From: Verrucomicrobiota bacterium
GTDB lineage: Bacteria > Verrucomicrobiota > Verrucomicrobiia > Limisphaerales > JADLHS01
Length of the DNA stretch: 64,000 bases
Assembly: GCA_029573725.1 (NCBI GenBank)
Contig: JAKQDQ010000042.1
Coordinates: forward strand, 250,777-314,776
Direction of reading: 5' to 3'
Made by a program: the position numbers and the translations under genes. Of this stretch, positions 1 through 64,000 are shown one piece after another. The notes beneath the pieces are model-generated. The model was not told where the DNA came from. It saw only the letters and a program-made list of their open reading frames with translations, and searched no databases. Each line of letters starts with the position of its first letter. The first letter of the stretch is position 1.

Positions 1-6
1 ACCATT

Positions 7-2202
7 TTGCCGCAGGCCGACCAGGCGCGTGCCTGCATTCAATTGCCCGAATTTGACGCGGACATTTTGGAACGGTGCCGGCACATCTCCGAGGGCTTTC
101 CCCTGGCCGAGGCCGGGTGGCGCAGCGGGCGGCTCAAATCACCCGTGCCCGCCAGTTCCGACCTGCCCCACTTCGAGCGGGTATTCCGCCTGGCGGCGGA
201 CCGGGCCGGATGTGAATCCGCAATTACCCGTCCGGACTATGAGGAATTGTTGATTTTGACGGCCTGGTTTTGCGTGCGTCCGAAGCAGGCGGGCTTTTTG
301 AGTTCGTACCCCAAGGCACTGCTTTGTCCGCTGTCGCATGCCTCTCCGCCGGCGGCTTTGGCAACCTTGTCGCCCGCGCAACGGGCCACTTTTGCCCGCC
401 GCGCGCCGGTTTACCTGCGCTACCTGCTGGGGCAAAAATTGGGGTTGCGCACCTGTGCCGATCTGGAAAACGCCGATTTGCGCCAGCTCCTGCGGCGCGC
501 CGGATTCCGCCTGGTGCGCGCCAGTGCGATCCCCGAATTCGTCTATGCGGCCAGCACACGCGGCGAGGATCCGCCCATTCGCCCCTGGAAGCTGACCTTG
601 CGGCAGGAGTTGACCGACGATCAGGCAGCGGATTTGTTGCTGCAAGCCGCGCTCTGGCAGGTCCAGTACGGCCTGCGTCTGGTGACGGTTTCCGACGGCG
701 CACCCCACTGGAACATTGGGGCGTTCGAACGCACCGATTGGGAGGATGCATTCTTGTCCCTGGGCGTCAGAATCCCGCCGCGGTTTGCGCGCGCGAGCGG
801 ATTGCTGGACTGGCGGGCGGTGTTGCGCAACTGCCTGGAGCGGATCGGAACGGGCAATCTTCCCGAAAGCGTGCTCGGCCGGACCACCGCCACACCCCAG
901 CGGGTGCGTCATGATGACGAGCGGGCCATTTGGGATTGGGTGGATCGCACCGCGCGCGCCGTGCTGGATCGCGCCCGACGCGAAGCGCCGCAGCTGTTCA
1001 CCGCAGACGGCGGGTTGAATCACCGGCTGGCCCGGACGTTTCGTCCCTGGGCGCGGCTGTTTGAAGAAACCTCTCCGCAGATGCTGCGGCGGATGGGCGT
1101 TTCCGCCTTCACAGCCTTGCATCGGGTTGCGCCCGAATGGTTTGGTTGGGAGGCCGCGCAGCTCAAGCCGTGGGAACTGGAGCAGGAGTGTGGGAAGTGG
1201 AAGGGCGCGCGCGGCCGGGCGTTGTTGCGCAGCGCCTACGCCTTTGCGCTCCACGAGCAGGGGCTGGGCGAAATTGTCGGAACGGGCGACCAGGTGGCCT
1301 GGCGTTGCACCCTCGCACAATTTTTTTCATGGTCCGCGCAACGCCACAACGCCGGCGGCCGGGCCTATGATTTTCTGTATGCGCTGGCCAGCCGCCATGG
1401 GTTGACTCCCTTGCTGCGCCGGGAGATGACGCATACGGCCATGATTTCGCTGCTGGCGGGAATGAACCTGCACCGGGACCTTCCGCAGATCGAAAATTGC
1501 TGGGAGCTTTGTCTGCGCACCGCCCTGGAACGTCACGGGGGACAACTGGACGTGCGGCTGGTGCTGCCGGATTTGGCGCCGCTGCCGCTGCGGTTGCGGC
1601 GGGCGGTCATGGCGCCGCTGCCCTACCACTATCTCCATCCGGAGGTGCGACTGGTCCGCGATTTCGATCTGCGCATGGCGCAGGAAACCCACCGGAAACT
1701 GGAGGAAGTTCCGGGCTGGTGGGACGACGAACGCATCATCGGCACGCCGCTGCATGCGCGCGTTCAAGATCGCGCGGATCCCATTCAACCGGTTTTGCGC
1801 CGGTTGAACCCGGATGTTTGGCTGGGCATGTCGGCGCCGCCGGCGCGGTTTCACGCGCTGCGGCAGTTGCTCAGTGACCGCGCGGCGCTGGGCAGGGCCC
1901 ATGCGCCAACGACCTTGAGTGCCGCGGAAATCCGCAGCCTGTTGCGGTTGACTCTGGAGGGCGCCCTGGCCCACAGCAACGTGCTGCAGGTGGCGCACTC
2001 CGCCATCCGCCGGGGCGGCGAACGATTGCTGGCGCGGGAAGATACGCGGGAAATGCTCGACTCCCTGCTGCTGCACCTGAGCGCGGCGGTGGAAACGGAA
2101 ATCTGGAGCAACGCCCGCCAGTTCATCGTGCTCGACGCAATCAACGATCTGCTGGCCCTGACGATACGCTGCTGTCTGGCGCACGTATTAAGCGCCGGAT
2201 AA
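7..2202 (+). CDS. Unrecognised 731-aa soluble protein, possibly 5'-truncated
   Basis: I do not recognise this protein. The frame stays open to the first base of the window and the first possible start is a TTG at base 7, so the true start may lie outside the window. The product is rich in Arg, Leu and Trp, has no signal peptide or clear membrane segment, and looks mostly alpha-helical. Stretches such as WDWVDRTARAVLDRARREA and RLNPDVWLGMSAPPARF show real protein character, and codon use matches neighbouring genes. There is no nucleotide-binding loop, metal-binding cluster or helix-turn-helix that I can see. It ends 134 bp before gmd on the same strand. Its function is unknown; it is called real because of its length and coherent composition. 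Confidence 0.75.
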   Translation: MPQADQARACIQLPEFDADILERCRHISEGFPLAEAGWRSGRLKSPVPASSDLPHFERVFRLAADRAGCESAITRPDYEELLILTAWFCVRPKQAGFLSSYPKALLCPLSHASPPAALATLSPAQRATFARRAPVYLRYLLGQKLGLRTCADLENADLRQLLRRAGFRLVRASAIPEFVYAASTRGEDPPIRPWKLTLRQELTDDQAADLLLQAALWQVQYGLRLVTVSDGAPHWNIGAFERTDWEDAFLSLGVRIPPRFARASGLLDWRAVLRNCLERIGTGNLPESVLGRTTATPQRVRHDDERAIWDWVDRTARAVLDRARREAPQLFTADGGLNHRLARTFRPWARLFEETSPQMLRRMGVSAFTALHRVAPEWFGWEAAQLKPWELEQECGKWKGARGRALLRSAYAFALHEQGLGEIVGTGDQVAWRCTLAQFFSWSAQRHNAGGRAYDFLYALASRHGLTPLLRREMTHTAMISLLAGMNLHRDLPQIENCWELCLRTALERHGGQLDVRLVLPDLAPLPLRLRRAVMAPLPYHYLHPEVRLVRDFDLRMAQETHRKLEEVPGWWDDERIIGTPLHARVQDRADPIQPVLRRLNPDVWLGMSAPPARFHALRQLLSDRAALGRAHAPTTLSAAEIRSLLRLTLEGALAHSNVLQVAHSAIRRGGERLLAREDTREMLDSLLLHLSAAVETEIWSNARQFIVLDAINDLLALTIRCCLAHVLSAG

Positions 2203-2336
2203 CCCATCGCCGCTGCCGCGGCCGGGCTGCCGGATTACGTCCTCGCCAAGGTGGGTGGGGATGATTGATGCACTGGCGGGGCGCTTTCCGGGCTTGCATT
2301 GCGAAGGCAACTTTCTGACTCTTTCTCCCTTAAAAT

Positions 2337-3350
<1,014 letters not shown>

Positions 3351-3554
3351 TCTGTTATACCTTTTTAAGACATGCTGATTTTGGACGGAGAAATCAGCTT
3401 ATCGTCCGAAGATTGGAGACCATCGGAAACGGGAAGAGCATTCTGATTGGTAAATATAACGTCTTTTTCCATGCCGTCTGCGCTATCATGACTTTCAAGC
3501 ACTTGTGAAACCGGTCCTGATCAATACCTTTTTTTAGCGGCCAGCTAAGCTGGC
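3351..3554. other. AT-richer intergenic stretch between gmd and the IS element
   Basis: No gene is supported here. The stretch is visibly richer in A and T than its surroundings. It contains an 8-bp-arm hairpin just after gmd and a short perfect palindrome (GCCAGCT-A-AGCTGGC, 3540-3554) that abuts the left end of the insertion sequence. The palindrome may have been part of the original gmd/fcl intergenic region and could have served as bidirectional terminator DNA before the insertion. Confidence 0.5.
3374..3398 (+). terminator. Weak hairpin downstream of gmd
   Basis: GCTGATTT and AAATCAGC form a perfect 8-bp stem with a 9-nt loop, starting 24 bp after the gmd stop codon. There is no downstream T-run, so it is at best a weak or factor-assisted terminator. 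Confidence 0.3.
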
Positions 3555-3583
3555 TAGTGTTGTGATGCATAAATAACTAGACA
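3554..3583 (+). repeat. IS630 left terminal inverted repeat
   Basis: The sequence CTAGTGTTGTGATGCATAAA and its continuation match the reverse complement of 4737-4766 at 26 of 30 positions. The C is flanking DNA, TA is the target duplication and the repeat proper starts at G3557. Confidence 0.92.
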
Positions 3584-4765
3584 TTTATGGTTTGACCAGT
3601 TTCTATACCGACATGCGAGGCGGTGCCATCAAGTTTGAGGTGAATCCGGAACACAAAGAGTTGCTCACCCACTGGTGCGAAGCGCACGCCACTCCCCAGC
3701 AAGTGGTCAAGCGCTGTCGCATCATCCTGCAGAAGGCTGCCGGAGCAACTGACCAAGAGATTGCGGAGGAGGTCGGTGTCAATCGGCACACCTGCCGGCT
3801 CTGGCGCCAGCGTTTCGTCCAGGCGGGGCCGGAAGGTTTGTGGGAGATCCAGTCCGGGCGAGGTCGCAAACCCACCGCGGGGTTGGCGGAAAAGATTATC
3901 CGCGCCACCTTGGAAACCAGGCCCAAGGCGCAGACCCACTGGAGCACGCGCAGTCTGGCTGGGGCGCATGGCATTCACGCCAGCACGGTGTGCCGCATCT
4001 GGCAGGAGCATCAACTCAAGCCGCATCGGCAGGAGACCTTCAAGCTGTCCCGGGATAAAGAATTCGTGCCCAAGCTTCTGGATATCGTCGGTGTGTACCT
4101 CCATCCACCGCAGAACGCCGTCGTGCTTTGCATCGACGAAAAGAGCCAAATCCAGGCTTTGGATCGCACTCAACCCGGTTTGCCGCTCAAGCGCGGCCGG
4201 TGCGGAACCTGGACTCATGATTACGTCCGGCACGGGACGACGACGCTCTTTGCCGCACTGGAAGTCGTCCAAGGCAAAGTCGTCGGCCAGTGCTATCCCA
4301 AACATCGGCATCAGGAATTCCTCAAGTTTCTTGAGCGCCTGGATGAAGAGTATCCCGTGGACGTGGAGTTGCACTTGGTGATGGACAACTACTGCACCCA
4401 CAAACATGCGCGCGTCAAACGCTGGCTGGCGCGGCATCCTCGCGTCAAACTCCATTTCATTCCCACCAGTTCCAGTTGGATGAACCTGGTCGAACGATGG
4501 TTCGCCGAATTGACCGGCAAGGCAGTGCGCCGCGGAAGCTTTTCCAGCGTGCCCAGCCTCATCGAAGCCATTGTCGAGTTCATTGAACAATGGAATCGCC
4601 ATCCCAAGCCATTTGTTTGGACCGCCAAAGCCGAGGACATCCTGGCCAAGATCGAGCGTTGTCGCCGCCGACTCGAAGAGATCCAACCCGGTTGCACTCG
4701 GCCGCGATCTCCTCGGTCAAAAACTCGAAGTATTGCTGTCTAGTTATTTCAGCAACAGAACACTA
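3555..4765 (+). mobile_element. Complete IS630-family insertion sequence with TA target duplication
   Basis: The element is bounded by near-matching inverted ends: left GTGTTGTGATGC... from 3557 and right ...CAGAACAC ending at 4763, identical at about 23 of 27 positions including the inner AAATAACTAGACA. Both ends are flanked by TA (3555-3556 and 4764-4765) in a CTAG context, the known insertion preference of IS630-type elements. Removing the IS and one TA rebuilds an uninterrupted AGCTGGCTAGTGGGGG site. The body of 1207 bp holds one intact transposase gene, so the copy may still be active. Confidence 0.93.
3592..4743 (+). CDS. IS630 family transposase
   Basis: DDE transposase of the IS630/Tc1-mariner superfamily, which moves the surrounding element by cut-and-paste into TA sites. 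An N-terminal helix-turn-helix region (QQVVKRCRIIL...ATDQEIAEEVGVNRHTCRLWRQRF) binds the ends. The catalytic core shows the first Asp in VVLCIDEKSQIQAL, the second in HLVMDNYCTHK, and the Glu in SSWMNLVERWFAELT. The length of 383 aa is usual, and no frameshift or internal stop is seen. The ORF can begin at TTG 3592, but the ATG at 3613 is the likelier start. The stop codon lies inside the right inverted repeat. Confidence 0.96.
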   Translation: MTSFYTDMRGGAIKFEVNPEHKELLTHWCEAHATPQQVVKRCRIILQKAAGATDQEIAEEVGVNRHTCRLWRQRFVQAGPEGLWEIQSGRGRKPTAGLAEKIIRATLETRPKAQTHWSTRSLAGAHGIHASTVCRIWQEHQLKPHRQETFKLSRDKEFVPKLLDIVGVYLHPPQNAVVLCIDEKSQIQALDRTQPGLPLKRGRCGTWTHDYVRHGTTTLFAALEVVQGKVVGQCYPKHRHQEFLKFLERLDEEYPVDVELHLVMDNYCTHKHARVKRWLARHPRVKLHFIPTSSSWMNLVERWFAELTGKAVRRGSFSSVPSLIEAIVEFIEQWNRHPKPFVWTAKAEDILAKIERCRRRLEEIQPGCTRPRSPRSKTRSIAV

Positions 4766-4766
4766 G
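4737..4766 (-). repeat. IS630 right terminal inverted repeat
   Basis: Reverse complement of the left end with four mismatches. It contains the transposase stop codon (TAG 4741-4743) and ends in the TA duplication at 4764-4765. Confidence 0.92.
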
Positions 4767-4790
4767 TGGGGGCGCGAGGAGGGAGGGACG

Positions 4791-5735
4791 TCATTTTCGG
4801 GCGGGGCCGTGTTCCCGGAAAAATTCGTAGGTGCGCCGGATGCCCTCCTCCAAAGGCACTGTGGGTTTCCAGCCCAGGCGCCGCAGGCGCGTGCTGTCCA
4901 TCAGCTTGCGCGGCGTCCCATCGGGCCTGCTGGTGTCCCAGGTGATCTGCCCGGCAAACCCGACCACGCGCTGGATGATGGCGGCCAGTTCGCGAATGGT
5001 CACGTCCTCGCCGTACCCTATGTTGATCATTTGCTCGTCGCTGTAATTTTCCAGCAGAAACCGGCAGGCGCGGGCGAGGTCATCGGAAAATAAAAATTCG
5101 CGCCTCACGTTGCCTGTGCCCCAACAGGGCACCGTCGGCGCTTTGGCAACCCTGGCTTCGTGGAAACGTCGGATGAGCGCGGGCAGCACATGCGCGTTTT
5201 CCAAATCAAAATTGTCGTTGATGCCGTACATGTTCGTCGGCATGGCGACGATAAAATCACAGCCGTATTGGCGGCGGTAGGCCTGGCACATTTTGATGCC
5301 GGCGATTTTGGCGATGGCGTACCATTGGTTCGTCGGTTCGAGCGGGCCGGTGAGCAGACAATCTTCATTCATCGGTTGCGGGGCCAGGCGCGGGTAGATG
5401 CACGAGCTGCCCAGGAACAGCAGCTTCCGCACTCCCGCCTGATGCGCGCCGTGAATGAGATGGTTTTGCATCTGCAAATTTTCATAAATGAACTGCGCGG
5501 GGTAATGGTCGTTGGCGTGGATGCCGCCCACGCGCGCCGCCGCGACGATGACCGCTTCGGGCCGGGTTTCCTGGTAAAATCTGGTGACGGCGTTCTGATC
5601 GAGCAGCTCCAGTTCGGCGTGCGTTCGCCCGATCAAGTTTTTGTATCCGGCGGCGGTGAATTCCCGCCAGAGGGCGCTGCCCACCAGCCCGCGATGTCCG
5701 GCAATGTAGATTCGACTGTTCTGGCTAAGGGCCAT
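4791..5735 (-). CDS. fcl: GDP-L-fucose synthase (GDP-4-keto-6-deoxymannose epimerase-reductase)
   Basis: Epimerises and reduces the Gmd product to GDP-L-fucose with NADPH. An SDR-type Rossmann fold opens with IYIAGHRGLVGSAL (about residues 9-22). The family motif LGSSCIYPRLAPQP follows, then the catalytic Tyr and Lys in NQWYAIAKIAGIK, and the conserved AMPTNMYGINDNFD and VRREFLFSDDLA segments. The length of 314 aa is standard. The gene is convergent with gmd across the IS element, so the two pathway genes are not one operon here. A promoter-like TTGTCC-N17-TATCGT ends 5 bp before the ATG. Confidence 0.96.
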   Translation of the reverse strand: MALSQNSRIYIAGHRGLVGSALWREFTAAGYKNLIGRTHAELELLDQNAVTRFYQETRPEAVIVAAARVGGIHANDHYPAQFIYENLQMQNHLIHGAHQAGVRKLLFLGSSCIYPRLAPQPMNEDCLLTGPLEPTNQWYAIAKIAGIKMCQAYRRQYGCDFIVAMPTNMYGINDNFDLENAHVLPALIRRFHEARVAKAPTVPCWGTGNVRREFLFSDDLARACRFLLENYSDEQMINIGYGEDVTIRELAAIIQRVVGFAGQITWDTSRPDGTPRKLMDSTRLRRLGWKPTVPLEEGIRRTYEFFREHGPARK

Positions 5736-5740
5736 GTGCG

Positions 5741-5769
5741 ACGATAGTGAAAATTACTTTTCAGGACAA
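5741..5769 (-). promoter_or_regulatory. Predicted promoter of fcl (leaderless type)
   Basis: On the minus strand, TTGTCC, a 17-nt spacer and TATCGT end 5 nt before the fcl ATG, so transcription would begin at or next to the start codon. Confidence 0.45.
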
Positions 5770-5847
5770 GGCCGGGAATTTTTCCAACCACGGATTAACC
5801 CGGATAAAAACTAGAACCGGTCTCGAAATGTTTGGTGGAAATAGAAT

Positions 5848-5910
5848 CCCCTCACCCGGCCTGGCGACCACCCTCTCCCCATCGGATGGGGAGAGGGCCG
5901 GGGTGAGGGG
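5848..5910. repeat. Imperfect palindromic dispersed repeat (REP-like)
   Basis: Outer arms CCCCTCACCCGGCC and GGCCGGGGTGAGGGG enclose inner arms CCCTCTCCCCATC and GATGGGGAGAGGG with a single-base centre. From memory, similar CTCACCC...CTCTCCCC elements are dispersed in many PVC-group genomes; copy number in this genome cannot be checked here. Confidence 0.75.
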
Positions 5911-5957
5911 CGACTTTCTCGTCAGGGGCGCCGCTCTTCTTTTTGAGCAAGGCTCTA

Positions 5958-6035
5958 AACGCAGAGACACAGAGGGTGCAGAGAAACGCAAAGGTCCTTT
6001 ATCTCCGCGAAACTCTGCGTTCTTTGCACCGCTGC
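5958..6035. repeat. CGCAGAGACACAGAGG-type dispersed repeat
   Basis: The segment begins AACGCAGAGACACAGAGGGT and later carries ACTCTGCGTTCTTTGCACCG, which partly complements the first half. It resembles low-complexity dispersed repeats seen in this phylum. There is no coding potential consistent with neighbours. Confidence 0.5.
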
Positions 6036-6062
6036 GGTTATCCGGCAATAAACGGTTTTAGC

Positions 6063-6992
6063 TCATGCCTGTTCCGCCGCGAGGAAACGCTCGGCTTCAA
6101 TCGCCGCCGCGCAGCCCATGCCCGCCGCGGTGATGGCCTGACGGTAAACGTGATCGGAACAGTCCCCGGCCACGAACACGCCGGGAATATTGGTCGCCGC
6201 GCCCGTGCGCAGGATGTAGCCGTTGGCGTCCGTTTCGATGAACGGCTTGAAGATTTGCGTGTTCGGCACATGGCCGATCGCAATAAAAACCCCCGCGCAG
6301 TCCAGGGTACTTTCCACATTTGTCTTTAGATGCTTCACGCGGACACCGGTGACTTTGTCCTGCTTCACGTCGAGGATTTCGGTGACGACCGAATCCCACA
6401 CGGGCTTGACCTTGGGGTGTGCCAGGAGGCGGTCGGCCATGATTTTGGAGGCGCGCAAGGTGTCCCGGCGGTGAATCAAATGCACCACCGAAGCAAAGCG
6501 GGTGAGGTAGGTGGCTTCTTCGCAGGCGGAATCACCGCCGCCGACGACGACCAGGGGCTGGTTGCGGAACATGGGCAGGGCGCCATCACAGGTGGCGCAA
6601 TAGGTCACGCCCTTTTTATCCAGGAGTTTTTCGCTGGCGAGCCCGAGATGCCGGTGGCTGGCCCCGGTGGCGATGATGACGGTCCGGGTTTGCACCGGTT
6701 CATCATCAATCACGACGGTGAAGGGGCGGGAGGAGAAATCCACCCGGGACACGACGCTGCCCAGGCGGACCCGGGTGCCGAAGCGTTCGGCCTGCGCCTG
6801 CATTTTGGTCATCAGTTCGTAACCATCAATCCCCTCGGGCCAGCCGGGGAAATTTTCCACCGTGCTGGTGGTGGTGAGCAGGCCGCCCGGCTGTTCGCCG
6901 GTCACCAGCAACGGACGCAAATTGGCGCGCGCGGTGTAGAGGGCCGCGGTCCAGCCGGCACAACCCGAGCCGATGATGATGACGTTTTCCAT
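6063..6992 (-). CDS. trxB: Thioredoxin-disulfide reductase
   Basis: Flavoenzyme that reduces thioredoxin with NADPH. The FAD-binding motif is GSGCAGWTAALYTARANL, where most homologues have GSGPAGLTAA. The redox-active pair is present as CATCDG near residue 135, and the NADPH motif is VVVGGGDSACEEATYLT. The C-terminal FAD segment GVFVAGDCSDHVYRQ is intact. At 309 aa it is full length. It lies 51 bp downstream of the large PVC cytochrome gene on the same strand, but a separate promoter-like sequence sits in that gap, so it may be transcribed independently. Confidence 0.96.
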   Translation of the reverse strand: MENVIIIGSGCAGWTAALYTARANLRPLLVTGEQPGGLLTTTSTVENFPGWPEGIDGYELMTKMQAQAERFGTRVRLGSVVSRVDFSSRPFTVVIDDEPVQTRTVIIATGASHRHLGLASEKLLDKKGVTYCATCDGALPMFRNQPLVVVGGGDSACEEATYLTRFASVVHLIHRRDTLRASKIMADRLLAHPKVKPVWDSVVTEILDVKQDKVTGVRVKHLKTNVESTLDCAGVFIAIGHVPNTQIFKPFIETDANGYILRTGAATNIPGVFVAGDCSDHVYRQAITAAGMGCAAAIEAERFLAAEQA

Positions 6993-7001
6993 AAGGCGCG
7001 C

Positions 7002-7030
7002 AGCATAGCGAAGTGCGGCGCGGAAAACAA
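7002..7030 (-). promoter_or_regulatory. Predicted promoter of trxB
   Basis: On the minus strand, TTGTTT, 17 nt and TATGCT end 9 nt before the trxB ATG. No Shine-Dalgarno sequence fits in the remaining gap. Confidence 0.4.
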
Positions 7031-7043
7031 GGTCGGGCGGGGC

Positions 7044-10000
7044 TTACCGGGCGGCCGCGAGGGTTTTCAGCGCGAACGCCGGGTTCAGTTCCAGTTGAAA
7101 AGCTTTGAAGCGCACCTCGGTCGGCCCGCCGGAATGGATCTGCAAACCGATGAGGCCACGCCGGACAATCTCCGGGTCGTCCAAATCCACGCACAAATGC
7201 CCGTTGATGGCGGTGCGGATTTTACCGCCGACGGCCACAATTTCATACGTGTTCCAGTCACCGGGTTTGACGAACGAATCGCCGGGCCGGTCCCAGAGCA
7301 GCTGCCGGCCATTCTCCTCGTAGAGCTTGCCCCACCAGCCGGCGCCGATGTCGGCCTGGGGCCCCTGCATTTCATGTCCGGCGAAGGGAATGCTCCGGAA
7401 CTGCACGCCGCTGTTGGCGGTGTTGGGGGTCAACTTGACCAGGAAGGTCAGCCGGAAATCGTCGAGCATGAAATCGCTTTTGAGAAAATCGTTTTCTTTC
7501 AGGCCCGTGGTCGTCGCCCCAATCAATTCCCCGTCCTCCACCCGCCACAGCGCGGGATTGCCGTTCCAATAGCTCAGGTCCTTTCCGTTGAAGAACAGCG
7601 GGGCAATGTCGGGCGTGGGCACCAGCGGGACCTGGGCCGGCTGGCGTAGATAGATGATCAGATCGCGAATTTCCTGGTCGGTCAGCGGTTCGAGCAATCC
7701 TTCCGGCATCATGGACAGCGTGCCCTGGGTCATGGAAGCAATTTCATTGCGGGGCAGGGTGAGGGTTTCGTTGGCGGTGAGGATGGTTACGGCCTGGTCG
7801 TTCTGCTCCTTCACGATGCCGGTGATCGAACGGTCGTCCTTGGTTTCAATGTTCCAGCCTAGGTAGTCGTTGGGGATCACCGCATTCGGGTCCACCATGT
7901 TTTCCAGGATGTACTCCAGGTTGCCGCGGTTCGATCCGGTGAGATCGGGGCCAACCTTGCCGCCGACGCCAAACAGGGTATGGCATTGGAAACAGGCCTT
8001 GATGAACACCGTGCGGCCGCGCATCTCGTCGCCAGGCTGCGAACCGCCGGCGCCAAAGATGTTCCGGTACCTGGCGATTTCAGCTTTTTTATCGGCCGTG
8101 GATTCGCGGGTTTTACCCCAGACCCGCTGCAGCAGCGCCGTCACTTCGGGGTTCTTGAGATTCTGCAATTGCTGGATCAGGTCGGCCGTCAGATCGGTGG
8201 GGCGCACCTGCCGGGCGGCGACCGCGTTCAGCAAGGCCTGTGCGTAGCCGGGGCGGCTGGCAAGGGTGTTGCGAATGTCGCGTTTCGCATTGGCGGACAA
8301 GGCGGGATAGATCTCCAGCAGGGCGGCGGGAGTTTGGGCATCGTCGTAACTGGCCAGCGCCCGGATGGCGGGCCCCTGGAAATGCGCGTCGTGCAGAAGT
8401 TGTTGCAGCAGGGGAGGCAGTGCGGGGTCCTTGACGGCCAGCAGTGCTTCAAACGCAATGTCGCGGGCAACCGCATCCGCAGCGGAGTCCGCCAGGGTCC
8501 GGCGCAGGTCCGGCAGTGTCCCGGTATTGCCAAAAGTGAGCGCCAGCGCCTGGACGCGGGCGCGGACCTCCAAATTGGCGCTGGCGGCATAAGTTTTTTC
8601 GACGTCGTCCCATCCCGTCGGCATGGTTGCCTGACGCTGGCCTTTGAGTGCGGTGCTGAGGCCCTTCAGGGCGATGAGCCGTTGCGAATCATCCTTCAGT
8701 CGTAACAAGCATTGGCTGATGGCCGCGAAGGCTTCCGGCGTGTTCAAGGCGGCGGTGCGCCGGATCATGAAATTGAGCAGGTTGGGTAATTGAGCTTGCT
8801 CCGCCAACTGTAATGCGCGTCCGGCATCCACGGTGGCGAGCGGTTCGGCGGCGTACCAAACCATGAGCGGAAGGTTGTGATCGTTCGCGTCTTCAGCGTG
8901 TTGTGAGAGGGCGCTCAGCACCTCCCAGCGATCCTGCAGTGGCAGTCGCTGCATCGCGGCGGCGAGGTAAAGACGGACCACCGGCGAGGGGTCGGTTTGG
9001 GCCATGCGCACGAACTCCTGCAGCTCGGCGCGGGACACTTCGCGATCTTCACAGAGCAGTTGAATCTGCCAGGCGCGGACGTATTCATTGGCGCGGGACA
9101 GCGCGTAAGTGGGATGCGCGGGATGGTCAGTGACATGTTTGGTCCAGAGCCAATATAAAGTCCCGGCGGAATCGCCGTCGTGCGGCGCCTGATCGAGCAA
9201 GCGCCCGATGGTTGAATCGGTGGCGCTGCGTTCCTGCAAAATGCGGCGCGCATGGCGTCCGGACCAGTTATCCCGGGTGGTGGCCAGCTTGATCAATTCA
9301 GCGTTGGCCAGTTTTTGCAGGTCCACTGGCGCGGACTGCAACTTGCCGTAGGTGACTTTGAAGATGCGTCCGTTGCTGCGGTCGTGCTGATTGGCGTCGC
9401 CGGAGTGGCATTGGTTTTTATCGTACCAATCAATCAGGTAAACGCCGCCGTCCGGACCTTCCTGCAGGTTGACCACCTGGGACCAGACATCATCAAATCC
9501 GATCAGATTGGGGGCATGATGGCCGACAAAGCCCGAACCGCGGCGTTCCAGGACGTCCGTGTTGATGCACGCGCCGTGGATGTTGTTCATGTAAACCCTG
9601 CCGCGGTAATCGTCCGGCCAGTTGTCGCCTTTGTAGATCAGCAAGCCGGCGTGCGCGTGGCCGCCGCCCAGTTCGGCGCTGCGGACAATGTCGGGACGAT
9701 TCCACTGATTGCCGGCGTAGTGCAGGTGGTCGGCAATGGTTTTGATGTCGTCAAAAATGTACGGGTTGAAGTGCGTGCCGGCCTGGCGTTGGTACCGTGC
9801 GCCTTGAATGATGTGGAACAAGTGCGGGATGACGCAGGCTTCCGAGATGAGCTGCCCGTTTGCATCAAAATCGAATCCCCACGGATTGCTCGTGCCCTCG
9901 CCGAAAACCTCGAAGCTGTGTTTGGTGGGATGATAACGCCAGATGGCGGCGTTGAGGCGAGTGCGCTCGCTGTCGGGCGCACCGGGTTTGCCCACGTTGG

Positions 10001-10574
10001 AATGGGTGAAGACTCCATGACAACCGTATAACCAACCGTCCGGCCCCCAAGCGAATGTGTTCAAAGTTTCGTGCGTGTCCTGATACGCCCAGCCGTCCAG
10101 CAGAATCCGGGGTTCGCCCGCAGGTTGCGGATGATCCCAATTACTCACCGGAATGAACATCAAGTACGGCGCTGCGCCCACCCAAACGCCGCCGAAACCC
10201 ACCTCCAGACCGCTCACCAGGTTGAGCCCCTCCTTGAACACGATGCGCCGATTGAATTTTCCGTCGCCATCCGTGTCCTCGAGCACGATGATGCGGTCGC
10301 GGCCTTTTCCTTCCGGGGCGCGGTTGGGATAAGTGTACGCCTCGGCGACCCAGAGCCGGCCGCGATCATCAATCGCAAACGCGATGGGTTGCACCACGTC
10401 GGGCTCGCCGGCAAAGAGGGTGGCCTGGAAACCGGGGGGCAAAATCATGGCCCGGGCCGCTTCTTCAGGTGCGAGCCCGGAGTATTTGGGTTCTTGGGCA
10501 GTCGCGGCAAGTGTGCAGCAGCCGAGCCACAGCGTGACGGGAATCAGCAGGCGGGAAATGATAAATTGATTCAC
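7044..10574 (-). CDS. Secreted PVC-type dehydrogenase / HEAT / cytochrome c / DUF1080 protein
   Basis: A 1176-aa exported multidomain protein. The ORF extends to 10739, but the first good signal peptide (FIISRLLIPVTLWLGCCTLAATAQ) begins at the GTG at 10574, so that start was chosen. Residues about 40-420 match the PVC putative membrane-bound dehydrogenase domain, a beta-propeller (DDRGRLWVAEAYTYPNRAPEG). Residues about 430-830 look like HEAT-type helical repeats. A class-I heme site CFQCH lies near residue 861, followed by GKVGPDLTGSNRGNLEYI. A C-terminal DUF1080 (3-keto-disaccharide hydrolase-like) domain runs from about 990 (PLFFNGKDLSYWNG). Known relatives are periplasmic and linked to oxidative sugar degradation; the substrate is not predictable. 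Confidence 0.9.
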   Translation of the reverse strand: MNQFIISRLLIPVTLWLGCCTLAATAQEPKYSGLAPEEAARAMILPPGFQATLFAGEPDVVQPIAFAIDDRGRLWVAEAYTYPNRAPEGKGRDRIIVLEDTDGDGKFNRRIVFKEGLNLVSGLEVGFGGVWVGAAPYLMFIPVSNWDHPQPAGEPRILLDGWAYQDTHETLNTFAWGPDGWLYGCHGVFTHSNVGKPGAPDSERTRLNAAIWRYHPTKHSFEVFGEGTSNPWGFDFDANGQLISEACVIPHLFHIIQGARYQRQAGTHFNPYIFDDIKTIADHLHYAGNQWNRPDIVRSAELGGGHAHAGLLIYKGDNWPDDYRGRVYMNNIHGACINTDVLERRGSGFVGHHAPNLIGFDDVWSQVVNLQEGPDGGVYLIDWYDKNQCHSGDANQHDRSNGRIFKVTYGKLQSAPVDLQKLANAELIKLATTRDNWSGRHARRILQERSATDSTIGRLLDQAPHDGDSAGTLYWLWTKHVTDHPAHPTYALSRANEYVRAWQIQLLCEDREVSRAELQEFVRMAQTDPSPVVRLYLAAAMQRLPLQDRWEVLSALSQHAEDANDHNLPLMVWYAAEPLATVDAGRALQLAEQAQLPNLLNFMIRRTAALNTPEAFAAISQCLLRLKDDSQRLIALKGLSTALKGQRQATMPTGWDDVEKTYAASANLEVRARVQALALTFGNTGTLPDLRRTLADSAADAVARDIAFEALLAVKDPALPPLLQQLLHDAHFQGPAIRALASYDDAQTPAALLEIYPALSANAKRDIRNTLASRPGYAQALLNAVAARQVRPTDLTADLIQQLQNLKNPEVTALLQRVWGKTRESTADKKAEIARYRNIFGAGGSQPGDEMRGRTVFIKACFQCHTLFGVGGKVGPDLTGSNRGNLEYILENMVDPNAVIPNDYLGWNIETKDDRSITGIVKEQNDQAVTILTANETLTLPRNEIASMTQGTLSMMPEGLLEPLTDQEIRDLIIYLRQPAQVPLVPTPDIAPLFFNGKDLSYWNGNPALWRVEDGELIGATTTGLKENDFLKSDFMLDDFRLTFLVKLTPNTANSGVQFRSIPFAGHEMQGPQADIGAGWWGKLYEENGRQLLWDRPGDSFVKPGDWNTYEIVAVGGKIRTAINGHLCVDLDDPEIVRRGLIGLQIHSGGPTEVRFKAFQLELNPAFALKTLAAAR

Positions 10575-10579
10575 GAGAT

Positions 10580-10608
10580 GATGCAATTTTGGCCGCGAAA
10601 CTAGACAA
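10580..10608 (-). promoter_or_regulatory. Predicted promoter of the PVC cytochrome gene
   Basis: TTGTCT, 17 nt and TGCATC on the minus strand end 5 nt before GTG 10574. The position supports the GTG rather than the far upstream start of the ORF track. Confidence 0.3.
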
Positions 10609-10791
10609 GTTTCAAATTGATTGCACGTAAAATTATTCCAACCGGCGACGGTGCGAGTGCGCGACGCGACACGGGGGCAGGGCAAAAGAATTGGGAGGTG
10701 GCCGATGCGCGCCAGCCCGACCAGAACCACCTTTTGCATCCTGATCAGGCTGGGGAGAAATCCGCAGGGCCGGCGGAGACGGCTGAACGTA

Positions 10792-11964
10792 TCAAGCGCC
10801 GGGGGCGGCCGCGCCGTCGTCCTTCTGCTCGTCCGTTTTGTGTTCCAGCAACTCGCTCCGGGTTTTCAGCAGGGGTTCGACCGTCCAGGATGTCACCTGA
10901 TAGGTCCAGGGGGCGAACGCCTTTTCCCTGGCGAGTTTTTCCTCGTGTTGCTTGAGCCGGTCCGCAAACTCCTTGTCCGCCTTCGCCTTGTCCTCGGGCT
11001 TTTCCTCCGCGGGCGCGGTGCGTGCCTTCGGGAAATCGCCGGAGACGGCGACGGTCAGCAGAAAATGATCATTGGTTTTGGCGCCGACATTCACCGTGTA
11101 ATGGAAATCATCGAAGGTTGAAATCTTGATGACGGTGGGTTTGTCCAATCCCGATTGTTCGGGCGTGAGGTTCAACGCCACGTCGGTGAATGACGGGGAA
11201 GAGAACGGATAAGTCACGCTGGACGACTTGCCGGTGTCCAGTTTCTCCCCTTCCTTGGGGGCGGCGAGCTGCCATTCGCCGGTTTCGGTTTCGCGCGACA
11301 AGGTCCAGGAATTGGTGGCTTCCGGAAACGTCACGGAAATTTGCTTCGGCTTTTCCACGCGGAAAAAGGCCTTGTCCAGCCAATGGCCCGCGTCAGCGGT
11401 GACATCGGAAAGCGGGTCGGAAACCACCGCCACGCGGTCCCGGGAGGTGCTGGTTTGCACGTAGCGGCCCTTGGGGAAACCCCCGCCGCCAAAGTCGTCC
11501 ATCATCGGATTGGCGCTGCTGTTGTCCAGCAACGTTTTGCCTAGGGTCAACGATTCGAGGGGCTTGCCGTTGGCATCGCGAAACTCCACCACGGTGGGCA
11601 GGTTAGTTCCGGCGGGGGCCAGGGCCAGGCGGGGTAATTGCGCCGCGCCCACCTGTTCCACCTGCACGGCTTTCAAATCCTTCAACTTGATCAGCAGGGC
11701 ACTGATTTCGCTGAAACTGGCGGGATAATCCTGGCGCTGGGTGACGCGCCACACATTGTCCTTGCGCGCGAGCAGAACCGCATTCGTGCCGTGTTGAAAG
11801 GCCAGTTGCGCGACGGCGTTCACATCAAAATTTTGCAATAACTTCTGTCCCGCCGCCGCCCCGCCGCCGTTCCAGGCGGCGTTTTGGTTTTTCCAGCGGT
11901 TCCAGCCCCAGATCGCCAGCACGGCGACGGCCACCAACAGGATGAGAAACTGTTTTTTGTTCAT
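10792..11964 (-). CDS. DUF4340 domain protein of the Gld-type ABC operon
   Basis: A 390-aa membrane-anchored protein. The start is the ATG at 11964 (MNKKQFLILLVAVAVLAIWGW), because it gives a clean N-terminal anchor and overlaps the stop of gldG-like by 4 nt (ATGA). The rest is a DUF4340-like extracytoplasmic domain (DFGGGGFPKGRYVQTS, DAGHWLDKAFFRVEKPKQISVTFP), with a charged Lys/Glu-rich stretch near residue 330. DUF4340 proteins usually follow GldG in such operons. Their biochemical role is not established. It is the last gene of the operon. Confidence 0.85.
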   Translation of the reverse strand: MNKKQFLILLVAVAVLAIWGWNRWKNQNAAWNGGGAAAGQKLLQNFDVNAVAQLAFQHGTNAVLLARKDNVWRVTQRQDYPASFSEISALLIKLKDLKAVQVEQVGAAQLPRLALAPAGTNLPTVVEFRDANGKPLESLTLGKTLLDNSSANPMMDDFGGGGFPKGRYVQTSTSRDRVAVVSDPLSDVTADAGHWLDKAFFRVEKPKQISVTFPEATNSWTLSRETETGEWQLAAPKEGEKLDTGKSSSVTYPFSSPSFTDVALNLTPEQSGLDKPTVIKISTFDDFHYTVNVGAKTNDHFLLTVAVSGDFPKARTAPAEEKPEDKAKADKEFADRLKQHEEKLAREKAFAPWTYQVTSWTVEPLLKTRSELLEHKTDEQKDDGAAAPGA

Positions 11965-13877
11965 TTTGCGCCCGTCAATTTCCGTTTGTACACCGCCAGA
12001 AAGATGCCGCCAATCACGACCCCGGTCGGCACCGCAAAAATGTTCCACAACGCCAGCCGCGTTTTCAGCGCGTCCACTTCCCGCGCCAGATCCTTTTTCA
12101 CCGCGCGCAATTTCTTGTCCGTCTCCACGCTCTCCTTCTGCAGTTTGGCAATTTCCGCCTGCTGTTCCGGGGAAATGATGAAGCGCTGGTCCTGGTCGGA
12201 CTTCTGCGCCTGCAATTCGTTGATGCGGTGCTGTGCCGCCTCAGCCTTCTTCTGGAGTTCGTCCACCACGCCCTGGAATTTCTGGCTCGCTTCCGCCTCC
12301 TTTTTGCGCACGACCTCGAACGGCCGGTTCAACGAGGCGCGACTGCGCACGGCAATGAGGTTGTTGTCGCCCGCCAGCTGTTCCACGGCGTTCTGGGCAA
12401 ACGTCAGATTGGCGTTGAGCGAGCGGCGCATCGTGCCGAAGGGCGTGGGCGTGTCCTGGATGGTGAACCCGTCATTGACCAGGTCCGAGTCCCCGACGAG
12501 GATCACGGTCGTCTCCACCTTGGATTCCTTGAGGGCGTTGTCCGGAGGCGCGGCCGGGGCGTTGGTGGCGCTGCTGTCCGCCTCCATGGCGGCCTTCGGG
12601 TCCCCCTTGGGGAAGGCGGTTTTGAATTTGCCCGTCAGCTTGAGCGCAAGGGTCAAATCCTTGTCTCCCGATTTGAAGTCCTTCATCGCACTGTCGGGCG
12701 ACAAATTGGCGAGGAAGCCTTCGACGAATCCCGAATGGGGGCTGCTCTTGAGCAGGACGGTTTCCTTCAGACCCTCGGCCGGGGTGCCGGAGAAGGCGCC
12801 GCCCGAGAAATACCAGATGTTGTCCAGCTGGCTGGTGATGATGTCATCGGCGTTCAGCGCCCCGCGGGTCAACGACAGCCAGGTGGGGCGCTGCGCGTTG
12901 GCGTCGTTGTTTTCGCCCAGCACCATCTGGTAATTCAAATCCGCCACCACTTTCTTGTCTTCAAACGTGATGCCCCAGGCCTTGAGCAGCTTGTCCAGGG
13001 TGGAGCCGCCGCCGCCCATCTGGCCCATCATCGGGTTCTGTTGATTGCGACTGTCCACGAGGGAATTGGCATCGAGGAAGGCGATTAGTTTGCCCCCGCG
13101 CAACACGAACTGATCCAGCGCAAACTGGGTTTCGTCCGTAATGCCCTTGGGATGGATCACCACGAGCAGTTGAATGTCGTCCTCAATGTGATCCGCGGTC
13201 AGCGGCACATTTTTGACGGTGAAATCCTTCCGCAGTTCGCCAATCAGCGCCCAGGCGGGCTGGGGGCGCTGGCCCATCTGCATCATCATGGGGTTTGCGC
13301 CGCCGCCAAAAACCGGCAGCGCGCTCATCACGCCAATCACCGGTTTTTCCGGGTGCACCACGCGGGTGATCGCCCGGGTGATGTCGTATTCCAGCAGTTT
13401 CTCGCGGTTCGGTGCGCAAAAGGGAATCGTCTCCTTGGCGTCGAGCTGGCTCACCGCGAGGCCCAGGTAGAACGGGTCGCCGCCCGGCAGCTGGGCCGCG
13501 GTCACCCCGTCCAGGCGCGCGGAATCTTCCGCGTCGGAATCGGGCTTGGGATCGTATTTCTCCAGGATGATTTTGCCCTTGGCGGCCTGCCGGTATTCCG
13601 TCAACAAGTCTTCGACCTGTTTGGCGTACGTCTTGATGCCGGCGACCTGCGGGGTGCTGGCGGCGCTTTGCGAGTAGTAGAAGCGGATTTTGACCGGCGT
13701 CTCCAGCTGGGCGAGGATGGCGCGGGTGCCGGCGGACAGCGTGTAGGCTTTCTCCTGGGTCAGGTCCACGCGCTGACGCACGCCGGCCAGGAGGAAGTTC
13801 ACAATGACCAGCAGCACCGCCATCGCGATGACGCCGCCGACCGAGAACAGAAATGTGTGCAGAGATTTTTTTTGCAT
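11961..13877 (-). CDS. GldG-like auxiliary protein of ABC exporter
   Basis: 638 aa. An N-terminal membrane segment (FSVGGVIAMAVLLVIVNFLLAG) is followed by the GldG signature region (VRQRVDLTQEKAYTLSAGTRAILAQL) and an ABC-type uncharacterised substrate-binding-like domain. A long coiled coil occupies about residues 535-610 (QKFQGVVDELQKKAEAAQHR and onward), and a second membrane segment (IFAVPTGVVIGGIFLAVY) lies at the C-terminus. In the known family GldG works with GldA and GldF as an ABC complex, named from gliding motility but widespread in non-gliding bacteria. It overlaps DUF4340 by 4 nt and starts 18 bp after the permease. Confidence 0.88.
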   Translation of the reverse strand: MQKKSLHTFLFSVGGVIAMAVLLVIVNFLLAGVRQRVDLTQEKAYTLSAGTRAILAQLETPVKIRFYYSQSAASTPQVAGIKTYAKQVEDLLTEYRQAAKGKIILEKYDPKPDSDAEDSARLDGVTAAQLPGGDPFYLGLAVSQLDAKETIPFCAPNREKLLEYDITRAITRVVHPEKPVIGVMSALPVFGGGANPMMMQMGQRPQPAWALIGELRKDFTVKNVPLTADHIEDDIQLLVVIHPKGITDETQFALDQFVLRGGKLIAFLDANSLVDSRNQQNPMMGQMGGGGSTLDKLLKAWGITFEDKKVVADLNYQMVLGENNDANAQRPTWLSLTRGALNADDIITSQLDNIWYFSGGAFSGTPAEGLKETVLLKSSPHSGFVEGFLANLSPDSAMKDFKSGDKDLTLALKLTGKFKTAFPKGDPKAAMEADSSATNAPAAPPDNALKESKVETTVILVGDSDLVNDGFTIQDTPTPFGTMRRSLNANLTFAQNAVEQLAGDNNLIAVRSRASLNRPFEVVRKKEAEASQKFQGVVDELQKKAEAAQHRINELQAQKSDQDQRFIISPEQQAEIAKLQKESVETDKKLRAVKKDLAREVDALKTRLALWNIFAVPTGVVIGGIFLAVYKRKLTGAK

Positions 13878-13895
13878 CGAAATTCCTTGGATGTC

Positions 13896-14639
13896 TTAGT
13901 GCCGGTGCTCGCGCAGGATTACACTGGTGGTGAAGAGCGAGAATCCAATCAGCGAGAGAAAGAACAGCACATCCCGCGAATCAATCACGCCCTTCGAGAA
14001 TCCGACGAAGTGCGTTAGGAAACTGAAGGAACCAATGGCCTCGGCCATGCCGGCACCAAACAGGTTTTTGAAAAATTCCAGCGCTCCGCCCGTGCCGACC
14101 AGCAACAGCAGGGCGCAAACGACCAGAGCCACGATGAAGCTGACCACCTGCGCGCGGGTCATGGCCGAGGTGATGCAACTGATGGCCAGATAGGCGCCCG
14201 CCATCAACCAGCTGCCGAGGTAGGCGGCGAAAATCACTCCGTTGTCCGGATTCCCCAGGTAGTTCACGGTGATCCAGAGCGGAAACGTCAGCGCCAGGGC
14301 GATGGCCAGGAACAGCCACGAGGCGAGGAATTTTCCCAGGATCGCCTGCCACGGCGTGATGGGCATGGTCATCAGCAGTTCCAACGTGCCGACGCGCCGT
14401 TCCTCCGCCCAGAGGCGCATGCCCACGGCGGGCACGAGGAACAGGTAGAACCAGGGATGCCAGAAAAAGAAGGACTGGCCCAGCTCGGCCACCCCGCGTT
14501 CGTAGAAGTATCCGAAGAAAAACGTGAACGTGCCGCACAAGAGCAGAAAGATCACGATGAACACGTACGCCAGTGGCGACATGAAATACGCGACCAGTTC
14601 GCGCTTGGCGATGGTTTTGATGTTGACCCAGGAATTCAT
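13896..14639 (-). CDS. ABC-2 type permease, GldF-like
   Basis: 247-aa integral membrane protein with about six TM segments (PLAYVFIVIFLLLCGTFTFFF, FLASWLFLAIALALTFPLW, VSFIVALVVCALLLLVGTGG and others). The GldF/ABC-2 family motif RLWAEERRVGTLELLMTMPI lies in the first cytoplasmic loop. It forms the membrane channel partner of the downstream-oriented GldG and the ATPase encoded 45 bp upstream. Its length is typical of a GldF subunit. Confidence 0.9.
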   Translation of the reverse strand: MNSWVNIKTIAKRELVAYFMSPLAYVFIVIFLLLCGTFTFFFGYFYERGVAELGQSFFFWHPWFYLFLVPAVGMRLWAEERRVGTLELLMTMPITPWQAILGKFLASWLFLAIALALTFPLWITVNYLGNPDNGVIFAAYLGSWLMAGAYLAISCITSAMTRAQVVSFIVALVVCALLLLVGTGGALEFFKNLFGAGMAEAIGSFSFLTHFVGFSKGVIDSRDVLFFLSLIGFSLFTTSVILREHRH

Positions 14640-14684
14640 GTTAAAATTGTTGGAGACTCCGACGCCGCCCGCAACGCACCCCGC

Positions 14685-15659
14685 TCATTTGGTTTGATCC
14701 TTGACCGTGTCCGGCATGGTGATGCTGCGGAACACCTCATCCAGCCGGCCTTCCTCGGTGTGCAGTTCTTCAATTTGCCAGCCGCGCGTGGCTTCGATGA
14801 CCTCGCGGGTGAAATCGCCATCCCCGGCGGTGCGCGGAAAGGCGGTGGCCTTGATCTGGGTGCCGTTGGCGTGCAGGGCGACACGCTTTGTGGAACGCAG
14901 TTGCGTCAGCTTGTCCTTGATGGCGCTTTCGGATTGTCCGACCACGCGCAAGGTGACCGCCCCGGCCCATTCGGATTTTTGCCGCAATTGTTCCGGCGTG
15001 CCGTTGGCCACGATGCGCCCGCGATCAATGATGACGGCGCGGGAACACACCGCATCCACCTCCTCGAGGATGTGCGTGGAGAAGATGATGGCCTTCTTTT
15101 CGCCCATTTTCCGGATGAGCATGCGGATTTCGTGTTTCTGGTTCGGGTCCAGACCGTCCGTCGGTTCGTCCAGAATCAGCACGTCCGGGTCGTGGATGAT
15201 GGATTGCGCGAAGCAGGTGCGGTGACGGTAACCTTTGGACAGAGTTTCAACGCTTTGGTGCAGCACGTTTTCGAGGAAACACAAATCCACTGCGCGGGCG
15301 ACCGCCTTCCGTTTGGCTTCACCGTGCAGCCCGCGGATTTCCGCCGCAAAACCGAGAAACCCCTGCACCGTCATGTCGGTGTACGCCGGGGCATTTTCGG
15401 GGAGGTAACCCATCAGGCGTTTGGCGGCGATGGGTTGCTCGACGATGTCGAAACCGCCCACGGTCACCTTGCCCTCGGTGGGGGTGATGAAACCGGTGAT
15501 CATCCGCATGGTGGTGGATTTGCCCGCGCCATTCGGCCCGAGGAAACCCAAAACCTCACCGCGCTCCACCGCAAAGGAAATTCCGTCCACGGCATGTTTC
15601 GTGCCGAAGACCTTCACCAAATTCTCTACTTTGATCATGGTTTGCGTCGCAATGCTCAA
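14685..15659 (-). CDS. ABC transporter ATP-binding protein, GldA-like
   Basis: ATPase of the Gld-type exporter. Walker A GPNGAGKST lies near residue 40, the signature is the GldA-like LSKGYRHR instead of LSGGQ, Walker B with catalytic Glu is DVLILDEPTDGLDPNQ, and the switch His is in FSTHILEE. A C-terminal extension after residue 220 is common in this subfamily. The ORF start at 15659 is a TTG; the ATG at 15638 (MIKVENLVKVFG) is likelier. It is the first gene of a four-gene operon: ATPase, permease, GldG, DUF4340. Confidence 0.92.
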   Translation of the reverse strand: MSIATQTMIKVENLVKVFGTKHAVDGISFAVERGEVLGFLGPNGAGKSTTMRMITGFITPTEGKVTVGGFDIVEQPIAAKRLMGYLPENAPAYTDMTVQGFLGFAAEIRGLHGEAKRKAVARAVDLCFLENVLHQSVETLSKGYRHRTCFAQSIIHDPDVLILDEPTDGLDPNQKHEIRMLIRKMGEKKAIIFSTHILEEVDAVCSRAVIIDRGRIVANGTPEQLRQKSEWAGAVTLRVVGQSESAIKDKLTQLRSTKRVALHANGTQIKATAFPRTAGDGDFTREVIEATRGWQIEELHTEEGRLDEVFRSITMPDTVKDQTK

Positions 15660-15825
15660 ACGAGCGAACGAGGGAAATAATCAGAGAAACCGCATTGGTA
15701 AAGCTGTTTTTCCAGTCGTCACCGGAAGCCTGATGATTTCCCAACGACAGGAATTTGACAAATTACCGGAGAATCGTTCAAAAAAAATGGAGAATTTGTC
15801 GTCTCCGTCGCCAGACCTTTTTCGA

Positions 15826-15854
15826 TTGCTGGTCAGTTGGAGTGATGTTAAGCA
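15826..15854 (+). promoter_or_regulatory. Predicted leaderless promoter of the TlpA-like gene
   Basis: TTGCTG, exactly 17 nt, TAAGCA, then 7 nt to ATG 15862. This spacing sets the transcription start on or next to the A of the start codon and supports the chosen start. Confidence 0.45.
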
Positions 15855-15861
15855 ATTGGCC

Positions 15862-16419
15862 ATGATCACCACCAAGATTTTCTTGAGTGCCCTGGGGCTG
15901 GCGTGGCTCATCACGTTCAACCTCGCTGCCGGGGAATTTCCGGACAGTTGGACCTGGGATCGCAAGGCGGAAGTGCGCGCGAAACACGCCGCCCTCGAAG
16001 GCCGGCCCATGCCCTCGCTGAAGGGGTTGAGTCAGTGGCTGAACGGCGAAGTCAAGGCGTCCGAGCTTAAAGGCAAGGTCGTAATTGTGGATTTTTACGC
16101 GACCTGGTGCGGGCCGTGCATGCGGGCCATTCCGCATAATAATGAGTTGCACAGGAAGTACGCGGGGCGCGGGTTGGTGGTGATTGGAGTGTGTACTTCG
16201 AGTCGCGGTCAGGACCGTTTCGAGAGCAACGCCAGGGAGTATCGGATTGCGTATCCCGTCGCTCGCGATGCCACCCGGGCCGTGGAGAAATTGTGGCAGG
16301 TCAGCTACTATCCCACCTACGCGGCCATTGATCGAAAGGGAATCCTGCGCGCCATTGGTCTCCAACCCAACCGCGTGGAAGCGGTCGTTGAAAAACTGCT
16401 GGCGGAATCCGGTGAATGA
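15862..16419 (+). CDS. TlpA-like secreted thioredoxin-fold protein
   Basis: 185 aa. The ORF track extends this frame to 15421, which overlaps the divergent ABC gene; the ATG at 15862 is preferred because it begins a signal peptide (MITTKIFLSALGLAWLITFNLAAG). The mature part has a thioredoxin fold with active site WCGPC in VIVDFYATWCGPCMRAIPH and the cis-Pro segment VSYYPTYAAIDRKG. It is likely a periplasmic thiol-disulfide reductase or redox chaperone. It is convergent with recO with only a few bases between the stop codons. Confidence 0.9.
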   Translation: MITTKIFLSALGLAWLITFNLAAGEFPDSWTWDRKAEVRAKHAALEGRPMPSLKGLSQWLNGEVKASELKGKVVIVDFYATWCGPCMRAIPHNNELHRKYAGRGLVVIGVCTSSRGQDRFESNAREYRIAYPVARDATRAVEKLWQVSYYPTYAAIDRKGILRAIGLQPNRVEAVVEKLLAESGE

Positions 16420-16426
16420 GCGCGGT

Positions 16427-17056
16427 TCAAACCGGGCGGTGCTTGGGGATCCGCCCCAGGTGATAGATTAAAAAACCGTGCAGGAATTGCCGCAGTTCTT
16501 TCACTTGCGCCAATGTCGCCTGAAGCGCGGGCAGTGCATGCCAGTCGGATTCGGTCAACGCGACAGCCAGTTGTTGCGTGGGCGCGCTCAGTGTTGATTC
16601 TTCCAGGTTTGGTTGCAGTCCCAGTTCGACCAGCAGTTTCAATTCAAACGCGTAAACGGTGCGGGGTTGTGGCGGTTGTTCGGGCAAATGATGCAGCAGC
16701 CCGCGCAGCAATGCCTGCACCCCGGGCACGGGGGTCTCCCGTTCGGTGGTTTGTTCACTGAGCCGCGTGGCGTAAGCGGCCTGTTGCAGCCAGCCCAGAT
16801 CGTTCCGCAAGGCGGCATGGGTTTCCTGGAGTTCAAGTTCGCACAACGTGTGCAATTCCGAGCGCCGGCTGCGGCGGTAGGTGAAGCTGGCTTCGAAAAA
16901 TAAATCCAGCCGGCCCGCGAATGGCGACTTCGGTTTGCGCGCGCCCTTGGCCACCGTGCTGATGCGTCCGTGTTCGGCCGTGAGCCAGTTGACAATGAGG
17001 CTCGTCTCGGTCAGTGGACGCGTTCGCAGAATAATTCCGGTGGCGGATTCAATCAT
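16427..17056 (-). CDS. recO: DNA repair protein RecO
   Basis: Part of the RecF pathway, loading RecA on SSB-coated DNA. The N-terminal OB fold is recognisable from TGIILRTRPLTETSLIVNWLTAEHGRISTVAKGARKPKSPF, including the typical G-ARKPKS. A helical C-terminal domain follows (LGLQPN near residue 150). At 209 aa it is on the short side and lacks the four-Cys zinc module found in some RecO proteins, as E. coli RecO also does. It stands alone next to the zinc-ribbon gene, both on the minus strand. Confidence 0.9.
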   Translation of the reverse strand: MIESATGIILRTRPLTETSLIVNWLTAEHGRISTVAKGARKPKSPFAGRLDLFFEASFTYRRSRRSELHTLCELELQETHAALRNDLGWLQQAAYATRLSEQTTERETPVPGVQALLRGLLHHLPEQPPQPRTVYAFELKLLVELGLQPNLEESTLSAPTQQLAVALTESDWHALPALQATLAQVKELRQFLHGFLIYHLGRIPKHRPV

Positions 17057-17157
17057 GCGGAGGAATGGGCCGGCGCATGCTTTCCAACGTAATTGCGCCG
17101 GCTGCAGCGCTCAAGGGAAACCGGTCCGGCGCGGAGCGGCACAGCGGCGCCTGCGGT

Positions 17158-17577
17158 TCAGTCCCAGATCCTGGCAGGCAGGCCGCTCCCATCCAGAAAC
17201 GCGCCGCACTTCGGACACTTCCCCGGCGCCTGCCAGGTCCGGATGCGATGCCGCGGAGATACCGGACACCGGCGCCGAAATTTTTTCCAGGCCAGCGGTT
17301 TGTCGCTGCCCACGACCAGCACGTTCAGGGCGTGGGCGAAGGTCGGAGCTGGCGTCTCATCCGGGCCGGAGTCGAACGGGCCGGGCTTGAGCTTCCACTG
17401 GTTCAAAGTGGCACCGGGGGCGACCGGCACTTTCAGTTCGGTAACCGCGTCGTAGAGTTCCCGACAATCCAGACAATGAATGGTTTGCACGGCCAGATGC
17501 GGGCCGCGATCGCTGCGGCCGGATACCGACGCGCGATAGCCGCATTTGACGCATTCAAACAAATAGGATCGTCCCAT
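17158..17577 (-). CDS. Small zinc-ribbon-like protein of unknown function
   Basis: 139 aa. I do not recognise the family. It carries three CxxC knuckles: CVKC at about residue 9, CLDC near 36 and CPKC near 120, and ends in ...FLDGSGLPARIWD. The first two could form one zinc site resembling a rubredoxin-type knuckle, and the third may pair with the isolated Cys in FRRRCPVSPRH. There is no signal peptide or TM segment. It lies about 100 bp upstream of recO on the same strand. Confidence 0.7.
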   Translation of the reverse strand: MGRSYLFECVKCGYRASVSGRSDRGPHLAVQTIHCLDCRELYDAVTELKVPVAPGATLNQWKLKPGPFDSGPDETPAPTFAHALNVLVVGSDKPLAWKKFRRRCPVSPRHRIRTWQAPGKCPKCGAFLDGSGLPARIWD

Positions 17578-17855
17578 GTCGCCTGCACAAGCAATTCCAG
17601 GACTCCAAAGGAGCGGGAGCCGGCGCCTCCCAGCTAAACACGAAGTTGCCCGGCGGGCAATGCGCGAGTGGAGGCGGCTGGACCCGCTGGCCAGCGTAGC
17701 CGGCGGGTTTCTTCGTTGACCCGCGCCTCAGCGCTCAATATCATTGCGCCCGGACAGGAAGAGAATCATTGCCGCGGGGCGGTCGGGGCCCCGACGCGAC
17801 GATGACTTCCTGGACTGCAAGCGTTCACCTCCGACCACAAACCGAAAGACTCGTC
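17578..17855. other. Divergent intergenic region before the Ig/propeller gene
   Basis: About 278 bp with no supportable gene. Its left part is upstream of the zinc-ribbon gene on the minus strand. Its right part holds a well-spaced promoter candidate for the large secreted protein and a roughly 110-bp leader. Confidence 0.5.
17716..17744 (+). promoter_or_regulatory. Predicted sigma-70-type promoter of the Ig/propeller gene
   Basis: TTGACC, 17 nt, TATCAT. It lies about 112 bp before ATG 17856, which leaves a normal 5' leader, unlike the leaderless candidates elsewhere in the window. Confidence 0.5.
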
Positions 17856-20800
17856 ATGAACCTGATTCGTAATTACGCCTCCTTGCTGCTGGGAATGCTG
17901 GGGGCGGCCACCTGCGGAGTGGCGTTTTCCGGAGGGGCGGCGCCCGCGCTTTTGTTGGATTTTGGCCTGACGCCCTCCACGGGCGAGGCGCGCACGCTGG
18001 ATCCGGCCCATGCAGCCGGGCTGGTGCCACTGACCGAGCTGGAGTGGAATCAAATCACCGGCGACACCTCGAGCCTCGTTTACAGTGATGGCTCGCTCGC
18101 GACCGGCGTGACCTTGGATCTGGGCCGCAGTCTGGCGGTGGGGCCGGCCGGGAATGACATTGTTGATTTCAACGATGACGGTTACTCCGTCAGCGCCCTG
18201 GGGGCCGTGCTCAACACGGGGATTTACGCTGCGGGCAGTCCCGTGCGCGACGGCATTTTTGGCGGCGCAGGCGGGACAAACAACCTGGCGCTTGGGCTGC
18301 GGGTGGACGGTTTGCCGGCGGGCAGCTATCGCGTCGTGGTCCACGGTCGGAACTCGAACACCGCGGAACGGGCCGGACTGCGGTTCTATGCCAGGACGGC
18401 GGCCAGCGCCGGCACCTATGCCTTTTCCTCCAGTGATTTGAATGTGGCGACGGCCAATACCCAGCCCGCGGTTACCGCCGGGTTCGTGGAGGGGGATAAT
18501 TTTGCCGTCCTCGACGTGACCCTCGGCAGCGGAGAATCCCTGTACGTGGCCAGTGAAGGCGATGTGGGCGTCGAGATGCGTGGTTTTTTCAATGCCGTTG
18601 CCATTGTGCCCAACACCGGCGACTTGCCGATTCGCTTCACGCTGAACCCGGCGAGCCGAAACGTCATGGAAACCACCACGGTCACGTTCCAGGCTGATGG
18701 TTGGGCGGCCCCGGGCATCGTCAGCCGCCAATGGCAGTTTGAAGGCCTGGATCTGGTGGAAGGCCCGGACGTGATCGGCGTGCAGAGCAATCGGCTGACC
18801 TTGCGCAATGTGTCGCTGGCGAACGTGGGCAATTACACCTTGCGCCTCGACAACGCTTCGGGCAGCGCCACCAGCATCGTGGCATCGCTGTCCGTCGTGC
18901 CGGTCATGAATACCGAGCAGATGGTCAACCTCTGGAACATTTTGCCCGGGGAACGACCCTACATTTCCACCGCGAACACGGAGCGCGGCATCGCTTTCAA
19001 TGAACTCACCACCAACCTGCTCGTCGTGAGTCGCACCCCCTCCAATCAAGTGCTCGTGCTGGATGGACCCACCGGCGATTTCAAACATTCCCTCGATTTA
19101 AGCGGCGTCATGGACGGGACGTTCGCCATCAACCAGGTGGGTGTGGCGGACGATGGCGCGGTTTACGTGGCGAACCTCACCGTGAATGCGTCGTCCCCGA
19201 ATTACAAGATCTATCGCTGGCCGGGGGACGCCCCCGAAGTGCCCGGCACGCCCGTGTTCTGGGGCGATCCGGGAGATGCGGAGGAGCCCGGCAAACGCTA
19301 TGGCGACAGCCTGGCCGTACGCGGCGCGGGCGCGGACACGCAGATATTGATTGCCTCGACCAGCGGCAACAATGTCATTTTGTTGCGCACGCTCAGCGGG
19401 CTTGATTTCCAGACGGAAATTCCGCCGGCGATCATTCACGTCACCGGCACCATCGGCAATCTGCTGGCGGGCACCATTGGACTGGCGTTTGGTCCGGGCG
19501 AAAACACGTTCTGGGCCAAAGCCGCCGGCGGGCCGCTCTACCTGATCTCTTTCAATGCGGACACCGGCCAGGGACAGGTGATTCAGACTTATGACAACGC
19601 CTGGATCGCGTCGGCCGTGCGCGGCATTGCCGTGGACACCGCCCAGCGCTTTCTGGCGGGGGTGGCCCTGGAGGCGCCCAATGATACGGTGCGGCTCTAT
19701 GACATCAGCGACCTGGCCACCGGCCCGGAGTTGCGTGATCAGGAAGCTTTTTGGGTCAAGAACGCCAATTTGAACGGCACGGCCGCCACGGCCGTTGGCA
19801 CCAATTTCGTTTTTGCGCTCGATTCCAACAACGGATTGAAGGCGTTCGCTTTGGATCGTGATTACACGCCGCCGGGCGTGGCGATCGTGCTGAACCCGGC
19901 CCATCAAAAAATGATGGAGGGCGCCACGGTGACCTTTACCGCGCAGGCGGCGTCAGCAGCGCCGCTCGTGTATCAGTGGCGGTTAAATGGTGTGGATCTG
20001 GTAAATGGCGGCCGCGTCAGCGGGGCCGACACCGACACCCTGGTGATTCGCGACGTCCGGCTGGCGGATGCGGGCGCCTACACCCTGTCCGTCAGCAATG
20101 AGCTCGGAACGGCGACGAGTTTTCCCGGGGTTTTCACGGTGGTCCCCACCTTCAATACGGCGCAAATGACGAATCTCTGGAATTTGGAGCCCGGGTCGCG
20201 CAGCTACCTCGGAGCGGATACCAGCACCGAACGCAGCCTGGCCTACAATCCGAACTCCGGCGGACTGCTGCTGGTGAGCCGGCTGCCTGCGGATCCGGCG
20301 CTCGTCGTGCTCGACGCGCTGACCGGCGCGGAACGGCACTTCCTCGATACCGCGGGAATTCCGGGCACGGTGGCCGGCGCGAGCCTGGGATTGAACACCG
20401 TCAGCGTGGCGCAGGACGGTGCCGTTTATGGAGGCAGTGTGACGGTGAATCCGGCCACCGCGCCATTCAACATCTATCGGTGGGACAGCGACGCGGCCAC
20501 GGCGACGCGGACGCTGGTGTTTAGTGGTGATCCGCTTGAGGCCGTGCAACCCGGCCTGGGCTGGGGCGATGTGCTGGCGGCGCGTGGTGCGGGGCCGGAC
20601 ACGCAAATTCTGATCGCGCCGCGCACCGGGACAAGCGTGGTGCTGTTGCGCACGAGTTCCGGAATGGATTTTCAATACGAAGTCGCGCCACTGGCGATTG
20701 CCGTGAATGGCGTGAGCAGCGGGTTTGCGCAGCTCGGGCTGGCGTTTGGCCCGGGCACGAACACCTTTTGGGCGAAGGGATTTCAAACCCCGACGTACCT

Positions 20801-21350
20801 GGTTCAGTTTGATCCGGCCACGGGGCAGGGGACGGTGGTGCGGACCTACTCCGGCCCGACGCCGGGGAATTTCCGTAACCTGGCCGTGAGCGCGGATCAG
20901 CGCTTTCTGGCGGGCCTGGCCACCGATGTTTCGGTGAATGTGCAATTGTATGACATCGCCGATCTGAATGCCGGACCCGTGCTGCGCGACCAGGAAGTTT
21001 TCGCCACGCGGAACGCCAACGTCACTCTGGGGGGAGTGGGAGCCACAACCTTCGGCGGCGATTATCTCTTTGCGCTCGATACGAACAATGGACTCAAGGC
21101 GTTTCACCTGGATCCCAATTATCAGCCCCCGCTGGGGGATTTTTCCATTGTCAGCATCGTCCGCCAGGGCGGCGCGGTGGTGTTCACCTGGACGAGCGTG
21201 CCCAATCGCACCTATCAGATCCAGTCGCGTGACTCGCTCACCGGAGGGTGGAGCAATCTGGGATCGCCCATCACTGCGACCGGCGCGACGACCTCCTTCA
21301 CGAACACCATCTCCGGCAGCACCCGCTTTTACCGGGTGTCCGGCCAGTAG
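17856..21350 (+). CDS. Large secreted protein with duplicated Ig-like + propeller-like modules
   Basis: 1164 aa from the ATG at 17856, which begins a signal peptide ([20 protein letters not shown]); the ORF track start 87 bp upstream lacks one. After an N-terminal domain of about 220 residues, a unit is repeated twice: an Ig-like domain ([20 protein letters not shown] / [20 protein letters not shown]) ending in NVGNYTLRL / DAGAYTLSV, then a roughly 300-residue propeller-like segment ([17 protein letters not shown] / [24 protein letters not shown] / TNTFWAK; NNGLKAF twice). The last 65 residues form a small C-terminal module ending RFYRVSGQ. Probably extracellular or surface-bound; the ligand is unknown. 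A pseudopilin gene follows 17 bp downstream. Confidence 0.88.
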
Positions 21351-21367
21351 GTGGACGCGTGATCCCA

Positions 21368-22225
21368 ATGAACTTCGCCGCCACCCTGATGCCCCCGCAC
21401 CGTCGCCGCGCCGGGTTCACGCTCATCGAGTTGCTGGTGGTCATTGCCATCATTGCCATTCTGGCCGCGATGCTGCTGCCCGCGTTGTCCCGGGCCAAGG
21501 CCAAGGCGCACGCCGCCAACTGCCTCAACAACGCCAAACAACTGCAACTGGCTGTCCACATGTATTCGGATGACAACCAGGACCAGCTCATCAACAATGA
21601 CACCGGCGGCCCTTCAGGCATTGCCGGCACGGCCGCCGGGCCCGACGCGTGGATTCAAGGCAACGTGCAGGAATGGTCGCCCGCTTATCTCAACACCATC
21701 CGCACCGGCGTGCTCTTTCCCTACAATCAGAGCACGGGCATTTATCGTTGTCCGGCCAGCCGGGCGTTTCTGCGGGGGCTGGGCGGGAAGATCGAGCCCC
21801 ACAACCGCAGTTACGCCATTTCCGTTCAGTTGAATTGCAACGCCGGCAAAAACAACGCCTCCACCCGCGTCGCCAGGAAGGTGACGGAAGTGCGGCGCCC
21901 GGCCAGCGTCTTTGATTTTGCCGAGGAAAACCAGATCAGCATTGATAACGGCGCGATCGGTGTGGAATCCCTGGCCGGACCGACCCAGTTTTGGAACCCG
22001 CCCACTGCCCGGCACAGCAACGGGGCAACCTTCTCCTTCCTGGATGGCCACGCGGAAATCTGGCGTTGGCGCGGCCCGACCCTGATCTCTCTGAACCGTC
22101 AGTACGGCGCCGACGATTCGCGCACCCAACGCACTTCTTCCACCGTCAATCCATTGAATCCCAGTCCCACCACCGCCAACGATCCGGACTTCATCAAACT
22201 GGCTGAAGCCCTGCCGGAGCCCTGA
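21368..22225 (+). CDS. Orphan pseudopilin-like protein (prepilin N-terminus, H-X9-DG C-terminus)
   Basis: 285 aa from the ATG at 21368; the track start lies inside the previous gene. A prepilin peptidase site and hydrophobic stem are plain: [20 protein letters not shown] near residue 15, cleaved after the Gly. The typical PVC tail motif H-X9-DG is present as [16 protein letters not shown]. No type II secretion or type IV pilus genes are nearby. The known family is expanded to many copies in Verrucomicrobiota, Planctomycetota and Lentisphaerota, with unclear function. It starts 17 bp after the Ig/propeller gene, so the two are probably cotranscribed. Confidence 0.9.
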
Positions 22226-22296
22226 CCTGCCGTGGCCGGGACGCGGATGCTTCAAGCCGGGTTTGTTCCCCGGTTGCGCGCCTCAGCCGGCGGCGG

Positions 22297-23175
22297 TTAT
22301 TCACCCCGGGCGCCATCAGAGGTCGGCGCTTTCTCCAGCCGTCGGGCGAGGGCGCACAACCAGTGTTCCACGTCGTCAATCACCGTATCCGGAGTGGAGG
22401 TGCCGGCTGTAATGCCCACCCGGTCGGTCGGACGAAACCATTCCACGCACAAATTCGCCAGCGTCTGGACGTGGTGCACCCGGGCACAATACTGGCGGCA
22501 GGTGGTGACCAGCTCGCGGGTGTTGTTGCTGGCCGCGCCGCCGATGACCACCACTACGTCACTGTTCCGGGCCAGGGTCACCGCTGCGTGCTGACGCTGT
22601 TTTGTCGGCTGGCAGACCGTGTCCATGAAGCGCACCTCGGACCGGGGAAATTGCTGACGCAGGCGGGAAACCAGATGTCGCACGCGTGCGACGGGCTGCG
22701 TGGTTTGTGCCACCACACCAAAACGCGGACGCTCACGAAGCCGGGTCACATCGTCCTCGTTCAGCACAACGTCAAATTCTGCATAATCCTCCGTCAAACC
22801 GCGGACTTCGACATGACCGGGCTTGCCGATGACGACGGGGTGAAAGCCGGCGGCCACCAGGCCGGCCAGCGCACGATGCGCCAGATGCACCAGCGGGCAG
22901 GTCGCTTCGAGAACGCGGTGGCCGGCGGCGGAGGCGGCGGCCTTCGCCTGGTCCGAAGCGCCGTGGGCGGTGATCATCACAGTCGGCGTAACGGCATCCC
23001 CGGGGTGTTGGACCATGCGCACGCCGCGCGCCCGGAGGCGGGCGACCACGGTTTCGTTGTGGACCAGATCGCCGAGAATGGTCAGTGGTTGTTGCGCCGA
23101 TTGTTCAAGGGCAAGCGCAATGGCGTCGCGGACGCCAAAGCACATGCCGAGATGCTGGGCCCGGAAAATTTTCAT
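22297..23175 (-). CDS. ispH: 4-hydroxy-3-methylbut-2-enyl diphosphate reductase
   Basis: Last step of the MEP isoprenoid pathway, an iron-sulfur enzyme making IPP and DMAPP. The three cluster cysteines are visible: GMCFGVRDAI (Cys12), EATCPLVHLAH (near 96) and MDTVCQPTKQRQ (near 196). Other family motifs are AHGASDQAK, GKPGHVEVRGL, VVVIGGAASNNTRELV and GITAGTSTPDTVIDDV. Its 292 aa are full length. ispD lies about 30 kb away in the same window. A palindromic operator-like site lies 126 bp upstream of its start. Confidence 0.96.
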   Translation of the reverse strand: MKIFRAQHLGMCFGVRDAIALALEQSAQQPLTILGDLVHNETVVARLRARGVRMVQHPGDAVTPTVMITAHGASDQAKAAASAAGHRVLEATCPLVHLAHRALAGLVAAGFHPVVIGKPGHVEVRGLTEDYAEFDVVLNEDDVTRLRERPRFGVVAQTTQPVARVRHLVSRLRQQFPRSEVRFMDTVCQPTKQRQHAAVTLARNSDVVVVIGGAASNNTRELVTTCRQYCARVHHVQTLANLCVEWFRPTDRVGITAGTSTPDTVIDDVEHWLCALARRLEKAPTSDGARGE

Positions 23176-23300
23176 GGACTGCGGAATGAACCACCACGAG
23201 CAAAGGCTTTCCCCTGCCGATTCCGATCGGCGGACAGAAACCCGGCAACGGCCGTTGGATCCGGCGCTTGATGCCGGGCTTGTTCGTGAATGGCTGGGTA

Positions 23301-23323
23301 TTTACTTTGCATCACAAAGTAAA
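23301..23323. promoter_or_regulatory. Perfect palindrome TTTACTTTG-N5-CAAAGTAAA (operator candidate)
   Basis: Nine-base-pair perfect arms around the spacer CATCA, in the gap between the ispH start and the end of the HTH regulator gene. Its core ACTTTG-N5-CAAAGT is the same as the site overlapping the promoter of the membrane-protein/regulator operon, so it is likely a second binding site of that regulator. Confidence 0.65.
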
Positions 23324-23366
23324 AGACCGGGACGGGTGGTTTCTGTTCAAAGAAATGATTGTGGCC

Positions 23367-23675
23367 TCAGGCGTTTCGAGCCTGGTGAACGATCTTTTCC
23401 AGCAGCGTGATGTAATCCGCGAAGGCGGCGCGCCCGGCGGCCGTCAGCGTGCAGGTCGTGAGCGGCCGCTTGTTCTGATACAATTTGGCCACCACGACAT
23501 AGCCTGCTTCCTGCAACGTGCGGATGTGGGTGGTTACGTTCCCGTCGGTCATGCCCAGCGTGTCGCGCAATTCGGTGAAGGAGAGTTCAGGTGTGGCCGC
23601 CAGCAGGGACATGATGGCGAGCCGTCCCTTCTCGTGGATGACCCGGTCGAGTTGCCGGAAGGGTTCGGGGTTCAC
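23367..23675 (-). CDS. Small winged-helix transcriptional regulator
   Basis: 102 aa. The ORF track begins this frame inside the upstream gene; the real start is the GTG at 23675, which overlaps the TGA of the membrane-protein gene (GTGA). A winged helix-turn-helix is clear: KGRLAIMSLLAATPELSFTELRDTLGMTDGNVTTHIRTLQEAGYV with wing residues KLYQNKRPLTTCTLTAAGR. This matches the MarR/ArsR-like single-domain group (winged helix DNA-binding, HTH_34 type). It is translationally coupled to a six-TM protein, and a matching palindrome sits in the operon promoter, so autoregulation is likely. The signal sensed is unknown. Confidence 0.88.
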   Translation of the reverse strand: MNPEPFRQLDRVIHEKGRLAIMSLLAATPELSFTELRDTLGMTDGNVTTHIRTLQEAGYVVVAKLYQNKRPLTTCTLTAAGRAAFADYITLLEKIVHQARNA

Positions 23676-24346
23676 GGTGGCGTTTCCCGCTTTTCGGTAA
23701 AATACAGGCCAACCCCGTAGGCCAGTTGCAGAAAACCGAAGAAGAGTCCCATGAGCCAGTGACTGGTCGGCCAGCGGGCCTCCAGGTGAGCTTGGTGATG
23801 CGTCGCCGTGATCCAGAACAGCAGGACCGCCCCTCCGGCGATGAACACCCACGCCAGCCAACGCAAGCCGCGTGATGTAAAAAATCCGGCGGCATGCAGG
23901 GCGCAGCCGTAGAGCATGGCCCAGATTGCTGTCAAAACGATCAGCATACCCCGATCCTCCGTCATGCCGGGCGGCGGGTCTGCCGCCGGCGTTGCGGAGC
24001 AAATGACCAGAAACCAGAGTCCCACCAGCAACCCCGTCACCAGGCAAGGGAGCAGGGCCGTCGCCACCCGTCGGGCGGGCGGCGACCAAAATGCCTCCGC
24101 GCTGTTGAGGGCTTGTCGCCGGACCAGGAGGAGCGCCCCGGCCAGCCCTACCAGCGCCACCCCGAACCAGTAGCCGATGAATGCCCGTTCAGACTCAACG
24201 CGCAAAAACACGCCCAGTGCCGCGGCGATGACTCCGGTCGCGCCGGCAAAAGTCATCACTGGTGCCAGCGCCCGGCGGTAAAGCGCCGAGCGCTCCATGA
24301 GGGTGCGGATGACTTGCAGGTGCTCGACGGCCCAATGGTCACTCAT
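23672..24346 (-). CDS. Six-TM membrane protein coupled to the HTH regulator
   Basis: 224 aa from the ATG at 24346 (MSDHWAVEHLQVIRTLMERSALYRRALAP); the 344-aa track ORF includes 120 upstream residues with no protein character. It has about six TM segments (VMTFAGATGVIAAALGVFL, WFGVALVGLAGALLLV, LLPCLVTGLLVGLWFLVI, LIVLTAIWAMLYGCALHAAG, LAWVFIAGGAVLLFWI, LMGLFFGFLQLAYGVGLYF). I do not recognise a transport or enzymatic motif. It overlaps the regulator gene by 4 nt. Membrane-protein plus small winged-helix pairs of this type are common in Acidobacteriota and Verrucomicrobiota, usually without known function. Confidence 0.85.
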   Translation of the reverse strand: MSDHWAVEHLQVIRTLMERSALYRRALAPVMTFAGATGVIAAALGVFLRVESERAFIGYWFGVALVGLAGALLLVRRQALNSAEAFWSPPARRVATALLPCLVTGLLVGLWFLVICSATPAADPPPGMTEDRGMLIVLTAIWAMLYGCALHAAGFFTSRGLRWLAWVFIAGGAVLLFWITATHHQAHLEARWPTSHWLMGLFFGFLQLAYGVGLYFTEKRETPP

Positions 24347-24352
24347 GGCGGT

Positions 24353-24381
24353 AACTTTGTTCTGCAAAGTATCAACGTCAA
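24353..24381 (-). promoter_or_regulatory. Predicted promoter of the membrane-protein/HTH operon
   Basis: On the minus strand, TTGACG, 17 nt and AAAGTT end 6 nt before ATG 24346. The spacer and -10 box overlap the ACTTTG-N5-CAAAGT palindrome at 24354-24370, so a bound regulator would block RNA polymerase. Confidence 0.45.
24354..24370. promoter_or_regulatory. Palindrome ACTTTG-N5-CAAAGT in the operon promoter (operator candidate)
   Basis: Six-base-pair perfect arms around TTCTG, the same core and spacer length as the 9-bp-arm site at 23301-23323. It lies between the putative -35 box and the start codon of the membrane-protein gene. Confidence 0.65.
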
Positions 24382-24860
24382 GCCGGGACTTTTTGTCGCC
24401 GGGAGGCTTCGGAATGGCGCCGGCCGGCGTCATTACCCGCACCAGGCGTGAGCCCGGGCCTGAACTCTGCAGGAAGGGGCGCGTTTGCTGTCGGGCGCCA
24501 CTGCTTCTGCGGACCGTTTCCAACGTGCTTGGCCCGCGGGGCTGCCAGGCCGCCGGCCCCAGCGACCGGGACTGAAATCCATCGGGCATGAGTGATAATG
24601 AGGGTCTGGTTACGGTGCTGCGGGACGCCATGTGTCTCACGGAATCGCCTCCTGTCCCCTCAAGCTCGCTTCCGGTGTTGACCGACGCGAGATCACCCCA
24701 CTTCAATCCAGCCGATCACGGCAAGCGATTGCGCATGAGGTGTGGATTTGCTCCGTGCCACAATCACCCTCCCAACACCCGGGTCTTGAGGTTGCGCGCT
24801 TCCCGTCGCATGAATATCCAATTGCGTCCCCGTGCCGGGAGGGGAATACTTTTTCCGCAC
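24382..24860. other. Intergenic region without visible genes
   Basis: About 480 bp between the divergent membrane-protein operon and the sugar-isomerase gene. Overlapping short ORFs exist on both strands, but none has a recognisable protein. Apart from promoter-like sequence at each edge I see no RNA gene, repeat or strong hairpin. Confidence 0.5.
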
Positions 24861-25823
24861 ATGAGGACAGGTCGAAAAGAAACGGAAGCGAGGCCGCATC
24901 CGCCGCGTCTCGATTCACGCCGGGAGTTTATGAAGCGCTCGGTGCTGACGCTGGGGGGATTGGCATGCTGTCGGGATATCGTGGCGCAATCCACCAATCG
25001 GGAGTCTCCCGCGCTTTTGAGCAGAAAGCCGGATTCAAAAGTTGCCGGAGTCCAACTGGGGCTTAATGTGCCTTATAGCTTCGGGGACATGCGCATGAGC
25101 GGCGCCGCCATTCTCACGAACTGCGTGCAACTGGGGCTCAGCGCCGTGGAATTGCGCACGCAGCCGGTGGAAGTGTTTATCGGCGCTCCGCGCGATCCGG
25201 GCGCGTTGCGGTCCGAGGCGGAAGCGGGGCCGGGCGCCCGGGTGCGGGAGTTCCGGCGGATGTATGAAACGGCGGGAGTGGCGATGGAGATCGTCAAAGT
25301 GGATGGAATCTTTCAACTGACGGACGCCGAACTGGATTATGTCTTCATGCTGGCGCGGAGGTTGGGAGCCCGCGCGCTTTCCACCGAGATTTCGCATCGC
25401 GATGACGATTTGAAACGCGTCGGGGAGTTTGCCGACAAGCACCAGCTCTGGGTGGGGTATCACGGCCATGCCTCCACCCGTCCGGAACACTGGGAACGCG
25501 CATTCGCGCTGGCCAGGCATAACGGCGCGAACGTGGACTTGGGTCATTTTGTGGCTGGACTGAACACTTCCCCGATTCCTTTCATCAAACAATACCACTC
25601 GCGCATCACACACCTGCATGTGAAGGACCGCCGGAAGAACGATGGTCCGAGCGTGGCGTTCGGCGAAGGCGACACGCCCATCGTGGAAGTGCTTCGTCTG
25701 CTGCGCGAACACCAGTGGCCCATGCAGGCGACGATTGAATTTGAATATCCCGTGCCGGCCGGGTCGGACCGGATGACGGAGATCGCGCGCGCCATCCAAT
25801 ACTGTCGTCGCGCCCTGGTGTAA
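24861..25823 (+). CDS. Tat-exported sugar phosphate isomerase/epimerase-like protein
   Basis: 320 aa from the ATG at 24861; the track start 273 bp upstream adds an unlikely leader. A twin-arginine signal is present (DSRREFMKRSVLTLGGLACC). The mature part is a xylose-isomerase-like TIM barrel (AP endonuclease 2 superfamily): QLGLSAVELRTQ, DLGHFVAGLNTSP and ITHLHVKDRRK, with His and Glu metal-ligand candidates in GYHGHAST, HLHVKD and TIEFEYPVP. Such exported proteins are abundant in PVC bacteria and assumed to act on sugars in the periplasm; the substrate is not predictable. AATACT, 17 nt after TTGCGT, precedes the ATG by 10 nt. Confidence 0.85.
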   Translation: MRTGRKETEARPHPPRLDSRREFMKRSVLTLGGLACCRDIVAQSTNRESPALLSRKPDSKVAGVQLGLNVPYSFGDMRMSGAAILTNCVQLGLSAVELRTQPVEVFIGAPRDPGALRSEAEAGPGARVREFRRMYETAGVAMEIVKVDGIFQLTDAELDYVFMLARRLGARALSTEISHRDDDLKRVGEFADKHQLWVGYHGHASTRPEHWERAFALARHNGANVDLGHFVAGLNTSPIPFIKQYHSRITHLHVKDRRKNDGPSVAFGEGDTPIVEVLRLLREHQWPMQATIEFEYPVPAGSDRMTEIARAIQYCRRALV

Positions 25824-25848
25824 GTTTCCAGGCGCGCGCACCGGCCGG

Positions 25849-26775
25849 TTATCGCCTGGTGCGAAGGGCCATGGTCCGCCAGATCAGCGAGGTGTTGTTG
25901 GTGATGATGCCATCCACACCCATGTCCAGTAATTTGTCGGCGGTGGCGGAATCATTGATGGTATAGACCCAGACTTTAAGACCGATTTGGTGCGCGTAGG
26001 CGACGGCGGTGCGGGTGACGTTTTGGTTCCACACGGCGAGCAGTGCGCCGCGCTTTTTGGCTTCATCAAGCCACCGTGGGCTCAACACCTTTTCCTCCTC
26101 GGTCGGGTTCCAGTCTTTGAGCCGCGTCGGCCCGAGCACTCCCAGCACCTGTTCCGGAGCCAGCCGATGGCAGTCGGCGATGTAATCCCAGTCAAAGGAT
26201 TGGATGACCACGGCATTGATCAGCTTTTTTTTGCGCAGCAATTCGAGGCATTGAGCGGCGCTGCCGGCCTTGCGTTCGATCAGGGTGACGTTGCCATTTT
26301 GAATTTCCTCCAGAGCCTCCTCCAAGGTGGGCAAATGGGTGTTGGGATAGGGGGGATGAAACCAACTGCCCGCGTCCAGTTCTCTCAGCTCGGCCAGGGT
26401 CTTGTCGGCGATCCGAAGGTTGCTGCCGCCCCAGCGTTTGGTGGCATCCGTGGTGCGGTCCACGGTGCCGTCGTGACACACAATCATCGCTCCATCCCGG
26501 GTGACGTGATAGTCCAGTTCGATGAGATCGGCCCCGGCGATTTTGGCCAGATGAAACGAGGGCAGGGTGTTTTCGGGGGCAAATTGTGGAAAGCCGCGGT
26601 GGCCGATGACCAGCGGGCGGGTCTGCGCGATCAAGTCTTCGGCGACCGAGGCGGAAAGGGCGGGGTTAGGCATGCTCCAGCACAGGACTCCGGTGATCAC
26701 TCCTCCCCAGGCCAGCGCGTGTCGGCAGGAGAGGTTGCTTAACGATGCGAGCGTTTGACTTTTCATGGAAGTCAT
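25849..26775 (-). CDS. Secreted glycerophosphodiester phosphodiesterase
   Basis: Hydrolyses deacylated phospholipids (glycerophosphodiesters) to glycerol-3-phosphate and an alcohol. The N-terminus has a membrane-crossing signal (ALAWGGVITGVLCWSMPNPALSAS). The GDPD catalytic motif follows: VIGHRGFPQFAPENTLPSF with the first His and Arg-Gly, then LIELDYHVTRDG and VCHDGTVDRTT with the metal-binding Glu/Asp and second catalytic His. C-terminal VWVYTINDSATADKLLDMGVDGIITN is also typical. It is 308 aa, complete. It follows a GntR regulator by 35 bp and is near glpD and a HAD phosphatase, which supports a role in glycerol-phosphate supply. Confidence 0.94.
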   Translation of the reverse strand: MTSMKSQTLASLSNLSCRHALAWGGVITGVLCWSMPNPALSASVAEDLIAQTRPLVIGHRGFPQFAPENTLPSFHLAKIAGADLIELDYHVTRDGAMIVCHDGTVDRTTDATKRWGGSNLRIADKTLAELRELDAGSWFHPPYPNTHLPTLEEALEEIQNGNVTLIERKAGSAAQCLELLRKKKLINAVVIQSFDWDYIADCHRLAPEQVLGVLGPTRLKDWNPTEEEKVLSPRWLDEAKKRGALLAVWNQNVTRTAVAYAHQIGLKVWVYTINDSATADKLLDMGVDGIITNNTSLIWRTMALRTRR

Positions 26776-26810
26776 GTTGCCAGTTTTGATGCGCCGGGGT
26801 GAGCAAAAAA

Positions 26811-27545
26811 TTAAAACGCTTTGACTGCGAAGCGATACATGTCCCCGCGATACACGGAATTCTCCATTTCCGCAATGAGCTCCTTGCCACAGAAGGAGAC
26901 GCCTTCCACCCGGAAGGCGGGGACGTCCGGTCCCACTTCAAAAATATCCAGCAGCTCTCCGCTCAAAATCACCGCGCTCAGCATCTGGTTGATTTCCGTC
27001 AACCGAATCCCGTAACCCTTCTCATAAATGTCATAAAGGGAGGATTCCAGGTTCTTGCGATGAATTTCCGGAAATAACTGCAACGAGATGTAGCGCGTCT
27101 CTTTCATCATCGGGATCCCGTCGGCAAGCCGGAGCCGTTCGATTTCGCAAAACGGCGCGGCCAGGGTGTAGTCCTTGCCGTTGACGGTCTGGGTGTGGTC
27201 GCGATACCGCAAATGGAAGCCGATGAGCCGTGTGGAGGGTTTGCGCCCCGCTTCCACCATGTTTTTGGTGAAGCCGAAGATGCGGCTGACGGAGCGTTCC
27301 ACCGTGGATTGGCGGGAAACGAAGGTGCCTTTGCCCCGCACGCGTTTTACCCAACCCGCCTTTTCCAGTTCGAGCAGGGCCTTGCGCGCGGTGGTGTTGC
27401 TGACCCGGTGCTGCTCGATCAGTTCGTTCTCCGAGGGCACGAGCGCCCCGGTCTGAAGCTCCCCCCGCTGGATGCGGGTGATGATTTCCCGGGTGATCCG
27501 AAAGTACTTCGGGAACGGTTTTTCAACTGCCAGTTTGGCGGCCAC
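26811..27545 (-). CDS. GntR/HutC-type transcriptional regulator (UTRA domain)
   Basis: 244 aa from GTG 27545. The N-terminal winged helix is the GntR type (ALVPSENELIEQHRVSNTTARKALLELEKAGWVKRVRGKGTFV, about residues 34-76). The rest is a UTRA ligand-binding domain (ICEIERLRLADGIPMMKETRYI-like region, then NLESSLYDIYEKGYGIRL). HutC-subfamily members bind small phosphorylated or sugar-like effectors. Position between the GDPD gene and the symporter-glpD-HAD operon, all on one strand, suggests it controls glycerol-phosphate use; this is inference. Its operator was not identified. Confidence 0.92.
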   Translation of the reverse strand: MAAKLAVEKPFPKYFRITREIITRIQRGELQTGALVPSENELIEQHRVSNTTARKALLELEKAGWVKRVRGKGTFVSRQSTVERSVSRIFGFTKNMVEAGRKPSTRLIGFHLRYRDHTQTVNGKDYTLAAPFCEIERLRLADGIPMMKETRYISLQLFPEIHRKNLESSLYDIYEKGYGIRLTEINQMLSAVILSGELLDIFEVGPDVPAFRVEGVSFCGKELIAEMENSVYRGDMYRFAVKAF

Positions 27546-27553
27546 AGGCGTTT

Positions 27554-27582
27554 CATGTTGGCGATTCGGCGCAACGAGTCAA
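27554..27582 (-). promoter_or_regulatory. Predicted promoter of the GntR gene
   Basis: TTGACT, 17 nt and AACATG on the minus strand end 8 nt before GTG 27545. The -10 box is weak. Confidence 0.3.
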
Positions 27583-27694
27583 GTATCGCGCCAATCCCGC
27601 CGCCGCTGCCCGGGGCGTGCATTGCCTCCTGGACGCCGGCGGTGGGGTGGATGAAACCCGCCCCGCAAACGCGGCGGACTGATCCACCTGGCGC

Positions 27695-29833
27695 TCACGA
27701 AACCGCCGCGCCGTAGAGGCGCTCCACTTTTACCAACTGAGCGGTGCGTTTGCCAACGACGTTTGGATAGACCGTGGCATCCATCGCCACGGCGGGCGGG
27801 CCATCCTCCGGCGACACGCTGCCCACGATCACGTGCGCCGAATAGAGGCCGCCCGTCCACCAGCGCCGGTCGGTGACGTAGAGCAGATCCCCCACTTGCG
27901 CTTCCAGGGCCTTGGCGAGGGCGGCGGTAATCCGCACGCTGGGCAGCTCGGACTCGCCAAACCTGGGCAGGGGTTGCGCGAGCGGCTGCGGCTGGGCCAG
28001 GGCACGGACCACGGGACATTCGCGGCCGGGGGAACCTTTGTAATGGCGCAGCGCGTCGCTGATGGTGCCCCAGACGAGTCCCCGCTGTTTTTCCCAGGGC
28101 TCGGGCTTGGTGAACAGGGCGACGCCCACGGCGATGACCAGACAGCAAATGATGCCGTAACAGGCGCGCATGAATTCCTGTTCCCGCATACCCGCAAAGA
28201 AATTGCCCACGGTATCGCCTCCGGGCACACCCTGGGCAAACGGCTTGATGAGCGCGGGGAAAAACATCGAGGCGGTCATCACCACCAATCCGCCCGCCAG
28301 CGTGGCGACGGCAGCTTTGCAGGTGAACCGGCGCCAAAAAACGGACAGGATCAGGGTCACCACCATGGGCGGGGTCACGGCGGCGGTGAACGCGGCGTGG
28401 GCGCGGTAGATGGATTTGAAATTCATGAACATGGGCACCAGGAGGATGCCGATCAAGGCCGCGGCCACGGCCGCGATCCGCGCGGCGCTCAGGAGTTGCC
28501 GATCCGTGGCCTGGGGGCGGAAGTAAGGGCGGTAAACATCATTCACCGTCACCGCCGAAACCGCCGTGATCAATGTGTCCACTGTGGACATGAGCGCCGC
28601 TGTCATCCCCGCCAGAATTAATCCGAAGACGCCCGGATGACTGAGCAGTTCCGTGGCGATGAAAAACGCCTGGTCCGGGGCCACCTCGGGCAACACGCCC
28701 GCGTGCGTGAGGGAGCGCGCCACGATGCCGCCCGAGGCGACGACCAGTGCGCCGATGAACATCAGCCCCACCGTCATGACCGTGGCGGCCTTGCGGCCTT
28801 CGTCCAGCGATTTGGCCGCCATGAACCGCATCAAAATGCCCTGGTTGAGGAAGTAGAACATGGCGGAATTGGCGATGGCGTCCTGCCAAAAAACGCCGAC
28901 CGCGGGAAAATTCCGGTCCTCATTGAAATTGGGAAAGGCCAACCGGGCCGGGCGGGGCAGGTGGTCCCACAGCGCTTCAAAGCCACCCAGGTAGGAGGCG
29001 CCCAGGATGAAAATCAGGCCGCCGGTCAGCAGCAGAAACAATCCGTGCAACAGGTCATTCATGATGACGCTGCTCTGGCCGCCGACAGTGACGTAGGTGG
29101 TGGAGATAAGCGCGACGATGACCGCCGACCAGAAAATGGACCAGCCGGCGAGCGCATTCACCACCACACCCATGGTGAAGAGATTTACACCCACGTAACC
29201 AATCAGGTAGATCAGGATGTAAACCGTGGCCCAGCGCCGCACTTGCGGGCTGAACCGGCGGGCGAAATATTCGGGAACGGACAGAATGCGGGAAAAATAC
29301 AGCAGGGGCAGCCAGCCAAAGACAATCAGCGGAAACCACACCCAGTCATTCCAGTAGGACTGGGTGGCGCCCATGCCGTATTTGTAGCCGATTTCACTGT
29401 ATTTGACGAAACTGTACGAGCCAATCGTCGTGGCCACCAGGCTGATGGCGATGAGCCACCAGGCAAAGCGCTGGCCGCCGAAGAAGAAATCACGTGTGGT
29501 TTGTTGCTTGCGCCCAAAGTACAAACCGTTGGCGATCACGAGCGCGAAGTAGCCCACGACGATGACGTAGTCCACCGGCGCACCCCGGATATGCCCTTTT
29601 TTCTGCAACACCGCCTCCGCCCCGCCCTGGTAGGCTTTGGGCGCAGCGGTGGTCATGGGGGCGAATTGCAGCCAGCCTTGCAGGACGGCGTAAAAGCCAA
29701 TCACGCCCAGGCACAGCAGCAGATTGCGGAGTTTGCGTCCGGTGAAACCGAGGTAACCCTGACGCGCAGCGTAACCGAGACCGATGAGAAAAATCACGCC
29801 GCCAACGAGGTAGGTGTAAAGATAAGCTTCCAT
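27695..29833 (-). CDS. Sodium:solute symporter family protein with C-terminal extension
   Basis: 712-aa transporter of the SSS (SLC5-like) family. Family features include GQRFAWWLIAISLVATTIGSYSF, the IGYKYGMGATQSYW loop, SVPEYFARRF, and ALMSTVDTLITAVSAVTVNDVYRPYF. About 13-14 TM segments can be drawn. Two extra N-terminal TM segments precede the core, and a hydrophilic tail of about 110 residues follows the last TM (from about 600), which is unusual for the family. The substrate is unknown; location 6 bp after glpD and upstream of GntR/GDPD suggests glycerol, glycerol-3-phosphate or a glycerophosphodiester. Confidence 0.9.
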   Translation of the reverse strand: MEAYLYTYLVGGVIFLIGLGYAARQGYLGFTGRKLRNLLLCLGVIGFYAVLQGWLQFAPMTTAAPKAYQGGAEAVLQKKGHIRGAPVDYVIVVGYFALVIANGLYFGRKQQTTRDFFFGGQRFAWWLIAISLVATTIGSYSFVKYSEIGYKYGMGATQSYWNDWVWFPLIVFGWLPLLYFSRILSVPEYFARRFSPQVRRWATVYILIYLIGYVGVNLFTMGVVVNALAGWSIFWSAVIVALISTTYVTVGGQSSVIMNDLLHGLFLLLTGGLIFILGASYLGGFEALWDHLPRPARLAFPNFNEDRNFPAVGVFWQDAIANSAMFYFLNQGILMRFMAAKSLDEGRKAATVMTVGLMFIGALVVASGGIVARSLTHAGVLPEVAPDQAFFIATELLSHPGVFGLILAGMTAALMSTVDTLITAVSAVTVNDVYRPYFRPQATDRQLLSAARIAAVAAALIGILLVPMFMNFKSIYRAHAAFTAAVTPPMVVTLILSVFWRRFTCKAAVATLAGGLVVMTASMFFPALIKPFAQGVPGGDTVGNFFAGMREQEFMRACYGIICCLVIAVGVALFTKPEPWEKQRGLVWGTISDALRHYKGSPGRECPVVRALAQPQPLAQPLPRFGESELPSVRITAALAKALEAQVGDLLYVTDRRWWTGGLYSAHVIVGSVSPEDGPPAVAMDATVYPNVVGKRTAQLVKVERLYGAAVS

Positions 29834-29839
29834 GGTGAA

Positions 29840-31333
29840 TTAACGGGGAGTCGGAGAGGACTGGACCAGTTGCTGATAACGCCTGATTTCCTCCAGGCGT
29901 TGTTCGGGGGACCAGCCGAGGCATTCGGCCATCCCCCGCGATGTTTGCTCCGCCAGCGCTTCCACTTCGCGATGGTAATAGTGCCAGCCCGCGCGGCGTA
30001 GCAAAACATCATCCAGATGCACGGCCCATTCCCGGGCGCAAAAGTGCTGCACCAGGTCCGGGCTGAACCCGGGAGGTAGAACGCTGCTGATGCCGCGCAC
30101 CTCCGCCTCGGGCAGCAACGGCTCGTCCGCCGTGCGACAACGGGTGGGGCGTCGCGCCACCCCGTTGGCGGCCATCAACATTTTCACCACCTGGTCCACC
30201 GTTTGTTCTGCCATGAGCCGGTAGGTCGTCAATTTGCCGCCCGCCACGTCCCACCAGCCCGGCTCGGGGGAGCGGATTTCGTGACTGCGGGAAATATCGG
30301 AGGGCTTGCCATGCGGATCAGCAATCAATGGCCGCAGCCCCGCCCACGAACTGATGACGTCGGCTGCGGTCAGGCGGGCTTGCGGGAAAAACTGGTTGGT
30401 GACCGCAAGGACATAGGCCATGTCCGCCTGGTCCGTATGCACCCGGGCCGGATCGCCGGCGTAGTCCGTGTCCGTGGTGCCGAGGATGGTGCGCTCGCCC
30501 CAGGGGATGGCAAACAGAATGCGCTTGCCTTCGGTCATGACGACGGTGTCCGGCACGGGCACGCGACTCCGCTCCACCACCAGATGCACGCCTTTGGTGA
30601 CCCGCAGTTTCACGCGACTGTGGGGCAGGGCGTCGGCCCACGGACCGGTCGCGTTCACGATGGCCCGCGTGGGGATGGTGCCGGTGGCGCCGGTCAGTTG
30701 ATCCGTCACCTCGGCCTGCCACATTTGCGCCCGGGAGGCGGCAGTGAACCGGGTGTAATTCGACACCCGGGCGCCGTGGCGCGCGGCCGAACGCAGGGTG
30801 TCCAGCACCAGCCGCGCGTCGTTGGTAAAACCATCGAAATAGCGAACCGCCCCGGTCAACTGGGTCTGATTCAACGCGGGCACCAACGTCGCCAGCGTGC
30901 TTCGATTCAACCAGGTGGATTTGCCCAGGTTGCGTCCGCCGCAAAGCAGGTCGTAAATTTTCACGCCGATTTTCAATTGCCACAGCACCCAGTGCTTGTT
31001 GCTGCGGTATGTGGGGAAGATGAACGGCAACGGTGCGGCGAGATGAGGCGCGATTTGGTGGAGGATCTTTTTCTCCACGCTGGCTTCATGGACCAGGCCG
31101 ATGCGGCCCTGGGCGAGGTAACGCAGGCCGCCATGGAGGAGGCGGCTGGAACGGCTGCTGGTGCCGAACGCGAAATCCGCCTGCTCCACCAGCCCCGTCC
31201 GCAAACCGCGCATGGCCGCGTCCCGTGCAATCCCGGCGCCGACGATGCCTCCGCCGATGACCAGCAGGTCGAGCGGCGTTTCAGTTAACGCTCTAAGCAT
31301 TTCGGCTCGTTTGGAGGCGAGGGTTGGTTTCAT
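29840..31333 (-). CDS. glpD: Glycerol-3-phosphate dehydrogenase/oxidase
   Basis: FAD-dependent oxidation of sn-glycerol-3-phosphate to dihydroxyacetone phosphate, feeding electrons to quinone at the membrane. The Rossmann motif is LLVIGGGIVGAGIARDAAMRGL, followed by the GlpD signature SSRSSRLLHGGLRYLA. WGERTILGTTDTDY and VAGGKLTTYRLMAE are also diagnostic. 497 aa is the normal length, including the C-terminal DAO_C-like helical domain. Middle gene of a tight operon: HAD phosphatase, 6 bp, glpD, 6 bp, SSS symporter. Confidence 0.95.
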   Translation of the reverse strand: MKPTLASKRAEMLRALTETPLDLLVIGGGIVGAGIARDAAMRGLRTGLVEQADFAFGTSSRSSRLLHGGLRYLAQGRIGLVHEASVEKKILHQIAPHLAAPLPFIFPTYRSNKHWVLWQLKIGVKIYDLLCGGRNLGKSTWLNRSTLATLVPALNQTQLTGAVRYFDGFTNDARLVLDTLRSAARHGARVSNYTRFTAASRAQMWQAEVTDQLTGATGTIPTRAIVNATGPWADALPHSRVKLRVTKGVHLVVERSRVPVPDTVVMTEGKRILFAIPWGERTILGTTDTDYAGDPARVHTDQADMAYVLAVTNQFFPQARLTAADVISSWAGLRPLIADPHGKPSDISRSHEIRSPEPGWWDVAGGKLTTYRLMAEQTVDQVVKMLMAANGVARRPTRCRTADEPLLPEAEVRGISSVLPPGFSPDLVQHFCAREWAVHLDDVLLRRAGWHYYHREVEALAEQTSRGMAECLGWSPEQRLEEIRRYQQLVQSSPTPR

Positions 31334-31339
31334 GGAAAA

Positions 31340-32215
31340 TCAGGACAGTGCGTGCGCCGCTCGAAGTTGAGCTCCGAACTCGGCCAGCGAGGGGACCACC
31401 AGATCGGGAGGGGCGGCATCGCCTTGCGCCTGTGCGTGTGTCGTTTCGCCGGTGAGCACGAGCACGCTCAACGCCCCCGTGCGGTGGGCCATGGCCATGT
31501 CGGTGTAGAGACGGTCACCCACCATGGCCAGTTCGCTGGCGCGCAACCGGTGCTGACGCAGAATTCCCTGGAGCATTGCCGGATCGGGCTTGCCCAACAC
31601 CGCGGTCGGTGGGCGGCCGGTGGCGCTTTCCAACGCGGCACAGATGGCGCCACAATCCACCAGCACGGTGGGCTGATCCGTGGGGCAGACGCGATCCGGA
31701 TTGGTCGCAAAGTACGGTTTGCCCTGCTGGATCCACCAGGCGGCCCGGCACAGCCGCGGATAGGTCAGGGCCAGGTCGAAACCCACGACCACCGCATCCG
31801 GTTCCGCCCCGGGACTTTCGGGCATCAGTTCGAATCCCGCCTGGGCAAAGGCAGCCGCCATGCTGGCGGTGCCCAAAACAAACAGCCGGCGGATTTCCGG
31901 AAACCGTTGTTGCAAAAATCCGATCGTGGCCTGCGCGGATGTGTAGAGCTGCTGCGGCGTCGCAGGAATGCCCAGGGTTTTGAAGTGTTCCAGGTAATCA
32001 GCGACGTTTTTTGAGGGGTTGTTGGTCAGGAACGTGTGACCAATCCCCAACTGGTCGAGCAGTTGCAGAAACGGCCTGGTGGCGGCAAACAAAGTGTTGC
32101 CACGGTAAATCGTTCCGTCCATGTCCAGCGCCACGTGGCGCAATTGTCGCAATCGCGCCGGCAAGTCGGGCGCGGGCAATTTTGGCGTACTAAGAGCGGC
32201 AGCAGCTGTCCTCAT
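31340..32215 (-). CDS. HAD-IIA (NagD/phosphoglycolate phosphatase-like) hydrolase
   Basis: 291 aa from ATG 32215; the track start 18 codons upstream gives only a disordered extension. HAD motif I is ALDMDGTIY, motif II FLTNNPSKN, motif III Lys in VLGKPDPAML, motif IV GDRLYTDMAMA, with the C2a-type cap of the NagD group between motifs II and III. Known relatives dephosphorylate phosphoglycolate, glycerol-3-phosphate or sugar phosphates. First gene of the operon with glpD, so glycerol-3-phosphate phosphatase activity is an attractive but unproven idea. Confidence 0.92.
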   Translation of the reverse strand: MRTAAAALSTPKLPAPDLPARLRQLRHVALDMDGTIYRGNTLFAATRPFLQLLDQLGIGHTFLTNNPSKNVADYLEHFKTLGIPATPQQLYTSAQATIGFLQQRFPEIRRLFVLGTASMAAAFAQAGFELMPESPGAEPDAVVVGFDLALTYPRLCRAAWWIQQGKPYFATNPDRVCPTDQPTVLVDCGAICAALESATGRPPTAVLGKPDPAMLQGILRQHRLRASELAMVGDRLYTDMAMAHRTGALSVLVLTGETTHAQAQGDAAPPDLVVPSLAEFGAQLRAAHALS

Positions 32216-32242
32216 CAAGACCGATACATTTTGCGTGGTTCG

Positions 32243-32292
32243 TTTGTCCGGCGCGGCAACCCGGACCATCCGGTTGCCGCGCTCCGGACAAA
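32243..32292 (-). terminator. Strong long-stem hairpin between operons
   Basis: TTTGTCCGGCGCGGCAACC... and ...GGTTGCCGCGCTCCGGACAAA form arms of about 23-24 nt with a 3-nt loop and only small bulges. It starts 28 nt after the stop codon of the secreted-protein gene at 32321 (minus strand) and ends 28 nt before the HAD start. It lacks a T-run, so it is a factor-dependent or structural terminator, or a dispersed repeat. Confidence 0.5.
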
Positions 32293-32320
32293 CTCACCCC
32301 GGCAGTTTCTCCATTCGGAC

Positions 32321-34552
32321 TTACTTTTCCAATCGGAAAAACTGCACTCCGGTGGCCGGAAGGGTGACGACATTCAGGCCGTTTTCGACCGAGGGCGTTA
32401 CGCCCACATCCGTCCACGCGGCCGGCGCCAGGCCGGTTGTGGACTTCAGTCCGAAACCGGTGGCGCTGACGGGCCAGGTGATTTTGACGTTGGCGCCCTC
32501 CCGGGTGATGGTCAACGCCGGGCTTGTCACAGCGGTTCCCACGGTGCCACGCAACCGCGGGCCATTGATGCGGCCCAGGGAAGCGCTGTTGCTGTCGGCA
32601 GTGCTTGTGTTGCCCCAGCCGTAGAGCCGGAAGGTGACGGTGGCGGGGCCGTTCAGGTCCTGCAACGCCTCTATGAGCGTCAAATCAATGGTGGGAATGG
32701 CGTCGCCCGGAGTGGTGGTGGTATCGGGACGGCCCGGAACGTCGCCAAGCATCCATTCGTACGGTTGCACGGATTCGCGGGCCGTACCGCTGGTACGCCC
32801 CTGGTATTGGAAGGTTGAGGTGGAAATTCCCAGTTCGCTCCAGATCAGGCCGCGGGGCAGGATGGTAATTCCGGGGGTGGCAAAACCATCCAGACTGTAC
32901 TGCCATTCAAAATTCATGGCGGCGTTCACGGCGGAGCGCCGCAACGAGGCATCCAGTGAATACAGCGAGAGCGCCGAGCCTTCGGCAATGCTCACCGAGA
33001 ATTCGAAGTAATCGCCCCGGTCAAGCGCGGCGGCGCGGCTGGGGGTTGAGGGGTTGTACGCGGAATTGGGATTGTTCCAGCGGTTGGCCGCGAATCCGTA
33101 CCACAAACCGGAGGGCTGAATGCCGGGGCCGCGACCGAGTTCGGAAACGGTCAGATCCTCCGCAACGCGGGTGGCGGGCAGTGTGACCACCGCCGCATTG
33201 GAGGCCACCACATTGAGGTCCCATTCCACCAGGAAATCCGGGGCGAAGCGCACGAGGAAATTGGTGGAGGCCTGAAATCCGCCGGAGGCCGCGGTCACCG
33301 TGATCGTGGCATCGCCCAGGACGTTGGGTTGCGGAGCCACCGTGACCGTGCGGGTGGAATCCGTTCCCGCAAAGACCAGGTCGCTGTTGGCCACCACATT
33401 CTGGTCGGAGGAGGTCCCGGTGAACTGCCAGGTATTCGGATCGCCGGGCAGGTCAAACACGGTAAACGCCACCACCGCGGCGAGGTTGGAGGTTGTGATT
33501 TGGGGAAATATGCGGGACAGGGCGGGATTCGCGGACACGGCAAGGGTGAAGCAGGACTCGGTGATTTTATTGCCGCCATCCTTGACGCGGATGGTGATGA
33601 CGGCGCTCCCTGTCTGGCTGGCCGCCGGAGTGGCTGTGATGCTGCGCTGGCCGCCCGTGCCGCCCACTTCGAGCGCACTGAACAGGGTGGGATTGGAGGA
33701 TTGGACCGTAACCTCCAGATCGTTCACCGCCGTTTCGGCATCGTACACGTCAAAGGTCAACGGGCCGGCGACTTGGCCGTTCAAGATGGACTGATCCTCG
33801 ATGGCGCTCACGAAAGGCCGCTGGTTCATCGGGTCCAGGTCGTCACCGGTCACGGTGACCATGTCGAGCCAGAGCGTGCCGTTGACCCCGTAGGTGGAAG
33901 TGGTGCGGTTGGCGACATAGACGTCATTTCCGGAACCGGTGGCGGTGGATTCGAATTCACTGACCAGCCGGATGCCGAAGTTCGGATTGTCATTGGCGCC
34001 CGTGATCCCGCTCAAATCGGCATTCAACCCCATCACCCAGGCCGGAGTGCCGGAGTCCACGCCGTTGCCATCCAGGGAGCTGGCTGTGGTGACGGAATCG
34101 GAATCCAGCCAATCGGTGCCGTTCAAGGTGTACTGCCAGCGCCAGTAGCGGCTGGCGGTGGCGCTGTTTTCCTGGTCCCAGACGATGCGAATGTTTTGAT
34201 AGCCGGAGGTGTTCACGTGAAACTGTGCGCCGGTGGTTTTGTTGGCGTTGCCGGCCGCCGGGAAGCCGGTGTTGGCCACGCCGGAAACCGCTCCCAAGCG
34301 CCAATGCGTGTTGTCCAGGGTGTTGGGGTCCGATGAACCGGTGCTGGCGGCAACTTGTCCGAATTGCTGCCCGACACCGCCAACGGCCTGGGCCGGGTAG
34401 CCGAGTTGATCATTGGGCCGCAACGTGCCGTTGCCGGGCACATCGAAGTCAACGCTGTTAAAGTCCCATTGCCGGATGGTATCGGCCGCCGCAGTGAAAT
34501 TCACCAGGGCCGCACCGGCCAGGATGGACAGGAGTTTGGTGGTTGTGTTCAT
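32321..34552 (-). CDS. Secreted multidomain protein sharing both end domains with the EEP protein
   Basis: 743 aa with a signal peptide (KLLSILAGAALVNFTAAAD). Residues about 24-250 form a domain (IRQWDFNSVDF..., FESTATGSGNDVYVANRTTSTYGVNGTLWLDMVTVTGDDL) that reappears at the N-terminus of the EEP-family protein at 35865. The middle has Ig/cadherin-like repeats (NQRPFVSAIEDQSILNGQ, ITIRVKDGGNKI, DATITVTAASGG). The C-terminal 65 residues form the module ending QFFRLEK that also closes two other secreted proteins in the window. No enzymatic motif is seen. Probably a surface or extracellular protein. It follows a pseudopilin gene by 55 bp. Confidence 0.85.
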   Translation of the reverse strand: MNTTTKLLSILAGAALVNFTAAADTIRQWDFNSVDFDVPGNGTLRPNDQLGYPAQAVGGVGQQFGQVAASTGSSDPNTLDNTHWRLGAVSGVANTGFPAAGNANKTTGAQFHVNTSGYQNIRIVWDQENSATASRYWRWQYTLNGTDWLDSDSVTTASSLDGNGVDSGTPAWVMGLNADLSGITGANDNPNFGIRLVSEFESTATGSGNDVYVANRTTSTYGVNGTLWLDMVTVTGDDLDPMNQRPFVSAIEDQSILNGQVAGPLTFDVYDAETAVNDLEVTVQSSNPTLFSALEVGGTGGQRSITATPAASQTGSAVITIRVKDGGNKITESCFTLAVSANPALSRIFPQITTSNLAAVVAFTVFDLPGDPNTWQFTGTSSDQNVVANSDLVFAGTDSTRTVTVAPQPNVLGDATITVTAASGGFQASTNFLVRFAPDFLVEWDLNVVASNAAVVTLPATRVAEDLTVSELGRGPGIQPSGLWYGFAANRWNNPNSAYNPSTPSRAAALDRGDYFEFSVSIAEGSALSLYSLDASLRRSAVNAAMNFEWQYSLDGFATPGITILPRGLIWSELGISTSTFQYQGRTSGTARESVQPYEWMLGDVPGRPDTTTTPGDAIPTIDLTLIEALQDLNGPATVTFRLYGWGNTSTADSNSASLGRINGPRLRGTVGTAVTSPALTITREGANVKITWPVSATGFGLKSTTGLAPAAWTDVGVTPSVENGLNVVTLPATGVQFFRLEK

Positions 34553-34607
34553 GTTTGCTGAGGGGTTGCAGGGGGTGTTGCTGTTGTGGGTTTGCTGCGA
34601 TCAAGAT

Positions 34608-35492
34608 TCAGGGACTGGCGACGCGCACCGTGCCTTGAGAAAGATTCCAGGCGTTCAACCAGTTGGCGCGTTTGATGAACTCCGCATGTCCATCGCAAAA
34701 GCTCATCTGCCCGCCGTCCAGACCATGGTTGTCCTCCCGATCTGGAAAATTGCTGTTGCCGCCCCGGGAAGAAACCGGAGGTTCAGTGCTGCCCGTGTCC
34801 GCATCCACCATGAGAAAAACGCCGGACGGACCGGGGCGGCGGCCGGGCAGGGTCGGATGATTGTCCCGGAGGGCGAAGGCGTTGACCCGGCTCTCTGTTT
34901 TCTTCGGATTGGGGATGCCGCTGCCGGTGAACAAGCCGAAAACCTCGTAGCTCAAGCCGAAAAAATTCGGGGTTTTGGCCAGTACCACCAGATCGCCGAC
35001 GACTCTCTCGGTCGTGCCGGATTTGGGAATGAGGTAATCACCGCGCACCTTGTGCTTGCGCGCCGCCGGACAGGTGAAACTCCCCAAAGCGGGAATGTAG
35101 CCTGGATACAGGTAGGAAAGGTCGTCGTCGGCTGCCGTGCGGTCTGAATCCGGTGTCAACCGGGCGGCTTCCGGCGGAAACCAGGTGGGCGCGGTAAAAT
35201 GCCCGTTAAAATCGGCGGCGTACATGGTCGAGGCCAGGGCCAGTTGTTTATGGTTGTTCAAACAGCTGATGCGATGGGCCTTCGCCTTCGCCTTGGCCAG
35301 CGCGGGCAACAACATGGCCGCCAGAATCGCGATGATGGCGATCACCACCAGCAGTTCGATCAACGTGAACGCGCCGCGGGTTCCGAGCCGCGCCGCTTTC
35401 GTCCTCCACCAACACGGCAGTCTTCTGGCGAATTGACGGTTCACAAAACAAGTTTCCGGGTTGAGCACGCACTTGGCCATGGCAGCCAGCAT
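34608..35492 (-). CDS. Orphan pseudopilin-like protein
   Basis: 294 aa, or 290 if the second Met (35480) is used. The prepilin peptidase site and stem are [18 protein letters not shown] near residue 40, followed by [20 protein letters not shown], nearly identical to the other pseudopilin in this window. The tail carries an H-Xn-DG motif ([18 protein letters not shown]) with ten rather than nine residues between His and Asp. No pilus or type II secretion genes are nearby. It lies directly upstream of the secreted protein gene, 55 bp away on the same strand. Confidence 0.9.
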
Positions 35493-35864
35493 TCCGTCCC
35501 ATGTGGTCGCGAGGAGTTGCGTGTTAACGCTTTAACCTAGACGGAAAATTTCCGCCGCGTCAATCTCATATTTCCCCGGGCCTTGCGCGCAGGTGGCGGC
35601 AACTGCGGGCTGCAGGGGCGGCGTTTTCACCGGTCGGGAGGCTGGCCGGCCGTCGGGTGTGCCGGGCCCCTTACACCCGACATCGCGCCTGCGTTCCCGC
35701 TGGAGTTGGGCCGGAACCCGGGGCGGATAATTTCATTGACGACGGGCCAAAAGCGCCAATCTTAATGGGCGACGAAGCCCCGGAAGATCAGGACGTTTCA
35801 TCCGATCCAGAGGATGGCAACATTTTCGGACAACCGGGTCTCCGTTGGAAAGTTTGACCGGGTC
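35493..35864. other. Divergent intergenic region between pseudopilin and EEP gene
   Basis: About 370 bp. On the minus strand TTGACG followed by an AT-rich spacer lies about 60-90 bp before the pseudopilin and may be its promoter. A small palindrome CGGAAA-A-TTTCCG is at about 35541-35553. No gene or RNA is supported. Confidence 0.45.
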
Positions 35865-37580
35865 ATGAACTATCGTGCGATGTTGCTTGCGGGTTTGGTG
35901 GCGTGGGGCCCCGGTGGGGTGCGGGGCGAGGTGATCGCTTATTGGGACTTTAACAGTCAGCCGCCGGATGCGGACTTTACCACGGGCAGCTTGGTGCCGG
36001 TTCACGGTGCGGGCGTCGCAGGCAAAGTTGGTGCGGTAACCGATTCCTTCACGGCATCCAATGGTTCTTCGGATCTGGTGGCGGACAACAGCAATTGGCG
36101 ACTCAGCGGCTGGCCGGCGCAGGGCACGGGGAACAAGGCCCACGGGGTTGAGTTTGCTGTCAGCACCGCGGGTTTTCACCGGATCCGGATTGGATTCGAT
36201 TTGCGCAACAGCAACACCGCGAGCAAATATGCGCGGCTCCAGTATTCGACCAACGGGGTGGATTTCATTGATCACACGGTGATTAGCATGCCGAACGAAC
36301 GCTGGGTGAATGGGCAGATGATCAGCCTGGCGGACGTGCCGGGTGTGGCAAACAATTCGGCGTTTGTCTTTCGGGTGGTCACGGAATTCGAGAGCACGGC
36401 GACCGGGGCGGGGGCGCCGGCCTACGTGCCCAGTCGTGCCGGAAGCGCCTACGGGGCGAACGGCACCATGCGCTTTGATTTGGTGATGGTCTCGGGCGAC
36501 CCGTTGACGCCCGATCCGGCGCGCACCGTGAAATTATTGAATTACAATGTTTGGGGCGCCGAGGCGACCAACTGGACGCCCGCGGATCCACAAGTCCAGG
36601 CCATTGGCCGCCAGTTGACCTATCTGAATCCAGATGTGGTCACCCTGCAGGAAATTCCAAATCTCGGTCTGGACCAGATGCCCGCCATCATTGACGCGTA
36701 CCTGCCGGGTTATTACCTGGCGACCAATCGGATCAGTGACGGCAGCAAGGGGAACCTGATTGTCAGCCGCTGGCCGATTCTCCGCTCCCGCTCCCACTTG
36801 GGACGGAGCTCCTTGGTGGCGTGGGGTTATGACGGCGTGTTCACACGCGATCTCTTCGAGGCGGAAATTAATGTGCCGGGTTTCAATGAACCCCTGCATG
36901 TTTTCTCGGTTCACCTCAAAGCGTTCAATGATCCGGAGAGCGCGCCGCGCCGCGCGGCGGAGGCCAGCGCCATTTCCAATTTTTTTGCAAGCGTCTTTTT
37001 GCCCGCCAACGGCCAGCGGCCGTACGTTCTGGCCGGAGACTTCAACGAGGACATTGATCGGCCCCGCTCCTATGAGCAGGGGGCCATGACGCGCATCATC
37101 AATGCGGCCACGGGTTTGCAACTTACCACCCCCCGGAATCCCTTCAATGGCGACGAACGCACTCATTCGAGCCGGAATCCCAATCCTTCCATCCGGTTTG
37201 ATTACATTTTGCCCGGCCCGCTCCTGGCCACCAACATCATGTCCAGCGCAATTTTTCGCACGGATTACCTGCACCCGACCCCGGCGGGATTGCAGGGCGG
37301 GGACACCCAGGTGGCCTCGGATCATCTGCCGGTGTTGCTGACCTTCAGCAATCCATACCGCCAGCCGTTTCTGATGACCGCCGCCCTGCAGTTGACGGCG
37401 GACCAGGTGATCGTCTCGTGGGACGCGCTGCCCGGGGCGAAATACACGGTGCGGGGTTCGTATGACTTAAGCGCCTGGTTTACGGTGTCTCCGGTCATCA
37501 CGGCCACCAATTTCACCGGCAGCTGGAGCGGCAGCCTGACCCCCGGCAGCATGTTTTTTCGAGTTCAAGCCTTGCCGTAA
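35865..37580 (+). CDS. Secreted endonuclease/exonuclease/phosphatase (EEP) family protein
   Basis: 571 aa from ATG 35865 with a short signal sequence (YRAMLLAGLVAWGPGGVRG); the track start 51 bp earlier is less likely. N-terminal domain (about 23-220, AYWDFNSQPP... FESTATGAGAPAYVPSRAGSAYGANGTMRFDLVMVSGDPL) is shared with the protein at 32321-34552. The EEP catalytic domain spans about 225-495: KLLNYNVWG, the Glu in VVTLQEIPN, AGDFNEDIDRP with catalytic Asp and Asn, and SDHLPVLLTF with the final Asp-His. A C-terminal module ends MFFRVQALP. It may be a secreted DNase or phosphodiesterase; the substrate is not deducible. Confidence 0.9.
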   Translation: MNYRAMLLAGLVAWGPGGVRGEVIAYWDFNSQPPDADFTTGSLVPVHGAGVAGKVGAVTDSFTASNGSSDLVADNSNWRLSGWPAQGTGNKAHGVEFAVSTAGFHRIRIGFDLRNSNTASKYARLQYSTNGVDFIDHTVISMPNERWVNGQMISLADVPGVANNSAFVFRVVTEFESTATGAGAPAYVPSRAGSAYGANGTMRFDLVMVSGDPLTPDPARTVKLLNYNVWGAEATNWTPADPQVQAIGRQLTYLNPDVVTLQEIPNLGLDQMPAIIDAYLPGYYLATNRISDGSKGNLIVSRWPILRSRSHLGRSSLVAWGYDGVFTRDLFEAEINVPGFNEPLHVFSVHLKAFNDPESAPRRAAEASAISNFFASVFLPANGQRPYVLAGDFNEDIDRPRSYEQGAMTRIINAATGLQLTTPRNPFNGDERTHSSRNPNPSIRFDYILPGPLLATNIMSSAIFRTDYLHPTPAGLQGGDTQVASDHLPVLLTFSNPYRQPFLMTAALQLTADQVIVSWDALPGAKYTVRGSYDLSAWFTVSPVITATNFTGSWSGSLTPGSMFFRVQALP

Positions 37581-37677
37581 TGGGGACTGGTGGGTTGCCG
37601 ACGGGCAGCCGGGCGGCCATTCCCTCCGTCCATCAACGGGTTTCCAGGCTCGATGGCCGCTCCAGTGAACGGTTTTG

Positions 37678-38199
37678 TCAGCCGAGAAAATCGCGTTGCA
37701 AGGAGTCCGTCAACCGCGCCACCGCCAGCATCAGTTCCCCCCGAAGTTCCACGTCCGTTGCCGCGGCGGCCAGGTCAATGGGTTGCGCCATGATGGCGGC
37801 GTAGCGCTGGTTGAGCGGAGCGCTTTCATCGTGGTTTCCCAGCCGGCGCACCAGCCGGGTGACTTCGGCGGCGTGGCGTTTGGCCGCGGCGATTTTCCTC
37901 AGGGCGGCGGCCGGCGGGAGGTCGCCGGTCTGCACCTGCTGGAGCAGGCGGCATTCAAACGTGGCACAGCGCCGGGGGCGATCGGCATAGATGCGGCAGA
38001 GCCCGTCCACCAGCAGCGAACAGGGTTGCGCAAACGCCGTTTTGCGTCCCTTGCGGAACAAGGTGACACCTGCTTGAGCCAGCAAGTCCCGATGGTCACC
38101 GCGTTGCAGTTCCACGTCGCCGAAGAGCACTCCGTTGCAACACAGACCGCATTCCGGGCAGAGTTGGCGGATGGCTTCGGCTGAGGAGCGGGAGGGCAT
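37678..38199 (-). CDS. YkgJ-family cysteine cluster protein
   Basis: 173 aa from ATG 38199, one base after the tsaD stop; the longer track ORF overlaps tsaD and its extension has no protein character. The Cys-rich cluster is CPECGLCCNG at about 12-21, then CSLLVDGLCRIYADRPRRCATFECRLL, the pattern of the YkgJ/putative zinc- or iron-chelating domain (CxxCxxCC...C...RP..C..F.C). Function in the family is not established; a metal-binding role is assumed. It is probably cotranscribed with tsaD. Confidence 0.88.
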   Translation of the reverse strand: MPSRSSAEAIRQLCPECGLCCNGVLFGDVELQRGDHRDLLAQAGVTLFRKGRKTAFAQPCSLLVDGLCRIYADRPRRCATFECRLLQQVQTGDLPPAAALRKIAAAKRHAAEVTRLVRRLGNHDESAPLNQRYAAIMAQPIDLAAAATDVELRGELMLAVARLTDSLQRDFLG

Positions 38200-38200
38200 T

Positions 38201-39232
38201 TCAGGAGAGCGGCCAGCCGGGGAGAATATCTTCCTCCAGCGTGCCGGAGGCCGGGCCGTGTTGCAGCTTGCGCGCGGCCAAAAGGCCCACCATGGCGGCG
38301 TTGTCGGTGCAAAGGGATTTGTCTGCCAGCCGCAGTTGCAATTGGTGTTCGGCGCACGCCCGGGCCAATTCCCGCCGCAGTTGTTGATTGCAGGTGACCC
38401 CGCCTGAAGCGGTGACCCAGCGGACGCGCAGACGTCGGGCGGCGCGCACGGTTTTCTTGACGAGGACCTCCACGATCGCGTTTTGCACACTGGCGCACAG
38501 GTCCCGCACCGCGGATTCATTTTTCAGCAAATCCGGGTGATCGCGCAGAAAATAGCGGACGGAAGTCTTGAGGCCGCTGAAGCTGAAATCATCGTGGTGG
38601 TCATGGAGCAGGGGGCGGGGGAACTTGAACGCCAGCGGATCGCCTTGCGCCGCGAGGCGGTCAATGATGGGGCCGGCCGGATAGGGGAGTCCCATCAACT
38701 TGCCGGTTTTGTCGAAACATTCGCCGGCGGCGTCGTCGATGGTACCACCCAGGACGCGGTGCCGGAATTCCGATTCCACGTGTACCAGCAGCGTGTGGCC
38801 GCCACTGACGATGAGGGAGACGTTGGGTTCAAGCTGGTCGAGTTGCGCCCGTAGCGGGTGGCCGGCAGCCCAGGGGGAGTAGAGATGCGCCTCGTGGTGG
38901 TGAATGCCGATGAAAGGCTTCCGCAGCGCGAAGGCGATGGCCTGTCCGGCGCGGAAGCCCACCAATAATGCGGTGGGCAGGCCGGGCCCGCGTGTGGCAG
39001 CCACCGCATCGAGTTCATGGGGGCTCACTCCGGCCGTGCGCAACGCGCCCTGCGTCGTGGGCAGCAGGTTGCGCAGGTGTTCACGCGCGGCCAGTTCCGG
39101 AACAACGCCGCCGTACTCGGCATGCAGCTGGATTTGCGAGGCGATGCGGGCACCGAGGACCACGCCATCCCGGATGAGGGCGGCGCTGGTTTCGTCACAG
39201 GAAGTTTCGAGCGCCAGCAACAGCACCGGCAC
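38201..39232 (-). CDS. tsaD: tRNA N6-adenosine threonylcarbamoyltransferase
   Basis: Transfers the threonylcarbamoyl group to A37 of ANN-decoding tRNAs. The ASKHA fold begins LLALETSCDETSAALI; the metal-binding motif is IGIHHHEAHLYSPW near residue 108; SLIVSGGHTLLVHV, DDAAGECFDKTG and the C-terminal VTASGGVTCNQQLR are all diagnostic. At 343 aa it is full length. It is 33 bp downstream of an S41 protease gene and one base upstream of the YkgJ-family gene, all on the minus strand. Confidence 0.97.
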   Translation of the reverse strand: MPVLLLALETSCDETSAALIRDGVVLGARIASQIQLHAEYGGVVPELAAREHLRNLLPTTQGALRTAGVSPHELDAVAATRGPGLPTALLVGFRAGQAIAFALRKPFIGIHHHEAHLYSPWAAGHPLRAQLDQLEPNVSLIVSGGHTLLVHVESEFRHRVLGGTIDDAAGECFDKTGKLMGLPYPAGPIIDRLAAQGDPLAFKFPRPLLHDHHDDFSFSGLKTSVRYFLRDHPDLLKNESAVRDLCASVQNAIVEVLVKKTVRAARRLRVRWVTASGGVTCNQQLRRELARACAEHQLQLRLADKSLCTDNAAMVGLLAARKLQHGPASGTLEEDILPGWPLS

Positions 39233-39265
39233 AGGATAGGTCAGCGCGGGGGCTGAGGCACGCTT

Positions 39266-40627
39266 TTACTCGGCGGGCGCTTCCGATTGCTCACCGCGCG
39301 CCATCAGCCGACCGGAGTTCCGCGGCGGGTGGGAATCATTCCGGGCGGTGAAGAGCAAAATGCCTTTCAGCACGTCCTCCGCCCGTTCCAACTGCCGGTC
39401 ACGCGCATCCCGCAGCCGGTTTTGTTCCGCTTCCGGCGCGGCGGCGATGCCGCCGGGCGACATGCGCAACCGCGAAAAGGTTTCGTCAACGTCCGACATG
39501 GGCACCACGATGTCGGGGGTGATGCCGTGTTCGTGAATCACCTTGTGGCTGGGCGTATAGTATTTGGAGGTGGTCAGGCGCAGGGCGGCATCGCCGGCCA
39601 GGGGCAGAATTTCCTGCACGGAGCCCTTGCCGAAGGTGGTTTCACCGATGAGGACCGCCTTGCACCTGCGGGTGGCGGTGTAATCCTGCAGACAGCCGGA
39701 AACGATCTCGGCCGCGCTGGCGCTGTTATAATTGATCAGAACGGCGAGCGGCAGGTCGCGATACGCGCCCGCGCGGGAGGTCATGCGACGTTCTTTCTTG
39801 TTGTTGCGGCCTTCCGTTGTAACGACCAGCAGCCCGCGCGGCAGAAAGCGCTCGCAAACTTCGACGGCTTGATCCAGCAGGCCGCCCGGGTTGTCGCGCA
39901 GGTCCAGGATCAGGGCCTGCATGCCTTCCGCCCGCAATTTTTTCAGGGCGCGATCCAGTTCGGCACTGGTGCGATCCCCAAATTGCGTCAACCGCACGTA
40001 GCCGATTTGGCCATCCAGCAGGGGATACTCCTGCCGGCCGTTGACGTCCTTGGTCATCGCGACGTTGATGACGGCGCGGGCCAGTTCATACTCCCGGGTT
40101 TCCCCGGTGGCGGGCCGCAGCAGCGTCAGCCGCACCTGGGTGTCCGGCTTGCCGCGCAACAATTGAACGGCGTCTTCGAGCGCCATGCCTTCGGCGTTTT
40201 GGTCGTTGATCTTCAACAGCCGGTCGCCGGCTTTGATCCCGGCCCGAAACCCGGGGGTGTCCTCGATGGGCGCCACCACGGTGATGAACCCGTCGCGATT
40301 CTGGATCACCACCCCCAGGCCGCCGAATTGGCCCTGCGTATCATTCTGCAATTCTTTGAAACGGTCCGGGGTGAGAAACTCACTGTGCGGGTCGAGCGTA
40401 TCCACCATTCCGCGCAGGGCGCCGTACACCAGTTGCTGGTAGGTGAGGTTCGTGCCATCCACATAGTCGCGGCGCACCTTCTCCAACACGTAGGAAAACA
40501 GCTCCAGATTCGGATAGGCCGAGTCCTTTTGAGCCGCGGCGGCGCTGGTGAAGTACACCTGGGCCCCCAAAGCGAGGTTCAGCGCCAGGAGGACAATCAC
40601 CCCTCCATAAATCAGACGTTGCTTCAT
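39266..40627 (-). CDS. S41 family carboxyl-terminal processing peptidase
   Basis: 453 aa from ATG 40627 (MKQRLIYGGVIVLLALNLALGAQVYF, a membrane anchor or signal); the track start adds 38 unlikely residues. A PDZ domain covers about 110-195 (GLGVVIQNRDGFITVVAPIEDTPGFRAGIKAGDRLLKIN). The S41 core has LDLRDNPGGLL, the catalytic Ser in YNSASAAEIVSG and the Lys in IGETTFGKGSVQEI. CtpA-like periplasmic proteases trim or degrade envelope proteins and regulate murein hydrolases in other bacteria. Its own promoter is predicted upstream, and tsaD follows 33 bp later. Confidence 0.94.
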   Translation of the reverse strand: MKQRLIYGGVIVLLALNLALGAQVYFTSAAAAQKDSAYPNLELFSYVLEKVRRDYVDGTNLTYQQLVYGALRGMVDTLDPHSEFLTPDRFKELQNDTQGQFGGLGVVIQNRDGFITVVAPIEDTPGFRAGIKAGDRLLKINDQNAEGMALEDAVQLLRGKPDTQVRLTLLRPATGETREYELARAVINVAMTKDVNGRQEYPLLDGQIGYVRLTQFGDRTSAELDRALKKLRAEGMQALILDLRDNPGGLLDQAVEVCERFLPRGLLVVTTEGRNNKKERRMTSRAGAYRDLPLAVLINYNSASAAEIVSGCLQDYTATRRCKAVLIGETTFGKGSVQEILPLAGDAALRLTTSKYYTPSHKVIHEHGITPDIVVPMSDVDETFSRLRMSPGGIAAAPEAEQNRLRDARDRQLERAEDVLKGILLFTARNDSHPPRNSGRLMARGEQSEAPAE

Positions 40628-40644
40628 AATGCCAATTTGCAGGG

Positions 40645-40673
40645 ACAATAGATTTGGAACCCGGGCTTGGCAA
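40645..40673 (-). promoter_or_regulatory. Predicted promoter of the S41 peptidase operon
   Basis: TTGCCA, 17 nt and TATTGT on the minus strand, 17 nt before ATG 40627. A short leader of about 10 nt remains. Confidence 0.45.
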
Positions 40674-40734
40674 GCATGGGCGCGGGGCGGAGGCGTCGCG
40701 GGCCGGTTTTCTGTCAACGAAGCTCGGTTTCTGA

Positions 40735-40763
40735 TTGTCAAACCAGCCGGTTGCCTCTATTTC
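40735..40763 (+). promoter_or_regulatory. Predicted leaderless promoter of the Gfo/Idh/MocA gene
   Basis: TTGTCA, 17 nt, TATTTC, then 7 nt to ATG 40771. It supports the internal ATG over the TTG start in the ORF track, which would fall inside the -35 region. Confidence 0.45.
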
Positions 40764-40770
40764 ATACCGC

Positions 40771-42111
40771 ATGCATTCTCCCAATAAAGGAAACACGATC
40801 AGCCGACGACAATTTCTGGCGACCACCGCGCTCGCTGCTGCGGCCGGTCCCGGCCTGCTGACCGGGTGCGCGGCGGCGACGAAACCACGACCGGCCCCGT
40901 CGGGGCGGATTTCCATGGCCATGATCGGCTGCGGCTGGCAGGGCGGCAGCAACATGAGCGGCTTCCTGAATCATCCCGACTGTCAGGTGGTGGCGGTGTG
41001 TGATCTGGACCAGAAGCATTTGCAGGAAGCCATCAATACGGTCAACGCGCACTACAAAAATCAGGATTGCAAAGGGTACCACGACTACCGGGAGATGCTG
41101 GCGCGGCCCGACATTGATGCCGTCATGATCGCCACGCCGGATCATTGGCATGGCTTGACCGCCGTGGCCGCGGCGCAACAAGGCAAGGATATTTATGGGG
41201 AAAAACCCCTGGCACGAACGATTGCCGAGCAACAGGCCATCGTCAGGGCGGTGCAGAAAAACCAACGCATCTGGCAAACGGGATCCTGGCAGCGATCTGA
41301 GCAGCATTTCCAGTACGCCGCCGAGATCGTCCGGAACGGGTTGATTGGGAAGATCCAGCGGGTCGAAGTGGGGTTGCCTTCCGGCCACTCCGACTTTGCC
41401 AAGACCAGGGACAAGATGCGCATTACCCAGCCGCCCCCCGAACTGGACTACGATTTTTGGAGTGGTCCCTCGCTCAAGTTGCCCTACATCGAAGCCCGGG
41501 TGCATAAGAACTGGCGTTGGAATTACAACACGGGCGGCGGGCAGTTGCTGGACTGGATCGGGCACCATTGCGACATCGCCCACTGGGGCATGGACTGCGA
41601 CCGGAGCGGGCCCGATGAAATTGAGGGGTACGGCGAATTTCCGCCCAAGGACGCGGTTTGGAACACCTGCACGAAGTATCGGCTGACGGCCAGGTATCCG
41701 AATGACATCGAGATGATCATCGCCGGCGGGCACGCGGACATCCGGAGCGGGACAAAATGGATCGGCACGGAAGGCTGGGTCTGGGTGGACCGGGGCAATT
41801 CGCTGGAGGCCTCCAACAAGCAATGGGAGGAATCCCGCCGGCTGCCCGATTCGTTGCGCAAGGTGAAGTTGTACGAATCGCGCGACCACATCGGCAATTT
41901 CCTGGATTGCGTGAAATCGCGGAAACCAACGATCACTCCGGTGGAAACGGCGCATCACTCGGCGATTCCCGGCCATCTCGGGTTGATTGCGATGCTGGTG
42001 GGAAGAAAAATCCGGTGGAGCGTGCAGAAGGAACAGATCCTCGGCGACGCCGCCGCCAGCAAGCTGCTCACGCGACCTTATCGTCATCCCTGGAAACTGG
42101 CGGGAGTGTGA
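40771..42111 (+). CDS. Tat-exported Gfo/Idh/MocA family oxidoreductase
   Basis: 446 aa from ATG 40771. A twin-arginine signal (TISRRQFLATTALAAAAGPGLLTGC) ends in a lipobox-like LLTGC, so the protein may be exported and lipidated. The NAD-binding fold starts ISMAMIGCGWQGGSNMSGFL, the family EKP motif is YGEKPLART, and the catalytic region is GGGQLLDWIGHHCDIAHWGMD. These exported oxidoreductases are highly expanded in PVC bacteria and thought to take part in sugar oxidation, with bound cofactor. Divergent from the S41 peptidase operon. Confidence 0.92.
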   Translation: MHSPNKGNTISRRQFLATTALAAAAGPGLLTGCAAATKPRPAPSGRISMAMIGCGWQGGSNMSGFLNHPDCQVVAVCDLDQKHLQEAINTVNAHYKNQDCKGYHDYREMLARPDIDAVMIATPDHWHGLTAVAAAQQGKDIYGEKPLARTIAEQQAIVRAVQKNQRIWQTGSWQRSEQHFQYAAEIVRNGLIGKIQRVEVGLPSGHSDFAKTRDKMRITQPPPELDYDFWSGPSLKLPYIEARVHKNWRWNYNTGGGQLLDWIGHHCDIAHWGMDCDRSGPDEIEGYGEFPPKDAVWNTCTKYRLTARYPNDIEMIIAGGHADIRSGTKWIGTEGWVWVDRGNSLEASNKQWEESRRLPDSLRKVKLYESRDHIGNFLDCVKSRKPTITPVETAHHSAIPGHLGLIAMLVGRKIRWSVQKEQILGDAAASKLLTRPYRHPWKLAGV

Positions 42112-42166
42112 GGCGGAGGCGCCGGTTGGGGTGAGGTGCGGGGCCGGCCCGGGACACATTCGCGAC

Positions 42167-42192
42167 ACCCCGCCGGACCCTCCGGGGCGGGT
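42167..42192. terminator. GC-rich hairpin between convergent genes
   Basis: ACCCCGCCGGA and TCCGGGGCGGGT pair with a 2-base bulge and CCC loop, 55 bp after the Gfo/Idh gene and before the end of the convergent esterase gene. There is no T-run. Confidence 0.3.
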
Positions 42193-42270
42193 GGCAGCCC
42201 GGTGTTCACCGGTCAGACTGCCTGCGCGCGTCGCCAGCGTATCGCCCGGAGGTTGGCGGTGCAGGGCGGT

Positions 42271-44820
42271 TTAATCCGGGATCACTTCCAGCCGTCGGAC
42301 CTTTCCCGACTTTACCTGCACCGGCAAGCCGGCGATCAGTTCCGTTCCCTGGACGGAGCGGGTTTTGGCGCCGTTCATCTTCACCTGGTAGGAGCGGTGC
42401 GCTTCGACAGTGAACCACTCCGACCATTCATTCAGGCGCAGGTAATTGGTGGGGAGATTCAACACGAGCCGGTGTCGCGGTTGATCGAAGAGGAGTTTGC
42501 CATCCCAATCTGCGGCCGCAGTCAGCGCCAGTTGCAAACGCTTGCCGGCGCGTGCCGCCCCCAGGCGCACATCGGAGCGCCAGGGCCGGACCCAGGTGCC
42601 CTGCGTGAAGTACCGGGCGACCAGCAGGGCGGTGCGCGCGGAATTGCCATCGCCGTACCAGCCTTCCACAATGCCGTCCTCGCGCAGCTTGCCCAGGAAG
42701 AGTGGCAGCATCGTATCCATCCAGGCGGAAGCCTCCGGTACCGGGAAACGGTTCAGCAGGTAGGTCGCGCCTTCCAGGGCGTCGGCATAGGCATCGGCAT
42801 CCCACCAGAACAGATAGCGGCCCTGATGGAGGTTGCGGAGCGCCGTGGGCACGGCCTCGAGCAGCGGCGCATCGTCGGTCGCCAGCGCGAACGTGGCGGC
42901 GGCGCACAACGCATAACCCCAGGTGTCCGGCGTTTCCCGGTGCAACGGTTTGCCGGTCGAGGACTGGATCAGGTTGAACCAGAGACCGTCCGCGTTGCGG
43001 GCCGTGTCGAGCAGCCGATGGAACATCGTTTGCAAGGGTTGGCGATAACGCGCCGCCTTCTCCGGGTGAACGGCCCGGGCCAGGACATACAGCTCCGCCA
43101 GGCCGCCGAGCAATTCGTTGCCGTGGTCGTTGAGGTTGAGCGAATCGTTCTGAACCCGATGCCGGGTGAAATCCCAGCGGTAGGCGGGCAAGCCACCGTT
43201 CTGCGGCAGCACTTCGAAACAGTACGCATCGCCGATCCGCTCGGCAAACTCCAGATACCGGGGGTCACGCGTCATCGCGTAGAGACGGGCGTGCGTTTGC
43301 AGAACATCTCCGTTCACCTCCGTATCGTCCGCGGGCAGCAGGCCGTAATCGCTGGAAACCGGTGCCCGCGCCATGATGGCGTCAGTCAGTTCGATCAGGC
43401 GCTCCACCCACGGTCCACGGCCCAGCATCTCGGTCAGGGGCAGCAGGCCGTCCTTGCAGTATTCGGCCGCGTTGAAAATCAGGCGCGGGAGGTTGGTTTC
43501 GGCAAAGTAAAAGGTGCGGTTGGTCAGATTGAACCAATCGGGCATGACGCCGAGGCGATCCGTGAATTGCTTTTCCTTCGGGAGGATCTGCAACACCTCG
43601 TCCAGCCGTTCGGGAGCGGTGAAATACGCGGTCAGCGCGAGGAACGGAAACATGTCCGCGGCGTTGTCCTGGGGGGCCCAAATCCGTTGATCCAGGCGGC
43701 GCGGGTAAAGTCCGGTGGCGGCATCGCGGGTGGCCCACCAACCCTCCAGGATCCCGAGCGCATGGCTGAAGTGGCGCCGGGCAATCTCGCCGCGGCGCAG
43801 CAGTTCGTCCGCACCCCCGGTCCGGGCAAGGCGTGGCGGGGGCGGACGCCAGGGCCAGGGCGTGCCGAGGGCCTGTTTGAGTGGCAACCAGTATTCGGCG
43901 CCGCGGAAGATGTGGCCGCCCGGATGCACATCCAGAACCAGCTTTTCGGCCGCACCAAACATCCGGTAGATGGGCTGAAGCTCCGCAAATGCCTGTCGGG
44001 CGATCTCCACGGGAAATCCGCCGGGGGCGCGTTCCTGCATCCCGATTTCCAGAATCAACGGACGGGGGGCGATGCAGCCAAAAATATCGGCAAAATCAAA
44101 ATGCTCCTCCAGTCCGGGAAAATGCCAGCAGGGACAGTGTCCGTGTTTCATGTTCTCCACGGTGGTCAACCAGCCGCTGCTGTCGGCAATCTGAAGCCGC
44201 GGCTCCAGGGCGGCCACGTACATCGTCGTCTCGCCCCCGAGCGAGAGGCCCGCCACGGCAAGCCGGCGCGGGTCCACTTCGGGGCGGGTGACGAGATAGT
44301 CCACGCAACGCAGGGCGTCCCAGACACGTTCCCCCATCAGGGTCCAGTCGGGGTGCTGCAATTCGTGCTGGCCAATATCCGGCGAGATGACCACGTAACC
44401 CATTTCGGCGAGCGCCCGTCCATACCAGTACAGCCCCTCCCCGCGCACCACCTGGCGGCCAGTGCCGCCGTGACCGTGCAGGGCCAGCACCGCGCCCACG
44501 GGGCCCTGCCGCGCTTTCGGGACGGCCATCCACACGTGGACGCGCCGATCCGGCAGCGTTTGCAGGCTCAGCTCCTCCAGCGCGTAACTGCCCGCATCCG
44601 GTTCGAGACGTTGCAGCACCCGGGGATCAAGGGGGATCGATTTGGGCTTGCCTCCGCCCATCATCAGGGCAAAGAGCTGGGCGCGCACCTGTTCCTGCCA
44701 TTGCCTGGCGGCGCGCGGCGTGGCGGCATTGAAGCGCAGGGTGCGCACACCTTCCGCGAGAAGCACGTGACTGGAGCAGAGAAGCGCCAGCACAAGTGGG
44801 GGAAGCCGGGGAACTCGCAT
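42271..44820 (-). CDS. Secreted alpha/beta-hydrolase (acetyl-xylan-esterase-like) fused to a helical glycosidase-like domain
   Basis: 849 aa with a signal peptide (PLVLALLCSSHVLLAEG). Residues about 90-330 are an alpha/beta hydrolase: LALHGHGGTGRQ as oxyanion region, nucleophile in VAGLSLGGETTMY, Asp/His candidates in LVLDVHPGGHIF. Residues about 340-760 have the pattern of an (alpha/alpha)6-barrel (WWATRDAATGLYPRRLDQRIWAPQDNAADMFPF; LYAMTRDPRYLEFAERIGDAY; YRWDFTRHRVQNDSLNLNDHGNELLGGLAELY). The last 90 residues look beta-rich. Likely a carbohydrate-active enzyme acting outside the cytoplasm; the substrate is unknown. A TTGCCA-N17-TATGAA promoter lies 15 bp upstream. Confidence 0.82.
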   Translation of the reverse strand: MRVPRLPPLVLALLCSSHVLLAEGVRTLRFNAATPRAARQWQEQVRAQLFALMMGGGKPKSIPLDPRVLQRLEPDAGSYALEELSLQTLPDRRVHVWMAVPKARQGPVGAVLALHGHGGTGRQVVRGEGLYWYGRALAEMGYVVISPDIGQHELQHPDWTLMGERVWDALRCVDYLVTRPEVDPRRLAVAGLSLGGETTMYVAALEPRLQIADSSGWLTTVENMKHGHCPCWHFPGLEEHFDFADIFGCIAPRPLILEIGMQERAPGGFPVEIARQAFAELQPIYRMFGAAEKLVLDVHPGGHIFRGAEYWLPLKQALGTPWPWRPPPPRLARTGGADELLRRGEIARRHFSHALGILEGWWATRDAATGLYPRRLDQRIWAPQDNAADMFPFLALTAYFTAPERLDEVLQILPKEKQFTDRLGVMPDWFNLTNRTFYFAETNLPRLIFNAAEYCKDGLLPLTEMLGRGPWVERLIELTDAIMARAPVSSDYGLLPADDTEVNGDVLQTHARLYAMTRDPRYLEFAERIGDAYCFEVLPQNGGLPAYRWDFTRHRVQNDSLNLNDHGNELLGGLAELYVLARAVHPEKAARYRQPLQTMFHRLLDTARNADGLWFNLIQSSTGKPLHRETPDTWGYALCAAATFALATDDAPLLEAVPTALRNLHQGRYLFWWDADAYADALEGATYLLNRFPVPEASAWMDTMLPLFLGKLREDGIVEGWYGDGNSARTALLVARYFTQGTWVRPWRSDVRLGAARAGKRLQLALTAAADWDGKLLFDQPRHRLVLNLPTNYLRLNEWSEWFTVEAHRSYQVKMNGAKTRSVQGTELIAGLPVQVKSGKVRRLEVIPD

Positions 44821-44835
44821 AATCCAAGCGGGGCA

Positions 44836-44864
44836 TTCATATCATCAGCGCCCGCACGTGGCAA
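44836..44864 (-). promoter_or_regulatory. Predicted promoter of the esterase/glycosidase fusion gene
   Basis: TTGCCA, 17 nt and TATGAA on the minus strand, 15 nt before ATG 44820. Confidence 0.45.
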
Positions 44865-44906
44865 CCACCGTTGCGGCGAACTGGTGTTTTCCATCACGCG
44901 CCGCCA

Positions 44907-44936
44907 TTGACCGGCGGCGCCACTGGCGCACATACT
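44907..44936 (+). promoter_or_regulatory. Predicted promoter of the Cys/Met PLP enzyme gene
   Basis: TTGACC, 18 nt, CATACT, then 9 nt to ATG 44946. It fits the internal ATG rather than the track start at 44871. Confidence 0.4.
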
Positions 44937-44945
44937 TGGGGCAAG

Positions 44946-46097
44946 ATGATTGATGCGGACCGTTCTTTGCAGCCTTCCACCCTGTGCATTCACGCCGGGA
45001 CCCATCTCGATGCGGCCACCGGCGGCGCGTGCAGCCCCATCTACCCCTCCACGGCTTTCGCCTTTCCGAACGCGAGCCACACGCCCGTTTATCCACGCTT
45101 TTTCAACACGCCCAATCAACAGGTCATCAACCGCAAGCTGGCCGCGTTGGAGCAGGGCGAGGACGCGCTGGTGTTCGGGTCGGGCATGGCGGCGATTTCC
45201 ACCCTGCTTTTCGCCTTCCTCAAACCGGGCGATCATGCGGTGTTTCAAGCCGATCTGTACGGCGGCACGCAGCAGCTGGTGACCCGGGAACTGGTCCGGT
45301 TCGGAATTGAAATTTCCTTTGGCCGCACGGTTGCGGAGTTCGCCGCCGCCCGGCGGGAGAACACGCGCCTGATTTATGTGGAATCCCCCTCGAACCCCTT
45401 GTTGCAATGCGTGGATCTGGCGGCGGTCGCAGCATTGGGGCGTGAACACCATGCGTTGACGGTCATTGACAACACCTTTGCCACGCCGATCAATCAGAAT
45501 CCGCTGCCGCTGGGATTTGACGTCGTGGTCCACAGCGCCACCAAGTATTTGAATGGGCACAGCGACGTGAATGCCGGCGTGGTTGTGGCGGCGGGCCAGA
45601 TCATCCGGCGGCTGACGGACTGTGCCTTGAAGCACGGCGGGATGCTGGACGCGCATTCCTGCTACCAGCTGGAGCGCGGCTTGAAGACGCTGGCCGTGCG
45701 GATGCGGCAGCACAACGCGAACGCCGAACAGCTCGCGCGCTTTTTGCAACAGCACGCCGCAGTGGCGCGCGTGAATTATCCCGGCCTGCCCGGGCATCCG
45801 GATCATGCAATCGCGAAGCGGCAGATGCGCGGCTTCAGCGGCATGTTGTCGTTTGAATTGCGCGACCCGGCGCAGTTGGATGCGTTTCTGACCCGGCTGC
45901 GACTCATCATGCCGGCCTTGAGCCTCGGTGGGGTGGAAAGCCTGGTGTGCATTCCGAGCCGCACTTCGCATCGGTTGATGACCCCCGCGGAGCGCCTGCA
46001 GGCCGGCATCAGCGACGGTCTGGTGCGGCTCTCGGTGGGGATTGAAGACGTGAACGATTTGATTGCCGACGTTGCGCAGGCGCTGGGGGCGGTCTGA
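44946..46097 (+). CDS. Cys/Met metabolism PLP-dependent enzyme (cystathionine gamma-synthase/lyase-type)
   Basis: 383 aa from ATG 44946. Fold-type I enzyme: STLCIHAGTHLDAATGGACSPIYPSTAF at the N-terminus, PLP phosphate contact at VFGSGMAAIST, Asp in TVIDNTFATPINQNP and the Schiff-base Lys in VVHSATKYLNGHSDVNAG. The C-terminal SLGGVESLVCIPSRTSH is typical. Family members include cystathionine gamma-synthase, beta- and gamma-lyases, methionine gamma-lyase and O-acetylhomoserine sulfhydrylase, and sequence alone does not separate them here. It is separated from uvrA by about 180 bp on the same strand. Confidence 0.93.
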   Translation: MIDADRSLQPSTLCIHAGTHLDAATGGACSPIYPSTAFAFPNASHTPVYPRFFNTPNQQVINRKLAALEQGEDALVFGSGMAAISTLLFAFLKPGDHAVFQADLYGGTQQLVTRELVRFGIEISFGRTVAEFAAARRENTRLIYVESPSNPLLQCVDLAAVAALGREHHALTVIDNTFATPINQNPLPLGFDVVVHSATKYLNGHSDVNAGVVVAAGQIIRRLTDCALKHGGMLDAHSCYQLERGLKTLAVRMRQHNANAEQLARFLQQHAAVARVNYPGLPGHPDHAIAKRQMRGFSGMLSFELRDPAQLDAFLTRLRLIMPALSLGGVESLVCIPSRTSHRLMTPAERLQAGISDGLVRLSVGIEDVNDLIADVAQALGAV

Positions 46098-46279
46098 CAA
46101 CGCCCGCCGCGGCGGGGGGCGGGGCCGCCTTGGCCTCGCGAAACGGTCAGGCAGACGGCAGTCGCCGGGCGCGCACCGGCGCGCGCCTCCAAGCTCCCGG
46201 CTGCCCGCCGTTAATTCCTTTCTTCAAGGGCCGGCCCCGCCTACAATTCCCGGCTGGTGGAGAGACGGGATTCGGGCTT

Positions 46280-49200
46280 ATGAGCAAGGAATTCATCCGC
46301 ATCGGCGGAGCACGGGAACATAATCTCAAAAATCTGACGCTGGAGATCCCCCGCGATAAATTGGTGGTAATCACCGGTTTAAGCGGCAGCGGCAAATCCT
46401 CCCTGGCGTTCGACACCCTGTACGCCGAAGGCCAGCGCAAATACGTGGAAAGTCTCTCTGCCTACGCGCGGCAATTTCTTGACCAGATGCAAAAACCGGA
46501 GGTGGATTACATTGAGGGTTTGTCGCCAGCCATTGCCATCGAGCAACGCACGAGCGGCATGAACCCGCGTTCCACGGTGGCGACCACGACCGAGATCTAT
46601 GATTACCTGCGCCTGCTCTATGCGCATGTCGGCCAGGCGCACTGCCCGGAGACGGGAGAACCCATCGTGGCGCAGACGGTCAGTGACATTGTGGATCATG
46701 TGCTGGCGTTGCCGGCCAAAACGCGGGTGATGTTGCTCGCTCCGGTGGTGCAGCAGCAGAAGGGGGAATTCCGTGACGTCATCGAGCGGCTCCAGCGTGA
46801 GGGGTTTGTGCGGGTGCGCGTGGATGGGCGGCTTGTGGAACTGAGCCCTCCGCAAACGCGCCTCCGGCTGGACGCCCGCCTCCCTCATACCATCGAGGCC
46901 GTGGTGGATCGGCTGGTGCTGGACGACAAGGTGCGGGTGCGGTTGCAGGATTCGGTGGAAACCGCGTTGCGCTGGGGCAACGGAGTGCTGGTAACGCTGC
47001 ACCAGGCCGAAACCCGGGAGCCGCAACCCGCCGCGCTGGAGGGCCAACCGCCCTCCCCGCCGTCTGCCGCGACGACCGGCGCGGGCGCCTGGCTGGAAAC
47101 GTTGTACTCGAATCGTTTGTATTCGCCGCGCACGGGCAAAAGCTACGAGAAACCGGGACCGAAGCATTTCTCCTTCAATTCACCCGGGGGCGCCTGCCCG
47201 GTTTGCCACGGGCTGGGCCAGAAAATGGTTTTCGACGAAGGTCTGGTCGTGCCCGATGAGGAAAAGTCCCTGGAGCAAGGGGCGGTGTTGCCGTGGCGGC
47301 GCGGGGGCAAGCGCATGATTGTTTATTACAAGTCCATGCTCCGGGCGGTGGCGGCGCATTACGGCGCAAGCCTGGACACGCCGTACCAAAATTTATCCGA
47401 TACGTTCCGGCGGGTGCTGATGCACGGTTCGGGGGAGACCGAGATCACGTTTCACTTCTGGCGCGCGGGCAGGCAAAGCACGGTCAGGCGGCCGTTCGAG
47501 GGGGTGTTGCCCAATTTGGCCCGGCTTTACGCGGAAAGTGAGAGTGAATTCACCCGCAAACGCCTGAAGGCGTTCATGAGTCCGCAATTTTGCGATGCCT
47601 GCCAGGGCCAACGGTTGCGGCCGGAAATTCTGGCTGTCACGCTGGGGGGCGGGGTTGCCGCACCTGGTGACCGTTCCGCCGGGACGGTGGGCATCGCCTC
47701 CGCCCCGGAACGTCCCTCAAAAAACCCGAAAATCCCCGGCCTGTCCATCATGGATGTCTGCCAGTTGTCGGTGATCCAGGCGGACGCGTTTTTTGCGCAG
47801 TTGTCGTTGACGGATTTCCAGCGGCGGATTGCGGGAGAAGTGGTGAAGGAGATCCGGGCGCGCCTGGGGTTTTTGAAAAACGTCGGCCTGGGTTACCTCA
47901 CACTGGACCGGGAAAGCGGTTCGCTCTCGGGAGGGGAAGCGCAGCGCATCCGCCTGGCGACGCAAATCGGCGCCGGCCTTGTGGGGGTGTTGTATATTCT
48001 GGACGAGCCCAGCATCGGCCTGCACCAGCGCGATAATGACCGGCTGCTCGCCACGTTGAAAGGGCTGCGCGATCTGGGCAATTCCGTCATCGTCGTGGAA
48101 CACGACGCGGACACGATTGCGGCCGCGGATTTCATCCTTGATCTCGGGCCGGGCGCGGGAGTGCATGGCGGCGAGGTCGTGGCCGCCGGGTCCCTGGCGC
48201 AGATCAAGGGTGTCCGCCGGTCCTTGACCGGGCGGTATCTGACGGGGGAACTGAGCATCCCCGTGCCGGCGCAGCGCCGGAAAGGATCCCCGGAACGCGG
48301 GGCGATCGAAATTTTGGGTGCGAGCGAGAACAATTTGAAGAATATCGACGTGCGGATTCCCATCGGGTTGTTGACCTGCGTCACGGGAGTGAGTGGCTCG
48401 GGCAAGAGCACGCTGGTGGATGATACGTTGCGGCGCGCCTTGATGCGCAAGTTTTACGGCTCCAAGGAACGGCCCGGCGCGCATCGGGAAATTCGCAACT
48501 ACGAGGGGCTGGAGAAAATCGTGGTGATTGACCAGACGCCCATCGGCCGCACGCCGCGCAGCAATCCCGCCACCTACACCGGGATGTTCAATGCCATCCG
48601 GGATCTGTTTGCGCGGCTGCCTGCGGCCAAGGTGCGGGGTTATGCCGCCGGCCGCTTCAGCTTCAATGTGAAGGGCGGGCGTTGCGAGAAATGCCAGGGT
48701 GACGGGTTGATTAAAATCGAGATGAATTTCCTGCCGCCGGTTTATGTAACCTGCGAAAGCTGCCACGGAAAGCGGTACAATCGCGAAACGCTGGAGATTG
48801 CCTACAAGGGATTGAACATCGCCGATGTGCTCCATCTGACGGTGGACGAAGCGGTCAGTTTTTTTCGTGCCGTGCCGCAAATTCACGAGCCGTGCCTGAC
48901 TCTGGCGGAGGTGGGGCTGGGTTATTTGCGCCTGGGACAGTCGGGAACGACGCTGAGCGGAGGAGAGGCGCAACGGGTCAAACTGGCGGCGGAGTTGGGC
49001 CGCAAGCACACGGGACGCACCCTCTACATCCTGGATGAGCCCACGACCGGCCTGCACTTCCATGATGTGGCCAAATTGCTGGAAGTGTTGTTCAAGCTGC
49101 GGGCGGCGGGAAACACGTTGCTGGTGATCGAGCACAACCTGGACGTCATCAAGACGGCCGACTGGATCATTGACCTCGGGCCGGAGGGGGGAGAGGAGGG

Positions 49201-49309
49201 CGGCGAAGTGGTGGGCCAGGGGACTCCGGAGGAGGCGGCCACCTGGCCGCGCAGCCACACCGGCCGCTATTTGCGTGCGGTCTTGAAGCCGGGTGCCCCC
49301 CGGATTTGA
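46280..49309 (+). CDS. uvrA: Excinuclease ABC subunit A
   Basis: Damage-recognition ATPase of nucleotide excision repair. The start is ATG 46280 ([19 protein letters not shown]), since the 50 upstream residues of the track ORF do not match UvrA. Two ABC modules are present: Walker [10 protein letters not shown] and GVSGSGKST; signatures [12 protein letters not shown] and [12 protein letters not shown]; Walker [12 protein letters not shown] and [11 protein letters not shown]. The C-terminal zinc site CEKCQG...CESCHG is intact. In the N-terminal zinc module only CPVCHG is kept; the partner CxxC seen in E. coli is replaced by [14 protein letters not shown]. At 1009 aa it is longer than usual, with low-complexity inserts near 255-275 and 460-480. 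Confidence 0.96.
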
Positions 49310-49318
49310 TTTCGTTCT

Positions 49319-49347
49319 TTGCGGCCCGAGCCGGCGCCCGCTACCAT
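49319..49347 (+). promoter_or_regulatory. Predicted leaderless promoter of the TPR lipoprotein gene
   Basis: TTGCGG, 17 nt, TACCAT, then 7 nt to ATG 49355. Confidence 0.4.
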
Positions 49348-49354
49348 TTGTTCC

Positions 49355-52012
49355 ATGAAATGCTGGTGGCTTTGGCTGTTGCTGGGAGGCCTGCTGGGAT
49401 GCGGCGGCGGCCCGACGGCGGCATTTGCCGTCAGTGAAAAGCAGGCGTTCGAATCGGCCAGTGAGGCGTTCCGGATCGAAATCTGGGATCGCGCCGAGTT
49501 TGAATTTGCCGAGTTCATCAAGGATTTTCCCGAGTCGGAAAAACTCCCCCAGGCGCTGCTGTTGCAGGCCCAGGCCCTGTATCACCAGCAAAAGTACGCC
49601 GCCGTGGTGGCGCTGCTGCACCCGCGATTCGACGCTGCGGGCGCGGCCCAGGACCAGTTCTTGTATTGGATCGGGAGCGCCCAGCTCGCCGCAAAACAAT
49701 ACCCGCAGGCTGCGGAAACCTTTGGGCGACTGGCGCGCGAGTTTCCCGCCTCGCCCAAACGCCTGGAGGCGGCGGTGAATGAAGCGGAGGCCTGCGCGCG
49801 GCAAACCAACTGGTCGAAGGTGGTCGCCTTGTTGAAACAGGCCGACGGGCCGTTCCGCCAGGCCGAAGTGGGTGCGCGCGGCAGCGAACTGGCGGCACGC
49901 GGCTTTCTGCTGCAGGCCGAGGCGCAGTTTGAATTGCAGCTGTGGCCGGATGCGGAGGTGACGCTGCACAAAATTGACGGAGCGCTGCGGGGCGGGCTGG
50001 AATGGCGGCGCCTGGAGTTGTTGTGCCGCACCCTGATGGCCCGGGAGAACTGGACGGCGGCGGTGGCCGAAAGCGGCAAGCTGGTGGCCGTGGCGGAAGG
50101 TTTGCCCCGGCGGGAGCAGCTGGCCCGCAGCCTTGCGATGCATGCGAGTTTGCTGGAGCGCCTGCACCGCACCGATGAAGCGATTGCCGCCTGGGAACGC
50201 AATCTGACCAACACGCCAGCGGTCTGGCAGCGCCAGGCGTTGCGGCAGATCGTGGGCCTCGAGCTTGCGGAGCACAAGATTGGCGCCGCCACCAGACGGT
50301 TGGAAACCTACCTCGCGCAAACCACCAATGCCCCGGCGGCGGATGTCGCGTGGTTGACGCTGGGCGAGCTGTATTTGAAACAACAGGTTGGGCGCCTGCC
50401 CGACGGCGGCACCAATGAGGTGCAGGTGGATCGCCTGGGCCCGGCGACGAATTGCTTCCAGAAAGTCTTGCGGGATTTTCCCCAGACCGAGTACGCGGGC
50501 CGGGCGCACCTGGACATGGGCTGGGTTTACTGGCTGCAAAGCAACTACGTCGCGAGCGCGGCGGCGTTCGCGGCGGCGGCGGAAGGTTTGTCCGGGTCGG
50601 CAGACCTGGTGATCGCCCGCTTCAAGTGGGGGGACGCTTTGTATCAGCTCCGGGATTTTGCCGGCGCGCAAACCAACTATGCCGCCGTGCTGGCACTCCT
50701 TCCGAAGTGGCCCGCCCTGGACGCCGCGCTCCGGCCGCTGGCCAGTTACCAGGCCTTGCGCGCGAGCCTGGCGACTCCCGGAACCACGGTGCCGCTCGCG
50801 ACCGCCGAGGCGGCGCTGCGCGTCATGCTGGACGCCAGTCCGACCAATGAACTTTCCGCCCAGAGCGTGTTGCTGGTGACCCAGGCGTACCTGGATGCGC
50901 ACGAAACCGCCGAGGCGCAGCGGATTTGCGAGGAGTTTGTCCGGCGGTTTCCGCAATCGGAATTGCGTCCGGAAGCGGACCTCCTGCTGGCGCGAATGCG
51001 GGAAGCCGCCGGGGATTGGAGCGCCGTCCTGCAGGATTATCAACAATGGCTGGAGCAGTTTCCCACCAATCGCCTGCGGCCGCAGGTGGAGTTTCAATTG
51101 GCTCTGGCCACGGCCCGCAGCGGCGCCGAAACGAATGCGCTGGCGTTGTTCACCAATTTTGTCGCGCAGTTTCCCGGCCACGCCCTCGCGCCCCGGGCGC
51201 AATGGTGGGTCGCGGACTATTATTTCCGGCGCGGGGAATACACCGAGGCCGAGATTCAATACAAGCAGTTGTATCAAAACTGGAAAAACTCCGCGCTGAC
51301 CTATGAGGCGCACATGATGGCGGGGCGGGCGGCGTTGCCGCGCTCGCTGCCGGATGCGCTCGAGCATTTCAGCAACATCATGGGCGACACAAACTGCCCC
51401 CGGCCGTTGCGCGTGGAGGCGTTGTTTGCCTATGGCGGTGTGGCCATGAGGATGGCGCCCTCGGTGACGAACAAGTTCGAGCGGCTGGAGCAGGCGCGTC
51501 AGGCGTTTCAGGCGATCATTACGGAGTATCCCACCAATGCACTGGTGGCCCAGGCGTGGGGCGAGGTTGCCAATTGTTCGTTGCAGCTGGCGGTTGCCGA
51601 GCCGGCCAATTATGTCACCGCCTCCAATGCGTATCACCAGGCGTTGACGTCTCCGTCAGCCAACGTGGCGACCCGCAGCCAGGCGCTGAACGGCCTGGCG
51701 ACGGTGCTGGAAAAGCAGGCCGCGCTGCAAACCGACGGGACCGAGGCCACGAACTTGTTGCGTCAGGCGCGAAATTTTGATCTCGATGTTTATTGGGACA
51801 AGCCGCTGGTTGCCGGGGAAGCCCCGGATCCCTACTGGAAAAAGCGCGCGGGCATGGAGGCGGCGCGGCTGTCCGAGCAACTGGGCGACTGGCCGGCGGC
51901 GCTGAGTTTGTATCGGGACATGGCGCGGTTGAACATCTGGCCGGTGGATCAATTGGAGAAAAAAATCGCCAATCTCAACCAGCAAACCGCCGCCCCGCCG
52001 CCGGAGAATTGA
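49355..52012 (+). CDS. TPR-repeat lipoprotein
   Basis: 885 aa from ATG 49355 with a lipoprotein signal (WLWLLLGGLLGCGGG, lipobox LLGC). The rest is a chain of tetratricopeptide-like helix pairs: SEAFRIEIWDRAEFEFAEFIKDFPESEKLPQALLLQAQALYHQQ, ATNCFQKVLRDFPQTEYAGRAHLDMGWVYW, AQRICEEFVRRFPQSELRPEADLLLARM, FTNFVAQFPGHALAPRAQWWVADYYFRRGEYTEAEIQYKQL, ARQAFQAIITEYPTNALVAQAWG. It resembles YbgF/BamD-like outer-membrane TPR scaffolds, but far longer. Likely anchored to the outer membrane facing the periplasm. Partners are unknown. Confidence 0.9.
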   Translation: MKCWWLWLLLGGLLGCGGGPTAAFAVSEKQAFESASEAFRIEIWDRAEFEFAEFIKDFPESEKLPQALLLQAQALYHQQKYAAVVALLHPRFDAAGAAQDQFLYWIGSAQLAAKQYPQAAETFGRLAREFPASPKRLEAAVNEAEACARQTNWSKVVALLKQADGPFRQAEVGARGSELAARGFLLQAEAQFELQLWPDAEVTLHKIDGALRGGLEWRRLELLCRTLMARENWTAAVAESGKLVAVAEGLPRREQLARSLAMHASLLERLHRTDEAIAAWERNLTNTPAVWQRQALRQIVGLELAEHKIGAATRRLETYLAQTTNAPAADVAWLTLGELYLKQQVGRLPDGGTNEVQVDRLGPATNCFQKVLRDFPQTEYAGRAHLDMGWVYWLQSNYVASAAAFAAAAEGLSGSADLVIARFKWGDALYQLRDFAGAQTNYAAVLALLPKWPALDAALRPLASYQALRASLATPGTTVPLATAEAALRVMLDASPTNELSAQSVLLVTQAYLDAHETAEAQRICEEFVRRFPQSELRPEADLLLARMREAAGDWSAVLQDYQQWLEQFPTNRLRPQVEFQLALATARSGAETNALALFTNFVAQFPGHALAPRAQWWVADYYFRRGEYTEAEIQYKQLYQNWKNSALTYEAHMMAGRAALPRSLPDALEHFSNIMGDTNCPRPLRVEALFAYGGVAMRMAPSVTNKFERLEQARQAFQAIITEYPTNALVAQAWGEVANCSLQLAVAEPANYVTASNAYHQALTSPSANVATRSQALNGLATVLEKQAALQTDGTEATNLLRQARNFDLDVYWDKPLVAGEAPDPYWKKRAGMEAARLSEQLGDWPAALSLYRDMARLNIWPVDQLEKKIANLNQQTAAPPPEN

Positions 52013-52090
52013 GGGAATCCACCCTCCGCGTCCGCCGCCCCGGCCGGCGGGAGGTGGTGGTGGTGCCGGCCCACCGGTGCGGGCTGCCGG

Positions 52091-53308
52091 TCAACCGATG
52101 AACGCCTGATGCACGGCTCTTACCGCCTGATCCCCCTTGGCCAGGTCAATGATGACTGACACCTTGATTTCACTGGTCGAGATCATGCCGATGTTGATGC
52201 CCTCGTGGGCAAGGGTTTCAAACAGCTTGCCGGCGATGCCGGAATGCGACTTCATGCCCACGCCGACGATGGAGAGTTTGCCGATTTGCTCGTCCGAGAG
52301 CAGATCGCGGAAGCCAATTTCCGCCTGGAGCTGCGCGATGACCTTCTTGGCCTTGGCCAGGTCCGGCTTGTCCACCGTGAAAGAGAGGTCCGTGGCGCGC
52401 GAGCCGTTGCCGTGGCCAATGTTCTGAATGATCATGTCCACGTTGATGTTGGCCTCGCCGATGGCCTTGAAGACCTGCGCGGCAACGCCGGGGCGGTCGG
52501 GCACGCCCACCAGCGTGACCTTGGCCTGGTTTTTATCGAAGGAAACGCCGCGAACGACGACGTCTTCCATGCTTTTGGTTTCTTCTTTCACGAGCGTTCC
52601 CGGGTTGTCGTTCAAACTGCTGCGGACTTCAAAAATCACCTTGAATTTTTTGGCAAATTCAACCGAGCGCGTCTGCATCACTTTGGCCCCGAGACTGGCC
52701 AGCTCCATCATTTCGTCGTAGGAAATTTCTGCGAGCTTTTGCGCGCTTGGGACCAGGCGCGGATCGGAAGTGTACACCCCGTCCACATCCGTGTAAATCT
52801 GGCAGAGGTCCGCTTTCAGGGCGGCGGCCAGCGCGATGGCCGTGAGATCGGAACCGCCCCGGCCCAGGGTGGTGATCTGACCTTCCGCGGTTTCGCCCTG
52901 GAAGCCGGCCACGATGACGACGTTGCCCGCGTTCAAGGCCTGATGCACCTGGCGCGGGGTGATGTTGTGAATCTTGGCCTTGGTGTGCACGCCATTCGTC
53001 ACGATGCCCGCCTGGGCGCCGGTCATGGAAATTGCCGGCACGTCCAGCGCCTGGAGCGCGATGGCCATCAGCGCGATGGTTTGCTGTTCGCCCGTGGCCA
53101 GCAGCATGTCCAGTTCCCGTTCGCTGGGCAGTGGCACAATGTCCTTGGCCAGTTTGATCAACCCGTCGGTGACGCCACTCATTGCCGAAACCACGACGAT
53201 GACCTGCTCGCCGCGCTGCCGGTAGCCGGCCACACGTCGGGCCACATTTTTGATCCGCTCAATGTTGGCCACGGAACTGCCGCCGTACTTCTGAACGATT
53301 AATGCCAT
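52091..53308 (-). CDS. lysC: Aspartate kinase
   Basis: Phosphorylates L-aspartate, the entry to Lys, Met and Thr synthesis. The start is ATG 53308 (MALIVQKYGGSSVANIERI) because KYGGSS must be near the N-terminus. Kinase motifs VVVSAMSGVTDGLIKLA, TTLGRGGSDLTAIALAAAL and YTDVDGVYTSDPRLV are intact. Two C-terminal ACT domains follow (VTLVGVPDRPGVAAQVFKAIGEANINVDMIIQN and LSIVGVGMKSHSGIAGKLFETLAHEGINIGMISTSEIKVSVII), which allow feedback control by Lys and/or Thr. 405 aa is typical. Convergent with the TPR gene; no lysine riboswitch was recognised upstream. Confidence 0.96.
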   Translation of the reverse strand: MALIVQKYGGSSVANIERIKNVARRVAGYRQRGEQVIVVVSAMSGVTDGLIKLAKDIVPLPSERELDMLLATGEQQTIALMAIALQALDVPAISMTGAQAGIVTNGVHTKAKIHNITPRQVHQALNAGNVVIVAGFQGETAEGQITTLGRGGSDLTAIALAAALKADLCQIYTDVDGVYTSDPRLVPSAQKLAEISYDEMMELASLGAKVMQTRSVEFAKKFKVIFEVRSSLNDNPGTLVKEETKSMEDVVVRGVSFDKNQAKVTLVGVPDRPGVAAQVFKAIGEANINVDMIIQNIGHGNGSRATDLSFTVDKPDLAKAKKVIAQLQAEIGFRDLLSDEQIGKLSIVGVGMKSHSGIAGKLFETLAHEGINIGMISTSEIKVSVIIDLAKGDQAVRAVHQAFIG

Positions 53309-53424
53309 AATTATGGGGTGGAAACGGCCCGCTTTCCGGTCCGGCGCCTCCCCAAGGGAGCAGGAGCGTAGCAAAAGGCGGCAATTTGAAAAGGGGGAGT
53401 TTGCGCCGCTCCGCGCTTTGCGCT

Positions 53425-53453
53425 TTGGCTGGCCCGCCCCACCGCGTTAGCCT
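53425..53453 (+). promoter_or_regulatory. Predicted leaderless promoter of ispD
   Basis: TTGGCT, 17 nt, TAGCCT, then 7 nt to ATG 53461. The -10 box is weak, but spacing equals that of several other genes in the window. Confidence 0.35.
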
Positions 53454-53460
53454 GTGGCGG

Positions 53461-54150
53461 ATGAACAGTGCATTGATTGTGGCGGCGGGCAAAGGAACGC
53501 GGATGGGCGCGGGGGTGGACAAGCTTTTCCTCGAAGTCGCCGGACGCCCGGTCGTGGCCCACACCTGGCAGCGTTTGCACGATGCCCCGGGCATTGATGA
53601 AATCGTGCTGGTCATCCGGGAGGAGCGGCAGGCGGCGTTTCAGGAATTGGCACAACGCTTCCAGTTCAGGAAGCCGCACCGCTTCGTGACAGGCGGCTCG
53701 GAACGGCAGGACTCGGTCTGGAACGGGCTGGCCGCACTTTCGCCCCGGGCCGAAATCGTCGCCATCCAGGACGGGGCGCGCCCCTGTCTGACGGTGGACT
53801 TGTTGGAGGCGACGATCACCGCGGCCGTCGCGGTGGGGGCGGCCGTGGCGGCGCAACGCGTGACCGACACCCTCAAGGAAAGTGCCGATGGCCGTACCAT
53901 CAGCCGGAATGTGGATCGCTCCAGACTCTGGGCCGTGCAAACCCCGCAAACTTTCCGCGTGGCGGTAATCCGGCGCGCGTTGGAGGAAGTCCGGGCGCGC
54001 GGACTGCAGATCACCGATGATACCGCCGCTTGTGAATTGATTGGACAACCGGTTCAACTCGTGACCGGCACCGCCCCCAATCCTAAAGTCACGCAGGCCG
54101 CGGATTTGCCTTACGTGGAGTGGTTGCTCAGGACCCGGGCGATGACCTGA
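53461..54150 (+). CDS. ispD: 2-C-methyl-D-erythritol 4-phosphate cytidylyltransferase
   Basis: Third step of the MEP isoprenoid pathway, coupling MEP to CTP. 229 aa from ATG 53461. The nucleotide-binding loop is ALIVAAGKGTRMGAGVDKLFLEVAGRPV, followed by FVTGGSERQDSVWNGL, VAIQDGARPCLT, VTDTLKE, LWAVQTPQTF and ITDDTAACELIG, all standard IspD motifs. It is followed by a DUF485 gene 98 bp later, and no ispF is adjacent or fused. Divergent from lysC. Confidence 0.96.
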   Translation: MNSALIVAAGKGTRMGAGVDKLFLEVAGRPVVAHTWQRLHDAPGIDEIVLVIREERQAAFQELAQRFQFRKPHRFVTGGSERQDSVWNGLAALSPRAEIVAIQDGARPCLTVDLLEATITAAVAVGAAVAAQRVTDTLKESADGRTISRNVDRSRLWAVQTPQTFRVAVIRRALEEVRARGLQITDDTAACELIGQPVQLVTGTAPNPKVTQAADLPYVEWLLRTRAMT

Positions 54151-54208
54151 AATGCGGCTGGCCGGTGGCGGCGCGTTGATAATTTTCCGCGCGGGCATGG
54201 ATTATCGC

Positions 54209-54237
54209 TTGGAATTGACCTGCCGCTGCGCTACAAC
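54209..54237 (+). promoter_or_regulatory. Predicted promoter of the DUF485-symporter operon
   Basis: TTGGAA, 17 nt, TACAAC, then 11 nt to ATG 54249. Confidence 0.4.
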
Positions 54238-54248
54238 CTTCGCGACTC

Positions 54249-54575
54249 ATGCAAACCCGGGTTCGAGAAAAAGCGGCCGACGTGCATAGCGCAGCGTTCC
54301 TCCGCTCGCTGATGCGCAAACAACTCAAACTTTCCATCACCTGCGCCCTCGCGTTTTTGCTGGTGGTGCTCGGCCTGCCGCTGGCGAATTATTTCGCGCC
54401 GGAACTGATGGCCACGCGCATCCTGGGTTTCACCCTGAGCTGGTTTTTGTTGGGCATCGGTTTCTTTCCCGCCGTGTGGATCATTTCGTTTTATTTCATC
54501 CGCCGCTCGATTGCGTTGGAGGAAGAAGAAGTAGCAGAAGTGTCCCGCGAAAAGGCGAAGGAGGTGAAGCAATGA
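54249..54575 (+). CDS. DUF485 family membrane protein
   Basis: 108 aa, two TM segments (ITCALAFLLVVLGLPLANYF and GFTLSWFLLGIGFFPAVWIISFYFI) with a charged C-terminal tail (LEEEEVAEVSREKAKEVKQ). This matches the YjcH/DUF485 family, which is nearly always encoded next to an ActP-type symporter and thought to assist it. The first 20 residues may not be translated; an internal ATG at 54312 (MRKQLKLSI) is an alternative start. A tiny frame overlapping its stop (54572) is not considered a gene. Confidence 0.88.
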   Translation: MQTRVREKAADVHSAAFLRSLMRKQLKLSITCALAFLLVVLGLPLANYFAPELMATRILGFTLSWFLLGIGFFPAVWIISFYFIRRSIALEEEEVAEVSREKAKEVKQ

Positions 54576-54625
54576 AACAGTTCACTTTCTCCGACCTTCG
54601 CAACCTTCGCGGGACGTCCTAAATC

Positions 54626-64000: not shown

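Follow-up and report, generated by a model that had tools for sequence, protein, structure and literature searches.

The oxygen-labile Fe-S enzyme IspH is essential and catalyzes a limiting step of bacterial isoprenoid synthesis. In the window analyzed here, a stretch of 64,000 nucleotides from a bacterium of the Limisphaerales (Verrucomicrobiota), an ispH gene lies behind the genes of a membrane protein and a small regulator, and the palindrome ACTTTG-N5-CAAAGT occurs both in front of the membrane-protein gene and between the regulator gene and ispH. The locus raises the question of which protein would bind these two sites and whether ispH is among the genes that they control. A preliminary description of this DNA had proposed an autoregulated two-gene unit that may also touch ispH expression. 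Its gene calls hold, as does the 4-bp GTGA overlap of the membrane gene and the regulator gene at 23672-23675, and on the minus strand the genes follow one another in the order membrane protein, regulator, ispH (Table 1). A prepilin-like protein with a signal is encoded at 21248-22225 of the window, convergent to ispH.

Table 1. Features of the unit and of the neighboring ispH gene; positions are counted from the first letter of the window.
Feature	Position	Strand	Details
Short-form IspH, 292 aa, the genome's second IspH, proposed main target	22297..23175	-	TIGR00216 224.6 bits; three cluster cysteines aligned to 3dnf
Site 2, palindrome with 9-bp arms	23301..23323		44 bp downstream of the regulator stop codon and 126 bp upstream of ispH, close to where ispH transcription is predicted to start
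Likely -35 box TTGAAC of the ispH promoter	23345..23350	-	sequence reading; in 71 loci TTTGAACA is conserved about -31 to -24 relative to site 2
HTH_34 winged-helix regulator, 102 aa	23367..23675	-	GTG start; PF13601 91.3 bits; model pLDDT 93.9; 1ub9 TM 0.84
Membrane protein, six-helix, 224 aa, without a named family, candidate sensor/anti-repressor	23672..24346	-	ATG start; AlphaFold2, profile searches, alignment of 43 orthologues
Site 1, palindrome ACTTTG-N5-CAAAGT	24354..24370		exact match; 7 bp 5' of the membrane-protein ATG, within the operon core promoter
Likely -35 box TTGACG of the membrane protein-regulator operon	24376..24381	-	sequence reading; in 77 loci a conserved TTGAC lies some 12 bp upstream of site 1

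In the Pfam profile search the regulator scored far above the HTH_34 cutoff of 27 bits, and its model is a clean winged helix. It shares both family and fold with its closest solved structure, PH1061 (1ub9); unlike that protein, which is annotated as hypothetical, it comes with a predicted operator, membrane partner and target. The ispH product exceeds the TIGR00216 cutoff (187.85 bits), and its three Fe-S cluster cysteines align with those of Aquifex IspH, in which it resembles the canonical short IspH (LytB) of Aquifex and E. coli. Unlike these, it is the second copy in a genome that also encodes a long-form IspH, and it has a conserved predicted operator of its own. The membrane protein was modeled by AlphaFold2 as six long helices (pLDDT 91.9), in agreement with the six transmembrane segments first proposed for it, and no Pfam or NCBIfam family matched it above cutoff, which leaves it uncharacterised, as it had been called. 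Attempts to identify its fold were uninformative: the best Foldseek hit had an E value of 0.41, and the best VIA-align hit (Z 9.1), a designed helical barrel, was within the range of unrelated helical bundles.

Both palindromes are present where they had been reported. Site 1 reads ACTTTGTTCTGCAAAGT and site 2, whose exact core occupies 23304-23320, has verified 9-bp arms (TTTACTTTG-CATCA-CAAAGTAAA). A scan of the window with up to two mismatches allowed returned only these two sites, both exact; the chance expectation for that two-mismatch search is 1.6, and exact matches are far rarer by chance. The whole-genome scan that had been suggested found two exact matches in 4.28 Mb, both flanking the two-gene operon, and none for the reversed control, which is in accordance with the claim that the shared core is unlikely to be accidental. 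With one mismatch allowed the genome yielded 10 sites and the reversed control 8; these sites are therefore uninterpretable, and only the exact pair stands out.

The comparison with relatives covered 57 genomes of the order and 80 named GTDB loci, which by record title belong to Limisphaerales, Pedosphaera or Verrucomicrobia subdivision 3, a sample which overlaps the first. Most of the genomes are draft metagenome assemblies, and the counts depend on contig ends. In the 57 genomes exact sites are rare (about two per genome), flank the regulator and recur as pairs about 1 kb apart. Among the named loci, site 1 lies at -21 to -26 from the membrane gene in 78 of 78, site 2 follows the regulator in 72 of the 76 with room for it, and ispH lies downstream of the unit in all 68 with room. 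The palindrome is thus conserved beside orthologous regulators, as the preliminary description had led us to expect. Two of the four loci lacking site 2 appear to be contigs of G001 and G004, whose ispH is elsewhere. In 484,506 flanking bases of the loci there were no exact and no one-mismatch palindromes, and 11 with two mismatches. The operator consensus is RCTTTGYANTRCAAAGY; the 5-nt spacer is itself constrained (YANTR), which the preliminary description had not noted. The arms are invariant and do not covary, which favors a protein-bound DNA site. Most families share the layout of site, membrane gene, overlap, regulator, site and ispH, and the regulator-membrane unit accompanies an extra IspH copy in dozens of bacterial families. 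The 126 bp that separate site 2 from ispH in the window exceed the distance found in many relatives.

The position of site 1 on the operon promoter is plausible. A TTGACG hexamer precedes it, a weak -10-like CAAAGT (24359-24354) sits inside the palindrome, and the conservation of TTGAC just upstream of site 1 would place the -10 region within the palindrome; however, the hexamer at 24381-24376 is not among the predictions of a consensus promoter scanner. When the loci are aligned on site 2, GGTC is conserved at -8 to -5, and together with TTTGAACA it would put site 2 near the transcription start point. Both placements suit repression, and as each site falls on a core promoter, the most likely effect of binding is repression at both.

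From the comparative and structural data we consider it probable that the HTH_34 protein acts as a repressor of its own operon and of the short ispH operon, and that the membrane protein made together with it relieves this repression upon a signal. The regulator, probably in dimeric form, would bind ACTTTGYANTRCAAAGT at two promoters. One is predicted to drive the membrane protein and regulator, the other to drive the short IspH and, in many relatives, an AurF-like protein and/or another membrane protein after it. The extra IspH would then raise or rescue the last isoprenoid step of the MEP pathway beside the unlinked long-form IspH. The proposed input through the membrane protein is suggested by the operon structure and by its conserved cytoplasmic face. 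In the alignment of 43 orthologues three segments are highly conserved: the N-terminal helix (IRTLMERSALYRR) and the loops that follow helix 2 (RRQAL..AE.FW.PP.RR) and helix 4. All three were assigned to the cytoplasm by a topology derived from the structural model and the Arg/Lys distribution. Two of the outer loops show low conservation and gaps (0.6 bits), while the third, which is short, reaches 1.6 bits. Most likely, the membrane protein acts on the regulator by way of this cytoplasmic face.

The sign of the regulation and the role of the membrane protein could also be read differently. The regulator might be an activator, the membrane protein might keep it off or on without regard to any signal, or it might itself be a regulated effector, such as a transporter or envelope protein, rather than a sensor. 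The membrane protein is indeed encoded first in the operon, and other membrane proteins (DUF4153, CreD) adjoin the module in other orders. We nevertheless regard these possibilities as rather unlikely, as the sites coincide in part with the predicted -10/+1 region, where repressors usually bind, and the conservation of the membrane protein lies on its assigned cytoplasmic side while the longer outer loops vary. Moreover, most loci preserve the 4-bp overlap, and the membrane and regulator genes remain together even where ispH is elsewhere.

Strong but indirect evidence points to the HTH_34 regulator as the protein that binds the palindrome. A different, more global regulator might bind it while the HTH_34 protein did something else, and four exact sites were in fact found in three of the 12 genomes that lack the HTH_34 gene. 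Only one of these four fits the spacer pattern, though, and its genome (G042) is 78% complete. Exact sites occur in 34 of the 45 regulator-positive genomes against the three of 12 regulator-negative ones, and the sites are rare and lie around the HTH_34 gene itself. This explanation is quite unlikely. G031, where the only match to the regulator is a 34% partial one, was counted as negative.

The second question is whether ispH is a target. TIGR00216 matched in all 57 genomes of the order, and in all of them except G034 a long-form IspH is encoded at an unlinked place, in open frames of about 390-530 aa; the single match in G034, an assembly 83% complete, is the short form. The long form of the source genome is encoded at G000:C57:101333-102373 (L161), and the short form is an optional second copy. 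The short IspH of about 290 aa occurs in 45 of the 57 genomes, and the regulator is present in exactly these 45 (Fisher p = 1.4e-12, uncorrected for phylogeny or linkage). This co-occurrence is partly due to linkage. That the ispH of this locus is a second, short form, found in the 57 genomes only together with the regulator, goes beyond the preliminary description.

In six genomes the short ispH and the regulator lie on separate contigs. In all six, ispH keeps the palindrome, which is exact in G022 and G047, has one mismatch in G001 and G055, and two in G002 and G004. Since G001, G002 and G004 are congeneric, the six cases represent about four independent events. The membrane-regulator operons of G022 and G047 have no site within two mismatches, while their ispH genes keep theirs, and ispH therefore appears to be the more constant target and autoregulation not to be universal. 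The proposal that the operon is autoregulated gains support from the comparative data, and the case for control of ispH is stronger than had been proposed; the unit very probably switches the extra IspH copy.

It is very improbable that site 2 acts on nothing but the operon of the regulator, through a DNA loop between sites about 1 kb apart or as an RNA hairpin or terminator, with ispH as a bystander: the distance from site 2 to the regulator stop is nearly fixed (mostly 34-53 bp) and that to ispH varies, as would suit this, but the unlinked ispH genes keep the site, two membrane-regulator operons lack site 1, a standalone AurF-like gene bears its own site, invariant arms without covariation and a location on promoters oppose an RNA stem, and the spacing between the sites varies without helical phase, which does not support looping.

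In Bacillus subtilis, the autorepressor of the SdpR/SdpI system is sequestered at the membrane by its polytopic partner (PMC1626106). The unit described here is similar in that a two-gene operon pairs a small regulator of the winged-helix type with a polytopic membrane protein and has a predicted site on its own promoter in all 78 loci. It is not a member of that system, although it would work like it, and membrane sequestration would be compatible with the conserved cytoplasmic segments. The regulator belongs to another winged-helix subfamily, scoring 16.2 bits against NF033789 (cutoff 100), no SdpI model was among the Pfam matches of the membrane protein up to E 1 and no NCBIfam model matched it, and unlike in SdpR/SdpI the proposed target includes a separate metabolic gene, ispH. 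In the open-access literature on HTH_34/PF13601, on ispH1/ispH2 and on IspH of Verrucomicrobia we found nothing on this system and no dedicated regulator of ispH; the available part of a survey of the MEP pathway (PMC10663253) does not mention a regulated second IspH. Many Verrucomicrobiae keep two forms of IspH, one apparently under dedicated control.

As for the signal that would release repression, oxygen or Fe-S damage, isoprenoid shortage and envelope stress are candidates. The first gains plausibility from the oxygen sensitivity of IspH clusters (PMC11218510) and from the resemblance of some other candidate targets to metal or Fe-S enzymes, the other two from the membrane partner and the CreD and DUF4153 neighbors. 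A more specific version, in which the membrane protein senses isoprenoid supply or a lipid carrier at the inner leaflet with its arginine-rich cytoplasmic face and controls IspH via the HTH_34 repressor, is unlikely; if true, it would be a feedback loop on the last MEP step, like eukaryotic sterol feedback and not related to it. A class-wide regulator with a 17-bp predicted operator and an uncharacterised membrane partner makes bacterial sensing of isoprenoid, Fe-S or envelope stress directly testable.

The site is also borne by other genes in some genomes, an aspect absent from the preliminary description. The AurF-like gene follows the short ispH in most genomes that have it, and where it stands alone (G030 and G040) it has its own exact site. 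The AurF-like proteins (about 250-265 aa; L118:7062-7856, L172:3840-4565, L293:2953-3708) belong to no family above cutoff, one homologue giving a weak PF11583 match below it. A membrane protein that bears a MAWxE motif but matches nothing in Pfam is common downstream of the short ispH (L317:2416-2895, L119:118-519, and L343, C33 of the source genome), and in L317 it is fused or nearly fused to the AurF-like frame. It was rejected as a general member of the regulon: standalone copies in G000, G029, G034, G047 and G055 have no convincing site, and only that of G046 has one. In G007 and G027 an exact site lies upstream of a BchE-like B12/radical-SAM gene (TIGR02026, 509 bits, cutoff 481). This gene heads a three-gene run in these two non-phototrophic genomes (L114:1958-3661, L167:2986-4716); phototrophy as the link is not supported, as neither genome has a reaction-centre protein (PF00124).

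The module persists in other orders of the class, with a regulator identity of about 46-56%, and is mostly followed by a short ispH. In G093 and G060 it precedes a DUF4153 membrane protein, and G093, G060 and G244 possess only the long IspH and lack the short form; the regulator is therefore not coupled to IspH in every genome. In G081 the short ispH, preceded by a one-mismatch site, is followed by CreD. The DUF4153 and CreD proteins beside the module (L296:5030-6715, L306:2203-3738, L305:2112-3602) hint at an envelope role. G263, of another order, encodes a divergent IspH-like protein whose gene is unlinked from the module and bears an exact site at -39. In another family of the class the palindrome likewise precedes genes of divergent IspH-like proteins that share about 26-31% identity with the short IspH (L303 from 4879; L375:2101-2925; L382:2486-3295).
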